Below, one piece after another: positions 1 through 47,101 of a stretch of DNA of 47,101 nucleotides. The position numbers were made by a program, and so were the translations under genes. Source of the DNA: a virus; IMG/VR virus record IMGVR_UViG_3300046028_004163, positions 1 to 47,101 of that record. The stretch is one strand, 5' to 3'. Below the pieces are notes generated by a model that was given only the letters and a program-made list of their open reading frames with translations, was not told the DNA's origin and made no database searches. How positions within the stretch are numbered: position 1 is the first letter of the stretch; every line of letters begins with the position of its first letter.

Positions 1-246
1 TCAACTATGTTATTTATCCAGCTTTACGCGGTTGCAATCATTGCCAGCTCTGCCGATCCGCGGAAACTTAAGTCGCAAGGCGCACCAAATGGTGCTAGCC
101 GGTCGTTTGAGTATGGTAAGAAAGGCGTAGATTCAATGCGTGTAAAATTGCGTGAGCTGGATACAAGCGGTTGCACTACTGCTATCGTGGGTAATTCAGC
201 GACAAATAACGCTTTTATGATGGTTTTAGATGGGGGTTGCGCTTGA
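1..246 (+). CDS. Head-tail adaptor protein, C-terminal part (joins the 46836 CDS)
   Basis: This frame is open from base 1 and stops at 244-246. It continues the frame that starts at 46836, because bases 1-118 repeat 46971-47088. Joined across the end, the protein is 126 aa. It lies just after the capsid and fibre genes and just before the lysozyme and neck genes, where siphoviruses place the small helical adaptor that docks on the portal ring. The N-terminal half is helical, which fits. The family is inferred from length, order and fold type; I recognise no catalytic motif. The apparent ATG at 7 is internal. Confidence 0.7.
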   Translation, partial: STMLFIQLYAVAIIASSADPRKLKSQGAPNGASRSFEYGKKGVDSMRVKLRELDTSGCTTAIVGNSATNNAFMMVLDGGCA

Positions 247-659
247 TGGATATTATCCAAGAATTTGAAGGCTGCAAGCTTACCGCCTATTTATGCCCTG
301 CTGGCGTATGGACGATTGGTTGGGGCAGTACTGGATTGGGTGTTAGCAAGGGTGTTGTATGGACTCAAGCAGAAGCTGACGAGCGCTATATAAAAGATAT
401 GGCAGTATTTAAGGCGGGCGTTCAAAAGCTTGTTACAGTTCCAGTCAATAAAAATCAGCTAGAAGCACTTACTAGCTTTGCATATAACCTAGGCATTGGC
501 GCGCTAAAGGGATCTACTCTGCTAAAGTTTCTGAATGATGGCAACTATCAAGCAGCCGCTAATCAGTTTTTAAGATGGGACAAGGCCAATGGTAAAGTTT
601 TAGCCGGTTTAGCGCGTCGTCGCGCTGCTGAGCGTAATCTATTCTTAAAGGCCGTTTAA
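246..659 (+). CDS. Phage lysozyme (endolysin), GH24 / T4-P22 type
   Basis: The 137-aa protein cleaves the glycan strands of peptidoglycan at lysis. The catalytic triad is in canonical spacing: Glu8 in EFEGCKLTAY, Cys17 in the Asp/Cys position, and Thr23 in VWTIGWG. The C-terminal LARRRAAERNLF motif is typical of the family. I chose ATG 246, which overlaps the upstream stop as TGATG and has GGGGG at 232-236, over a TTG at 237. There is no signal peptide or SAR segment, so release needs a holin. The position inside the neck cluster is unusual, since holin candidates and spanins lie at 27-31 kb. Confidence 0.95.
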   Translation: MDIIQEFEGCKLTAYLCPAGVWTIGWGSTGLGVSKGVVWTQAEADERYIKDMAVFKAGVQKLVTVPVNKNQLEALTSFAYNLGIGALKGSTLLKFLNDGNYQAAANQFLRWDKANGKVLAGLARRRAAERNLFLKAV

Positions 660-660
660 T

Positions 661-1005
661 ATGTCATCAGTCGCAAATTGGGCCAACACCGGCAAAGCAA
701 CTATCTGGCGCTGCACTGGAACAGATGACTGGACTCACGTAAAAACATTTGCGCAGCCGGTTATTATTGCCGTGAGCTATGCCGTAAAAAACGAACGCAT
801 GACAATGGCTAATGGTCAGGAATTTGTGTCTACTATGAAGTTCTGGACTGAGTATAGTTTGGCTGGGCAGGGCGACTATTTAGCTGTGGGTGAATTTACT
901 TCTATTTACAATCCGTTACTTGTTGATTCTTCAGAAATTAAAGCAGTATTGCGCGACCAAGATGTATTTGAGAATATCGCAGACGATTACACACTGGTTA
1001 CGTGA
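661..1005 (+). CDS. Putative head-closure / neck protein
   Basis: 114 aa, beginning one base after the lysozyme stop and overlapping the next gene as TGATG. It is predicted mostly beta-stranded, with the motif MKFWTEYSLAGQGDYLAVGEF. Siphoviruses keep a small beta-rich head-closure protein between adaptor and tail-completion genes, and this is the only candidate for it here. The role is inferred from gene order and fold class; the sequence itself is not one I recognise with certainty. Confidence 0.6.
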   Translation: MSSVANWANTGKATIWRCTGTDDWTHVKTFAQPVIIAVSYAVKNERMTMANGQEFVSTMKFWTEYSLAGQGDYLAVGEFTSIYNPLLVDSSEIKAVLRDQDVFENIADDYTLVT

Positions 1006-1364
1006 TGGCTAACAATAAGGTCACAGTTAGAAACAATATCGGCAGCTTCGTTACTAGGCAAGAAAGAAAAATGCTTGGAACCATGCATAAGATACTTATA
1101 CTTGGTGGAAGTCATGCGGCGTTACTAACTCCAATCGGTGATACGTCTAACTTGATTAATTCTGTATATCGTGAAGTTGAAAATACAGGATCATCTGTTG
1201 TTGGTAGGCTTGGCTACACTGCAAACTATGCAAAATACGTTCACGATCCAAACATAAAACAAAAGTTTAAACGTGCTACTGCAAAGAAAGAATTTCTAAG
1301 GCTTGGTTTTGAAGAAGCTAAGCCACTTATTGATGCGATTGTTGAGAAGGATCTTGCGGTATGA
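1005..1364 (+). CDS. Neck / tail-completion protein (HK97 gp10-like)
   Basis: 119 aa. The phrase GYTANYAKYVHDPNIKQKF, followed by a helical C-terminus, is the hallmark of HK97 gp10-like tail completion proteins that sit between head connector and tail terminator. ATG 1005 is used rather than the in-frame GTG 1002 because it overlaps the previous stop as TGATG. The downstream gene overlaps its stop as ATGA, so the neck genes look translationally coupled. Confidence 0.7.
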   Translation: MANNKVTVRNNIGSFVTRQERKMLGTMHKILILGGSHAALLTPIGDTSNLINSVYREVENTGSSVVGRLGYTANYAKYVHDPNIKQKFKRATAKKEFLRLGFEEAKPLIDAIVEKDLAV

Positions 1365-1723
1365 CACCATCAGAAGACCTCAAAAATTATCTTGAATCCA
1401 CCGGACTATCCACTGGGTTTCGTGTGCAATTCGGCATGTATGAAGCAGACAAGGCTACTGATAAATATCTGGTCATTCGGCCGCAAAACGGTGGTAATGC
1501 AGAGTTAATTCGCTATCCGTATCACAGCATTATTCTAGCAGGTGAAGTAAATTCGTCAAGATTTGCTTTACTTAGTAAAGCTAATGCTATAATAGAAGCT
1601 ATGCGTTCAAACAACCATAGTTCTGGACGGATATTTAACATGCAGTCGAGCGAGCCAGTATTTTTCCAGACGGATGACATGCGGCCCGTATTTGAGCTGT
1701 CCATTGAAATGCTATACAGTTAA
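1361..1723 (+). CDS. Tail terminator protein (lambda gpU-like)
   Basis: 120 aa with a mixed alpha/beta pattern. It sits exactly between the gp10-like completion gene and the tail tube gene, the usual place of the terminator that caps the tail tube and joins it to the head. It overlaps the upstream stop by 4 bases (ATGA) and has a purine-rich GAGAAGGA site. The assignment rests on order, size and fold; no active site is expected. A TGCTATAAT extended -10 match lies inside it at 1585-1593 and could serve the tube gene. Confidence 0.65.
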   Translation: MTPSEDLKNYLESTGLSTGFRVQFGMYEADKATDKYLVIRPQNGGNAELIRYPYHSIILAGEVNSSRFALLSKANAIIEAMRSNNHSSGRIFNMQSSEPVFFQTDDMRPVFELSIEMLYS

Positions 1724-1736
1724 AAAGGATTTTTTT

Positions 1737-2186
1737 ATGTCAGCAATGGTAGGGCGCGATACGCTTATCGAATTCGCAATTGCACCTGAAACGGCGCTAG
1801 TCAACAGTTTGGTGTGGAAGTCTCTAGGTATGATGCGGTCTAAGTCGCTATCTGACAAATGGGAAACGATTGACACTACGGCAGATAAATCACCAGACTT
1901 TACTAAGACAAGCTTAGTGTCATTTAAGGCCGTTTCATTTAGTGGTGATGGCGTTACATACACAGAAGACTCATATAATCAAGATGAATTTTCATCTAAT
2001 GTATGTACAATCCCGGCAATTAAATCAAACGCCGCTAAGGTTTGGCTGCGTATTTCTAATGCAAACAAAGTACGCACTGGCCCATTTATCGTTACTGAAT
2101 GGTCTGAAGAAATGCCTTATGATGGCGCTTGCACATGGTCTATCAGTGCAGAATCTAATGGTCAAGTTACCGTACAATTACTATAA
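1737..2186 (+). CDS. Major tail tube protein
   Basis: 149 aa. ATG 1737 is chosen because it has AAGGA at 1725-1729, whereas the longer frame back to 1674 lies inside the terminator gene. The sequence begins GRDTLIEFAI and is rich in beta strands and aromatic residues, as in TP901-1 / Phage_tail_2 type tube proteins that polymerise into hexameric rings around the tape measure. It is the first of the major tail structural genes and its own gap and SD suit high expression. Confidence 0.8.
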   Translation: MSAMVGRDTLIEFAIAPETALVNSLVWKSLGMMRSKSLSDKWETIDTTADKSPDFTKTSLVSFKAVSFSGDGVTYTEDSYNQDEFSSNVCTIPAIKSNAAKVWLRISNANKVRTGPFIVTEWSEEMPYDGACTWSISAESNGQVTVQLL

Positions 2187-2195
2187 GGAATAATT

Positions 2196-2546
2196 ATGGC
2201 CGCTATTACAGCTATTTCAGCAAATAATTTAACCGATTTTATTGATGCACCAGAAACAACACTGACTGCATCGGATACAATCATTTTTAACAGCACGAAA
2301 GTGCAAATCTTGCTAGTAACCAACACAACGGCGGCCGCATTATCACTAAAGATTGATGGTGATGCTGGTACTACCGTTCATGTCCCTGGTATTGGCACTA
2401 TCGACGTGTCAGTCGGTAAAACCATCGTAGTGCCAGCAACAACGGGTAGCAAATTGATCACCCTGTCAACTATTTCTGCATACTGCCAAGGTGTAGTCAC
2501 ACTTAGCGGCGCGTCAGGGGCTAAAGTTCGGTTGATTGAGTTGTAA
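2196..2546 (+). CDS. Small beta-rich tail protein, possible tube decoration
   Basis: 116 aa, with AAGGAA at 2184-2189. It is made of short Thr/Val/Ala/Gly-rich strands (KVQILLVTNTTAAALSLKI, HVPGIGTIDVSVGKTIVV), the texture of a beta-sandwich such as an Ig-like or head/tail decoration domain. It directly follows the tube gene and ends at a terminator, so it probably decorates or completes the tail tube. I do not recognise a specific family. Confidence 0.5.
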   Translation: MAAITAISANNLTDFIDAPETTLTASDTIIFNSTKVQILLVTNTTAAALSLKIDGDAGTTVHVPGIGTIDVSVGKTIVVPATTGSKLITLSTISAYCQGVVTLSGASGAKVRLIEL

Positions 2547-2550
2547 AAAT

Positions 2551-2579
2551 AAAACCCCTCTTTTTAAAGAGGGTTTTTT
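2551..2579. terminator. Bidirectional rho-independent terminator
   Basis: AAACCCCTCTTT pairs with AAAGAGGGTTT (one bulged C), followed by a run of T on the + strand and by A-rich sequence that gives a T-run on the - strand. It ends the tail tube operon and the convergent exonuclease gene. Confidence 0.85.
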
Positions 2580-2580
2580 G

Positions 2581-3147
2581 TTAGATAATCAAAGAATTCC
2601 AAGCCGCCGACGTGCACTTTATCTGATGTTTGCAGTCATCAATAGCATTATGTCGAATTCCTTGAAAAACTTCATCTCTAAAGTCATAGCCTGTTTTTTG
2701 CTTTGCAATATATTGCAATGTTCGATAGTCCATATCTTCATTGTATTTAATTGGGTCATCAAGCCCGCATGCTTTATATGCGCTTAACAGCCATACGTTA
2801 TCGCAACGAATTCCATTCCCCCATAAAAATACTTTCCCGCTGCAGTCGCGTCTAACGGTCGCTACATACTCGGTAAAAAGCTCAAGCGCATACCTTAGAT
2901 CGTATTTTATTTTTGATCCAAAAACAGCATTTTTTGCTGCTCGTGACTGCTCTGCCCACCAATCAATCGTGGATTGATCTACGGTAAGGCCGTATTGATA
3001 GTAGTTACGATGCTCAATATGAACATTAAATTCTGACTTTGATAATCCAGTTGAAATATCGAATTCAACAGCAGAAATCTGAGCAATGACAGGGTTAATC
3101 CTGTTTCCTAGTGTTTCAAGGTCTAGCATTATGAATCTATCCTGCAT
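2581..3147 (-). CDS. 3'-5' exonuclease, DEDDh family (DUF5051 / Rv2179c-like)
   Basis: 188 aa. Exo I is FIMLDLETLG (Asp9 and Glu11), Exo II lies around FLWGNGIRCDNVWLL, and Exo III is HNAIDDCKHQ with the DEDDh His and Asp. These are the metal-binding residues of RNase T/DnaQ-type nucleases, and the length fits the phage Rv2179c-like group. AGGAG lies just upstream of ATG 3147. The gene sits backwards inside the tail module with its own promoter (TTGACA, 17 bp, CATAGT), so it is probably an accessory gene expressed apart from the late transcripts. Substrate (RNA or DNA) cannot be told. Confidence 0.85.
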   Translation of the reverse strand: MQDRFIMLDLETLGNRINPVIAQISAVEFDISTGLSKSEFNVHIEHRNYYQYGLTVDQSTIDWWAEQSRAAKNAVFGSKIKYDLRYALELFTEYVATVRRDCSGKVFLWGNGIRCDNVWLLSAYKACGLDDPIKYNEDMDYRTLQYIAKQKTGYDFRDEVFQGIRHNAIDDCKHQIKCTSAAWNSLII

Positions 3148-3174
3148 TTTTCTTGCTCCTAGTTAATGTACATT

Positions 3175-3203
3175 ACTATGCGTCATTAATTATCTACTGT
3201 CAA
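3175..3203 (-). promoter_or_regulatory. Sigma70 promoter for the exonuclease gene
   Basis: On the - strand, TTGACA (3203-3198), 17-bp spacer, CATAGT (3180-3175), 28 bp ahead of the ATG. It overlaps back-to-back with the rightward extended -10 promoter at 3204-3212, so the two probably compete. Confidence 0.7.
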
Positions 3204-3212
3204 TGCTATAAT
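3204..3212 (+). promoter_or_regulatory. Extended -10 late promoter for tail chaperone/tape measure block
   Basis: TGCTATAAT with no good -35, 24 bp before ATG 3236. It matches the TGnTATAAT class found ahead of the other late blocks (32711, 35852, 38634, 44347, 46806). Confidence 0.7.
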
Positions 3213-3235
3213 ACAAAAATATTCTAGGGGCGAGC

Positions 3236-3820
3236 ATGCAAGCATTGACAGAGATTGGCCAGATAGGCGTAACGGATGATGAAGGTAACTATTTTTTATT
3301 CAATCCTTCTTTTGAAAATATCGCTAAAATTGGCAATCCAAAAGAGATTGTCCAATATTTCCACTGGCTACATAACGAGCGTATGTGTTTGTTGGCTGCT
3401 ATGCGCGTTATGAGGGTTTGCTTAGAGCACGATGTTTATAGTGACAAATTAATCGGTTGGATTGATGGAGACAAGGATAGTAAAACTTTTGACAAGAGGA
3501 TAGATGGATCTATCCCTGATGGTGAACTCATCATACTGGCCCGCTCTTTGATGACTGATGGAATTGCCGGGCGAGCTAAGCCAACTGGTAAATCAGGAGA
3601 AGGTAAATACAGCGATTCATTCGACGCTAGCGAGTTTGTAGACGCTGCTATGGTACACTTAGGCACCAGCGCTGCTGATGCTTGGCGATTGACTATGACT
3701 CAATTTCAGCGACAAATTGAAATGAAATTCCCTGCTAAAAACAAAGTCGATATGACAGAAGATCAATATAAGAAAGCCAAAGCTGAGTTGATGGCTAAAC
3801 GAGAAAGGGCAGGGCTATGA
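3236..3820 (+). CDS. Putative tail assembly chaperone (DUF6246-like)
   Basis: 194 aa, directly upstream of and overlapping the tape measure gene (ATGA), where tail assembly chaperones are encoded. The mostly helical protein with the motif VQYFHWLHNERMCLLAAMRVMRVCLEHDV and a C-terminal KMTEDQYKKAKAELMAKRER-like helix resembles DUF6246 proteins, always found beside tape measure genes. Expected role: bind the tape measure during tail assembly. No obvious second reading frame or slippery heptamer for a G/GT-type frameshift was seen at its end. Confidence 0.65.
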   Translation: MQALTEIGQIGVTDDEGNYFLFNPSFENIAKIGNPKEIVQYFHWLHNERMCLLAAMRVMRVCLEHDVYSDKLIGWIDGDKDSKTFDKRIDGSIPDGELIILARSLMTDGIAGRAKPTGKSGEGKYSDSFDASEFVDAAMVHLGTSAADAWRLTMTQFQRQIEMKFPAKNKVDMTEDQYKKAKAELMAKRERAGL

Positions 3821-6363
3821 GCGAAAACGTTGGTGGGATTGAGTATGATGTAGGCTTTGATCTGTCTAAGTTATTGGCTGGTGAACGTCAAATTAATTCA
3901 ACAATTAATAACGTCACAAACAATTTTAGCAAAATAGAGTCAGCAGTGAAGCCATTAGCTGGCTTGATCTCTGCTGCATTCGCGACAGCGGCACTAACTG
4001 CTTTTATTAAAGAAGTAGCAACTGTTCAGCGCCAATTTGACATTATCAATGCGGGTCTTGTCACTGCCACTGGCTCCACACTAGAGGCAGCAAAAGCGTT
4101 TAAGGTTTTGCAGGATTTTGCTGCAACTACACCCTATGACTTACAGCAAGTAACAAAGGCTTTTAATCAGCTTGTTAACTTAGGGTTAACGCCGTCTGAG
4201 CGCGCGTTAACTAGCTACGGGAACACTGCTTCGGCAATGGGTAAAGACCTAAGCCAAATGGTTGAAGCGGTGGCAGACGCGGCTACTGGAGAATTTGAGC
4301 GACTAAAAGAATTTGGTATCAAATCAAAGGCAGAAGGCGACAAAGTTTCTTTTACATTCCAAAATGTAAAAACAACCGTTGGTAATAACGCGCGAGAGAT
4401 TGAAGAATATCTAACAAAGTTAGGAGAAAACAAGTTTGCTGGTGCAATGGAGCAACGCGCAGCTACGCTTGATGGTGCTATTTCTAATCTGGCTGATACA
4501 TGGGGAATGTTGTTCCTAACTATTTCTCAGTCTGGAATTGGAGATGAAATATCTAGTATGGTTCGCGTTGCTATCAATGTTTTAGGTAATTTACAACAAA
4601 CAATTGAAAATGAAACAACTCAGTCAGTGGTTGGTTTAGATAAAGAATCTGAGGCACTAAAACGTAATAACAACATCGCCAAATGGTCGGCGCAGACTAT
4701 CGAATCATTAGCTGGTTTTGCTGATGCAATTCAGGTTGTATGGGAAACAATCAGCGTTTTAGGCCGCAATTTAGCCTTTGTGTTTCAAGGCATTGGCTCT
4801 GAAATAGGCGGCATTGGCGCGCAAGCGTCGGCATTGGCTCGTGGTGATTTAGCTGGTGCAATCGCTATTGGTGACGAGATGAAGTCATCAGCAGCTGCTA
4901 GACGTGCTGAATTAGATGCTGCCGACGCTAAGACTTTAGCAGCAAAGGAAAGCTGGGGCGATAAGATGCTAGCCACCGCCAAACGCATTAGAGAAGAAGA
5001 ATCTAAACCAACAGACACTACTGATCGTCTGGCGCAATATGGGAAAGGCGGCAAGGTAGATAAAGGCCCAGATAAGAACGCAGAAGCTGAGGCTAAGAAA
5101 CTAGCAATGCAGCAAGAAAAAGGCTACCAAGAGTTGTTACGCCTGCGATCCGCTGCTGCTACTGGCTTAGCAAAGATTGACGCGCAAGAGTTAGACGAAC
5201 TGGATAAAATAAATAAGCTTAAATTTAAGAATACTGAGCAATACGAAGAAGCAAAGTTTCTTGTTGCTCAAAAATACGCGCAAGATCGTGTTGCATTTCT
5301 TGAATCTGAATCAGATAAGGAAGTGGCCATTCAAGAGAAAGTGCAAGCGGCCAATCTTGAAGCGCGAAACAAGACGATCGATGTTACAACAAAGTTCCGT
5401 GGTCTTGATCCGGTAACCGCCCTTGAAGATGAATATAAAGCAAAGCTTGAAATTGTAAATCAGTATGAAGCAGAAATGGCGGCGGCTGGGGTTAATGCAT
5501 CAGCAGAGGCAACAGCAACAAAATTACAGATCGAAACAGATTACAACGTTGCAAAACAAGATTTAGCTATTCAAACATGGGCAAAGCAAAGCGAGATCAA
5601 CCAATTTACGCTGGATGCATTAGATGCATTCGGCTCTGCTTCTTCATCAGCTATTGAGGGGCTTTTAACTGGCACTATGAGCGCGCAAGATGCTATGCGC
5701 AGTCTTGCATCATCCATACTTAATGAGGCTGTTGGCGCGCTTGTACAGGTGGGCGTTCAATATGCAAAAAATCAGATCATTCAGCAAACGGCAGATCAAG
5801 CGGTTGCGGCCACCAAGCTTGCCGCGATAGCCACCACGACCACGGCGCAAGTTGCATCTACCGGTACAATGGCCGCAACATCAACAGCAGCAGCGGGAGC
5901 TGTCGCGGCAGCTGCGGCCCCTGCGGCAGGGTTAATGTCTATTGCTACACTTGGTAAGGCTGCTGTGATTGGCGGCTCGGCATTGATCGGTACAATGGCA
6001 CTAGCAAAATCATTTGGAGGCGGTCGTAGGTACGGCGGTGCGGTTAATTCAGATAGTATGTATAGAGTAAACGAATCCGGTGCTCCTGAAATGTTTACAG
6101 CAAACAATGGAGCTCAGTACATGATGCCTACGTCAAACGGTAACGTAACACCCGCCAATCAGGTCGGTGGCGGTGGTGGCGTTACAATCAACATTAGCAA
6201 CTATGCCGGCGCAGATATCCAAACAACAACCTCACCAAATGGTAAAATGATTGAAATAGCGGTACGTCAAGCAGTTCAGGCCGTTGGTGATGGGCTTAGG
6301 TCAAATACTGGCCCAGCATGGGATGGCTTAAAAGCCGGTTCAAACGCACAGAGTAAACTATGA
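3817..6363 (+). CDS. Tail tape measure protein
   Basis: 848 aa. The N-terminus (about residues 60-200) carries the tape-measure domain, with phrases such as FIKEVATVQRQFDIINAG and DFAATTPYDLQQVTKAFNQLVNLG. The middle (about 420-600) is charged and coiled-coil, and Ala/Gly-rich hydrophobic stretches (about 655-735) could insert in the membrane during DNA ejection. At about 0.15 nm per residue the tail would be near 125 nm. It fixes tail length by scaffolding the tube. It overlaps both neighbours as ATGA. Confidence 0.95.
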   Translation: MSENVGGIEYDVGFDLSKLLAGERQINSTINNVTNNFSKIESAVKPLAGLISAAFATAALTAFIKEVATVQRQFDIINAGLVTATGSTLEAAKAFKVLQDFAATTPYDLQQVTKAFNQLVNLGLTPSERALTSYGNTASAMGKDLSQMVEAVADAATGEFERLKEFGIKSKAEGDKVSFTFQNVKTTVGNNAREIEEYLTKLGENKFAGAMEQRAATLDGAISNLADTWGMLFLTISQSGIGDEISSMVRVAINVLGNLQQTIENETTQSVVGLDKESEALKRNNNIAKWSAQTIESLAGFADAIQVVWETISVLGRNLAFVFQGIGSEIGGIGAQASALARGDLAGAIAIGDEMKSSAAARRAELDAADAKTLAAKESWGDKMLATAKRIREEESKPTDTTDRLAQYGKGGKVDKGPDKNAEAEAKKLAMQQEKGYQELLRLRSAAATGLAKIDAQELDELDKINKLKFKNTEQYEEAKFLVAQKYAQDRVAFLESESDKEVAIQEKVQAANLEARNKTIDVTTKFRGLDPVTALEDEYKAKLEIVNQYEAEMAAAGVNASAEATATKLQIETDYNVAKQDLAIQTWAKQSEINQFTLDALDAFGSASSSAIEGLLTGTMSAQDAMRSLASSILNEAVGALVQVGVQYAKNQIIQQTADQAVAATKLAAIATTTTAQVASTGTMAATSTAAAGAVAAAAAPAAGLMSIATLGKAAVIGGSALIGTMALAKSFGGGRRYGGAVNSDSMYRVNESGAPEMFTANNGAQYMMPTSNGNVTPANQVGGGGGVTINISNYAGADIQTTTSPNGKMIEIAVRQAVQAVGDGLRSNTGPAWDGLKAGSNAQSKL

Positions 6364-7742
6364 CAATTATTGCTTATCCAGTTGGTTTGCCAACGTTCTT
6401 ATTTGCTGGTAAATCACGCACCCAGCCCGCGCAATTTACAGAATCAAACCCTAGGCGCGGGCCTGCATACACTCAAAAAATTGGCTCAGATATGCCTGTT
6501 TTTTGGGATGTTACTTTTAGATTTAATGAGGATGATGCGCAGCGGTTTCAGTTATGGGTGAAGCTATCAAAATATCTCGATAATGGCCTGAATGAATTCA
6601 TTCTACCCATCAAGACAGAATTTGGCCTTGTAGATCACACATGCCGATTTTTATCTACTGGCTTCTTGGATGCAAAGCAAGATAGCCAAACATCATTCAC
6701 ATATAACGCCACTATCATGGCGCGTAAATTGGTCGTTCCTAAAGAATATCTCGATAATGGTGATTTTATTGTTACGCTGCCAGATTGGAAGAACTACGCC
6801 AGTCTGCTGGATATTGCTATCAATCAAGAATGGCCGACTGTTGAATATGTGGATATTGTTAAAGATGGTGTGCTGCATGAAAAAGCCGTCTTTACTCGTG
6901 CAAGCGGTGGTACTACTGAAATTACACAAGGGGTATTTACACAAGCCGGTGTTAATGAGCCGCGCTATAGATGGTCGTATGGATATAAAGAGCTACTGAT
7001 TGAAGAGGCCAGAACCAACCTTGTATTCCCTTCTGCTGTTGGTGTTACGCAGACTAGGACGGTAACAGCTACCGCGCATACATTGTCATTCTATGGTACA
7101 GGTACAATCTCATTGTCTGGATCAAGTGTAGGATCTTTAGTTGGCACTGGCGCAAATAACCTTGTGTCGCTAACATTCACGCCTAGCGCTGGCAGTTTGA
7201 CATTAACAGTCACAGGTTCGGTTACTGAATGGAATCTAGAAGCTGGGGCGTTTTATACGTCTAGGATTGTTACTACATCGGCGGCGGTTACTCGGGCAAA
7301 GGATGTTGCGAAAATAAAAAATTCAGATTTCTTATTAAACGTAAACAATGGATCATTTTATTGTGTTTTTTCTGTAGTAGATACTCCTAGTCTAAAGACT
7401 ATTTTAGGAGCTGGAGGATCACTAAGCTTTTGGTATTTATTTGGAAATGAACGAGCAAGATACACGGATGATTTGGGAGCTACCTCAACAATAGAGACAT
7501 CAAACAGCGCATTTTTAGACAAAAAAAATAGTTCATGCATATCATATGATCAAAATGGTATTTTGATGGTTCTAAATGGTGGATCAGTAGTACAAGGAAG
7601 TAAGTTATTTCTATTCTCTGATGATTTTATTTCAATAGGTTCGATGAATTCTGGACAATCAGCACTAAATAACGGCATATCAACCCTACGTTACTACACA
7701 AGAAAACTATCTGCTTCTGAAATTCAGGCGCTTACATCATGA
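6360..7742 (+). CDS. Distal tail protein with C-terminal LamG/concanavalin-like domain
   Basis: 460 aa. Residues 1-130 look like a minor tail (gpM/Dit-like) domain that caps the tube. After a linker, the phrase LLIEEARTNLVFPS starts a region of beta strands (about 210-460) with WNLEAGAFYTSRIVTT and the closing GISTLRYYTRKLSASEIQAL, typical of LamG/concanavalin-type carbohydrate-binding modules. The fusion suggests an evolved Dit that binds a surface glycan next to the tail tip. Overlaps of 4 bases on both sides point to a tail-tip operon. Confidence 0.75.
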   Translation: MTIIAYPVGLPTFLFAGKSRTQPAQFTESNPRRGPAYTQKIGSDMPVFWDVTFRFNEDDAQRFQLWVKLSKYLDNGLNEFILPIKTEFGLVDHTCRFLSTGFLDAKQDSQTSFTYNATIMARKLVVPKEYLDNGDFIVTLPDWKNYASLLDIAINQEWPTVEYVDIVKDGVLHEKAVFTRASGGTTEITQGVFTQAGVNEPRYRWSYGYKELLIEEARTNLVFPSAVGVTQTRTVTATAHTLSFYGTGTISLSGSSVGSLVGTGANNLVSLTFTPSAGSLTLTVTGSVTEWNLEAGAFYTSRIVTTSAAVTRAKDVAKIKNSDFLLNVNNGSFYCVFSVVDTPSLKTILGAGGSLSFWYLFGNERARYTDDLGATSTIETSNSAFLDKKNSSCISYDQNGILMVLNGGSVVQGSKLFLFSDDFISIGSMNSGQSALNNGISTLRYYTRKLSASEIQALTS

Positions 7743-8221
7743 ACAAGAAAGAGTTCTGGACAACAAAGATAAATAGACCTGAATATTTCACGGTGGCTTT
7801 CTATCACCCTGATTTTGGATATTACCGCTTAGTAGACCATCAATTTAACACGGTAAATTTGGGTGGTAACGATTACACCCCTTGCAGCATGAAAATTAAC
7901 CCGCCGGATATAAGCAAAGATCCGGTTAGCTCGTTCTCTGTGTCATTCTCGCGTTACGTAGTAGGGAGGGAGTTAAAACAGGCATTAAATAAGGTTTCTA
8001 CTGCGGGTAAATTCATTCCCATCAAGGCCACATATACCCATTGGATAGGATCATCTATTGATGATATTGCTTTCAGTATTGATCTTTGGGTTTCTGATAA
8101 AGGCGGAATTGTGTTCAGCAAAGAGTCGGTAACCATTAAGGCATCAGACGACAATCCTATGCGGCTTGATATCTCCTCTATTTTCACAATCGAGGACTTT
8201 ACAGGTCTTGAATTGACATGA
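7739..8221 (+). CDS. Minor tail protein (DUF1833 / gpL-like)
   Basis: 160 aa. It lies between the Dit-like gene and an NlpC/P60 gene, the place of lambda gpL. The motif GNDYTPCSMKINPPDISKDPVSSFSVSFSR is characteristic of DUF1833 minor tail proteins that build the baseplate hub region. Four-base overlaps on both sides. Confidence 0.75.
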   Translation: MNKKEFWTTKINRPEYFTVAFYHPDFGYYRLVDHQFNTVNLGGNDYTPCSMKINPPDISKDPVSSFSVSFSRYVVGRELKQALNKVSTAGKFIPIKATYTHWIGSSIDDIAFSIDLWVSDKGGIVFSKESVTIKASDDNPMRLDISSIFTIEDFTGLELT

Positions 8222-8610
8222 CGCAAGAAGAATTTATTCAAAAATCGATTGGTATTCCTTGGGTTAAACACGCACATTCATTCGAGTCAATGGATTGTTA
8301 CGGCCTTGTCATGCTGTATTACAAGCACGTCATGGGTATTGATCTAGGAGTGATGCCTATTCGTGACATAAGCGAAGGTGGATTTGAGGAAGAATCATCA
8401 AATTGGCATGAGTCTCTACCCGCTCAGGCGGGCCTTGCATTCATGAGCTTTAAAGGTGGAATACCGAGTCACTGCGGGATTGTGATTGATGAATGGCATG
8501 TAATCCACTCAGGCGGTAACGATAAAGGCTATGGATCTGTTAAAATAGATAAAATTGCGTCATTAGAAAGATTATTCGGGAAAATGAAATTCTATGCTTA
8601 CAGTCTATAA
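8218..8610 (+). CDS. Tail-tip NlpC/P60 peptidase (gpK-like)
   Basis: 130 aa. The catalytic Cys27 is in DCYGLV, His85 in PSHCGIVI, and the third polar residue is His97 in HVIHSGG, the order and spacing of NlpC/P60 cysteine peptidases that cut peptide stems of peptidoglycan. In lambda-like phages this protein (gpK) acts at the tail tip during assembly or entry. It lacks the N-terminal JAB/Mov34 domain of lambda gpK, so it is the short form. It overlaps the next gene by 17 bases. Confidence 0.9.
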   Translation: MTQEEFIQKSIGIPWVKHAHSFESMDCYGLVMLYYKHVMGIDLGVMPIRDISEGGFEEESSNWHESLPAQAGLAFMSFKGGIPSHCGIVIDEWHVIHSGGNDKGYGSVKIDKIASLERLFGKMKFYAYSL

Positions 8611-11092
8611 AGATCCTCAAGCCGCGATGATTGGCGATATTTATGCGCTTGATCATTCGCTGACTATTCAAGAAAATATTGCTCTGCACGTTGATAGTGG
8701 CGCGGATTATACGCTATGGTTGAACGGCAGGATTATTGATAATCCTGCTGAGTGCGAAGAGATGGATAGATTGGCCTCTGTCTTTGATGTGGTTAGATTA
8801 GCCCGTCGCCAAGAAGGTATTGTTGAGGTGTTAGTTTATGCTGCAATCGCTGTTGTTGCTGCCATTGTTGTTGTTGCACTAAACCCAAAGCCTGACATTC
8901 CAAATAATGTTGGTCAAGGAAAAGATTCTCCTAATAATAAATTTACCGGCGCTACAAACCAGTATCGTCTTTATCAGGCTATGCCAGACATTTACGGACG
9001 TGTTGTTAGCTATCCAGACTTGATTCAACAGTCATTTTATGAATACATCAACAATGTAAAGTTTATTACCGAATGGATGTTTGTCAGTCGTGGTACTGGT
9101 GATGTTGCAGTTGTTCGATCTGCGTCTACGCCATTTACTGATATTACTAATGCGACGTACTCTATTTTTAAGCCAACGTGGAGCGCAGGACAGTATCCAG
9201 AAGACGGAACAACCACGGTTACAAATATTCGTGAATCATTTTCTACGCCTGATGTAAATGGGCAGAAGTTACCGCCATTATCTACTGCTGAGGCACTGAC
9301 TGGTATCGGTAGCTGCACATTTTCTGTCAATAATTTAACAATGGTATTTTCTAGTGGAGACTATACGAGTTTAGATCAAGTATTAGGCGTTACTGGAGGA
9401 GTGCGTCTAGTATTTACTTACAATTACACCTCAGGCAGTTCGACATTATCAGATGCATTTAATGCTAATTGCAATTTATCATCAAACACAGTATCTGGCG
9501 GGATAACAACAGTTGTTTTTAGCGGAGTTATTCCATCACATACACCAATTGACACTACGCTATCTATTTCTATGCGTAGAAATAATGGAAATAAAGTGCC
9601 AACTACCACCTTTACCTTGCCTATCTCTGTGTCGGTGCTGCAATACAATTTTGCAATGCTTAGGGGGTTAAAGTGGAATAACGATGCTGCTGCTACGGTT
9701 ACATTCAATATTGACTATTGGGCTGTCGATACAAACAATGCAGAGATAGCCGGTAGTCGAGGGCAGTATCAAGGCGCTTTTTCTGGTAATACACTGGATC
9801 AGCAATTTAAAACTATTTATGTTTCGCCCGCCTTTGGTCTTGCTCGTTATAAAACAAACATGACTCGCACTAACTTCTCAGGATCATCAAACGATTATGA
9901 TAAGTTACAAATTGAATCTATTAATGGCGTGCGTGATTACGCAAGTAAAGTTTTCCCATCATCTACCATTATTCGCGTAACTACACAGGCCACTGAATCG
10001 GCTACTAGCGGTACAGAGCGTAAATTTAATTGCGAGTTTACGCGCTGGGTTCGTGATTTTAATACGATTGAATGCAGCGCAAGCCGTAACCTATTCAGAT
10101 CAATACTGCATCAGCATACTGCTGTTGCTAGGCGTGACATTGCACAACTAGACACGGCCACAATGCAGCGCATTAACAATTCATTGCCAAGCAACACCAC
10201 GCTATTAAACTTTGATTTTACGTTTGATGATAAAGACGTATCTTACGGCGAACGCATCGCTACAATGGCAAATGCTGGCCGGTGCTCTGTGTTTCGTGAT
10301 GGCTATAAATGGTCTTTTGTACGTGATGAATTGCGCGGTAATTATCCGGTGATGCAGCTCGACTACCGCAACCTATCTGCTAGTGGGGAGTCAAATATCA
10401 CTATGGATAGGGTAATGCCAAATTCATTTGATGGTATTGAACTTGAATATGTTGATGTTGCTTTAAACAAAAAAGCATTAATTAAACTACACATCAATAG
10501 TGATGGATCAATTGTTGAAGGAGTAGCTGGCAATCCATCAAAGATTAAGCTAGCAGGGTGTAGGGATAAAGTACAGGCCATGAATCGAGCTTATTTAGAG
10601 GCTGGGCATTTAATCTATTCTCGCGATGGTGTAACTGATGAAGCGTTATCTGATGCAAATATGCTAGGACGTGGCGACCTTGTTCGCTGGATTGATCCTA
10701 GTGACTTTTATGGCGATGATGGATTGCAAGCAGGTGAGATTATTTCCATTATTGGTAACTTAGTAGAGACAAGCGAAGAATGCCTATTCAAAGGACAACA
10801 AGCAGGGCGCACGGCTTTTACTGGCGTAGATGGTAGTAGCTCTGCATTTGTTAGGTGCGTGCCTCGTACAGATGGTGTAAGTGGTTTTATTGTAGATTCC
10901 GTTCCTAGCGCTGTATACTTAAAGTCAGGCGACCAAGGATTAAGTAGCCGCTATGTATTTGGTGTCGGACTAACAGATCAAGAAATAGTAGAGGCGGGAC
11001 TTTATACAGTAATTAATAAAACACCTAAGCAAGATGGTACAATTGGCCTACAGCTTAGAAAATATGATAAACGCGCATACGCGCACGATTAA
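8594..11092 (+). CDS. Tip attachment protein J (TipJ) with gpI-like N-terminus
   Basis: 832 aa. Residues 1-60 resemble a ubiquitin-like gpI start, followed by a strong hydrophobic helix (VLVYAAIAVVAAIVVVALNP, about 79-98), then the J-type body with FTRWVRDFNTIECSASRNL and a long fibronectin/OB-like hub. The family is the host specificity factor TipJ, which forms the central fibre/hub and contacts the host receptor. It shows that gpI and gpJ functions are fused here, as no separate I gene is present. AAGGAAAG ahead of the next gene suggests coupling. Confidence 0.85.
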   Translation: MLTVYKDPQAAMIGDIYALDHSLTIQENIALHVDSGADYTLWLNGRIIDNPAECEEMDRLASVFDVVRLARRQEGIVEVLVYAAIAVVAAIVVVALNPKPDIPNNVGQGKDSPNNKFTGATNQYRLYQAMPDIYGRVVSYPDLIQQSFYEYINNVKFITEWMFVSRGTGDVAVVRSASTPFTDITNATYSIFKPTWSAGQYPEDGTTTVTNIRESFSTPDVNGQKLPPLSTAEALTGIGSCTFSVNNLTMVFSSGDYTSLDQVLGVTGGVRLVFTYNYTSGSSTLSDAFNANCNLSSNTVSGGITTVVFSGVIPSHTPIDTTLSISMRRNNGNKVPTTTFTLPISVSVLQYNFAMLRGLKWNNDAAATVTFNIDYWAVDTNNAEIAGSRGQYQGAFSGNTLDQQFKTIYVSPAFGLARYKTNMTRTNFSGSSNDYDKLQIESINGVRDYASKVFPSSTIIRVTTQATESATSGTERKFNCEFTRWVRDFNTIECSASRNLFRSILHQHTAVARRDIAQLDTATMQRINNSLPSNTTLLNFDFTFDDKDVSYGERIATMANAGRCSVFRDGYKWSFVRDELRGNYPVMQLDYRNLSASGESNITMDRVMPNSFDGIELEYVDVALNKKALIKLHINSDGSIVEGVAGNPSKIKLAGCRDKVQAMNRAYLEAGHLIYSRDGVTDEALSDANMLGRGDLVRWIDPSDFYGDDGLQAGEIISIIGNLVETSEECLFKGQQAGRTAFTGVDGSSSAFVRCVPRTDGVSGFIVDSVPSAVYLKSGDQGLSSRYVFGVGLTDQEIVEAGLYTVINKTPKQDGTIGLQLRKYDKRAYAHD

Positions 11093-11101
11093 GGAAAGAC
11101 A

Positions 11102-13429
11102 ATGCCTTTGAATGATCCTATTGGCTCAAGCGCCGCTGACGTTTTAGTGCGTAATGCCAGCGACTTAGACACTATAATCAATTCTGATTATTCTTCAATA
11201 ATTAACAGAGTTGGAAGCAATGTAATTACAGAAAAAGGCCGTCAAGATATTTTTCAGGCACACTTAGCCGCCAGTAATTTCGAAGTACCCGTGCAGTTTG
11301 CTGCTGGGCTTACTATGCTTCGGCTATCACAGACAGTCCTATATCTTGGGAAATATTACTCCGCTGCGCGGGTTAATTTTACGACTACATCGACATTTGT
11401 TCCTTCTGATTGGGTATTCCATAGTGGCGCCGATGAGTCATATGTAAAAGGTTTGTTTTATGTTGCTAATGTGCCTGCTTTACGTGCTTTAGTGCCGTTG
11501 TTTAATGGGCAATTAGTTCAAGTATCTAGCTATACAACAGCAGGCGACGGAGGAATTTTTACTGCTAGATGGAATTCTTCAGGAGTTACCTCTGACAATG
11601 GAATAACTACATTTAAAGCAGCTTCTTTGTCTGTAGGACTATGGGAGTCCGAAGTAATTACTGAAACAGTGAACGCAGAGAGATTGGGAATTTCACCAAC
11701 AAACACAGCAGCCGCTAATTCTTCAAGGCTTGATATTGCAATCCCAGTTTGCTTAGCGAACGACGTAAGAACAATTCATTTTTCTAAGCTATGTAATTTT
11801 GATTCTTCTGTTGAATCAAGACAAAGATCAGAGATTACATTCTCAGGAGTTCAACCAGTTGGTTTATATAGGAAATTGGTTCAAAACGATGGATTGCCCC
11901 CATTTATTCCGCAAAATGATATTTTCCCTCAGGATCATTTATGGAAAGCGCGCAATATTCAAAACCCTACCGTAGTTTTAATGGGTGATTCGATCAGTAC
12001 AAGCGGACCAGATGGATTTACGACAAATTCGGACATGTGGTCGGTGCTATGCTCTGAAATGCTTAGAAAGAATCCAAGCAAAACATTCAAATTTTTGAAC
12101 AGAGCAATTGGCGGTCAGACTTGGATGCAGGCTAACACTAAACCAACTGCCTTTCCCTATGCTTGGTATTACAATACGGCACTAGATTGGCTTGATATAG
12201 TAAAAAATGATGCACCTGATATTATTTTCTTAGCTTTTGGTATGAATGATGCTAACGGATTTAATGCTGGTGCAGTAAATGCAGTTGTAAATAAGATTAC
12301 TAGCTGGCCTAAAGTTCCAAATATTATTTTTATTACTAATCCAGTACCTGCGCTATCAACATCGTATCTCGACGGCTTTGGATATGTTGCTCCAGTATTT
12401 CAAGAGGGGCGCGATCAAGCAGCTGGATATGTCCGTGGGTACGCTAAAATGCACGGATATGGCTTGATTGACATTAATCGCGCTCATGTTGCTATGCGTG
12501 ATGGGTATGACAATACAAAAAGCCCTTTGTATGCAGGAAATCTAATTACTGCTAGCAAGTTTGCAGGTATAAATCCAGTTATAGATTGGGGCATTCTGGC
12601 AACAATAAATCGCATAAATTGGCCCGTTGGAAAAGTACTATCATGCAAAACAGGGGTTGACGCTGAGGACAATGTGTTTGTTGTCAACGAGGCAGGCTAC
12701 TTCAAGATACTCGGATTTAGTGACGATGGGGCAACTGTAACCATTACAACGACAGTCGCCGTGCCTAATGGTAACTTTGAGTTTGGGTTAGGTGTTGTTG
12801 ATAATACTGTACTACTTGTAGTTGATAGGATGACAGTTGCAGTACTTAAAATAGTTAGACAAGGTGGCAGTTATTTGCCTGTCTTGGGCTGGCAAGCCGA
12901 TTTGTCGAATGGCCCTTTTACATCTTTTTACTTCTCTGAGGGTTACCCTGCAGAGGGAAGATATAAAAAATCACTAACCGACGAAAATGTGTTTGGTAAG
13001 CCGGATAACACCGCGGCGCGGCGTGGTCCTTATGGTGGGAATGGTATAAATCATTATTCCTCAATGGGTGTAGAGCTATTGGTAAGACCTTCGTTCGAGG
13101 TTGCAGATTTAACTATTGAGACAAAATCAAAACTAGTTTTGACTCCAATCTCAATTACAGCGCCAGTAACTACTTCTACGCTTGTGGGCGCTAGAACGGA
13201 CGGGAATATTGTTTATTTAGCTGGTCTGGTTCAGCCCACTGCCAATGCTCAAACTATTTGCACGCTACCAGTTGAATTGCGACCTTCTATCGATCAGCGG
13301 AAAGTTTGCGTGTCACTAGTCGCACCTTATTCGGTATTGGTAAAGATATTTACAACAGGCGTTATTCAATTGGAGGCTGGGTGGACTTCTAATCAACTTG
13401 ATTTAAGTTCTATTTCATATAACCTTTAA
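11102..13429 (+). CDS. Tail spike/fibre with SGNH (GDSL-like) esterase domain
   Basis: 775 aa. Residues 1-50 form a tail-attachment start (SSAADVLVRNASDLDTIINS) like that of other spikes. A central SGNH hydrolase spans about 295-480: block I VVLMGDSIS with the nucleophile Ser, block II Gly in AIGGQTW, block III LAFGMNDAN with the Asn, and block V DINRAH with Asp and His. Such domains remove O-acetyl groups from capsule or O-antigen sugars. The C-terminus (about 500-775) is beta-rich, fitting receptor binding and trimerisation. It ends the tail operon at a terminator. Confidence 0.85.
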   Translation: MPLNDPIGSSAADVLVRNASDLDTIINSDYSSIINRVGSNVITEKGRQDIFQAHLAASNFEVPVQFAAGLTMLRLSQTVLYLGKYYSAARVNFTTTSTFVPSDWVFHSGADESYVKGLFYVANVPALRALVPLFNGQLVQVSSYTTAGDGGIFTARWNSSGVTSDNGITTFKAASLSVGLWESEVITETVNAERLGISPTNTAAANSSRLDIAIPVCLANDVRTIHFSKLCNFDSSVESRQRSEITFSGVQPVGLYRKLVQNDGLPPFIPQNDIFPQDHLWKARNIQNPTVVLMGDSISTSGPDGFTTNSDMWSVLCSEMLRKNPSKTFKFLNRAIGGQTWMQANTKPTAFPYAWYYNTALDWLDIVKNDAPDIIFLAFGMNDANGFNAGAVNAVVNKITSWPKVPNIIFITNPVPALSTSYLDGFGYVAPVFQEGRDQAAGYVRGYAKMHGYGLIDINRAHVAMRDGYDNTKSPLYAGNLITASKFAGINPVIDWGILATINRINWPVGKVLSCKTGVDAEDNVFVVNEAGYFKILGFSDDGATVTITTTVAVPNGNFEFGLGVVDNTVLLVVDRMTVAVLKIVRQGGSYLPVLGWQADLSNGPFTSFYFSEGYPAEGRYKKSLTDENVFGKPDNTAARRGPYGGNGINHYSSMGVELLVRPSFEVADLTIETKSKLVLTPISITAPVTTSTLVGARTDGNIVYLAGLVQPTANAQTICTLPVELRPSIDQRKVCVSLVAPYSVLVKIFTTGVIQLEAGWTSNQLDLSSISYNL

Positions 13430-13433
13430 AAAC

Positions 13434-13461
13434 AAAACCCCTCTTTACGAGGGGTTTTTTT
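13434..13461. terminator. Bidirectional rho-independent terminator
   Basis: AAAACCCCTC, loop TTTAC, GAGGGGTTTT followed by more T. It separates the late tail operon from the convergent leftward replication operon. Confidence 0.9.
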
Positions 13462-13681
13462 ATTCCATTCCTAGTTGATTATTCATCTCTTCTGCATGGT
13501 CTTCAATCTGCTTGATTAGTGCGTCTTGAAATTCTTTGCAGTCGATTAGGTGGGCGATGTCAGTTGTGCTGTCGTGGACATAGATGGCCGCCACGTCGTA
13601 CTCTGCACAATCAGAGCCATTTTTAGGCGTATAGTCTCCATATACATGGAATTTTACGTCTTTGTAGGTTATTTTATCCAT
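13460..13681 (-). CDS. Small unknown protein ending the leftward operon
   Basis: 73 aa when read from ATG 13681; an upstream TTG at 13726 is unlikely. It begins MDKITYKDVKFHVYGDY and has a Cys-containing middle and an acidic helical end (QIEDHAEEMNNQLGME). It lies 4 bases after the coiled-coil gene and lacks a clear SD, so it is probably coupled. No family recognised. Confidence 0.6.
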   Translation of the reverse strand: MDKITYKDVKFHVYGDYTPKNGSDCAEYDVAAIYVHDSTTDIAHLIDCKEFQDALIKQIEDHAEEMNNQLGME

Positions 13682-13685
13682 AAAA

Positions 13686-14480
13686 TTAATACTCGATATG
13701 CACGTTAGAAATTGAACCGCTAGCAATAGTAATCACCACTTTTTTAGCCTGTTCTTCTGTTATTCCGCAATGCTCGACTAAGGAATTAAGCGCGGCATTG
13801 TTTACCGTCTTTCTATGCTCTATATTTGCCTTTCTATCGTCTTCTTTCTTCTTATCAGCATCTAATTGAGCTTGTAAACGCTTAGCAATTTCTGCAACAC
13901 GTAAACGCTCCTGCTCAATAGCATCATCAGCTATGCGCTGATCTCGCTCTGCCTGCAATAATTCTTCTGCAATTCTGTTTTGCTCTTTCTCAATATCGAA
14001 TTGATCGTTATCAATCAATGCTTGAACGTGGTCAACCTTGACGCGCTCAATCATTTCTAATCGCTCTTTCTCTGCTAGTCGTTCAGATTCTTTCAGATCT
14101 TCTTCGTACTGCCATTCGGTAACTGGCAGCATAATTTCTGTATGCAATTCAGTTAAAAACTTAATACACTTACGACCTGTAGCATCGACGATTGCAGGAA
14201 GCTTTTTAATTTCATCTGCAATTTCTTTGCGGTGTACTTTTAAAATCTTGTTGTGTTCAAGTGTTTTATCCGCCCATTCTGTTAGCTCTTTTCTACCTTG
14301 AGCGGTTGAAATATTAGGAACATATGAACGTGCCACAAAAGCGATCGCATCAAGGATAGGATCAATCTTCCCTTCTTCGGTGAAATATGACTTAATCTCC
14401 TCCTTGTCAATTTTTATCAATTCACCGTGTTGATCAATGACTTCGATCACGCTATTTTTTTCTACTGTTGATACTTTCAT
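13686..14480 (-). CDS. Coiled-coil protein of the recombination operon, unknown
   Basis: 264 aa with AAGGAG upstream of ATG 14480. Residues about 115-220 form a long charged coiled coil rich in Glu, Arg and Ala (EQNRIAEELLQAERDQRIAD), and the C-terminal 40 residues look globular (SLVEHCGITEEQAKKVVITI). Similar coiled-coil proteins often accompany RecT, Sak4 or exonuclease genes in phages. Low-complexity matches to TolA or other coiled coils would be misleading. Function unknown; a recombination accessory role is only inferred from the operon. Confidence 0.7.
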   Translation of the reverse strand: MKVSTVEKNSVIEVIDQHGELIKIDKEEIKSYFTEEGKIDPILDAIAFVARSYVPNISTAQGRKELTEWADKTLEHNKILKVHRKEIADEIKKLPAIVDATGRKCIKFLTELHTEIMLPVTEWQYEEDLKESERLAEKERLEMIERVKVDHVQALIDNDQFDIEKEQNRIAEELLQAERDQRIADDAIEQERLRVAEIAKRLQAQLDADKKKEDDRKANIEHRKTVNNAALNSLVEHCGITEEQAKKVVITIASGSISNVHIEY

Positions 14481-14492
14481 TTGTACTTCTCC

Positions 14493-16193
14493 TTAATATG
14501 TCACGTTAAAATATTTACTACCCTTTGGCCTTCTTACCACAACTTCAGGCAATCTAACCAACTCATGCTGCCTATCTACTATTTCATCAATCGAGCACGT
14601 CATTAAATGCTGTGCTTGGCACTTCTTCAAAAAGTATAAAATACGATTTTCAGATAAGAACTGCGCCACTGGTAGAATGCTTTCTCCTTCGTCCATCGTC
14701 CAGTCAATGCGAAGTGTAAACCGGCCTTGTTTCTCATGTTTGCGTAGACGCATTGCCACTACAGGAAGCTCGCGCGGTGTTGTGGTATCAATGGCAGCTT
14801 TGCGTTCTAACTTATCGTTAGGGTCGATTAATTCCGCGCCGCAATCTTTGCAGTGACGCGCTGATAGGCTGTTGATTGATTCACACGCATCGCACGTTTT
14901 AGACAGGAATCTATATTCGCACCGCGTACCGTCATTTACTACGCCGTGGCAACGCTGGGCCATGAGAGAATTCTCTGCGTTACACTCTGGACATAATTGT
15001 ACATCACCTTGCTTATCTTTGCGCTCTTTTAAATCGAGTAGGCCAGAAATTACTAGATCATCCGATAAAGCAAAGCGCTCTAAGTTTTCACCAAAATCTA
15101 AAACAAGACAATCCATCTTTCCATCATAAAAATCAGCTAGTCGATTAGTTTGGCCGTATGACTTTACCCAGCTAGGCGCGTACAAACGACAACCACGTCC
15201 TAGCATCTGGATTACCAACCCTACCGACTCAGAAGCACGTAACAGCGCCACGCAATCAATGATAGGGATATCTGTACCGGTGGTGAGTGTTCCGAAGTTA
15301 ATGATGTACCGATGTTTACCATCCCTTGCTTCTTGTAGCAATCTGGACCGTTCTTTCTTGCTTGTATTGCCAGTAATCAGGATTGAAGAATCTGATTCTG
15401 GTAGGTATGACTGTATCTCTTCGGCATGCTTGATAGACGATGCAAATATGATGCAACACTTACGATTTTGCAATTCAACAATCCCTACCAGATCAGCTAC
15501 AATCTGGCGCGTAAGGCGCTCATTGTCTAGCGTTAGTGCATCCACTTCTGATTGCTTAAACTTACCCTTAGAATCAGTTTTTAGTGCCAGCAAACTGTAT
15601 GTTGAATCTGATACGCCAATACTATAAGGAACAGTCCAGCCTTGTGACGCTAGCTGTTCGCTGGTGATTGAATAGCAAACGCTTTTAAAGGTAGATCCAG
15701 CAGACACAAGCTTAGTTTTGAATCGAACAGGTGTCGCGGTAAGCCCTAAAATGCGAATGTTTTTATTGATTGATCTAAAGTGTGTAAGAAGTTTTTGACT
15801 TGATGATTCAAGATTTTCAGAGATCATCTGGCATTCATCCGCAATAATCAGCGCATATTCTTCGCCAAAATCATCAAGATTATTTAATACGCTCATCGGC
15901 GTGGCAAATACAGCGTGATTTTCTACGCATTTATGCCCCAATGACGCGCTGTAAATCGATGGCTTCTCTCCAATTTCACGAAACTTGTCTGCATTCTGCG
16001 CTGCAAGATCGCCATTTGGCACAAGAATAAGCGTGCGCTTGTTGGCCTGCTTTACCGTTTGCGCAAGCATGGCGACGATGATACTTTTACCGGCTGCGGT
16101 GCTTGCGTGGACAATCGACGGATCTTTAGAGGTGCGTATATGCTTGAGTGCTGCATCGTAGGCATCTTGTTGATATGGGCGAGGAATTAACAT
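14493..16193 (-). CDS. SF2 DEAD/DEAH-type helicase with zinc ribbons (RadD-like)
   Basis: 566 aa. Motif Q/I region RPYQQDAYD, Walker A HASTAAGKS (about 30-38), Walker B IIADECQM, motif III LGLTATPVR, and motif VI VIQMLGRGCR. The C-terminal part holds paired CxxC zinc sites (CPECNAENS, CDACESINS, CKDCGAEL, about 400-460). This domain order is that of E. coli RadD and phage homologues, ATPases of recombination repair and replication. It lies with SSB and a Sak4-like ATPase, so it likely remodels recombination intermediates during phage replication. Confidence 0.9.
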   Translation of the reverse strand: MLIPRPYQQDAYDAALKHIRTSKDPSIVHASTAAGKSIIVAMLAQTVKQANKRTLILVPNGDLAAQNADKFREIGEKPSIYSASLGHKCVENHAVFATPMSVLNNLDDFGEEYALIIADECQMISENLESSSQKLLTHFRSINKNIRILGLTATPVRFKTKLVSAGSTFKSVCYSITSEQLASQGWTVPYSIGVSDSTYSLLALKTDSKGKFKQSEVDALTLDNERLTRQIVADLVGIVELQNRKCCIIFASSIKHAEEIQSYLPESDSSILITGNTSKKERSRLLQEARDGKHRYIINFGTLTTGTDIPIIDCVALLRASESVGLVIQMLGRGCRLYAPSWVKSYGQTNRLADFYDGKMDCLVLDFGENLERFALSDDLVISGLLDLKERKDKQGDVQLCPECNAENSLMAQRCHGVVNDGTRCEYRFLSKTCDACESINSLSARHCKDCGAELIDPNDKLERKAAIDTTTPRELPVVAMRLRKHEKQGRFTLRIDWTMDEGESILPVAQFLSENRILYFLKKCQAQHLMTCSIDEIVDRQHELVRLPEVVVRRPKGSKYFNVTY

Positions 16194-16197
16194 TTAG

Positions 16198-16917
16198 TCA
16201 CTCGAATAGTTGTGCGCTGGCCATTCCGCCTTTGCCATTTCTGATGGATTCGCCGTTTGTTTTTATGTATGACACTGCCCTATCATCCATGTGCATTTCT
16301 TCTACTTCCCACATAAAGACAGACGTAATGACTTCGGGATAAAAACTATGCGATTGGCAAACTTCTTTACCTGAGCCAATATCACAACCGTTATTATATG
16401 ACGTGCAATTGTGGCAATGTGGCTTGATTGATGTAGGACTAGGGCAGCAATCACAACTAGGCATTGTTTCCGATTCAATAATGGAGCGTTTAGCATTGAA
16501 TTCGCTTTCATTAAATTTAATTGTGACAATCTTTACTTCTTCTGTAACTGCATTGCATCCATAGTACAGACCATTATTAACGCCAGCCATTCCGCACATG
16601 TAATTTAATAGCTTACTTTGGTTTGGTTCTGGTTTATTAAAGTACAAATCAAACAAGCATACGTATTCAATATCATCTTTTGATTGGTTTCCATTTGGAA
16701 GCTTATCAAAACCAATCATTCTTAAATTAATTTCAAATTGCTGTATTTCAAGTGTTTTACGGAATTTAGCACGGACTTCTTGAGCGGTGTAGCGATTAAC
16801 TGGTGATTTATATTTGTTAGCACGTAACCATAATTCACGATCACACACATTTAAATTTAATTCATATTCTGGGTCGTCTTGCATTTCTACCCAAATGCTA
16901 TCTAGTTTGTTTTTCAT
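16198..16917 (-). CDS. Cysteine-rich protein of the recombination operon, unknown
   Basis: 239 aa. The N-terminal half is ordinary (ELWLRANKYKSPVNRYTAQEVRAKFRK). Residues about 150-195 carry a dense Cys/His cluster (CDCC, HCHNC, GCDIG, VCQSH), which suggests a zinc or iron-sulfur site. It lies between the SSB and the helicase. I do not recognise the family; a metal-bound nuclease or regulatory accessory factor is possible but not shown. Confidence 0.65.
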   Translation of the reverse strand: MKNKLDSIWVEMQDDPEYELNLNVCDRELWLRANKYKSPVNRYTAQEVRAKFRKTLEIQQFEINLRMIGFDKLPNGNQSKDDIEYVCLFDLYFNKPEPNQSKLLNYMCGMAGVNNGLYYGCNAVTEEVKIVTIKFNESEFNAKRSIIESETMPSCDCCPSPTSIKPHCHNCTSYNNGCDIGSGKEVCQSHSFYPEVITSVFMWEVEEMHMDDRAVSYIKTNGESIRNGKGGMASAQLFE

Positions 16918-16969
16918 GTGACACCAAATGAGATAGGCGGCGATGTTTTGCCGCCTTGGTTAGGCTAGA

Positions 16970-17572
16970 TTAGAACGGGACATCGTCGTCGCTATCATCT
17001 TCTAATAAATCTGGCTCAGTCGATGCTGGTTCTTTCTGCTCACCATCATCTTTCTGTACTTCTTCTTTCTTCGGTGCTGCAACTGCTGGAGTTGCCTTCT
17101 TAAAGTTATTAGCCAAGTAGAACGGGCCTTTCTGTTCGCCGCCTGCTTCTGGCTTCGGCATGAATGGATGCATATCAATGATGACTGGCTTATTGCACAG
17201 GCGGGCTAGATCAATGGCCTTAATATCTTCTGGATTACATTGTGGCAATGCAACACCCACAGCATTAAACAAGCCAACCATCAAATTAATTGCCTTGTCT
17301 TGCTTGGCAATCGCTTTTTGTTTGTCATCTTCTTTTAACGTTGCGTAGTTAGCAGGCAAATAAAGATTGATATTTGTAAAGAAAGTGCGTTTCTTAAATT
17401 CACCTTCTGTAATGGTAAATTGCAGGCTGATCTTTTTACCATAATCTCCGTCTTTTATTTCTGTCTTACTGATTAAACCTTTACGATCACCCTTTGGAAT
17501 AGTTGCAAATTCAGTTGTTTCATTTACACCAGTTGCAGCTTGGCCGTTTGATGTTTTCCAGAAATTTGACAT
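16970..17572 (-). CDS. Single-stranded DNA-binding protein (DUF669-like) with SSB-type tail
   Basis: 200 aa. The N-terminal OB-like domain (about 1-140) has WKTSNGQAATG and TITEGEFKKRTFFTNINLY, as in DUF669 proteins. It is followed by a Lys/Glu/Pro linker and an acidic tip ending DDSDDDVPF. That tip matches the DDDIPF end of bacterial SSB, which recruits PriA, RecQ, RecO and other repair partners. It probably coats ssDNA during phage replication and links it to host or phage recombination proteins. TAATG overlap with the Sak4-like gene upstream. Confidence 0.85.
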   Translation of the reverse strand: MSNFWKTSNGQAATGVNETTEFATIPKGDRKGLISKTEIKDGDYGKKISLQFTITEGEFKKRTFFTNINLYLPANYATLKEDDKQKAIAKQDKAINLMVGLFNAVGVALPQCNPEDIKAIDLARLCNKPVIIDMHPFMPKPEAGGEQKGPFYLANNFKKATPAVAAPKKEEVQKDDGEQKEPASTEPDLLEDDSDDDVPF

Positions 17573-18402
17573 TATTTATTACCTTTTGAAAAGAATTTAA
17601 TTGAGTTTAAAAGTGGGTTTGTGCCGTGTGGTACTAAGATGCGGCTGTCTAATTCATAGCGATTTTTAGCGGTTGCATAGCCTACGTTACCGGCGTTTTC
17701 TGTTACTAAATAACGGTCGCCAGTTTGGATAAGCTTTCCGTATTTAGTAATGATGCCTTTCTTATCTGTTTTATTACCGTCTACAAACTCCTCCTGCGTC
17801 AGGAATAAAACAGCATCGACAAGGTTTACATATACCGGCAAACATGCAGGCGGCAAATCCAAGTTATAAATGCAGTATTCATCAGAGGATGGGCCTTGTT
17901 TAAACTTCTGTATGCCAATGTGGGATAAGAAAATAACAGCAATTCCGCATTTCTTTGCTAGATATTCGCAGGCATTACGCACATCATTATGCCAGTCTCG
18001 CAAAGCTAACAATCCCTTGCCATATCCGCCGTGGGCTTCGATTATGTTTGTCGCGCCTTCTGAGTCGCACAATTCGCGTTCAAAAAGAATATGAAGCGCT
18101 GATACGGTATCGATTACAAGCGTTTTAAATCCGTGATTCTTATCGGTTGCAAGCCATCGTAGCTGCGCCATGATTTCAGCCTTTGTGCTTACTGGTGCAT
18201 CTGGCTTAGACTTTGGCAACTCAGGCAAAAGCATGGGCTTATCTGCATCTTCCCATGAATCAAAAACAGACTCACCGCTTTCAGCTTGGATAAAAACGGC
18301 ATTAGGAAACATTGCCGCTAGTGACGACTTACCCACACCCGCAGCCCCTACAATGGTGATCATCGGTGCTCGGGGTACTGGCTTACTTGGCGCATAGCTC
18401 AT
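17572..18402 (-). CDS. RecA-like ATPase, Sak4-type annealing/recombination protein
   Basis: 276 aa from ATG 18402, preceded by GGAG; an in-frame TTG at 18417 is rejected. Walker A is GAAGVGKSS (about 20-28), Walker B is TLVIDTVSAL, and a later HIGIQ sits where sensor residues fall. Phage AAA_24/Sak4 proteins of this size, encoded beside an SSB, promote strand annealing and recombination. The gene overlaps its upstream neighbour by 20 bases and the SSB gene by one, so the three form a tight unit. Confidence 0.85.
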   Translation of the reverse strand: MSYAPSKPVPRAPMITIVGAAGVGKSSLAAMFPNAVFIQAESGESVFDSWEDADKPMLLPELPKSKPDAPVSTKAEIMAQLRWLATDKNHGFKTLVIDTVSALHILFERELCDSEGATNIIEAHGGYGKGLLALRDWHNDVRNACEYLAKKCGIAVIFLSHIGIQKFKQGPSSDEYCIYNLDLPPACLPVYVNLVDAVLFLTQEEFVDGNKTDKKGIITKYGKLIQTGDRYLVTENAGNVGYATAKNRYELDSRILVPHGTNPLLNSIKFFSKGNK

Positions 18403-18781
18403 TTTCTTGCTCCACAACTTTTAGGTAAGGATTGAGTGCTTTAATCCTCACGATTGATGAAAACATTGATTTTTGTTCTAGCGTTCCTGTTTTCATTAGT
18501 TCGGCCAGTTCATAATCACTTACTTCGTGTACTTCTTGCAGATGAATCGGAAGGTATTTATGTTTGTCTCGCACCTTCTTAAATTTTGGAACATCGATTG
18601 TATACTCATTTCTAGTATGGATGAATAATTTTGTACCATCCTCTAGCGTATACCATTTTTGTCCGATGTAATCATCATGGCCCATACGTATGATTAACTC
18701 ATTCACTAAATCGCGTTCTTTTGCTCTTAGTGCGGTTAGTTCGTTGCGTAGGTCGGTGAGTTGTTTTATTGTCTCCTGCAT
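18383..18781 (-). CDS. Unknown protein, first gene of the leftward operon
   Basis: 132 aa with a helical N-terminus (TDLRNELTALRAKERDLVNELI) followed by a mixed domain with GQKWYTLEDGTKLFIHTR. It is the promoter-proximal gene of the leftward recombination operon. No clear SD precedes ATG 18781. No family recognised with confidence; a recombination accessory role is inferred from position. Confidence 0.65.
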   Translation of the reverse strand: MQETIKQLTDLRNELTALRAKERDLVNELIIRMGHDDYIGQKWYTLEDGTKLFIHTRNEYTIDVPKFKKVRDKHKYLPIHLQEVHEVSDYELAELMKTGTLEQKSMFSSIVRIKALNPYLKVVEQENELCAK

Positions 18782-18811
18782 TTGTAATCCGTTGTGTGTT
18801 GCGATGAATGT

Positions 18812-18853
18812 ATCTTAATCTACTAAAAATTTATTTGCAACATTTATTTGCAA
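18812..18853 (-). promoter_or_regulatory. Leftward early promoter with 13-bp tandem repeat
   Basis: On the - strand, TTGCAA (18840-18835), 17 bp, TAAGAT (18817-18812). The -35 hexamer lies in the first of two 13-bp tandem copies, ATTTATTTGCAA(C/G), the second with TTGCAA at 18848-18853. The tandem copies may be operators. It would drive the operon running to 13460. Confidence 0.6.
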
Positions 18854-18858
18854 GTAAA

Positions 18859-19452
18859 TTAAAAACAACTGGTTGTCTCTATATCGTTAGCGTGTTCGTA
18901 GCGTAGTTTGTTAGCAGCTTTTAGTAGTGCTGCAACCACTCTTTCGTCGTCTTGAGTGTATGAAGCCTCTTCGATAATTTCAGCCTTGAATAGCTGCCAT
19001 GCTTTGTGGGCAGTGTCGATGCAGGGGTATCTTCCTATTTTTTTATCTACGCCGTTTACGTTACATCTAGCGACAAATCTATTTTTATGCCTGCTAACAC
19101 CCAATGGATAAAGCCCTCTTCTGGACTCGCCGGTTAATAAAATATTACTGACTTTATTGCTAATAAAAACACAGTTTTCACTACTATATAGCTGCGTTGG
19201 CCCATTTATTAAATTTTTACTTAGCCGGCGTCCTTCTACTTGATGCTGCTCAGCCCATCGTTTAAAGTTGGAAAATATCAGCCATTCGTCGCATACAACA
19301 GAAGAAGAGAACGAATAATTTTTAGAATAGCATCTCGATACCATGCTATGCCACGCTCTGTAAATTGGGCATATGACTCGAACTCCGTCTATTAATGGAG
19401 AAACAACATAATCAGCATCATTAATGCCAACACCACAAACTAGCTTTCCCAT
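18859..19452 (-). CDS. AP2/HNH-type homing endonuclease-like protein (copy 1)
   Basis: 197 aa, with AGGAG before ATG 19452. Conserved pattern WHSMVSRCYSKNY, VVCDEWLIFSNFKRW, LINGPTQLYSSENCVFIS, then YPLGVSRHKNRFVARCNVNG of an AP2-like DNA-binding beta region. It is paralogous to 36821-37432: both start with K(L)xxGxGxNDADY and share the same block order and end (ERVVAAL, IET). Such free-standing HNH/AP2 proteins are selfish DNA endonucleases of phages. It lies between the leftward operon and the rightward Cro-like gene. Confidence 0.75.
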   Translation of the reverse strand: MGKLVCGVGINDADYVVSPLIDGVRVICPIYRAWHSMVSRCYSKNYSFSSSVVCDEWLIFSNFKRWAEQHQVEGRRLSKNLINGPTQLYSSENCVFISNKVSNILLTGESRRGLYPLGVSRHKNRFVARCNVNGVDKKIGRYPCIDTAHKAWQLFKAEIIEEASYTQDDERVVAALLKAANKLRYEHANDIETTSCF

Positions 19453-19502
19453 AATCTACTCCTAGATATTATTGATTGAATACTAACACAAATAAAATAA
19501 TT

Positions 19503-19531
19503 TTGTAATTTAATTTTACTTATGTTATGAT
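19503..19531 (+). promoter_or_regulatory. Rightward early promoter
   Basis: TTGTAA (19503-19508), 17 bp, TATGAT (19526-19531), followed by a GTTGCAACTAAATCTTGTAAC stretch at 19533-19553 that contains two similar half-sites and could be an operator. SD AAAAGGAAAAAC follows, then ATG 19569. Confidence 0.6.
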
Positions 19532-19568
19532 TGTTGCAACTAAATCTTGTAACTAAAAGGAAAAACAA

Positions 19569-19766
19569 ATGAGCGATCAAACCATGCTAGACAAACTATT
19601 CGAGCACTTCGGCGGCCCTAACAAGATGGCTGGTGTACTGGATATCAGCTCTCAGAATTTGCAACATTGGATTCGTAACGGCGAGCCACCGGCAGCGATG
19701 GCTATCAAAATTGAGCGACTCACCTATGGCAAGTTTAAGGCTGTTGATTTGGTGAAGCCAAAATGA
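19569..19766 (+). CDS. Cro/YdaS-like DNA-binding regulator
   Basis: 65 aa. A single helix-turn-helix spans about residues 10-45 (LFEHFGGPNKMAGVLDIS, then QNLQHWIRNGEPP), close to YdaS/Cro-like proteins. The closing IERLTYGKFKAVDL fits this family. As first gene of the rightward operon it probably represses its own promoter and perhaps the leftward one. ATGA overlap with the helicase gene. Confidence 0.85.
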   Translation: MSDQTMLDKLFEHFGGPNKMAGVLDISSQNLQHWIRNGEPPAAMAIKIERLTYGKFKAVDLVKPK

Positions 19767-21064
19767 GCGCGCCTGTAATTGAACTAGACGACTATCAACA
19801 ATCAGTCTTTGATCGTGTGCTTTGTCTTGTCGATGCTGGGCAGCACCACGTAGTTGCATTACGTGGTGAAGGCGGCACGGGTAAAAGCCAGATCATTAAG
19901 AAACTACTTACACACTTTGGCGACAACGCTATCGCTGCCTGCCCTACAAACGACGCTAAGAACATCTTAATCGACGGTCTAGGCGATGATTGCCCTGCTA
20001 TGGTGGTAACGTGCCATAAGCTATTAAACAAGCGAGCACAGACGGTTAATGGGGTGGAGCAGTTAGACTCAAGCGGTAACATCATTTTTTCAGAGTCAAT
20101 CCCCATCAAAGACAGCGTGCAGCTAATCATCGTCGATGAAAGCTCAATGCTATCTGAACAGATGGCGCTAGATTTGATTGATAAGGCCAAGCATTGCGTA
20201 TTGTTATTCGCTGGCGATCATCATCAATTAAAGCCGGTCAATGCAGAGGCGTTCTTTCAAGAGCTAAACGCGGAAACATACACCCTCATTAAAAACTGGC
20301 GAGCACATACCGCACCAGATCTAATGTCATTCCTAGGGCGTGTTCGCGGCATTCAAGAGGATGAAATAGTAGATTTCGAGGCGGTAGAATCCACCGTAGA
20401 TTCTATTTCTGATGCAGTGATTAAGTACGGTTCAGAGATTATGGTAATGGCCCATACGCACGCTATTTGCTCTCAGGTAAATAATGCAGTACGGGAAAAA
20501 AAGGGATTTACAGACCTGTTCTCGGCGGGTGACGAAATTATTATTGATTCAGCATTGAAGACGGTAGATGGTTTGTCGATGGATGCAGGGACTAAGATCA
20601 AGATTGCATCAGCATCGAAAGAACACGGGCGGATTAATGGTGTTAGTTTTGATGTATGGAACATAACGCCCGTCGCGGTGTCGAGCGGTGGTGATTTTAT
20701 GATCATCGACCAACGCGGGCTTGATGAAATGGAAATAAAATCAGTAGGCAACGCGATCAAACAGGCGCGCGATGCGTATTTTAAGGGTAATAAGCGTTCA
20801 CCTATCGCGCTTGAGTTCCCATCTATCGTTCCACCGAATGCAAACAGAATGCCGGTAGTTTACGCATATTGCCGAACAGTACACCGCGCACAGGGTGCTG
20901 GTGCTAACATTGCGATGTTTGTATGCAATGAGGCCAGTTTTTATAAGCCAGACGATTACAATCTGTTTTACACAGCGATATCAAGGGCGCGGAAACGGGC
21001 TATTGTTGTGCAACTAGGTAAAAAACACGGCAAGAAAATAACAGGTCAATTATTGAAAGTATAA
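19763..21064 (+). CDS. SF1B helicase, RecD/Dda-like
   Basis: 433 aa. Walker A ALRGEGGTGKSQ (about 31-42), Walker B IIVDESSM, motif III FAGDHHQLKP, motif IV region NWRAHT, motif V YCRTVHRAQGAG and motif VI FYTAISRARKRAI. This is the RecD2/Dda set of 5'-3' SF1B helicases, with the length of Dda. It probably unwinds DNA at phage origins or D-loops. Followed by a GC-rich hairpin. Confidence 0.92.
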   Translation: MSAPVIELDDYQQSVFDRVLCLVDAGQHHVVALRGEGGTGKSQIIKKLLTHFGDNAIAACPTNDAKNILIDGLGDDCPAMVVTCHKLLNKRAQTVNGVEQLDSSGNIIFSESIPIKDSVQLIIVDESSMLSEQMALDLIDKAKHCVLLFAGDHHQLKPVNAEAFFQELNAETYTLIKNWRAHTAPDLMSFLGRVRGIQEDEIVDFEAVESTVDSISDAVIKYGSEIMVMAHTHAICSQVNNAVREKKGFTDLFSAGDEIIIDSALKTVDGLSMDAGTKIKIASASKEHGRINGVSFDVWNITPVAVSSGGDFMIIDQRGLDEMEIKSVGNAIKQARDAYFKGNKRSPIALEFPSIVPPNANRMPVVYAYCRTVHRAQGAGANIAMFVCNEASFYKPDDYNLFYTAISRARKRAIVVQLGKKHGKKITGQLLKV

Positions 21065-21069
21065 AAAAA

Positions 21070-21096
21070 GCCCGTAACCGTTGTAGCGGTGCGGGC
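21070..21096 (+). terminator. GC-rich hairpin, weak terminator or attenuator
   Basis: GCCCG...ACCG, loop, CGGT...CGGGC, followed only by TTCTTACTT. The primase gene starts 19 bases on, so this probably reduces rather than stops transcription. Confidence 0.5.
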
Positions 21097-21115
21097 TTCT
21101 TACTTAGGGTCTAGC

Positions 21116-23302
21116 ATGAAATTCACAAAACTTACTTCACAGTCTCGCCTGTCTAAGCAATTCATTCTAGACGAAGACGGTAAATTACTCAAACAATCCG
21201 CTGCTGAAATGACAGACGGATTTGCTCAGATCGTCGAGATCCACTGGGAAGCGCTGGGCGATTACTTTGACAATCTAAGCTATAAAAATGCGGTGACTTT
21301 TGGCCTGCCTATCATATCAGACGGTGATGACTGGGCGCAGGTAGCGACAGCGCGTGTAGCTAAAGATAATCCCGTCCTTATTGCGCGTACCCGTGAGTAC
21401 TTTCAATGGGGCGATCGTGACGGTATCATGGTTTTAGATATTGACTACATGCAAGGTTTTGATACGCCTGAATCCTTGCATGAGGTTTTGTGTCAGTGCT
21501 ACCCACCATTGAGGCGCGCTCCGATGCTGTGGAGGCCGTCTTCTTCTAGCGGCGTAATGGGCAAAGGGATATCAGGACAGCACTTTTTTGTCTGGCTGGA
21601 TGATGCGCAGCAGATCGCTGAGTGTGGAAAGGCTTTAAATGCGGCTTTGTGGGCACATAAACACGGTGCCATTGCAATCAGCGAGTCTGGTTCCATGCTG
21701 GTAAGGTCGCTGGTAGATACAACCGTATGGCAGCCAGAGCGTCTTATGTTTGTTGCTCCTCCCTTGCTAGGCGATGGCGTAACCCGTACCAAATATGAGT
21801 TTAAATATTTCGGCCCGCTTGGCGAGGGATTGAAACTATCCGCGATTGATTTATTTTTCGACGCGGATCTACTTAGAAGGCAGATTGATGCCGCCAAGGT
21901 TATCGCCAAGCCAGATCAAGAAGTAGTCATCGAACGCAAGATAACTGCGCTTGTCAATGACGAAAAAATCACTTATGAATCAGCCAGTAATCACATCAGA
22001 AACCTATTAGAAGGTGGATTATTGCCGCCTGATTTATGGCTATACCCAAAAGATAAGCCACGCATAAAGGCGGGCGATCTAGGCATGCAATGGATGGCGG
22101 GAGAGTTAAAAGGCCGTCATGAGTTCTGCGATCCATTTATGGAAGGTAAAGGTGATAAGCGGGTTGCGTTCCTGCTTATCAGGTCGGGAGAGATTTACAC
22201 GCACTTTCGCGGTGGCGTTAAGTATAAGCTGCCTATTGGCGGAACTAGTGAAGATGAAAGGCTGCATGATGAATATGAGCCGGACTGGGGTGACTATGAA
22301 GCAGCAGAACTAACGCATCATGCAGCAGTATTACAGCAACACGAAGAAGAATGGCAGGAAGAGCAGGACAGAATAGCGCATGAAAAACGGCTTGCTGCGA
22401 ATGTGTTACGCCCGCTTAATGATGTTGGCGGGTGGGGTGCTGCTCCAGTGCGGTGTGATTTTCAATATTTAAGCGGCGAAACGATTAACGAGCTAGCAGT
22501 CAATGCGCTGTCTGTTTTCAAGAAGTATGAAGTAACCAAAGACGACAAGATGTTAGTGCGTGAGCTGTTAAACCTAACCGACCCTTATCTGTTTGATGTG
22601 GTATGCGATAGGAACGGCGAGCGGATAGAGAAGGAATTAAAAAGCGTACATGAGGCAGAAGTAAAAGAGCTGGTGAACACCTATGGCGAACTTCAAATCA
22701 TGGCGATGGGTGCAAAACCAGTGAAGGCCGGTAAATATGTTCACTTCTTTATCGGCGCATTGCTTAATGGATGCGAGCAAATGGGCATTACGGCGCTTTC
22801 TGAGTATGTGATAAGCAAACATACATATTTAGAAAAAGAATCGAATGGCGGTGGCTTTGCGTCGTTCCTAGATGCCAATGGCGGGCATATTGAGTTACCT
22901 TTTGGCGTTACACCTGCTGAATTCATTAAAAAGGCGAAAGATTCTGGTGTACCATTCGAGAAATACTCAACTTATAGCGGGCCGGAGATTGAGCGTATCA
23001 AGAAAGAATATCAAGAATGCCGGTATCGTAAAGCTAGGCTGTCTGATGTGGTGACGGCGATTAGGTCGGATATGTTCGGCAAGGTAGCGCTAAAGAGATC
23101 GTCACGTAGTCCACTAGCGGGGATTGCGAATGTGGATTGGATCAGTAGCAAGGCAGAGAAGTTGATGTTAAAGAGCATAAGAATGGCAAGGAGTAGGGGT
23201 AAGATTAAGGATGGAGATGATGTTTTAAAGAAGGTAGTAGAACTAGGGTTTCTTACAGAAAGCGACGATTCAAGCTACGGTAAATATGGGAGGCTTTTGT
23301 AG
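21116..23302 (+). CDS. Primase-polymerase-like (AEP/PrimPol) replication protein
   Basis: 728 aa from ATG 21116, a start with AGGG upstream; a GTG at 21089 lies in the hairpin and is rejected. Metal-binding DxD is in IMVLDIDYMQGF (about 110-121), followed by SSSSGVMGKGISGQHFFVW with the sxH-like Ser/His, then SMLVRSLVDTTVWQPERLMFVAPP. That order is that of archaeo-eukaryotic primase (PrimPol) domains of phages and plasmids. The C-terminal half (about 430-728) is unassigned and contains no Walker A, so no helicase is fused. Likely makes primers for host polymerase. Confidence 0.7.
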   Translation: MKFTKLTSQSRLSKQFILDEDGKLLKQSAAEMTDGFAQIVEIHWEALGDYFDNLSYKNAVTFGLPIISDGDDWAQVATARVAKDNPVLIARTREYFQWGDRDGIMVLDIDYMQGFDTPESLHEVLCQCYPPLRRAPMLWRPSSSSGVMGKGISGQHFFVWLDDAQQIAECGKALNAALWAHKHGAIAISESGSMLVRSLVDTTVWQPERLMFVAPPLLGDGVTRTKYEFKYFGPLGEGLKLSAIDLFFDADLLRRQIDAAKVIAKPDQEVVIERKITALVNDEKITYESASNHIRNLLEGGLLPPDLWLYPKDKPRIKAGDLGMQWMAGELKGRHEFCDPFMEGKGDKRVAFLLIRSGEIYTHFRGGVKYKLPIGGTSEDERLHDEYEPDWGDYEAAELTHHAAVLQQHEEEWQEEQDRIAHEKRLAANVLRPLNDVGGWGAAPVRCDFQYLSGETINELAVNALSVFKKYEVTKDDKMLVRELLNLTDPYLFDVVCDRNGERIEKELKSVHEAEVKELVNTYGELQIMAMGAKPVKAGKYVHFFIGALLNGCEQMGITALSEYVISKHTYLEKESNGGGFASFLDANGGHIELPFGVTPAEFIKKAKDSGVPFEKYSTYSGPEIERIKKEYQECRYRKARLSDVVTAIRSDMFGKVALKRSSRSPLAGIANVDWISSKAEKLMLKSIRMARSRGKIKDGDDVLKKVVELGFLTESDDSSYGKYGRLL

Positions 23303-23313
23303 GGCATTTTTTC

Positions 23314-23368
23314 TGTGACGCTTAACGACGAGAGTAATGCTTTTATATCTACATCGTTAAGCGTCACA
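23314..23368 (+). repeat. 55-bp inverted-repeat element, copy A
   Basis: The arms TGTGACGCTTAACGA and TCGTTAAGCGTCACA are perfect 15-base complements around a 25-base loop, followed by AAGCTCTTTTTT. A second copy at 37663-37716, inverted, shares both arms and most of the loop; see findings. In this orientation it could also end the primase transcript. Confidence 0.85.
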
Positions 23369-23405
23369 AGCTCTTTTTTGACGACTTTTTCGTACAAGGA
23401 TTTTT

Positions 23406-23798
23406 ATGTTAATAAGCGAAGAAAGCTTACAAATATCATTCGTTTCATGGTGCAAGTATCAAGCAAAAATCAATCCTGATCGTGCATTGTTAGACTGGAT
23501 CTATGCAGTACCAAACGGCGGCAAGCGATCAGTAGTAGAGGCAATGCGCTTAGTTCAAGGGGGAGTCAAGAGCGGCATACCAGACCTTCAGCTAGACGTA
23601 GCAAGGAAAGGATACCACGGCCTGCGGTTAGAGTTAAAGAAGCCCAATGTACTAGCAAATGGGAAGCGAGGGAAGTGCAAAGCACCCGATGAAGAGCAGA
23701 TCAAGTACCATGAGTTCTTGAGAGAACAGGGTTTTTCGGTGCATGTATCTAACGATCTGGAAGAGCTAAAACAAATTATTTTGGATTATTTGCTTTGA
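23406..23798 (+). CDS. VRR-NUC nuclease (Holliday-junction-resolvase-like)
   Basis: 130 aa with AAGGA upstream. Motifs ESLQISFVSW, AVPNGGKRSVVEAMRL, GGVKSGIPDLQLDV and RLELKK are the PD-(D/E)XK signature of VRR-NUC: the Asp of GIPD and the E-x-K of LELKK are catalytic. Phage stand-alone VRR-NUC proteins cut branched or flapped DNA, so this may resolve replication intermediates before packaging. No other resolvase is visible. Confidence 0.9.
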   Translation: MLISEESLQISFVSWCKYQAKINPDRALLDWIYAVPNGGKRSVVEAMRLVQGGVKSGIPDLQLDVARKGYHGLRLELKKPNVLANGKRGKCKAPDEEQIKYHEFLREQGFSVHVSNDLEELKQIILDYLL

Positions 23799-23802
23799 GT
23801 GC

Positions 23803-23831
23803 TTGCATGAATTTATACATAGGCATAAGAT
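23803..23831 (+). promoter_or_regulatory. Sigma70 promoter with palindromic operator
   Basis: TTGCAT (23803-23808), 17 bp, TAAGAT (23826-23831). The palindrome-like TGCATGAATTTATACA covers the -35 and spacer. Reads into the small early gene cluster. Confidence 0.75.
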
Positions 23832-23870
23832 ACCTACATCAGCAGCTAATAACCAAGTGGAGAAGGAAAA

Positions 23871-24092
23871 ATGAAAGTAAATCCAAAAGCAAGGATAGAA
23901 ATTATGCACAGCGCACGAGGACTTCAGACAATTCAAAAAACATGGTCAGGAATTGGGTTTGATTGGCTAGGAGCAAACAATCCGCTACTACCTAAGATTT
24001 TAAAGGAATTGCATGAAACAGGCGTTTCTCATATAAAAGACGCAAGCGGGACAACATCACTAAGAGCGCTAGATAAGATGTATTTGCCATGA
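23871..24092 (+). CDS. Small early protein, unknown
   Basis: 73 aa with AAGGAAAA before ATG. First gene of a tightly packed early cluster (23871-25598) driven by the promoter at 23803. Sequence starts MKVNPKARIEIMHSARGLQ and ends with an alpha-helical SLRALDKM segment. No family recognised; such genes often act in host takeover. Confidence 0.7.
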   Translation: MKVNPKARIEIMHSARGLQTIQKTWSGIGFDWLGANNPLLPKILKELHETGVSHIKDASGTTSLRALDKMYLP

Positions 24093-24277
24093 ATAGAGTT
24101 GAAGATAAGAAATTATCAGAAACACTTGAGCGCTGCGCCATCTCATATTACACGGATGGCCCTTTTTACTTGGTTTATCAAGGAGCCAAATATATGGCAA
24201 AAACAGGAAGTTTTGAGGGTAGGATTTATTTTGATATTTACTACTATAAGGAGCCAATTTTTTATGCTATTGATTAA
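24089..24277 (+). CDS. Small early protein, unknown
   Basis: 62 aa, ATGA overlap with the previous gene. Tyr-rich (YYTDGPFYLVYQGAKY and FDIYYYKEPIFY), beta-like. No family recognised. The overlap and codon use like the neighbours support a real gene. Confidence 0.6.
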   Translation: MNRVEDKKLSETLERCAISYYTDGPFYLVYQGAKYMAKTGSFEGRIYFDIYYYKEPIFYAID

Positions 24278-24395
24278 AGATAAAGCCCGAAAACTAGGCT
24301 TAACAATCTTTCCCGTACATGGTGGCTACAAGGTATCGAATCTGGATGGGGTGTTTAGTTTTGAACAATTGAAGGGGGTGTTTTGTGAGCAATAA
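24264..24395 (+). CDS. Small early protein, unknown
   Basis: 43 aa starting at ATG 24264, 14 bases inside the previous gene, with AAGGAG at 24247-24252. Reads MLLIKDKARKLGLTIFPVHG onward; basic first third, resembling a small DNA- or RNA-binding fold but not assignable. Confidence 0.55.
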   Translation: MLLIKDKARKLGLTIFPVHGGYKVSNLDGVFSFEQLKGVFCEQ

Positions 24396-24516
24396 CCTAT
24401 TCATGCAAAAACTAGCATAGCTAGAAAATCAATATATCCTTGATAAACAGGCTTTGCGGGAGGCTAGGCTTGACATTCAAAAGGCTGAGGCGGTTTGCAG
24501 CACAGCACAATGCTAG
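24385..24516 (+). pseudogene. Small ORF interrupted by an in-frame amber codon
   Basis: GTG 24385 has a strong AGGGGG site. The frame reads 11 codons to TAG 24418-24420, then 31 further sense codons forming a charged helix (LENQYILDKQALREARLDIQ) up to TAG 24514-24516. It looks like one 43-residue helical protein broken by amber. Either a pseudogene or a read-through gene; no suppressor tRNA is evident. Confidence 0.5.
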
Positions 24517-24682
24517 TGCTGTGGTGTGTATACACAACGGCACGGCAGAGGTTTGGGTTCAGGTTTGGCGTAAATTATTTGTAATGCTGGCGGTAGAAAA
24601 AGGCGTGTTGTCAGAAGATAGTATCGCTGGCAAGACTGTTTATATTGTTGATGGGTTAAAGGTTATTCTAAATGATTACTAA
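24470..24682 (+). CDS. Small early protein, unknown (TTG start)
   Basis: 70 aa from TTG 24470 with GGGAGG six bases before it; the upstream TTG at 24440 has no SD. Contains a strand-rich part (AVVCIHNGTAEVWVQVW) and GKTVYIVDGLKVIL. The frame overlaps the amber-interrupted ORF. No family recognised. Confidence 0.55.
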   Translation: MTFKRLRRFAAQHNASAVVCIHNGTAEVWVQVWRKLFVMLAVEKGVLSEDSIAGKTVYIVDGLKVILNDY

Positions 24683-24752
24683 AAACTGGCAGTCCGTCCT
24701 GTGTGGCGCGGTGATTGGGGTTTGTTGGGTCTTGGAGATTTTAACTAGATGA
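24672..24752 (+). CDS. Tiny single-TM protein
   Basis: 26 aa, MITKNWQSVLCGAVIGVCWV and six more residues, with one membrane helix. It overlaps the previous gene by 11 and the next by ATGA (24749-24752), which argues for a true coupled gene. Confidence 0.5.
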   Translation: MITKNWQSVLCGAVIGVCWVLEILTR

Positions 24753-24949
24753 TACAACCATGCCCCATAACCCTAGCCATCCGTCAATGCAAAGCATTCA
24801 TGCGCGCAGTTGAGGAGATGGAAGCGCTTGATAAGCAAACCAAACGCCCATCCTTAGCGTGGGAAAAGTTAATAGCGAAAGGTCGTGTACGGCGTTATGC
24901 AAGTGCTTTGATCAATCGTTTATCATTAGTTAGGAGTGATAATGGATAA
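24749..24949 (+). CDS. Small helical early protein, unknown
   Basis: 66 aa, helical and basic (AIRQCKAFMRAVEEMEALDK, then KGRVRRYASALINRL). Sits in the coupled early cluster. The basic helical end suggests nucleic acid or protein binding; family unknown. Confidence 0.6.
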   Translation: MIQPCPITLAIRQCKAFMRAVEEMEALDKQTKRPSLAWEKLIAKGRVRRYASALINRLSLVRSDNG

Positions 24950-25133
24950 GGCAACAGAGTTATTAAAACGCATTCAGCCATACCTTAACGATTGGGATTT
25001 CCCACTTGGCTTAACCGATGATGTTAATGCGTTTCTCTTGAGTGGTGATCACTCGATTCTTGCTGATTGGGAGGTTGACGCGGATAGTGTGAGTGCGTTG
25101 GATCTATATAGCCTTGGAGATAGCAATGAATAA
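24942..25133 (+). CDS. Small acidic early protein, unknown
   Basis: 63 aa from ATG 24942 with AGGAG at 24932-24936; the GTG at 24936 is less likely. Strongly acidic (SILADWEVDADSVSALDLYS). Overlaps both neighbours by 8 bases. A DNA mimic is conceivable from charge alone but not supported otherwise. Confidence 0.6.
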   Translation: MDKATELLKRIQPYLNDWDFPLGLTDDVNAFLLSGDHSILADWEVDADSVSALDLYSLGDSNE

Positions 25134-25341
25134 TGACTTGCATGAAGCATTCAATCATCTTGCTTACCTATGCATCGAAGGCAAGGTGATGAGTGATCAA
25201 AACAATATTGATGCTTGTTTTGTGGTAGATGCCACTAATGCAATGAATAGAGTCACGAAACTACTAGGATCGGCATGCATAGATGGTAAAGTTGTAAACC
25301 TTATTGATTTTGTACCATTTAATGGAGTGGATAGAAAATGA
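25126..25341 (+). CDS. Small early protein, unknown
   Basis: 71 aa from ATG 25126 with TTGGAGA upstream. Mostly helical with one Cys in YLCIEGKVMS and a repeated phrase IEGKV/IDGKV, which may reflect an internal duplication (residues about 18-22 and 52-56). Overlap with the neighbours is 8 and 4 bases. Confidence 0.6.
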   Translation: MNNDLHEAFNHLAYLCIEGKVMSDQNNIDACFVVDATNAMNRVTKLLGSACIDGKVVNLIDFVPFNGVDRK

Positions 25342-25598
25342 GTTGGTTTGATGCGTTAAATGCTAATTCATGCACTAACTTTACCAAAGCTCGCAAAGGA
25401 AGGACTGAAGAGCTTTTATCTTTGCTTCCTGATGTGTTTACCATTAAGGACGTACTAAAAGTAAATGCAAAACATGGAATTTACGCTTCAGAGAACACGG
25501 CTAGACATGCGGAAAGTATGGTAAAACTTGGTCACGTTACTAAAGAATATAAAAAACTACCTAGTGGTGGTAGATATTGTGTTTATACTAAGATTTAG
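25338..25598 (+). CDS. Small early protein, possible winged helix
   Basis: 86 aa, ATGA overlap. The pattern EELLSLLPDVFTIKDVLKVN, ENTARHAESMVKLGHVTKEY, then a GGRYCVYTKI strand looks like a winged-helix DNA-binding domain with a wing hairpin. It is the last gene before the large non-coding region, so a regulator of that RNA or of late genes is a possible but untested role. Confidence 0.6.
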   Translation: MSWFDALNANSCTNFTKARKGRTEELLSLLPDVFTIKDVLKVNAKHGIYASENTARHAESMVKLGHVTKEYKKLPSGGRYCVYTKI

Positions 25599-25601
25599 TG
25601 C

Positions 25602-25630
25602 TTGCATAATTTTATAACATGTATTAATAT
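25602..25630 (+). promoter_or_regulatory. Promoter with palindromic operator ahead of the non-coding region
   Basis: TTGCAT (25602-25607), 17 bp, TAATAT (25625-25630); spacer begins AATTTTATA as in the other members of this promoter family. No ORF of note follows for about 890 bp, so its product is probably an RNA. Confidence 0.65.
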
Positions 25631-25637
25631 GTACCTA

Positions 25638-26490
25638 TTGAAGAAGACGACACAGCCCTATTTTTCTCCTGCGAATTGCAAAATCCACAATAATTTGCAT
25701 AAGTAGGCACAGCTAGGGGGGGTTGTGTCGAGTATTATTAGCTAGCTGTGACTCCTTATGTTGTGGTCGTGTGGTGGCGATACTTATTGTGGAATACCGG
25801 AGTTGCTGGCCTAAGCAGCAGTTAGTCATAAGCATGTTTAGGTGTGTTTATGACTAGCACATTTTTTGTGTTGGTCGCGCTTTCCTGAGTGCGGTTTTAT
25901 TTAGTTCGCCTCGCTTAACCTCCGCCAAGAAACCAAGCGGGGCGAACTACCTATTACTTAATTGATCCTGAGCCACGGCAGGTTAAGCCCGTTGACGGTA
26001 GCCATACCGAGAGTGAGCGAACGATTACCACAAGCGGACGCGCAAGGACGGGCAGTCGTGCAGTGGGAGGGTTGTTTAACCCTATACAGCTCGGAAAGAC
26101 GAGCACCAACAATTTGAATACTGACTGCGGGTTGAAATAATATCGCACAAATAGGGTTTGAATCTGAAGGTGACGGAAGCGGTTAGTCGTCTGTGTTGGT
26201 GTATATTATCTATGCAGTGCATAGATCAAAACACAGGTAGCTTATAGGTAAAGCGGGGGATGTCTAATCCCTGGTAAGCTGGTTCGAGTCCAGTCCTGTG
26301 TTGTTTTATTTAGAACAAATAAAACGGGACATATCCTGAGTATTTAGTAACTAGACAAAAAAAACACTGATCATGCTTAGTATTGTTGAGTGAAAGAGAA
26401 AGGCTGCAACCATTGGGTCAGCAATAGTCCGCTGGGCGATGTGCAAAAGAAGGGTTAATGGTGTAAGAGATGTTTCCCCTTTTATTTGTT
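25638..26490 (+). ncRNA. Candidate ornate large non-coding RNA
   Basis: No ORF with an SD or family motif is found on either strand between 25599 and 26522. The + strand folds into strong helices: 25648-25658 with 25720-25730, 25804-25808 with 25816-25820, 25821-25831 with 25848-25858, 25902-25916 with 25935-25949 (15 bp with one G-U), 25996-26000 with 26005-26009, 26068-26073 with 26078-26083, 26089-26093 with 26100-26104, nested 26104-26111 with 26194-26201 around 26120-26128 with 26179-26187, 26208-26215 with 26219-26226, a tRNA-shaped domain at 26231-26302, and 26303-26311 with 26317-26325. It ends near a C/T-rich tract. Boundaries are inferred. Confidence 0.6.
26231..26302 (+). tRNA. tRNA-like domain, Arg(UCU)-like but with G33
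   Basis: Seven-pair acceptor ACACAGG/CCTGTGT, D arm GCTTATAGGTAAAGC, anticodon stem GGGGA/TCCCT, loop TGTCTAA, T arm GCTGG-TTCGAGT-CCAGT, and discriminator T; no CCA is encoded. Loop position 33 is G instead of the near-universal U, and position 48 is A. Reading position 34-36 gives UCU. It may be a degenerate tRNA or a tRNA mimic built into the surrounding RNA. Confidence 0.6.
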
Positions 26491-26522
26491 TTTTATTTTT
26501 ATTAATTATTCCTAGGGAATAT

Positions 26523-26735
26523 ATGCAGGTTAAAGAAGAGTGGACTAAGCGCAAGTTTATCGAGATGAATCGGGTTTACCTTGGCTTGTCTCAGAAAAAA
26601 CTTGCAGAATTAGCTGGAACGAGTGCGCTATCGATTAGTCATCAAGAGCGTGGGCATCGTCCTCCTCGTGATGCTACGATTGATGCGTTAAGGAAGGCTG
26701 GTGATACGTTAGAACCATTGGCATTTTGGGAATAA
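26523..26735 (+). CDS. XRE-family helix-turn-helix regulator
   Basis: 70 aa from ATG 26523 with AGGGAA upstream; a longer frame back to 26439 has a hydrophobic start without support. The helix-turn-helix is LGLSQKKLAELAGTSALSI followed by SHQERGHRPPRDATIDALRK, a clean Xre/Cro domain (about 17-60). A candidate to bind the palindromic operator family, since it sits right after the large non-coding region and before the late genes. The target is not shown by the sequence. Confidence 0.85.
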   Translation: MQVKEEWTKRKFIEMNRVYLGLSQKKLAELAGTSALSISHQERGHRPPRDATIDALRKAGDTLEPLAFWE

Positions 26736-26771
26736 TAGGGTATTATTGTGTTTTAAATGGAGGTTTAAATT

Positions 26772-26852
26772 ATGGCAGGTGGTAACGGTCGTGAACGTCC
26801 AGTAGAACAAAAACGCTCTACACAACCAACTAAAGTACCTACTAAAAAATAG
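26772..26852 (+). CDS. Tiny basic protein, unknown
   Basis: 26 aa with GGAGG 10 bases upstream: MAGGNGRERPVEQKRSTQPT then a KVPTKK end. Highly basic and probably disordered. Begins the unit that contains two membrane proteins; function unknown. Confidence 0.5.
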   Translation: MAGGNGRERPVEQKRSTQPTKVPTKK

Positions 26853-26859
26853 GTGATTC

Positions 26860-27306
26860 ATGTTAAGCGTTGCTTTTTTATTGTTTGCATTTTTCTTGAA
26901 AAATGATAGGAGAAAAGCAGCGCTTATTCTAGGTTTTGGTAATATTTTATTTTATGTATTATCTTTTTACGTAAAAAGCGACACTTTATATTATTTTGTT
27001 GCATCATTTTTAGATGCTTTTTTTGCGTTTATAGTGAGTGAATACCGTACAAAAACCGCCATTCATTTGGCCGTTGTGTCGCTATGCAGTTGTGTAATAA
27101 ATGGTGTAGGTTACATCTGGTACTTGGCTTATATGCCTGCAATGCCATACAATATCACCATTACTTTTATTTTGGTGATTCAAATGGCAATTTTGCTAAG
27201 GGATGGCATATATGATACAGGATGCGCTTTCTGCAGTTTATATGATAGTTTGGATATGCGTCATCGTGTACTGGGTTCTTTTAAAGGTGAAACGGTGCAA
27301 TCATGA
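26860..27306 (+). CDS. Polytopic membrane protein, unknown
   Basis: 148 aa with four or more predicted membrane helices (about 2-14, 24-38, 43-60, 66-88, 97-112) and a cytosolic C-terminal tail with Cys117, Cys120. AGGTGA precedes ATG. It overlaps the next holin-like gene as ATGA. Could be an antiholin, a membrane-stress or exclusion protein; no family recognised. Confidence 0.6.
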   Translation: MLSVAFLLFAFFLKNDRRKAALILGFGNILFYVLSFYVKSDTLYYFVASFLDAFFAFIVSEYRTKTAIHLAVVSLCSCVINGVGYIWYLAYMPAMPYNITITFILVIQMAILLRDGIYDTGCAFCSLYDSLDMRHRVLGSFKGETVQS

Positions 27307-27560
27307 ACGAACACGGAAACAACGCATCAGAAGTATTAGCACTAGCCGCAAATCAACCGAAGATTACCGGGACAATTAGCGCATTAGTTACATCAATTGG
27401 ATTGAGTAATATCAATGTAGTTTTAGGCATGGTAAGCACTTTTATAGGTTTGCTAATCGGTATTTATACGATCTATCGCATGTGGCAGTCTTCTAAGATT
27501 GCCGAAAAAGATATGAGAATCAAAGACATAGAGATTGCAAAGCTGGAAAAAGAACAATAG
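27303..27560 (+). CDS. Small one-TM holin-like protein
   Basis: 85 aa: an outer N-terminus, one membrane helix (VVLGMVSTFIGLLIGIYTIY, about 39-58) and a highly charged C-terminal helix (EKDMRIKDIEIAKLEKEQ). This layout is that of HP1-like/class III holins. It ends at a terminator before the packaging genes. Another holin candidate lies at 30488-30751, so which one is the pore cannot be decided by reading. Confidence 0.65.
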   Translation: MNEHGNNASEVLALAANQPKITGTISALVTSIGLSNINVVLGMVSTFIGLLIGIYTIYRMWQSSKIAEKDMRIKDIEIAKLEKEQ

Positions 27561-27583
27561 ACCGGCATAGGCCGGTTTTTTAT
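27561..27583 (+). terminator. Rho-independent terminator
   Basis: ACCGGC, loop ATAG, GCCGGT, followed by TTTTTTATT; ends the unit 26523-27560. Confidence 0.75.
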
Positions 27584-27596
27584 TAGGAAGATATAA

Positions 27597-27986
27597 ATGT
27601 CTGAGCCAAGTAAGCGTCCTGTTGGTAGACCTCGTGCTATCGATTCTCCAGAAGCATTTGATTCTCTGGTTGATGGATATCTTGATCTGTGCCGACAAAA
27701 CAACGAGCCGATTCTACTTACTGGAATGATCCTATCTCTAGGACTGGTAAGCAAAGAAGCGTTTTACAATTACGAAACATATCCAGAATTTTCTGACTCT
27801 GTAAAACGTGCTCGCATGTTGGTAGAGATGGAGTATGAAAAAAGATTGAACACCGCCTCTGCTGTTGCCGCTCCAATCTTCGCCCTAAAGAACTTTGGAT
27901 GGAAGGACAAGCAAGAGGTTGCTTTGTCCACTACCGATAATTTTGCGGAGTACATGGCAGCCCGTGGACAACAAGAGACTGATTGA
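27597..27986 (+). CDS. Terminase small subunit
   Basis: 129 aa. Begins KRPVGRPRAIDSPEAF, with a helix-turn-helix region SLVDGYLDLCRQNNEPILLTG and conserved YNYETYPEFSDSVKRARML, APIFALKNFGWKDKQEV, a common phage small terminase pattern. It binds the packaging site and recruits the large subunit. It overlaps TerL. TAGGAAG is the SD. Confidence 0.9.
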   Translation: MSEPSKRPVGRPRAIDSPEAFDSLVDGYLDLCRQNNEPILLTGMILSLGLVSKEAFYNYETYPEFSDSVKRARMLVEMEYEKRLNTASAVAAPIFALKNFGWKDKQEVALSTTDNFAEYMAARGQQETD

Positions 27987-29538
27987 AGAAGCTGAGATCC
28001 TTCTGGAAGCCATTAGGCTTAACCCGAATGATCTTGCAGCATGGCGAGCCGGGATTACTAACAAGTGGTTCCGGCTCAATACTTTGTACAACATCAAAGA
28101 TAAGTCAGGTAAGGAGGTGCAGTTTAGGCCAAACTTTGCCCAACGAGCATTTTTTGCAGATAGACATAATAACGATATTGTGCTAAAGGCTAGACAACTT
28201 GGTTTTACTACCTTCGCCATGCTTGATGGGCTTGATGACTGCCTTTTTATCCCTAATTTCTCTTCTGGCTGTATTGCCCATTCCTTTGATTCTGCAAAAG
28301 ATATCTACCGAAGCAAAATAAAGTTTGCTTATCAAAAAATAAATCATGCATTTGTCAATTTTTTAACAGGCGGGCGTTTTGTGCTTCCTGTTCCGGTAAA
28401 TGATAAAAACACCGGGTTTGTATTTAGCAACGGGTCAAGTATTCGCGTAGGTACGGGCTATCGAGGCGATACGCTTCAATCACTGCACATATCAGAATTT
28501 GGCAAGATATGCAAGAAGTATCCAGAAAAGGCAAAGGAGATTGTAACTGGTGCGCTTGAGTCGGTAGGCATTGGCCATCGAATTACCATTGAAAGCACCG
28601 CAGAAGGTCGGGAAGGTTATTTCTACGAGTATGCAGAGGCAGCGCGGATATTGAAAGAGAAGGGTAAAAAGCCTAACTCTATGCAGTATCAATTCCATTT
28701 TTATTCTTGGTGGCAAGATCCTGCCTATACGATGGATGAAGAGCAGGATATGCCTGAACGTCTATTTGCTTACTTTGCAAAGCTTGAATCAAATCATGGC
28801 ATTGCATTAACTGCCGGACAAAAGAAGTGGTATGCCAGCAAGGAAGCAAAGCTTGGTAGTGAGATGACGCGAGAGTACCCAAGTACGCCAGAAGAAGCAT
28901 TCTTGCAGGCCATTGAAGGGGCTTATTACTCGCAGCAATTCAGTAAGATCTATAAAGATGGTCGTATCTGTGTATTGCCTGATAATGATCACCTTGCCGT
29001 GCATACATGCTGGGATATCGGTATCGGGGATAGTACGGCGATCTGGTTTTATCGCATGGTAGGCGATGTGCCACATCTTCTTGATTACTATGAAAACTCA
29101 GGCGAGTCTATGGGCCATTACATCAAGATTATTGAGGATAAGGGCATTGCTAATGGTTGGAAGTTTGGCAATCACACAGCCCCGCATGACATTAATAATC
29201 GTGAGTTTGGTAGCAAAGGTAAGACGCGCAAGGATCTAGCGGCGGAAGGCGTGGAATACATGGGTAAAACGTATGCAATCAAGTTTCAGGTAGCGCCTAA
29301 GCTGTCTATCATGGACGGTATCGAGGCGGCTAGGTTGTTGCTTGCTAAGTGTGTTTTCGATGAAGAGAAGACGACAGATGGGGTGAAGGTGCTAGAGCAT
29401 TACAGGAAGGAATGGAATGACAAGCTAGGATGCTGGCGAGATAATCCGCTACATGACTGGTCGTCACACGGTGCGGATGCGTTCCGTTATCTGGCAGTAG
29501 TAGAGAATAAGCGTAAGTCAGGTGGATTGTTCACCTAA
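27964..29538 (+). CDS. Terminase large subunit (ATPase and nuclease)
   Basis: 524 aa from GTG 27964, the likeliest start inside TerS (GCGGAG upstream); a TTG at 27895 is possible but lacks support. The ATPase has an atypical Walker A LKARQLGFTT and Walker B LHISEFGK with the catalytic Glu, and the nuclease has CWDIGIGDS, the APHDINNREF metal segment and DWSSHGADAFRYL at the end. It powers DNA packaging and makes the cuts. The terminal redundancy of the assembly suits headful (pac) packaging. Confidence 0.95.
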   Translation: MDNKRLIEEAEILLEAIRLNPNDLAAWRAGITNKWFRLNTLYNIKDKSGKEVQFRPNFAQRAFFADRHNNDIVLKARQLGFTTFAMLDGLDDCLFIPNFSSGCIAHSFDSAKDIYRSKIKFAYQKINHAFVNFLTGGRFVLPVPVNDKNTGFVFSNGSSIRVGTGYRGDTLQSLHISEFGKICKKYPEKAKEIVTGALESVGIGHRITIESTAEGREGYFYEYAEAARILKEKGKKPNSMQYQFHFYSWWQDPAYTMDEEQDMPERLFAYFAKLESNHGIALTAGQKKWYASKEAKLGSEMTREYPSTPEEAFLQAIEGAYYSQQFSKIYKDGRICVLPDNDHLAVHTCWDIGIGDSTAIWFYRMVGDVPHLLDYYENSGESMGHYIKIIEDKGIANGWKFGNHTAPHDINNREFGSKGKTRKDLAAEGVEYMGKTYAIKFQVAPKLSIMDGIEAARLLLAKCVFDEEKTTDGVKVLEHYRKEWNDKLGCWRDNPLHDWSSHGADAFRYLAVVENKRKSGGLFT

Positions 29539-29541
29539 TAA

Positions 29542-29588
29542 AAAACCCGCCTTAATTGGCGGGTTTTGTTTATAAAACCCGCCAATTA
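29542..29588. terminator. Overlapping alternative terminator hairpins
   Basis: AAAACCCGCC pairs with GGCGGGTTTT (29542-29567) to end TerL. The same GGCGGGTTTT arm also pairs with a third arm AAAACCCGCCAATTA to give a perfect 15-bp hairpin (29553-29588) that overlaps the C-terminal codons of the leftward gene. Confidence 0.8.
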
Positions 29589-29770
29589 TTATTTGCTAAA
29601 TAATTACATCTGGCAATTGCTATGCTTAATCCGTCTTCACTACGTTCGTATGCGCTGTCTGATGTTGAATGGGTAATTCCAGTTTTAAAAACAACATACG
29701 ATTCTTTGTTATCTAGCACCCAATAATCACCATTTTCATGCTTGATGTCTTTTACTTTATAGCTCATCAT
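29570..29770 (-). CDS. Small unknown protein, moron island
   Basis: 66 aa from ATG 29770, with GCAGGTAATT before it; ATG 29767 is an alternative. Polar, beta-prone (YKVKDIKHENGDYWVLDNKE). Its own promoter with operator lies at 29802-29830. No family recognised. Confidence 0.6.
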   Translation of the reverse strand: MMSYKVKDIKHENGDYWVLDNKESYVVFKTGITHSTSDSAYERSEDGLSIAIARCNYLANNNWRVL

Positions 29771-29801
29771 AATTACCTGCGTTGTTTGATTCGATAAATT
29801 C

Positions 29802-29830
29802 ATTCTACACACAAGCATAAAACTATACAA
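29802..29830 (-). promoter_or_regulatory. Moron promoter with palindromic operator
   Basis: - strand TTGTAT (29830-29825), 17 bp, TAGAAT (29807-29802). The operator arm is AGCATAAAACTATACA on the + strand. Expresses the 29570 gene. Confidence 0.75.
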
Positions 29831-29843
29831 GCACTATGTTAAA

Positions 29844-29870
29844 AAAACCACACGTCTAAGGTGTGGTTTT
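29844..29870 (-). terminator. Terminator after the spanin genes
   Basis: AAAACCACAC, loop, GTGTGGTTTT; on the - strand it is followed by a further run of T. It overlaps the end of the Rz1-like gene. Confidence 0.8.
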
Positions 29871-30077
29871 GTTTAGTGCCGCCGCCCTACACTTTCTATA
29901 AATCCCCACGACTTCAACTAGTTTAAGTGTGGTTGCCTCAAACGAGTTGTCATAAGGCGGAGTCAATACCGGGCAACTAACTACCGCTAGATCATTCGAA
30001 GGCGGCATTGATGTTGCGCATGCTGTCAGCGTCATGGACACAAGAAGCATCACGATAAATTGGATTTCTCTTAACAT
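29856..30077 (-). CDS. Outer spanin lipoprotein (Rz1-like)
   Basis: 73 aa from ATG 30077, with AGAAGG upstream. Signal peptide MLREIQFIVMLLVSMTLTAC ends in lipobox LTAC, so Cys20 is lipidated; the mature protein is Pro/Asn-rich (SMPPSNDL). The gene begins inside the Rz-like gene in another frame, the classic overlapping spanin arrangement. It anchors in the outer membrane and fuses it with the inner one at lysis. Confidence 0.9.
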   Translation of the reverse strand: MLREIQFIVMLLVSMTLTACATSMPPSNDLAVVSCPVLTPPYDNSFEATTLKLVEVVGIYRKCRAAALNKTTP

Positions 30078-30288
30078 TCTGTTGCGCCTTCTGGTAGATG
30101 GTAGCATTGCGTATGGTGATCGCAGCTATGGCCGATGCTGTGGCCGTGGTGGCTGCTTTAGTGGCGCGTTCTTCTATGTTCGTAGCAATGGCGTGTTGGC
30201 CTTCGCTATATTGATAGCCAGCGTATGAGCCAAAAACAGCCCCCATAATGAGGGCTGCTAGGATTGATGATAATAAAAGGCTATTCAT
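29992..30288 (-). CDS. Inner-membrane spanin (Rz-like)
   Basis: 98 aa from ATG 30288, whose start overlaps the stop of the small upstream gene; an in-frame TTG at 30327 is rejected. One N-terminal membrane helix (about 3-21) and an Ala-rich coiled periplasmic domain (ATNIEERATKAATTATASA). The product pairs with the Rz1-like lipoprotein encoded in an overlapping frame to breach the outer membrane. Confidence 0.85.
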   Translation of the reverse strand: MNSLLLSSILAALIMGAVFGSYAGYQYSEGQHAIATNIEERATKAATTATASAIAAITIRNATIYQKAQQNVKRNPIYRDASCVHDADSMRNINAAFE

Positions 30289-30370
30289 AGTCATGCATAG
30301 AAGCCATAATTTCATTTTGTTGATCAAACAATTCTTCTGATAGTGGTTGGAGGGGGGTGTGATTGGTCAT
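30281..30370 (-). CDS. Tiny protein upstream of Rz, unknown
   Basis: 29 aa with AAGGATAAGTGAA before the ATG: MTNHTPLQPLSEELFDQQNE then a short helical end. It overlaps the Rz start (TATGAATAG), so it may couple translation of the spanin. No family recognised. Confidence 0.5.
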   Translation of the reverse strand: MTNHTPLQPLSEELFDQQNEIMASMHDYE

Positions 30371-30381
30371 TTCACTTATCC

Positions 30382-30528
30382 TTAATCAATAACGTCAACA
30401 GTAACTTTGAATCCCGAAAGATCCGGCGATTTATGATCAAGCCTTTCATAAATTTCATCTTTAAGTTCGTAACCATCAAATCCCATATCATTTAGCTCTG
30501 CTTGAGTTACTTTTACAACAATTTCCAT
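30382..30528 (-). CDS. Small unknown protein in the lysis island
   Basis: 48 aa, too short for most ORF calls: begins MEIVVKVTQAELNDMGFDGY. AAGGATAAGTTAA precedes ATG 30528. Compact alpha/beta pattern, acidic. Located between the holin-like and spanin genes; possibly a lysis regulator but nothing specific shows it. Confidence 0.55.
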   Translation of the reverse strand: MEIVVKVTQAELNDMGFDGYELKDEIYERLDHKSPDLSGFKVTVDVID

Positions 30529-30751
30529 TTAACTTATCCTTTACTGATTTAAAAGAAACAATCCTCAGGAATATCACGCACCAAGGAATCCATTTACCTA
30601 ATCCCGCTTCTGCTGGCATGTACTGAGCAATTATTGGTAATTCATGATAAGCTAATGATAGCACATCAGTATAGTATTGTGCAAGTACACCCATGAATGT
30701 GCAGAATATAACTGTGGCTTTTTTGTGGGAGGTGCGCCAGTCATCTATCAA
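30488..30751 (-). CDS. Holin candidate (DUF7940-like), TTG start
   Basis: 87 aa starting at TTG 30751 that overlaps the previous stop as TTGA. Begins IDDWRTSHKKATVIFCTFMG with a first membrane helix (about 12-32) and a second (about 52-68), separated by ELPIIAQYMPAEAGLGKW, and has a Lys-rich end. This arrangement is that of two-TM phage holins, which release endolysin, and spanins lie just downstream. Another holin-like gene is at 27303. Confidence 0.65.
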   Translation of the reverse strand: MIDDWRTSHKKATVIFCTFMGVLAQYYTDVLSLAYHELPIIAQYMPAEAGLGKWIPWCVIFLRIVSFKSVKDKLNGNCCKSNSSRAK

Positions 30752-30948
30752 GCGGATAATTTCTTAATCTCCTTCTTGCACGCCCAATAATCATGCACCT
30801 CGCTACTTGGTAGAGGAATGCAATGTGATTTGTCGATGTACTTTGATTCGTCAAAACGAATCGTAATACGAGTAACGCTTAATAGCCCAAAAATAAGCAA
30901 AACAAGAGTTATTAGAAAAAATATATCAACTATTTTTCGTAACATCAT
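30748..30948 (-). CDS. One-TM protein, possible lysis regulator
   Basis: 66 aa with N-terminal membrane helix (about 6-26) and a soluble, probably periplasmic domain with two Cys (SHCIPLP, YWACKKEIKKL). Four-base TTGA overlap with the holin candidate links it to lysis, where antiholins of this size occur. Function not shown. Confidence 0.55.
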   Translation of the reverse strand: MMLRKIVDIFFLITLVLLIFGLLSVTRITIRFDESKYIDKSHCIPLPSSEVHDYWACKKEIKKLSA

Positions 30949-31029
30949 TCACCCCACAAAATACCAAATTAAAGAATAAACAACGCCAGCGGATAGCGTT
31001 AGTAGGAAGTATTTGAGGTCTTGGTTCAT
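30949..31029 (-). CDS. Tiny single-TM protein
   Basis: 26 aa, begins MNQDLKYFLLTLSAGVVYSL with one membrane helix. It lies between the 31030 gene and the one-TM gene with no gap. Small hydrophobic peptides recur in these islands. Confidence 0.5.
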   Translation of the reverse strand: MNQDLKYFLLTLSAGVVYSLIWYFVG

Positions 31030-31437
31030 TTATTTTCCATCTAGACAATCAATAAATGATTCAATCATAGAGACAAGTTCTTCAAGCTTTTCTTTTGCTT
31101 CGCTAGAGCTTAAAGACTTGTCTGCAAAAATACCTTGAATGGCCTTTACAGCTATTTCATAATATTTCATTTTTTTGTATTCCTCATAGTCTGCGGTGAA
31201 TTGTTCGCGGGATAATGGGGTTTGCCAGTCCTCTGATATAACTGGTATATATGGAATTGACTGATTAGGGCACATGAAATCAATTAGCCACATTTTTTTA
31301 TGATGCTTGGAGAGTAATGGCATTTTTGAATATTCAGCCAAAATCCCATCATCCCCATCCTGAGCAATAAACCGGCAATCAGGATGCAAATCATTAGGCG
31401 TTACTCCTGATTTAATTAGGATTTTGGATAGGTTCAT
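31030..31437 (-). CDS. Unknown soluble protein, moron island
   Basis: 135 aa with GGGAATAAAAA before ATG 31437. The N-terminal half has DCRFIAQDGDDGILAEYSKM; the C-terminal half is helical (SSSEAKEKLEELVSMIESF). Neighbouring genes overlap or abut, so an operon is likely. No family recognised. Confidence 0.6.
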   Translation of the reverse strand: MNLSKILIKSGVTPNDLHPDCRFIAQDGDDGILAEYSKMPLLSKHHKKMWLIDFMCPNQSIPYIPVISEDWQTPLSREQFTADYEEYKKMKYYEIAVKAIQGIFADKSLSSSEAKEKLEELVSMIESFIDCLDGK

Positions 31438-31583
31438 TTTTTATTCCCTATTTTTTTAAAAAAATTAATTACATCAAAAAATATGTTATACAAAATGTAA
31501 AAAACAATCCATAACACGCCAATTGCTATGAAGCCGCCAAAAAAATACATGGCGACTACATCTTGAATTGTGTATACAAACAT
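31434..31583 (-). CDS. Small membrane protein
   Basis: 49 aa, aromatic and hydrophobic (MFVYTIQDVVAMYFFGGFIA, then an ILYNIFF stretch) and probably one or two membrane helices. AAAGGAG before ATG 31583; ATGA overlap with the next gene. Function unknown. Confidence 0.55.
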   Translation of the reverse strand: MFVYTIQDVVAMYFFGGFIAIGVLWIVFYILYNIFFDVINFFKKIGNKK

Positions 31584-31774
31584 TATTTACTCTCCTTTGC
31601 CATTTCGGCTGCGATTGCGGCGCGTGGTGTTGGGTAAACATTCTCACAAATATAGCCATCTTCATGCTTAACGCAATAATCCCCCACATACCCATCTTCA
31701 ATTACTGACGCGCACTTTTTAAACATCCAGTCCAACATCTCGCTATCGGTTGGTGTGTGTTGTGTATCGCTCAT
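31583..31774 (-). CDS. Small unknown protein, moron island
   Basis: 63 aa from ATG 31774 with GGAG 10 bases upstream; a frame extension to 31822 is not supported. Contains DSEMLDWMFKKCASVIEDGY and two further Cys (DYCVKHEDGYICENV), so a small metal site or disulfide is possible. No family recognised. Confidence 0.55.
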   Translation of the reverse strand: MSDTQHTPTDSEMLDWMFKKCASVIEDGYVGDYCVKHEDGYICENVYPTPRAAIAAEMAKESK

Positions 31775-31897
31775 TGTGCTTAATCTCCAAATGTTTTTTG
31801 ATAAAATCGTCAATGTAGCCATTCGGTCTTATTTGTCCGATAAGTGCATCTATAGCCAAGGAAGGATTTATATCCTTGCTTATCCTAGAGTATTGGT

Positions 31898-31920
31898 AAA
31901 GGCGCTTCCACCGCGCCTTT
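31898..31920. terminator. Terminator-like hairpin
   Basis: AAAGGCGC, loop TTCCACC, GCGCCTTT with short T ends on both strands. Lies between the Ala-rich repeat gene and the 31583 gene. Confidence 0.6.
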
Positions 31921-31932
31921 TATGACAACATA

Positions 31933-32619
31933 TCAACGCCCAAGAAAACTTTTGATAATTTCGGCTTGCTTTGCCCTTGCTGCGAGCTTTGCTGCGGCCC
32001 ATGCTGCGGCCCATGCTGCGCTCTGTGCTGCGTCCTCTGCTGCGTGGTGTGCTGCGGCAAATGCTGCGTGCGGTGCTGCGCGCTTTGCTGCGGCCTCTTC
32101 TGCGTGGTGTGCTGCGGCAAATGCTGCGTGCGGTGCTGCGCGCTTTGCTGCGGCCTCTGCTGCGTGGTGTGCTGCGGCAAATGCTGCGTGCGGTGCTGCG
32201 CTCTGTGCTGCGGCAAGCTCTTCCTCTGTCGCCTCACCATTCGCAAAGCGCTCTGCAACATCAAGTGCATTTAAACTGATCGGGTCAGTTATTAGATACT
32301 GAACTTCACGCACAAATTTAACCGCCATTAAACGAGCTACTTTGTCACATTTTTGTGTCGTTGCACATAGCGCCCACAAGCAGTCATCTACTCCGTTTGA
32401 TTCAAGAATATCAAGAATATTGATTTCTTCTTTGTGATCAAATCGGATATAGCTACACCTATCGTCGTCTTTTTCTGTAAATGGTAAGTTTTGCAGCGAG
32501 CGGACAACTTTGTTATATCCATCGCAGCAAGCGCCAGCTTTGCGTAATTGTTTTAGCGTGGTGGTTAAAATAAATCGTTCTTGTTTTGCTGGGATGATTG
32601 CTTCGATTTGGCTAATCAT
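31933..32619 (-). CDS. Protein with Ala/His-rich 20-residue tandem repeats
   Basis: 228 aa. Residues 1-130 form a normal globular domain (ISQIEAIIPAKQERFILTTT, then VDDCLWALCATTQKCDKVAR). The rest is a long helix made of three 20-residue repeats (PHAAFAAAHHAAEAAAKRAA type), encoded by near-identical 60-bp DNA repeats. It probably forms a helical rod. Ala-repeat tails of this kind are known in phage proteins of unknown role. Its promoter lies at 32662-32690. Confidence 0.75.
   Translation of the reverse strand: MISQIEAIIPAKQERFILTTTLKQLRKAGACCDGYNKVVRSLQNLPFTEKDDDRCSYIRFDHKEEINILDILESNGVDDCLWALCATTQKCDKVARLMAVKFVREVQYLITDPISLNALDVAERFANGEATEEELAAAQSAAPHAAFAAAHHAAEAAAKRAAPHAAFAAAHHAEEAAAKRAAPHAAFAAAHHAAEDAAQSAAWAAAWAAAKLAARAKQAEIIKSFLGR
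32041..32220 (-). repeat. Three 60-bp tandem coding repeats
   Basis: 32041-32100, 32101-32160 and 32161-32220 are near-identical 60-mers; the first two differ at base 59, and the third diverges in its last 20 bases. Fast-changing copy number would alter rod length of the 31933 protein. Confidence 0.95.
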
Positions 32620-32661
32620 TTTGAAACTCCGTTACGTTGCGTTGTTTGATTCGATGTAGTG

Positions 32662-32690
32662 ATTATAACTAAGTGTATAAAATTATGCAA
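32662..32690 (-). promoter_or_regulatory. Moron promoter with palindromic operator
   Basis: - strand TTGCAT (32690-32685), 17 bp, TATAAT (32667-32662); palindrome TGTATAAAATTATGCA at 32674-32689. Drives the Ala-repeat gene. Confidence 0.8.
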
Positions 32691-32710
32691 GCACTATCTT
32701 TGCATTTAGT

Positions 32711-32719
32711 TGTTATAAT
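32711..32719 (+). promoter_or_regulatory. Extended -10 late promoter for portal
   Basis: TGTTATAAT, 27 bp before ATG 32746, with no clear -35. Member of the late class. Confidence 0.7.
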
Positions 32720-32745
32720 GATAAAAATTATCCGAGGTTGACAGA

Positions 32746-34065
32746 ATGAATTTAATGATGACGATAAATAACGCTGTGTCTATGGCTCGCCAAGCATTCG
32801 CAGGTGGCATGTCGCTAGACAGCAAGCGGCCTGATGCGTGGTGTACCTATGGCTACCCGACTGAGATTAGTTTCGAGGAGTTTAAGACAGCATACGAACG
32901 CACGGGCGCGGGGCATGGTGCGGTAGAGCGTATCTTAGGCAAATGCTGGGAGAAAGTGCCACGAATTAAACTTGATGATGGTAAGGATAACGAATCAACA
33001 TGGGAAAAACAGGTAGGTGTATTCTTTCAAGAAAAGAAAACGAATGTATGGAATAAAATTATCGAGCTAGACCGCCGTGGCTTGGTGGGCTATTACTCGG
33101 CTATCATTTATCAAGTAGCTGATAACAAGCGATGGGATCAACCGCTTGAAACCGCCCAGCGTCTAGTAAAGATCATTCCTTGCTGGGAAAATGAGATTAA
33201 GGCCAGCGCTTGGGATATGGATCAATCATCAGAACGATATGGCGAGCCTACCATGTGGAGCTACACCGAGAACAGGCCATTTGCTCAGGATAAGCAGCCG
33301 GTTACACAGGTGCAGATCCACTGGACACGAGTTCAAGAGATGCGGACTGTTCCACTACTAAAGGCCGGTTTTAATCACCTTCTTGATATGTGCAAGGTTT
33401 CCGGTGGTAGTGGCGAGTCATTCCTAAAGAATAGCGCACGCACTGTCTCTGTGGAGTTTGATAAAGATGCAGATCCGACAGTAAAGGGTGTCGATGGGGA
33501 AGAGCCAGTCAGCCTAAAGGACGCTCTAAATAAGCAGATCCAAGCGCTTAATACCAATCAAGATGCGGCCATTGTTCTGCAAGGTGCAAAGGTAACTACA
33601 CTACAAACGACCATTGCAGATCCCACTGGACCTTGGTCTGTGCCTGCTAATGAGTTTGCGGCTTCTGTTCAATTGCCATTTACCGTTCTATTCGGACAGC
33701 AAACAGGACGACTAGCATCAGATCAAGACAAGGTAGACACGGCCAATCGTTGTGGATCACGCCGTTTAACTGAATGCGAGCCTATGCTAACTGAGTTTAT
33801 TCGTCGCATGCAGAGCGCCAATCTATTGCCAGCTGGTGAGTTCAAGATTGAATGGTCTGATTTACTTGAGCCAAGCGACAAAGATCGGCTAGAGAAGACC
33901 AAGATCATGGCCGATACAAATAAAGTTACGTTTGAATCAGGAGCAGAGCCAGTTTATACGCAAGAGGAGATGCGATTGATGGCTGATTATGATCCGATGG
34001 AGATTGAGAGGCCGGTGGTGGATGTGCCGCCAGAAACGATGGGAAAAGACAAAGTAGAGATGTAA
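32746..34065 (+). CDS. Portal protein (DUF1073-like)
   Basis: 439 aa. Recognisable blocks: WCTYGYPTEISFEEFKTAYE, GHGAVERILGKCWEKVP, IELDRRGLVGYYSAIIYQ, and FTVLFGQQTGRLASDQDKVD then NRCGSRRLTECEPML. This is the DUF1073 portal type that forms the 12-mer DNA gate at one capsid vertex. It follows TerL as expected, though separated by a moron island. GAGG sits 8 bases before ATG. Somewhat shorter than many portals. Confidence 0.85.
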   Translation: MNLMMTINNAVSMARQAFAGGMSLDSKRPDAWCTYGYPTEISFEEFKTAYERTGAGHGAVERILGKCWEKVPRIKLDDGKDNESTWEKQVGVFFQEKKTNVWNKIIELDRRGLVGYYSAIIYQVADNKRWDQPLETAQRLVKIIPCWENEIKASAWDMDQSSERYGEPTMWSYTENRPFAQDKQPVTQVQIHWTRVQEMRTVPLLKAGFNHLLDMCKVSGGSGESFLKNSARTVSVEFDKDADPTVKGVDGEEPVSLKDALNKQIQALNTNQDAAIVLQGAKVTTLQTTIADPTGPWSVPANEFAASVQLPFTVLFGQQTGRLASDQDKVDTANRCGSRRLTECEPMLTEFIRRMQSANLLPAGEFKIEWSDLLEPSDKDRLEKTKIMADTNKVTFESGAEPVYTQEEMRLMADYDPMEIERPVVDVPPETMGKDKVEM

Positions 34066-34090
34066 AAAAAGCCCCGTCATGGGGCTTTTT
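34066..34090. terminator. Rho-independent terminator after portal
   Basis: GCCCC, loop GTCAT, GGGGC with A5 and T5 flanks; works on both strands, also for the leftward gene at 34092. Confidence 0.8.
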
Positions 34091-34091
34091 G

Positions 34092-34460
34092 TTAATATTC
34101 CAATCGAAAACCGTATGGATTCAATATTTGATTCAGAATTCCAAGCAATTCATTTTTTCTATTTGCTAATGCCAATCCATCTGCATTTACTTGTGCTAGT
34201 TCTTTAAGTAACTGCTCGATAGTCTGCTGTTGTGGTGCTGGATCTTCTTCAATAATATCGAACTCGTGACTGGCAAACCAATAAACACCTTCATTTGAAA
34301 TCATTGAACATACAACGCCAAACTCGGAATCTTTTACATACACACCACCTTTCTCTTTATCTTTTTCAGCATAAACGTCCACAGGGAATTTAATTGCTTG
34401 AAGATCGGCAAAACAACCATGACATTTAATACGCACCTTAACCAATTTTTCTTTGTTCAT
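34092..34460 (-). CDS. Unknown protein with CxxC motif
   Basis: 122 aa from ATG 34460; the frame extension to 34514 lies in the next gene. Begins NKEKLVKVRIKCHGCFADLQ with a possible single metal-binding CxxC, then a beta region and a coiled-coil end (TIEQLLKELAQVNADGLALA). Unknown role in a moron island. Confidence 0.6.
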   Translation of the reverse strand: MNKEKLVKVRIKCHGCFADLQAIKFPVDVYAEKDKEKGGVYVKDSEFGVVCSMISNEGVYWFASHEFDIIEEDPAPQQQTIEQLLKELAQVNADGLALANRKNELLGILNQILNPYGFRLEY

Positions 34461-34465
34461 TTTGT

Positions 34466-34840
34466 TTATCCAATAACAACAGGCCGCATAACTAGTGAAT
34501 TGCGCCAGTCGCATGAGCCATGGGTGAATGATGAAAAAATACTAGGGTCTACTACAAATCCTTCCTTGTCTCTATGCCACCATCCAGAAGACTTAACTGG
34601 CTCGCCATGGAATAACCTACTACCACCATCGTCATCGGTTGCCATCGCCACAAAATCATCACGCACATGCCCCCAATCAATCCACGGCTTGGATTTGATG
34701 CGGTATTGGAACATAGGATAAAAATCAGGATCTTCGTCATCCATCCATGCCGACTTGAATGCTTTTATTAAAATCTGAACCTCCGGCCTACCCATCCGCT
34801 CCCACTCTGCGACAAGCCATGTGTGGTCGTATTTTTTCAT
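34466..34840 (-). CDS. Unknown acidic protein
   Basis: 124 aa with AAGGAATGG before ATG. Trp- and Asp-rich (WLVAEWERMGRPEVQILIKA, then DDEDPDFYPMFQYRIK). No family recognised. Adjacent to small genes with tight spacing. Confidence 0.6.
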   Translation of the reverse strand: MKKYDHTWLVAEWERMGRPEVQILIKAFKSAWMDDEDPDFYPMFQYRIKSKPWIDWGHVRDDFVAMATDDDGGSRLFHGEPVKSSGWWHRDKEGFVVDPSIFSSFTHGSCDWRNSLVMRPVVIG

Positions 34841-35046
34841 TTTCCATTCCTTAGCTTAGACAGTGATCTAGTAAGATCCATTGATGCACGATTAACTGAA
34901 CCCTGTTCTTTTGGGAAGATATAAATATCAACATCCATTCTGCCGTATTTAGGATGATGGCAATCTGAAACTTCAATTAAAAATTCTGCTTTCTTAATGA
35001 ATCGCTTAGCTTCATTAACTGCGTCTAATAGGTTGCTTGGTGTCAT
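34837..35046 (-). CDS. Small unknown protein
   Basis: 69 aa; GGAGATAAATTTAA precedes ATG 35046; 4-base overlap with 34466. Contains SDCHHPKYGRMDVDIYIFPK. Function unknown. Confidence 0.55.
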   Translation of the reverse strand: MTPSNLLDAVNEAKRFIKKAEFLIEVSDCHHPKYGRMDVDIYIFPKEQGSVNRASMDLTRSLSKLRNGK

Positions 35047-35052
35047 TTAAAT

Positions 35053-35193
35053 TTATCTCCAAATATCAAAAAAATACGTTTTTACATCAAGCATAACTCG
35101 GTAAATAAACTTGTCTATTCCAAGTAATACCAATGCAATACCAGAAATCATGCCAAACATTAAATATAGTGCAGACACTATGTCATCGCTCAT
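35053..35193 (-). CDS. Small membrane protein
   Basis: 46 aa with one strong membrane helix (LYLMFGMISGIALVLLGID) and a basic end; GGGAGA upstream. Short for ORF prediction but bracketed by overlapping genes. Confidence 0.55.
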   Translation of the reverse strand: MSDDIVSALYLMFGMISGIALVLLGIDKFIYRVMLDVKTYFFDIWR

Positions 35194-35387
35194 TTCATCT
35201 TCTCCCATTTAACTTTATCAGCAGCACTACCGCGACAACTTAAACATAATCCATCGTACTCACTGCCGTATCCTTTGCCGCATCTACAAATAGGCTCATT
35301 AGTTCTTGAGCTGCGCTTCCATAGATGCTTAGGCAATGGCTCCTTTACGTTTCTATTGCTTGTTTTTGTGGTTATGTAATATTCCAT
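35190..35387 (-). CDS. Zinc-ribbon protein
   Basis: 65 aa from ATG 35387 (GTG one codon earlier ignored). A C4 cluster, CRCGKGYGSEYDGLCLSCRG, follows a basic N-terminus (KHLWKRSSRTNEPI). Small zinc ribbons bind nucleic acid or protein. 4-base overlaps on both sides. Confidence 0.65.
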   Translation of the reverse strand: MEYYITTKTSNRNVKEPLPKHLWKRSSRTNEPICRCGKGYGSEYDGLCLSCRGSAADKVKWEKMK

Positions 35388-35545
35388 CACTTAGCCTCAA
35401 CAAGAATAAAATCACGATGATCATGCTTGGTAAACCTACTTAGCATCGTGCATGCTTCATGATGGTTTAATGGCGACGATGTCATCACGGTTATTTTCTT
35501 AGTTTTTACGTTTACGCAATGTATGTGGAATAATTTTTCAGACAT
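35387..35545 (-). CDS. Small basic protein, unknown
   Basis: 52 aa, not found by length-filtered scans. Contains EKLFHIHCVNVKTKKITVMT and a HDHRDFILVEAK end; shares ATGA with the zinc-ribbon gene. First gene after the moron promoter at 35580-35608. Confidence 0.55.
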   Translation of the reverse strand: MSEKLFHIHCVNVKTKKITVMTSSPLNHHEACTMLSRFTKHDHRDFILVEAK

Positions 35546-35579
35546 TTTCTAACCCCGTTAAGTTATTTGGTATGCCTGC

Positions 35580-35608
35580 ATTATTAACTAACGCATAAAA
35601 CTATGCAA
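35580..35608 (-). promoter_or_regulatory. Moron promoter with palindromic operator
   Basis: - strand TTGCAT (35608-35603), 17 bp, AATAAT (35585-35580); operator CGCATAAAACTATGCA on the + strand. Drives 35545 to 34092. Confidence 0.75.
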
Positions 35609-35616
35609 GCACTAAA

Positions 35617-35828
35617 TCACAAATCAATATTTAAATTTTTAGCGACTATAAAATACACTGCTTTCCTCTTCATGCTCTTAGTTGGTTCTGCGTAGATCAT
35701 ATTACGAAGCAGTCCAAGCGTCTTGTATTTTTCCAAAATGTGACGCATTCATCCTGATAATCTGGATATTTCGCCATCTTCTTGAGAAACGTCTCTGCCT
35801 CCTGCTTTGTTGGTTGTCTTATCTTCAT
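35617..35828 (-). pseudogene. 70-aa protein gene split by a 1-base frameshift
   Basis: From ATG 35828 the frame reads 43 codons to an early TGA. Adding one A to the A5 tract (T5 on the + strand, 35728-35732) would continue it as KKYKTLGLLRNMIYAEPTKS and on to TGA at 35619-35617, a 70-residue protein. The 212-base length fits exactly one missing base. Could be a real mutation, a frameshift signal or a homopolymer error. Confidence 0.55.
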
Positions 35829-35851
35829 GTATAGAATAATACGCAATCATT

Positions 35852-35860
35852 TGTTATAAT
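35852..35860 (+). promoter_or_regulatory. Extended -10 late promoter for the head gene
   Basis: TGTTATAAT, 24 bp ahead of ATG 35884; late class. Confidence 0.7.
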
Positions 35861-35883
35861 ACAAATATTATTTAAGGATCATC

Positions 35884-36789
35884 ATGAAAAACCCAATAAT
35901 CCCACGCAGCAAGACAGATCCGGTAGGTGCAAATCGTATCTTAACCAAGGCACTAAAAGAGATTGACGCACGCTTTAAAGGCGCTGAGAGCGATTTGCTA
36001 GCTGCATTCAATGCAATACCAGTCTATGCATTTAACGATCTGGCAGAGGTGGCTTATGGCCTATCTAATGCTGATCGCTTAGCACTTGCTGAGACAACGC
36101 AGCGTATTCTTGATAAGTGGCTAGTAGATGGAAAATCACCCGATGACTTTTTCTATGCAACGTTCAGCGAGCAGGCAGTAAAGAAAGCAACGGCTATCGC
36201 ATACACGAACATAGCCGCCGTTAGTGCCACCTACGCCGCTGCTAAGTCGCTTTCTAATATCATTCATAGCCAACCATATCAAAACGCGATCGCGACAGCT
36301 CAGTTTAAGAGTTATTCTCACTGGGTTGGTCTTAGCGCACAAACTAAAGCGGATTTGATGCAAGTGATCGCTCAAGCAGTAGCAAGCGGGAATAATCCTA
36401 AGAGTGTCGTAACAGAAATAAGCGATAGGTTAGGAGTTAGCAGAAGTAAAGCGCGTCAATATGCGCAAACCGAAATAACTGATACTTTGCGACAGACGAC
36501 GATAAACGAGGACGCCAGGGTAGAAAAAGAATACGGCATAAAAACGGGCCTACTCCACACTTCGGCATTTCTTCCAACAACTAGGCCAACACATGCGGCT
36601 AGATCTGGGAAGGTGTACACAAGGGAGCAGGTGGAAGAATTCTATAGCCAAATAAAAAACAAGGCGAATTGCCACTGTGGGATTACTACTGTGCTATTAG
36701 ATGAAAACGGAAAACCATTATTAACAAAAAACCTAACTGAAAGAATGGAGGAAGAAAGAAAAAAATGGGAAGATAAATACGGTGAATAG
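35884..36789 (+). CDS. Minor head protein, SPP1 gp7 / Mu gpF-like
   Basis: 301 aa. Helical N-terminus, then QYAQTEITDTLRQTTINEDA and the C-terminal RPTHAARSGKVYT with NKANCHCGIT, the classic Phage_Mu_F ending (Cys/His cluster). These proteins are carried in a few copies per capsid and help head morphogenesis or ejection. Location between portal and protease matches. AAGGAT SD. Confidence 0.88.
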   Translation: MKNPIIPRSKTDPVGANRILTKALKEIDARFKGAESDLLAAFNAIPVYAFNDLAEVAYGLSNADRLALAETTQRILDKWLVDGKSPDDFFYATFSEQAVKKATAIAYTNIAAVSATYAAAKSLSNIIHSQPYQNAIATAQFKSYSHWVGLSAQTKADLMQVIAQAVASGNNPKSVVTEISDRLGVSRSKARQYAQTEITDTLRQTTINEDARVEKEYGIKTGLLHTSAFLPTTRPTHAARSGKVYTREQVEEFYSQIKNKANCHCGITTVLLDENGKPLLTKNLTERMEEERKKWEDKYGE

Positions 36790-36790
36790 C

Positions 36791-36820
36791 AAAAAAGCCC
36801 ACTGTATGTGGGCTTTTTTA
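36791..36820. terminator. Bidirectional terminator
   Basis: AAAAAAGCCCAC, loop TGTAT, GTGGGCTTTTTT. Ends the head gene and the convergent AP2/HNH gene. Confidence 0.9.
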
Positions 36821-37432
36821 TTAGTAATGAGTTGTTTCTATGTCGATATCCAAATCACCCTGTACCTTGTCTGCAATCCTATTCAGTGCCGCAACCAGCC
36901 TTTCGTCATTCTCTTCCTTAGCAGCATCCCTGATGATTGCTATCTTTGCACGCTGCCATGCTTGATGGGCTTGGTGTGGGCAGTCAAAACAACCAAGGTG
37001 TGTAACTTTAGAGTTTATATTTACCTGAGATTTTAGCTTTCTCTTTGATTTATTAAAATACAAACCAATTGGGTATTCTCCTCTTCTTGAGGCATGGAAT
37101 ATAGTTAAACTATTTATTTTTTGAGAAACAAAAATGCACGTATCAGGCCCATAAACTTTGTTGCCACTAACCAATAGATCCTTATCTAGCTCTTTCGCTT
37201 CCCAGTCCTGAGTCTCCATCCATGCTTTAAATTTACTAAAAGTTAGCCATTCATCACAAACGGTGCATCCAACATAGGTTGGAAATCTTGTTTGATATCT
37301 TTCCGAATAACATCTTTTTAGCATGTCGTACCACTTTGAATATATTTTGCATCTAACGCGAGTATTTCCTACCATTGGTCGAAGTGAATAGTCAGCGTCA
37401 TTAGTTCCTATGCCATAAATAAGCTTTTTCAT
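36821..37432 (-). CDS. AP2/HNH-type homing endonuclease-like protein (copy 2)
   Basis: 203 aa from ATG 37432; an extension to GTG 37510 would run through the structured leader and is rejected. Same block order as 18859-19452: KLIYGIGTNDADYSLRP, WYDMLKRCYSERY, TVCDEWLTFSKFKAW, VYGPDTCIFVSQK, then an AP2-like region and a shared ending. A selfish endonuclease candidate in the head module, flanked by terminator and leader. Confidence 0.75.
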   Translation of the reverse strand: MKKLIYGIGTNDADYSLRPMVGNTRVRCKIYSKWYDMLKRCYSERYQTRFPTYVGCTVCDEWLTFSKFKAWMETQDWEAKELDKDLLVSGNKVYGPDTCIFVSQKINSLTIFHASRRGEYPIGLYFNKSKRKLKSQVNINSKVTHLGCFDCPHQAHQAWQRAKIAIIRDAAKEENDERLVAALNRIADKVQGDLDIDIETTHY

Positions 37433-37446
37433 AATGTACCACCCAT

Positions 37447-37526
37447 AAAAAAGGGTTTCACCTGACGAGTCTCCCGAAGGAGTTGGCAGAATCGGAACAG
37501 CACCGACCACCCGTCATGTGAAACCC
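37447..37526 (-). promoter_or_regulatory. Structured leader of the AP2/HNH gene, attenuator-like
   Basis: On the - strand, an outer stem of 9 plus 5 bp (GGGTTTCAC/GTGAAACCC and TGACG/CGTCA, one mismatch) encloses two hairpins, one with a C(TTCG)G tetraloop and one TCGG/CCGA. The outer stem is followed by T6 and then the start codon region, so it resembles an intrinsic terminator or a riboswitch-like switch. A TCCCT/AGGGA hairpin precedes it (37539-37552). Confidence 0.6.
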
Positions 37527-37662
37527 TACTGTTTTTAGTCCCTGCCAAGGGATAAACATATGTTATTATACACAAGCAGCAAAGTCAAGCTTATAAAGAA
37601 AGTAAGAATTTAATGTAAGTTTTACTTTTTATCACGACACTAAATAGCCTAAAAAAACACCT

Positions 37663-37716
37663 TGTGACGCTTAAGGATGTAGATATAAAAACTATCTCTC
37701 GCGCTTAAGCGTCACA
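37663..37716 (-). repeat. 54-bp inverted-repeat element, copy B
   Basis: Arms TGTGACGCTTAAG and CTTAAGCGTCACA. Matches copy A (23314-23368) along nearly its whole length in reverse orientation, including the loop core GATGTAGATATAAAA and CTCTCG. Arm base 13 is G here and C in copy A, with the partner changed too. On the - strand, copy B is followed by AAGGTGTTTTTTT, as copy A on the + strand by AAGCTCTTTTTT. Confidence 0.85.
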
Positions 37717-37757
37717 TATTTATTTTTATATTTTTCACACTTGTAAGAAAATAAATG

Positions 37758-37786
37758 TTGTATATTTTTGTACGATGATTTAAGAT
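37758..37786 (+). promoter_or_regulatory. Moron promoter with operator
   Basis: TTGTAT (37758-37763), 17 bp, TAAGAT (37781-37786); operator TGTATATTTTTGTACG. Drives 37816-38574. Confidence 0.75.
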
Positions 37787-37815
37787 GCAGTCATCAACAA
37801 ACAAGGAGCGGGAAA

Positions 37816-38055
37816 ATGATTGCATACAATGAGGCGCTAGAGTTAGCAGATAAAGCGATAGAAACCAATGGCGGCTATGAATCAGCTAAAATTATTGCGT
37901 TTTCTTCTGCATGGCATAGTCAGGATGAAAATATTAAAGTGCTGCTTGATGTTCTTGAAGATTTAAACTACGCGATTTCTACGTGTGAAGATGTATCGTC
38001 AGATTTGCTAGACCGTGCCGACGAGGTGATTAAGGAATACCGGAGCAATGTGTGA
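37816..38055 (+). CDS. Small unknown protein, rightward moron island
   Basis: 79 aa from ATG 37816 with AAGGAGCGGGAA. Acidic and helical (NEALELADKAIETNGGYESA, then LLDRADEVIKEYRSNV). The next gene overlaps as TGATG. No family recognised. Confidence 0.65.
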   Translation: MIAYNEALELADKAIETNGGYESAKIIAFSSAWHSQDENIKVLLDVLEDLNYAISTCEDVSSDLLDRADEVIKEYRSNV

Positions 38056-38297
38056 TGAAAATGTACTATGCAAACGCATACACACTAACAATCGAAGAGC
38101 GAGAAGTAGTTAGACAGCCAGAAAGAGAGCCGGAAGGATTTGGGTTAAGGGCGATTGATCCATTTTTCAATGCTTGGTTTGAAGATCGTAATGCAGCTAA
38201 GGATCATTTGATTGAGCATGTAAATAGAGAAGTAAATAGATGCAGGATGGCGCTTATGGTTGCAAACGAAGGAATGGTAAAGGTAACTCTTCTATGA
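38055..38297 (+). CDS. Small unknown protein
   Basis: 80 aa from ATG 38055. Contains LTIEEREVVRQPEREPEGFG and a helical end with NREVNRCRMALM. Located upstream of the superinfection immunity gene in the same operon. Confidence 0.6.
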   Translation: MKMYYANAYTLTIEEREVVRQPEREPEGFGLRAIDPFFNAWFEDRNAAKDHLIEHVNREVNRCRMALMVANEGMVKVTLL

Positions 38298-38404
38298 AAT
38301 CCAAAACAGTAAACACACACGTTAAACCTCATTACTACATCAAAGATGGCTATGTTTGCAGAGCATGGCGTGGTCAAGTTAAATTCCTTCATAAGGTGGG
38401 TTGA
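38294..38404 (+). CDS. Tiny basic protein, unknown
   Basis: 36 aa, ATGA overlap: begins MKSKTVNTHVKPHYYIKDGY. Basic, with strand-like content. No SD of its own; coupled translation likely. Confidence 0.5.
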   Translation: MKSKTVNTHVKPHYYIKDGYVCRAWRGQVKFLHKVG

Positions 38405-38406
38405 TC

Positions 38407-38574
38407 ATGACTCTACTAATCGCACTATTCGTATTTTTTCTTTACATGTTTCCAACAATTGCAGCAGCACGATGCGACAACAAAAACACTCAAGCTATTA
38501 GCGTGTTGAATATTTTACTTGGCTGGACTTTCATCGGTTGGGTTGTTTGTTTGGTATGGGCGGTGAAGAAATAG
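38407..38574 (+). CDS. Superinfection immunity protein (T4 Imm-like)
   Basis: 55 aa with two membrane helices: LIALFVFFLYMFPTIAAAR and VLNILLGWTFIGWVVCLVWA. The conserved core, an AAR region, NT(Q)A, then LNxLLGWTxIGWV(V)xLVWA, is the Imm_superinfect (PF14373) signature. T4 Imm blocks DNA entry of later phages. It ends the island operon before a strong terminator. Confidence 0.85.
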   Translation: MTLLIALFVFFLYMFPTIAAARCDNKNTQAISVLNILLGWTFIGWVVCLVWAVKK

Positions 38575-38595
38575 CCTAAACAATATTTTATAGAT

Positions 38596-38627
38596 AGCGC
38601 CATGTGTAACAGCATGGCGCTTTTTTT
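38596..38627 (+). terminator. Rho-independent terminator
   Basis: AGCGCCATG, loop, CATGGCGCT then T7. Ends the island operon. Confidence 0.9.
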
Positions 38628-38633
38628 ATTCTG

Positions 38634-38642
38634 TGGTATAAT
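38634..38642 (+). promoter_or_regulatory. Extended -10 late promoter for the capsid operon
   Basis: TGGTATAAT right after the terminator, opening the protease-capsid block. About 160 bp of leader precede the ATG at 38805; nothing conserved was recognised in that leader. Confidence 0.65.
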
Positions 38643-38804
38643 TGTTTTTGATGCACTAACACGTGCCTATTATCTCGCATGCGGGTAACGTATGGAGCCC
38701 TGTAGAGAGCGTCACTTAGTTGTTTCCCGTTGCGTACAAGGCCACCTAACCGCGCCGATGCTTCACGAAACGCATCAAAATGTATTTTTACACAGGGTTA
38801 TCCC

Positions 38805-40058
38805 ATGCCAAGAATGAATATTGTTAGCCAAGTAAACAGCAAGAAGATTACCCGTAGTGGTAATCGCATTACCTTGCGCGATGTAGTGCCGATTGTTGAT
38901 GACATCGTCATGAATGGTATTCTCTATCCTGCGGCTAACGTAAAAGCTGCCACGCCAAGCCTTAATAGCGTTCCTATGCCTATGGGCCATCCTCAAGACA
39001 AGCAAGGGAATTACATCTCTGCTTCGTCCGGTGAAGCGCTGCTGAATGACTACGCTGGTGCGATTGCAACCAATGCCCGCCATGATGGAACGAAGTCGCT
39101 GATTGACGTTGTTGTTAATGTGGATCAGGCAAACTCCCACACTGATGGTGTCGAGCTTGTGAAGAGGCTAGAAGCGGCCATGAATGGGCAATCAATTGAT
39201 CCTATCCATATCAGCACCGGCGTATTGCTGACTAAAACACCGATGGAAGGCACAAGCAAAGGAAAGGCTCATAATGCCGTTGCTGGTAGCATGAGCTACG
39301 ACCATGTTGCAATCTTGCTACATCAAGAAGGTGCCGGCACTCCATCCGAAGGGGTGGGAATGTACCTGAATGCAGCGGGGGAATCTGAACCAATTGAAAC
39401 GGTTCAATTAATTGTAAACGAAGAGCAACCGCGCGGTATACTTAAATGGATCGCGTCATTGTTTGGCAATTCATCAGACGTTAGTTTTAATCAAATAACC
39501 TCTGCATTACAGCAGGCCATTGGTGGCTACGATGGCAATAAATGGGTGCAGGAAGTTTATGATAAATATTTTGTTTATCGCGATAACGACAAACTTTATC
39601 GTCAAGACTATGTAATTGATAGCGAGAATGCTGTACAATTACTTGGAAGCGTGCTAGAAGTTAAGCGCGAAGTAGAATATAAAACCATAAACACGAAAAA
39701 GGTAGACCACATGAAAGAAAGCATTATCGCCGCCCTTAATGCGGCAGGTATCGCAACAGAGGGCAAAGATGAAGCTGCCTTGCTGTCTGCCTATAACGCA
39801 TTGGTGACTAAGCCAGTGTCAGATAAATTAATCGCTGCTAATAGTAAGATTGCTGAATTTGAGCAAGTAGCGAACGCTGCTAAAGATGCTGAATTGACAG
39901 CATTGGCTACGCCGTTGGCTGTTAATTCTGCTTTGACAGTAGAAGAGCTAAAAGCATTGGGCGCTGATCGTTTGAAAGAATTGTCTGCTAAAGCAGCGCC
40001 AATCATTGCTAACACCGGTGCTCCACAAACAACAAATACCGCGTTTGACGCGCTGTAG
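38805..40058 (+). CDS. Prohead protease fused to scaffold (DUF2213-like)
   Basis: 417 aa from ATG 38805 with AGGG; an upstream GTG/ATG start at 38730 is rejected. N-terminus (about 1-210): IVMNGILYPAANV, MPMGHPQDKQG, and WDHVAILLHQEGAGTPSEGVGM-like segment typical of DUF2213 proteases. A middle linker follows, then a helical C-terminus from Met303 (KESIIAALNAAGIATEGKDE) with scaffold character. ATG 39711 with AAAAAGGT could give a separate scaffold protein (115 aa). Confidence 0.8.
   Translation: MPRMNIVSQVNSKKITRSGNRITLRDVVPIVDDIVMNGILYPAANVKAATPSLNSVPMPMGHPQDKQGNYISASSGEALLNDYAGAIATNARHDGTKSLIDVVVNVDQANSHTDGVELVKRLEAAMNGQSIDPIHISTGVLLTKTPMEGTSKGKAHNAVAGSMSYDHVAILLHQEGAGTPSEGVGMYLNAAGESEPIETVQLIVNEEQPRGILKWIASLFGNSSDVSFNQITSALQQAIGGYDGNKWVQEVYDKYFVYRDNDKLYRQDYVIDSENAVQLLGSVLEVKREVEYKTINTKKVDHMKESIIAALNAAGIATEGKDEAALLSAYNALVTKPVSDKLIAANSKIAEFEQVANAAKDAELTALATPLAVNSALTVEELKALGADRLKELSAKAAPIIANTGAPQTTNTAFDAL
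39711..40058 (+). CDS. Putative internal scaffold product (lambda Nu3-like)
   Basis: In frame with the protease gene, starting at ATG 39711 with AAAAAGGT 9 bases before it. The 115-aa product is helical and Ala-rich with a coiled segment (KLIAANSKIAEFEQVANAAK). It is a candidate Nu3-like scaffold. Not demonstrated. Confidence 0.45.
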   Translation: MKESIIAALNAAGIATEGKDEAALLSAYNALVTKPVSDKLIAANSKIAEFEQVANAAKDAELTALATPLAVNSALTVEELKALGADRLKELSAKAAPIIANTGAPQTTNTAFDAL

Positions 40059-40075
40059 TAATAAGGGGATAAGAT

Positions 40076-40501
40076 ATGGCTCGTTATAATCGCATTAATC
40101 TTGACGGTGAATCAGTTACACGCACAGCCTTAACGGGTGCTGCGTTAAAAGCTGGTAATCTGGTCAAGCTAAACGCATCAGGCGCATTTGTTGTGCATTC
40201 TACTGCTGGTAAAAAGCAAGACTTCGTTTATCTAATGAATGTGGACTATCTGCAAGGTAAAAAAGCAGACGACACAATCACATCGGGTGATACCGGCGTT
40301 GGTGAAATGTTTGTCACTAACCGTGAATGTGCAGCTTTGGTTGTTGCCGCTACCGTACTAAAGCTTGATAGCCCATTAACATCAGATGGCGCTGGCCTGT
40401 TAAAGCTTGCCGTTCTTGGTACTGATGAAGTGGTTGCGTATTCATGCGAAGCCTTAACCGTAGCCGCTGGTGGTGAATTAGTCCGCGTCCGCGCAGCTTA
40501 A
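40076..40501 (+). CDS. Capsid decoration/stabilisation protein
   Basis: 141 aa, beta-rich, between protease and major capsid gene. Motif RYNRINLDGESVTRTALTGA and GEMFVTNRECAALVV. Typical place of head decoration or stabilising proteins (lambda gpD-type). Assignment by order and fold class. Confidence 0.7.
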   Translation: MARYNRINLDGESVTRTALTGAALKAGNLVKLNASGAFVVHSTAGKKQDFVYLMNVDYLQGKKADDTITSGDTGVGEMFVTNRECAALVVAATVLKLDSPLTSDGAGLLKLAVLGTDEVVAYSCEALTVAAGGELVRVRAA

Positions 40502-40514
40502 AAGGGAAACATAA

Positions 40515-41657
40515 ATGATTATTTTTGACGAAAAGAAATACAATCCTGAGTCTGCCGATTTTGATGCTAATCATGCCAACCAGCGCAAGGCTTGGAAGTC
40601 TAAAGTTCAAGTACACGCTATCAATGAAAATCGCATTGTAAACATGTTCGGTAATGCTTTTAAAGATGGCGGCGAAGAAGAGCAGAACTTGTTAATGGCT
40701 GCTAATCAATTTGCTGGCCTAGCAACAAACGACGGCAAACCTGCACTTGACTTCTGGCGTTCTACTGATCGTACTATTCGTGAAGTAATGGACAACGATC
40801 AAGGCCGTGATTTAGTTGGTGATTTGATGGGTATCTCTACCGCTCTTGATATCGGTGTAACGTCGAATGCTTATGGCATTGAAACAGATCTGAGCAAAGA
40901 AGTTATTCGTTCTATGGACTTCCAAACACCGGTTGGTAAAGATCATAACGAAATTGGTTACGATTCTGATCCTATCCCTACCTTTACCGCTGGCTACGGT
41001 GTGTCGTTCCGTAAAGCGCGTGGTGGGCTGCGTGTAGGTATTGATCTGGCCGCTTCATCTCTTCGCCTTAAATCCAAGTGGATGATCAGTAATATCGCTG
41101 ATTACCTCTTGACTGGTGATGCAACGATTAAAGTTGATGGCGTTACTGGTCAGGGCATTAAGAATCACCGCAACACCAAGAAAATCAACTTGGGCGCGTC
41201 TGGTTTTAATATTGATATTTCTGCAAGCGCGACAACCAACGACAACATTTTCCAATTCTGGACTCGTGATTTTATCAAGCAGCTTGATGATAATTACTGC
41301 CAGAAAGTAGATGTGCTGTGGGTTTCTCCTGAAATTATGCGCCGGCTTAACTTGGCATATAGCGCATCAGGTGCGTTTAAAGAAGGCACGCTGAAAGACT
41401 ACGTGATGAATTTTACGAACGGTCGAATTGGTGAAATTCGCCAGATGTTTAAACTGACTGGCAATGAATTCTTGTGCTACGTTCGCAGCAAAGAATATAT
41501 TACGCCGCTAGTTGGTGCTCCAATGTCAACAGTTCCAGTTCCACGCGTGATGCCTTACGATAATTACAACTTCGCCTTATACGCAGCTGTCGGCTTGCAA
41601 ATTAAAGCAGATGTAAACGGTCGTGGCGGGGTATTTTACGCGGCTAACTTAGGATAA
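40515..41657 (+). CDS. Major capsid protein (HK97-fold, DUF6260-like)
   Basis: 380 aa, following protease and decoration genes, with GGGAAAC SD. It has a helical N-terminus, NRIVNMFGNAFKDGGEEEQN, ALDIGVTSNAYGIETDLSKE, TGQGIKNHRNTKKI and a C-terminal RVMPYDNYNFALYAAVGLQI. Size and context fit the major capsid protein, mass-produced at 415 copies for a T=7 shell. The family resembles DUF6260. Confidence 0.85.
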   Translation: MIIFDEKKYNPESADFDANHANQRKAWKSKVQVHAINENRIVNMFGNAFKDGGEEEQNLLMAANQFAGLATNDGKPALDFWRSTDRTIREVMDNDQGRDLVGDLMGISTALDIGVTSNAYGIETDLSKEVIRSMDFQTPVGKDHNEIGYDSDPIPTFTAGYGVSFRKARGGLRVGIDLAASSLRLKSKWMISNIADYLLTGDATIKVDGVTGQGIKNHRNTKKINLGASGFNIDISASATTNDNIFQFWTRDFIKQLDDNYCQKVDVLWVSPEIMRRLNLAYSASGAFKEGTLKDYVMNFTNGRIGEIRQMFKLTGNEFLCYVRSKEYITPLVGAPMSTVPVPRVMPYDNYNFALYAAVGLQIKADVNGRGGVFYAANLG

Positions 41658-41663
41658 TAACAG

Positions 41664-41685
41664 GCGGGGCTTCGGCCCTGCTTTT
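41664..41685 (+). terminator. TTCG-tetraloop hairpin after the major capsid gene
   Basis: GCGGGGC, loop TTCG, GCCCTGC and TTTT. A partial terminator that would let the capsid gene outproduce downstream genes. Confidence 0.7.
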
Positions 41686-41697
41686 GGAGAATAAATA

Positions 41698-41892
41698 ATG
41701 GCCCTATACAAAATTGTAAAATCGTGGTGCTATGATGCAGGCTATGAAGAAGGTAAGATTATCTCTTTGTCCTCGCTTCATCCATCTTTAGAAGCACACG
41801 TAATTTTGGTTTCTGAAAAAGATGAAGTAGAAGTTGCGAATGTGGTGCTGGAAGTTGCAACGCCAGAAGAAACCCCCAAGCGTCGCGCTTAA
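41698..41892 (+). CDS. Small head protein, unknown
   Basis: 64 aa with TTTGGAG upstream. Contains KIVKSWCYDAGYEEGKIISL and an acidic/basic end (ATPEETPKRRA). Position between major capsid and fibre genes. Possible capsid accessory protein. Confidence 0.6.
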   Translation: MALYKIVKSWCYDAGYEEGKIISLSSLHPSLEAHVILVSEKDEVEVANVVLEVATPEETPKRRA

Positions 41893-41911
41893 ATAGCGTA
41901 AATCAGTATAA

Positions 41912-41939
41912 GCCCGTCCATCTTTGGGCGGGTTTTTTT
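41912..41939 (+). terminator. Rho-independent terminator
   Basis: CCCGTCCA, loop TCTT, TGGGCGGG followed by T7. Lies between head genes. Confidence 0.85.
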
Positions 41940-41952
41940 ATAGGGAAAAGAT

Positions 41953-42324
41953 ATGCCTATTAATACATTTGTACTCAACTCATCAGGCGGGACGATTTTA
42001 CCTACTGCTGATGCTACATTCTATACGCCGCTAGTAGATGGTAATTACACTTCACATCAAGTCTATGTTGAATTCTTTAGTGATGCGGCTGCAACCACGC
42101 CTGTTACACCTACGGCTGGAACTGTGACAATTGCCGCGTCCCCCACTGGTACTCACTACTTGGCCGCAACCAATCCAGTAGTTACCGCCAATACCGTGAT
42201 TGTAACTGGATTGGCAACATACACCCCACCAAGTATCAGCGGTGATGTTTCCAAGATGCGCGCCATATTGGCAGGCATTACCGGCGCTCCTTATGCGCGT
42301 GTTACGCTATGGAGTAAATTCTAA
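41953..42324 (+). CDS. Beta-rich capsid-associated protein, possibly fibre base
   Basis: 123 aa, Thr/Ala/Val-rich strands (ATFYTPLVDGNYTSHQVYVE, then TPVTPTAGTVTIAASPT). No catalytic motif. Between major capsid and C1q-like fibre gene, so likely part of head decoration. Stop overlaps a tiny ORF (TAATG). Confidence 0.55.
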   Translation: MPINTFVLNSSGGTILPTADATFYTPLVDGNYTSHQVYVEFFSDAAATTPVTPTAGTVTIAASPTGTHYLAATNPVVTANTVIVTGLATYTPPSISGDVSKMRAILAGITGAPYARVTLWSKF

Positions 42325-42398
42325 TGACAGACAAGTTGGACACCATCGCACAGCGCGGATTTATTAAAAGGGAACAACATGCCTTATCCAGACAATAG
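42324..42398 (+). CDS. Tiny ORF linking fibre genes
   Basis: 24 aa, MTDKLDTIAQRGFIKREQHA then LSRQ, starting within TAATG. Ends just inside the next gene. May only serve translational coupling. Low confidence that the peptide matters. Confidence 0.35.
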   Translation: MTDKLDTIAQRGFIKREQHALSRQ

Positions 42399-42870
42399 GC
42401 AGCAAACATACGCACTAGACGCACAGAAACGTAGTGCCACAGCGTTAGCCATTCCAACAGTAACCACTACGCCATTTGTGTGGAATACAATCGTAAACGA
42501 GAACGGCGTACCGTCGTATAACCCAGCAACAGGCGTATTTACCTGCCCGTTTACCGGCGTTTACACTTTCGTTTTACGCTTCAATGTCACCGTAGCATCT
42601 GGCACTAGGCAGTTATCGGCTGGCGCTGAAACGTGGAACGGCTCTGCATGGGTTAAATCAGAGTTTTCTGCTGTATTTGATGCCGTTCGTTATGGTGAAG
42701 CTAGGCAGGTTGTATTTTCGTCACCGGTAAACTTTGCGGCAGGCGTGCAGATTCGATTCCCATTTTGGTGCGAGAGCAATGTCACCATTGCAAATGGTAT
42801 TCCAGTGAATTCGACTGGGTTTACGGTACCGGCGTCTCGATTAATGATTACAGCAGTATCTTCACAATAA
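42379..42870 (+). CDS. Capsid/head fibre protein with C1q/TNF-like jelly roll
   Basis: 163 aa. Starts MPYPDNRQQTYALDAQKRSA, then the jelly-roll pattern YNPATGVFTCPFTGVYTFVL, RFNVTV, and FTVPASRLMIT, as in C1q/TNF-like trimeric heads of phage fibres and collar proteins. GGGAACAAC precedes ATG. Likely trimeric and surface-exposed. Confidence 0.7.
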   Translation: MPYPDNRQQTYALDAQKRSATALAIPTVTTTPFVWNTIVNENGVPSYNPATGVFTCPFTGVYTFVLRFNVTVASGTRQLSAGAETWNGSAWVKSEFSAVFDAVRYGEARQVVFSSPVNFAAGVQIRFPFWCESNVTIANGIPVNSTGFTVPASRLMITAVSSQ

Positions 42871-42883
42871 AAAGGGTAATTCA

Positions 42884-43060
42884 ATGCCATATCCAAGTGA
42901 AGGTGGAACGGGGACTATTGGGCCAATCGTCCCAGCAGGTAAAGACGGTAAAAACGGTGCGGATGGCGCAAATGTACCTCCAGAATCAATCCTTCCAGCA
43001 CCATTCTCTTATGCTGTAAATGTAGGGGTCTTCTCTGAGAATGGCTATCATGTGCGGTAA
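42884..43060 (+). CDS. Small protein with collagen-like repeat
   Basis: 58 aa. It begins MPYPSEGGTGTIGPIVPAGK, then G-K-D-G-K-N-G-A-D-G-A-N, a short Gly-X-Y run, followed by an ordered end with Tyr. It shares the MPYP start with the fibre gene just upstream. Possibly a capsid fibre subunit. GGGTAAT before ATG. Confidence 0.55.
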   Translation: MPYPSEGGTGTIGPIVPAGKDGKNGADGANVPPESILPAPFSYAVNVGVFSENGYHVR

Positions 43061-43121
43061 TAATGCTGTTACGTGCATTGGATTAAAAATGCAAGTTTGG
43101 CAGGAAACATAAAAAAAGAAG

Positions 43122-43147
43122 CCCACTAGTGATAGTGGGATTTTATT
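43122..43147 (+). terminator. Terminator after the fibre genes
   Basis: CCCACTA, loop GTGA, TAGTGGG and ATTTTATTA. The bases 43148-43240 hold only a weak 24-codon GTG ORF with no SD; I would not call it. Confidence 0.65.
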
Positions 43148-43240
43148 ATTAGTTACGAGTTGTGAAGTCGGTAGCGGATAAGAAGTGGATTTGTACACGT
43201 AACGGCATGGCATTTGTCGAAGGTGTGGCTCTGTAATTGG

Positions 43241-43266
43241 AAGGCCCGCTATATGCGGGCCTTTTT
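43241..43266. terminator. Terminator hairpin, bidirectional
   Basis: AAGGCCCGC, loop, GCGGGCCTT followed by TTT; also ends the leftward membrane gene at 43268. Confidence 0.8.
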
Positions 43267-43267
43267 A

Positions 43268-43459
43268 TTACCGCCAATAAATTTTATCCCGCTCTTTTTG
43301 TAGCTGAATTCGCAGAGCAAAACGTTTAAGTCGTTCTTCTTCCTCCTTTATTTGTAGTATTTTTTCTTTTTGATAGTCGATATATAGAGAAGCGACAACA
43401 TAGGCGGTTAAAATTGAAGCAATTATTAGTGCAAGTATAAACATGATGCTGTGTAACAT
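43268..43459 (-). CDS. Membrane protein with coiled-coil tail
   Basis: 63 aa with AAGGGG upstream. Membrane helix MLHSIMFILALIIASILTAY then a highly charged coiled coil (DYQKEKILQIKEEEERLKRF). Rz-like layout but no lipobox partner; role unknown. Separate from the zinc-ribbon gene by 50 bp. Confidence 0.6.
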   Translation of the reverse strand: MLHSIMFILALIIASILTAYVVASLYIDYQKEKILQIKEEEERLKRFALRIQLQKERDKIYWR

Positions 43460-43510
43460 TTTTTACCCCTTCGATTAAGATGATTCATAAATGATTCGTC
43501 AATATTTATT

Positions 43511-44158
43511 TCAACCAAACAACGGATCAATATCCACCATCAAATCACGTCTTGCTTCTATCCTTAGTCTAGCGTTATCAATTACAGCTGTTTTCTGACT
43601 AGCCTTTAGGCTTTCGCAGTGTTTGCATTGTGGGTATAGATCTTTTTTGTAATGCCTGAAATGAATAACCGGCTTTGACTCGTTGCATTTTGAACAAGTT
43701 TTCATCTCAGTAAATATTTTTACAGATTCTTCCCGCTTCGTTTTTCTTGCATTGGTCTTTGTTGGCTTACTTGGCGTAGGAATGCGCGGAGGATTCTTAG
43801 CACGTGATGGACTAACGTATGGCTGTGCCGCCTCTCCTTTCTTTGCTCTTGGCTTATGATCTGTAACTATTTCTAGCGTTTCTTTCCAGATTACAAAGTA
43901 GTGTGATATCTCTCCTTTACAGTGCATGTATCTTTTTTTTCCTGAGTCACGATGAGATACGCCTTTAGCACCGCATATAGGACACGGCATGGGCATTTTA
44001 CGACGCTGTCCGTCAACTACTTCCCCAGTCAAAACATTTGTCCTAACAGAGTTACTACAAATCACGCATTTTGTGCAGCGAATGTCATTTTTGAAATAAC
44101 TTATTTTCATTTCGCCGTTGCACTTGTCGCAAGGATCAAAAAACATTTTTGGGTGCAT
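43511..44158 (-). CDS. Multi-zinc-ribbon protein
   Basis: 215 aa, with at least three CxxC-type pairs: FFDPCDKCNGEM with CTKCVICSNS, MPCPICGAKG with HCKGEISHY, and TCSKCNESKPVIHF with CKHCESLK. Between them is a basic Pro/Lys linker. The last unit resembles phage HNH-like zinc fingers but lacks the HNH residues. Possible nucleic acid binder. Promoter with operator at 44191-44219. Confidence 0.65.
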   Translation of the reverse strand: MHPKMFFDPCDKCNGEMKISYFKNDIRCTKCVICSNSVRTNVLTGEVVDGQRRKMPMPCPICGAKGVSHRDSGKKRYMHCKGEISHYFVIWKETLEIVTDHKPRAKKGEAAQPYVSPSRAKNPPRIPTPSKPTKTNARKTKREESVKIFTEMKTCSKCNESKPVIHFRHYKKDLYPQCKHCESLKASQKTAVIDNARLRIEARRDLMVDIDPLFG

Positions 44159-44182
44159 GATTGATGCTCATAAGAGAGGGTA

Positions 44183-44219
44183 TGTACAAAACTATACATC
44201 TAAAATAGAACTTGTGCAA
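44183..44219 (-). promoter_or_regulatory. Moron promoter with operator over the -10
   Basis: - strand TTGCAC (44219-44214), 17 bp, TATAGT (44196-44191). The 16-bp operator TGTACAAAACTATACA (44183-44198) covers the -10. Drives the multi-zinc-ribbon gene. Confidence 0.7.
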
Positions 44220-44317
44220 GTAAATATTTAGGTATATCTTTAAGTAACAGCAACTCATAAGGCGGTGATCTAATCTTTAGCCATACAATAAATGGCATAA
44301 ATAATAGGCAGGCCACT

Positions 44318-44342
44318 AACCCCACTATATGTGGGGTTTTTT
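44318..44342 (+). terminator. Rho-independent terminator
   Basis: AACCCCAC, loop TATAT, GTGGGGTT and a T-run. Rest of 44220-44317 shows no gene. Confidence 0.8.
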
Positions 44343-44346
44343 ATTG

Positions 44347-44355
44347 TGCTAGAAT
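44347..44355 (+). promoter_or_regulatory. Extended -10 promoter
   Basis: TGCTAGAAT, 22 bp before ATG 44378; resembles the late class with one mismatch. Confidence 0.6.
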
Positions 44356-44377
44356 ATGTTTTTACATGGAGATTACT

Positions 44378-44590
44378 ATGGACTTTAAATTGCGTGATGA
44401 GCTGATGAATCTTGTTAATGACGACTCGGCTGCATTCGGTATTGCTGTTGTCTTTGTGACAAGCGAAGAGAAGTTTATCGTTTTCAAGCGCCAATTCGAG
44501 AAGGCCTTGCACATGCAAGGCCCAGAACGTGCAGCTAATGCGGTGCGGATCTCTCAAGAACTGTGGGCGAGTTGTTACACAGCGAGCTAA
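44378..44590 (+). CDS. Small unknown protein between two terminators
   Basis: 70 aa from ATG 44378 with GGAG. Acidic start FKLRDELMNLVNDDSAAFGI, then a strand and helix (FKRQFEKALHMQGPERAANA). Has its own promoter and is closed by terminators on both sides, so it is an independent unit. Function unknown. Confidence 0.6.
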   Translation: MDFKLRDELMNLVNDDSAAFGIAVVFVTSEEKFIVFKRQFEKALHMQGPERAANAVRISQELWASCYTAS

Positions 44591-44594
44591 TAAA

Positions 44595-44626
44595 AAACCC
44601 CACTGATTAGGTGGGGTTTGTTTTTT
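44595..44626. terminator. Bidirectional terminator
   Basis: AAACCCCAC, loop TGATTAG?, GTGGGGTTT with T-rich end; closes 44378 and 44625 genes. Confidence 0.8.
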
Positions 44627-45053
44627 ACCCTAACAATTCCTTGCTTCGCTCAATAGATTGAATAGCTTCATTCATATCCTGAGTTGCGTCTTTCGCCCCA
44701 CGATTACCCGCCATTAGACACTTCTTGATAGCATGTTGCATAGCTGGGCATGTTACATCAAACGCTTTTAAAACATCGTAAACGTCGATTGTGATGCCTT
44801 TGCATGGCTTGTTGTATTTGTTGATGCTCATACTTGCCAACTCCTCGCTTAAATTGGTTGTTGTTACGTGGTTGATGTTTGTGTCAATAGCTAGCCGGTA
44901 TTTAATTATTGTGTCGCCGGAAAAGGATTTACCCCACATAAGATTCCCTGACAATGCAAACCCTTTAGCTCCGTTAGCAATTTCAACCTCTATCATAACA
45001 TCATCTGCAATAGGGCATTTTCCGCCATCGTGATTAATCCATTCATTATTCAT
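44625..45053 (-). CDS. Conserved phage protein, unknown role
   Basis: 142 aa from ATG 45053 (ATG 45056 also possible), with GGAGG upstream. N-terminal WINHDGGKCPIADDVMIEVE and C-terminal ITIDVYDVLKAFDVTCPAMQ, HAIKKCLMAGNRGAKDATQD resemble a widespread phage family of unknown function. It overlaps the previous gene. Confidence 0.65.
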   Translation of the reverse strand: MNNEWINHDGGKCPIADDVMIEVEIANGAKGFALSGNLMWGKSFSGDTIIKYRLAIDTNINHVTTTNLSEELASMSINKYNKPCKGITIDVYDVLKAFDVTCPAMQHAIKKCLMAGNRGAKDATQDMNEAIQSIERSKELLG

Positions 45054-45468
45054 CATACCTTCCTCCAAAAACATGCTTAATTTCTAGCCACCGATCAGTA
45101 GCTCCTTTGATAGTACCTAAGTCTAGTTGCGGCAAGATGCGCCCAAAACTTATTAATACTTTTTTTACTGCTTTAAATTCTGGTGTTGATAACTCCATAA
45201 ATTTCATATCACGATCATCTTTTCTTTCCATTGCTTTTAAGAAAGATTTTATGCCAATACATGACATATCGTATAAAGCACGGCTTTGCTTGTCTGCTGC
45301 GATGATCTGTGTAAGCACAAGATTACGTGTTATCTGGCCGCATATCGCATCATCTGCTTTGTTTTCCTTGAGAAGATCAAGCCAGATAAGGTTGCGTAGT
45401 GCAATATCGGTCACTTCTTCTGGTGTTAGTTTGGTTTTTGCTGCTAGTAACATGAAGGGGTTAATCAT
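45046..45468 (-). CDS. Unknown helical phage protein
   Basis: 140 aa, mainly helical (LTPEEVTDIALRNLIWLDLL and TRNLVLTQIIAADKQSRALY). ATGA-type overlaps with 45465 and the next gene. Likely same operon as 44625. No family recognised. Confidence 0.6.
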   Translation of the reverse strand: MINPFMLLAAKTKLTPEEVTDIALRNLIWLDLLKENKADDAICGQITRNLVLTQIIAADKQSRALYDMSCIGIKSFLKAMERKDDRDMKFMELSTPEFKAVKKVLISFGRILPQLDLGTIKGATDRWLEIKHVFGGRYDE

Positions 45469-45626
45469 TTATTTATCACAACCTTTTTATAAATCCATTC
45501 AACACAAATCGCACCGGCAATAAATAACCAGATGCAGCCTATTAATACCCATGACATAACAGTTACGACGACAAGTAATACATACGCAACGATGATAAAG
45601 AATGGTTCAGTTATTTTGTATGACAT
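45465..45626 (-). CDS. Small two-TM protein
   Basis: 53 aa: ITEPFFIIVAYVLLVVVTVM, then a second helix VLIGCIWLFIAGAIC and a basic end. GAGGATGTC precedes ATG 45626. The first gene of its operon; small islands here often contain one such membrane protein. Confidence 0.55.
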   Translation of the reverse strand: MSYKITEPFFIIVAYVLLVVVTVMSWVLIGCIWLFIAGAICVEWIYKKVVINK

Positions 45627-45651
45627 GACATCCTCGCTGTTGATGTATCAA

Positions 45652-45679
45652 ACTATACCGCACATAAATATTTAATCAA
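45652..45679 (-). promoter_or_regulatory. Divergent moron promoter, leftward
   Basis: - strand TTGATT (45679-45674), 16 bp, TATAGT (45657-45652), with operator TGTATCAAACTATACC at 45644-45659 over the -10. Back-to-back with the rightward promoter at 45696. Confidence 0.6.
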
Positions 45680-45695
45680 GTACTAAAAATAAATC

Positions 45696-45724
45696 TTGTA
45701 TAAATTTATACATCATACTAAGAT
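45696..45724 (+). promoter_or_regulatory. Moron promoter with perfect palindromic operator
   Basis: TTGTAT (45696-45701), 17 bp, TAAGAT (45719-45724). The 16-base TGTATAAATTTATACA is a perfect palindrome and covers the -35 and spacer start. Confidence 0.85.
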
Positions 45725-45755
45725 GACTACATCAACAACGAAACGGAGTAGGAAG

Positions 45756-45887
45756 ATGAAAACCATCTACATATACGATGTAAAATCAGGCAAACCCATG
45801 GGAACTTACCAAAGTGAAACAGTAAAAGTAGTAGATATGATTAATGTTTTAACAATCGAAGGAGTTACACAATGTGTAATAGTATGA
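45756..45887 (+). CDS. Small unknown protein
   Basis: 43 aa from ATG 45756 with GGAGTAGGAAG. Reads MKTIYIYDVKSGKPMGTYQS and continues to TIEGVTQCVIV. Compact beta-like; overlaps the methylase start. No family recognised. Confidence 0.55.
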   Translation: MKTIYIYDVKSGKPMGTYQSETVKVVDMINVLTIEGVTQCVIV

Positions 45888-46306
45888 ATGTTCATTTCAG
45901 CAGCAAAACAGATATGTGGTCAACACCCAATGATTTTTATGCGGCCCTACACGATGAATTTAAATTTCAAACGGATGTTTGCAGTACGCATGAAAATGCA
46001 AAATGCTTAAATCACTTTACGATTGAAGATGATGGACTAATGAAAGATTGGGAAGGATCTTGCTGGATGAACCCACCATACGGAAGGGCTATTGGGGCAT
46101 GGATGAAAAAAGCTTATGAATCATCTTTAAATGGCGCAACTGTAGTTTGTTTGGTTCCATCAAGAACGGATACAAAATGGTGGCATGACTTTGCAATGCT
46201 AGGGGAGATTAGATTTATCAAGGGACGTTTAAAGTTTGGTGGTCAGGCTAACGGAGCGCCATTTCCTAGTGCTGTCGTTATTTTTAAAGGTAAGAAAAAT
46301 GCGTAA
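45872..46306 (+). CDS. DNA N6-adenine methyltransferase, phage Dam-like
   Basis: 144 aa from ATG 45872 (AAGGAG at the ideal spacing; ATG 45884 is an alternative). It contains MNPPYG, the (D/N)PPY catalytic motif (about 66-71), preceded by WSTPNDFYAALHDEFKFQTD, the family start. Phage Dam methylases (PF05869) protect phage DNA from restriction or mark it. Located in a rightward island with its own promoter. Confidence 0.9.
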   Translation: MCNSMNVHFSSKTDMWSTPNDFYAALHDEFKFQTDVCSTHENAKCLNHFTIEDDGLMKDWEGSCWMNPPYGRAIGAWMKKAYESSLNGATVVCLVPSRTDTKWWHDFAMLGEIRFIKGRLKFGGQANGAPFPSAVVIFKGKKNA

Positions 46307-46643
46307 TCGTTTAATCATCTCTCTACTACTTCTATCCGGTCTTGCTCAAGCTGATGAATGGATGGGAGAAGACAAGAAAAAACACTTTGCTGGTAGCGCA
46401 TTAATGGGCGTGGCTGCGTCGGCAGCATTCAAAGACTCAGATCATCCAGTGTTATATCCTATGGCTGCTGTGTTAGCTGTTGGCCTTGCAAAAGAGATAC
46501 GCGACGAAGTAGCAACGTCAGGAAGTGGATTCAGCTATAAAGGCCTTGCCGCTGATGCTTTGTGGGCCGCATTGGGTGTATCAGTAGGTAATGGCATGAT
46601 CTATGCGACACGGAATACTATTAACTTTACAGGGAAGTGGTAA
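46299..46643 (+). CDS. Periplasmic protein of DUF2279/YfiM type
   Basis: 114 aa. Signal peptide MRNRLIISLLLLSGLAQA cut before DEW; then EDKKKHFAGSALMGVAASAA, KEIRDEVATSGSGFSYKGLA, the pattern of YfiM/DUF2279 predicted periplasmic proteins with hydrophobic helices. ATGCG start with AAAGGT upstream; overlaps the methylase stop. Role in phage unknown; envelope function likely. Confidence 0.65.
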   Translation: MRNRLIISLLLLSGLAQADEWMGEDKKKHFAGSALMGVAASAAFKDSDHPVLYPMAAVLAVGLAKEIRDEVATSGSGFSYKGLAADALWAALGVSVGNGMIYATRNTINFTGKW

Positions 46644-46774
46644 TGAAATATTCAACAATAATGACGGTATGCAGCCTAGGAGTAATCGGGTGTTTTGTCT
46701 CTCTTCTCTATGTGCTTTATGCGGTGGATTTGCCAACCATAACCAGTCCCATAGTCATCGTGTTTATGTCTTAA
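46643..46774 (+). CDS. Small single-TM protein
   Basis: 43 aa, ATG 46643 overlapping the preceding stop (TAATG). One helix SLGVIGCFVSLLYVLYAV. Closes the island before a terminator. Confidence 0.5.
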   Translation: MKYSTIMTVCSLGVIGCFVSLLYVLYAVDLPTITSPIVIVFMS

Positions 46775-46776
46775 CT

Positions 46777-46803
46777 AAACCCAGCCATAGCGCTGGGTTT
46801 TTT
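46777..46803 (+). terminator. Rho-independent terminator
   Basis: AAACCCAGC, loop, GCTGGGTTT and further T. Separates the methylase island from the adaptor-tail block. Confidence 0.85.
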
Positions 46804-46805
46804 CA

Positions 46806-46814
46806 TGCTATAAT
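46806..46814 (+). promoter_or_regulatory. Extended -10 late promoter for adaptor/neck block
   Basis: TGCTATAAT, 22 bp upstream of ATG 46836; late class. Confidence 0.7.
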
Positions 46815-46835
46815 ATTTGCATTAACGGAGGCCAC

Positions 46836-47101
46836 ATGGTAACGCTAGATCAAGTAAAACAGTTTTTAGATTCATCCTACGGGGTTTCTATCCCTGATTT
46901 TATCCTGCAAGCTGCGATTGATAGCGTTGCCAGTGTTCAGCCATGCCTTGATGGTGCTGGTTATACTGCTTCAACTATGTTATTTATCCAGCTTTACGCG
47001 GTTGCAATCATTGCCAGCTCTGCCGATCCGCGGAAACTTAAGTCGCAAGGCGCACCAAATGGTGCTAGCCGGTCGTTTGAGTATGGTATTCTTTTCTCTC
47101 T
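46836..47101 (+). CDS. Head-tail adaptor protein, N-terminal part (partial at window end)
   Basis: Starts at ATG 46836 with ACGGAGG. Residues MVTLDQVKQFLDSSYGVSIP open a helical protein; the frame stays open to the end. Its continuation is at 1-246 (total 126 aa). Bases 47089-47101 diverge from the repeat at 119 onwards and are not trusted. Adaptor assignment rests on order and size. Confidence 0.75.
   Translation, partial: MVTLDQVKQFLDSSYGVSIPDFILQAAIDSVASVQPCLDGAGYTASTMLFIQLYAVAIIASSADPRKLKSQGAPNGASRSFEYGILFS
46971..47088 (+). repeat. 118-bp terminal direct repeat of window start
   Basis: Identical to bases 1-118. Marks the overlap of a circularly permuted or circular assembly, not a biological repeat within the genome. 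Confidence 0.95.

Follow-up and report, generated by a model that had tools for sequence, protein, structure and literature searches.

A conserved, modular structured RNA of no catalogued family upstream of the holin and terminase genes of a metagenomic phage

Results

Genomic setting and transcription signals

The window, by which we mean the whole 47,101-nucleotide viral stretch analysed here (IMG/VR record IMGVR_UViG_3300046028_004163), has no convincing gene between positions 25,599 and 26,522, an interval flanked by an 86-aa ORF ending at 25598 and an HTH ORF starting at 26523. PHROGs assignments place replication genes (helicase, primase, resolvase) upstream, and a holin-like gene and the terminase downstream. 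The longest ORF inside the interval (25954-26148, minus strand, 64 aa) is crossed by a 28-nt insertion/deletion in relatives. The claim of a first-pass annotation that about 920 bp here lack a credible gene holds; the interval is non-coding. Relatives are present in IMG/VR, two of them near-identical (L002 and L003) and three at about 86-91% (L006-L008), and in GenBank, where the corresponding RNA stretch of Iodobacter phage PhiPLPE (L004) carries no annotation. The features of the interval and its downstream context are these:

25602-25630, + strand: promoter, TTGCAT-17-TAATAT
25648-25730, + strand: first long arm of the 5' domain (CGACACAGCCC / GGGTTGTGTCG)
25821-25866, + strand: 17-bp hairpin followed by TTTTTT, possible early terminator
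25902-25949, + strand: 15-bp hairpin immediately 5' of the core
25967-26085, + strand: conserved core, with GCCCGTT/GACGGGC (25987-25993/26047-26053), a CGGTA/TACCG hairpin and the segment ACGATTACCACAAG
26086-26104, + strand: hairpin A, ACA-GCTCG-GAAAGA-CGAGC
26104-26201, + strand: P2 arm, CACCAACA / TGTTGGTG with inner ACTGACTGC / GCGGTTAGT; its insert holds a degenerate T-arm-like GGGTTTGAATC
26230-26303, + strand: tRNA-Arg(TCT)-like domain
26447-26490, + strand: weak 3' terminator candidate (hairpin and T-run) ahead of the HTH gene
26523-26735, + strand: HTH regulator ORF directly downstream of the RNA (PHROGs)
27303-27560: holin-like ORF (PHROGs)
27895-29538: terminase large subunit (PHROGs)

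The promoter previously proposed to read into the interval is weak by consensus (8/12 matches, below the cut-off of the promoter scan), yet it is kept, with its context and spacing, among the relatives: L006-L008 have the same hexamers and context (TTTAGTGCTTGC), and PhiPLPE has the counterpart TTTAGTGCTTGCGC-17-TATAGT (TTGCGC-17-TATAGT, L004 84-112). The 25821-25866 hairpin lies about 190 nt past the inferred start and has an equivalent in L008; we regard it as a possible terminator and no more, because its T-run can itself occupy the hairpin loop. No strong terminator was found at the 3' end of the RNA in the window, where the best candidate (26447-26490, z = -1.3) is not conserved in L008; it is therefore possible that a longer mRNA carries the RNA as its 5' leader. 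The PhiPLPE unit has no annotated genes and ends, before the next gene, in a strong terminator (GCCCGCTAACCATGCGGGC-TTTTTTT).

Fold and conserved core

Folding gives z = -5.0 for the + strand, which no shuffle equals, z = -3.7 for the minus strand and z between -3.1 and -6.0 for individual arms. All of the strong, partly nested + strand helices named in the first-pass annotation exist (25648-25658/25720-25730; 25902-25916/25935-25949; 26104-26111/26194-26201 around 26120-26128/26179-26187). The first long arm (z = -4.5) retains, by inspection, about 10/11 pairs in L008. The 15-bp hairpin before the core (z = -6.0) is replaced in L008 by a strong hairpin of unrelated sequence (12 bp, z = -4.0), and in PhiPLPE a less certain helix stands in its place (GACTGCG/CGCAGTC, in the centroid, absent from the MFE structure).

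The comparison with a related phage that had been suggested for detecting compensatory change was made by mapping the window's own predicted fold on L008, with the substitutions placed at random in 2,000 randomisations. It left 167 pairs unchanged, 11 changed on one side, 8 double-compensatory and 13 broken, the broken pairs being fewer than the 22.5 expected (P = 0.0005). The 8 double changes compare with 0.76 expected, a number reached in 0/2,000 randomisations, and did reveal compensation, although most probably come from the one replaced hairpin at 25902-25949 and so represent fewer independent events.

The core (about 145 nt) is 92% identical to PhiPLPE over 147 aligned positions, and no other part of the 931-base query matches that phage. 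It is intact in L008; in the window it lacks a 28-nt hairpin of the relatives, lost between CGAGAG repeats at about 26010. A genome scan found no core elsewhere, and new matches of a gapped core pattern were judged by eye to be probable coding coincidences. Since the independent relatives of the core are few (PhiPLPE, L006-L008 and the near-identical L002/L003), the covariation evidence for it is mostly indirect.

Hairpin A

The hairpin A pattern ACAGCNCGGAAAGACGNGC occurs in at least 117 viral contigs, compared with 3 for a loop-scrambled decoy. Its variable inner pair is mostly C-G, U-A, G-C or U-G, and where the outer 5' position is C, with either G or C allowed opposite it, 108/109 have G; this stem covariation supports an RNA hairpin. 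The element frequently lies 2-8 nt upstream of a tRNA or, by inspection, upstream of a ribosome-binding site. Bacterial genomes gave four matches, of which the one in Lewinella, after an ORF end, may be due to chance.

About 60 Vibrio phages carry hairpin A. Tandem GGAAAGAC copies lie near it (positions -235 to +554) in L053, L049 and L098, and in L027 the Rfam Proteo-phage-1 RNA (527-604) stands about 100 nt upstream of a copy (702-720). In L008 a second hairpin A-like element (GCACG-GAATGA-CGTGC), absent from the window, lies within a longer stem 3' of the tRNA-like domain. Three candidate identities were set aside: the T4 species 1/2 RNAs, in which no hairpin A was seen; a CsrA/RsmA sponge, as the GGA context mismatches the consensus; and HK022 put, as every HK022 copy of GGAAAGAC falls within coding sequence or past the lysis genes, with none at the early put loci.

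The P2 arm and the P3 kissing-loop domain

Hairpin A followed by P2 recurs in the same order in PhiPLPE, phiEt88, Vibrio phages and other phages, and the window has both (26086-26201). Judged by these motifs, the window RNA is part of a wider, uncurated group of phage RNAs with hairpin A and P2 and often a kissing-loop domain, P3. T-arm-like pieces in the P2 insert are modestly enriched elsewhere (9/111 loci vs 1-5 in control intervals). In Vibrio phage PS17B.1 (L013 1240-1310) a tRNA-like sequence of 29.0 bits lies within the stem GTCAGTTAA/TTAACTGAC, where sibling phages have other sequence.

P3 lies 3' of P2 in PhiPLPE, Erwinia phage phiEt88 and others, and consists of a closing stem and two hairpins, GCGCAGGCTGATGCGC and GCCGGAGATCAGCACCGGC, with mutually complementary loops. 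The pattern GTGAATGCGCAGGCTGATGCG is present in at least 118 viral contigs, lambdoid late leaders among them, and at several independent P3 loci a hairpin A-like element stands, by inspection, immediately before P2. In an alignment of 41 sequences its 22 pairs are 99.1% paired, 11 of them with changes on both sides, a result that no shuffle equalled; in PhiPLPE the kissing pair and the stem of hairpin 1 are altered together. PhiPLPE, which is among the sequences of the P3 model R1, and HK629 and CUS-3, which are outside its alignment, score 66-74 bits. The best match of this model in the window has E = 0.5 and lies at an unrelated place; P3 is thus missing from the window, where hairpin A and P2 are present. 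With P3 absent and the 28-nt core hairpin lost, the window RNA could be a reduced copy.

The placing of these elements in phiEt88 and in HK629, CUS-3 and lambda is comparable. The phiEt88 RNA lies beside or after a Q-like gene. Part of the phiEt88 query finds a match in 1,094/5,426 E. coli genomes, and the best 25 of the 1,094 lie at antiterminator Q genes. In mEp460 P3 lies beside a repressor gene. HK629 and CUS-3 have a clearer version of P2/P3, between Q and S. Lambda has, also between Q and S and directly after tR', P2-type complementarity and a GTTGTGCTG/CAGCACAAC closing stem by inspection; it does not score with the P3 model, which suggests that its form is degenerate or variant. In L004 (521-531, 644-651, 745-751) the middle strand TGTTGGTG has two possible partners, one upstream (CACCAACA, P2) and one downstream (CACCAAC, P3), and a like dual complementarity, possibly a switch, is seen in several other phages.

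The tRNA-like domain

The tRNA-shaped domain already recognised in the first-pass annotation was recovered at 26230-26303 both by the Rfam tRNA model (51.9 bits) and by ARAGORN, as tRNA-Arg(TCT). An 8-bp acceptor stem, G33 and the absence of CCA are common to the domains of the window and L008, which thus have neither the U33, nor the normal acceptor stem, nor the CCA or CCA-less standard form of a decoding tRNA. The anticodon is TCT in the window vs TAT in the relatives (an Ile(TAT)-like version), and the outermost acceptor pair differs between the window and L008 by a compensatory A-U to C-G change. Because the shape is kept and the marks of decoding (G33, no CCA, anticodon) are not, this part of the RNA is more likely a structural domain than a decoding tRNA.

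Known RNA families

Searched against Rfam 15 (4,227 families, E up to 10), the window gave only the tRNA and two chance-level matches, with no GOLLD, ROOL or OLE. The GOLLD model RF02032 (416 positions, gathering score 150 bits) likewise found nothing in L004 or L006-L008, and by eye the core and hairpin motifs of the window RNA were not recognised in the GOLLD consensus. A separate search with the ROOL model RF03087 (gathering score 99.1 bits) found nothing in the window, in PhiPLPE, in phiEt88 or in lambda; ROOL control genomes gave no match either, so this negative is not backed by a positive control. The proposal of a divergent GOLLD or ROOL member is thus not supported, and its alternative, a new class, fits the evidence. 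As for the broader picture of a large, ornate phage RNA, its own promoter, its place beside tRNA-like sequence and partial construction from it, and its conservation among related phages with compensatory changes stand, and membership of GOLLD, ROOL or OLE is not supported. No description of the window RNA was found in Rfam 15 or in open-licence PMC papers.

In Lewinella cohaerens (L141 1501-1990), a genome chosen only for its hairpin A, a full-length GOLLD match that falls below threshold (67 bits, E about 1e-16) lies at another place and partly overlaps a coding end.

Discussion

The window RNA is structured, conserved, modular and non-coding and is in no catalogued family, and we are highly confident that it is a real, conserved structured RNA outside the Rfam families. 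To our knowledge phages have few large structured RNAs, none of known function. We tentatively read this one as a free structural RNA of the lytic phase from the early/late junction, resembling GOLLD and ROOL somewhat in its working, a reading whose chances we put slightly below even. A non-coding transcription unit at the junction, with a promoter of its own, would yield a transcript of about 600-860 nt, predicted to fold, 5' to 3', into a variable 5' domain, the highly conserved core, hairpin A, P2 with its variable, degenerate tRNA-like insert, and the tRNA-like 3' domain. It would be made during lytic growth and released from the mRNA that follows, perhaps through RNase P cleavage at the tRNA-like domain, and would then persist as a structural RNA or as the scaffold of an RNP, multimer or scaffold behaviour being proposed by analogy with GOLLD/ROOL. 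The core, promoter, hairpin A and P2 held in common with PhiPLPE, whose gene-empty unit has a strong terminator, point to a free RNA, as do the compensatory changes in L008, the 5' hairpin kept in position and not in sequence, the recurrence and covariation of hairpin A, the covariation and kissing loop of P3, a tRNA-like domain that retains the shape and not the marks of decoding, and the place ahead of holin and terminase, comparable to those in phiEt88 and, between Q and S, in HK629, CUS-3 and lambda.

The main rival, to which we attach a considerable minority probability, is a cis-acting late-operon leader that controls transcription elongation, like the nut/put RNAs, or the stability of the lysis/packaging mRNA, with no role as a free RNA. 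It would accord with a position upstream of holin and terminase, with the similar position right after tR' and before S in lambdoid phages, and with the weak terminator and possible early terminator (25821-25866) of the window; in some phages, too, inspection places the start of P3 directly behind what looks like an early promoter, or downstream of a boxA-like CGCTCTTTAACA. Against such a leader, the PhiPLPE unit is closed ahead of the next gene by its strong terminator, hairpin A is not HK022 put, and the role would not require a tRNA-like domain. That the RNA is instead the relic of a once larger element, a phage tRNA gene whose unusually long leader is degenerating, we think improbable: the missing P3 and core hairpin and a tRNA with G33 and no CCA are what one would expect of it, but a core 92% identical to PhiPLPE and intact in L008, the compensatory changes and the retained promoter are not.

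A highly divergent GOLLD RNA escaping the Rfam model is already disfavoured and in our estimate very unlikely; it would explain the conserved part with a variable 5' domain, the insert, the kissing loops of the relatives and the phage location, all traits of GOLLD (PMC12286853), but not the empty model searches of window and relatives or the unrecognised consensus segments. Least credible, and close to negligible, is the view that there is no functional RNA at all, the helices being palindromes of a DNA element (a recombination or packaging site) or chance folding. Both strands do beat shuffles in folding, but loop conservation is strand-specific, the covariation includes G-U pairs, the tRNA-like parts are on one strand only, and there is a promoter.

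Beyond the window, the recurrence of hairpin A, a tRNA-bearing P2 arm and the kissing-loop P3 may mark a very widespread, previously undescribed superfamily of phage RNAs assembled from modules, of which the lambda late leader would hold a degenerate form and the window a core-bearing branch without P3; we consider this an even chance.

Comparison with known phage RNAs

GOLLD is found in phages and has a conserved part, a 5' domain and an insert that both vary, the insert being able to hold a tRNA, and kissing loops (PMC12286853), and the likeness in working that we suggest draws on these published features and not on a common model. Like GOLLD (RF02032), the window RNA is large, phage-borne and near tRNAs, with a conserved part, a variable 5' domain and an insert able to hold a tRNA, and its relatives have kissing loops; shared location near tRNAs, as in GOLLD and ROOL, is no proof of membership. 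The two differ in that no covariance-model match joins them and their conserved segments are distinct; GOLLD is a homo-multimeric RNA cage, and multimers would be expected of the window RNA if it is GOLLD-like. ROOL (RF03087) is similarly large, phage-borne, near tRNAs and without a known protein partner, but its model matches none of the window, PhiPLPE, phiEt88 and lambda. The HK022 put RNA, about 70 nt of adjacent stem-loops in phage operon leaders that acts on RNA polymerase in cis (PMC9378689), is likewise a phage leader RNA made of adjacent stem-loops; it differs in having no GAAAGA hairpin at its loci and another position relative to terminators.

The tR'-S stretch of lambda and the lambdoid phages has neither the core nor a canonical hairpin A that we could see, but shares with these RNAs a P2-type arm and P3 closing stem, placed where the late operon begins. 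The window RNA ties a metagenomic phage to motifs that hundreds of phages carry, with a related layout in an untranslated stretch of the lambda late operon among them, which brings its role within reach of deletion experiments in standard laboratory phages.
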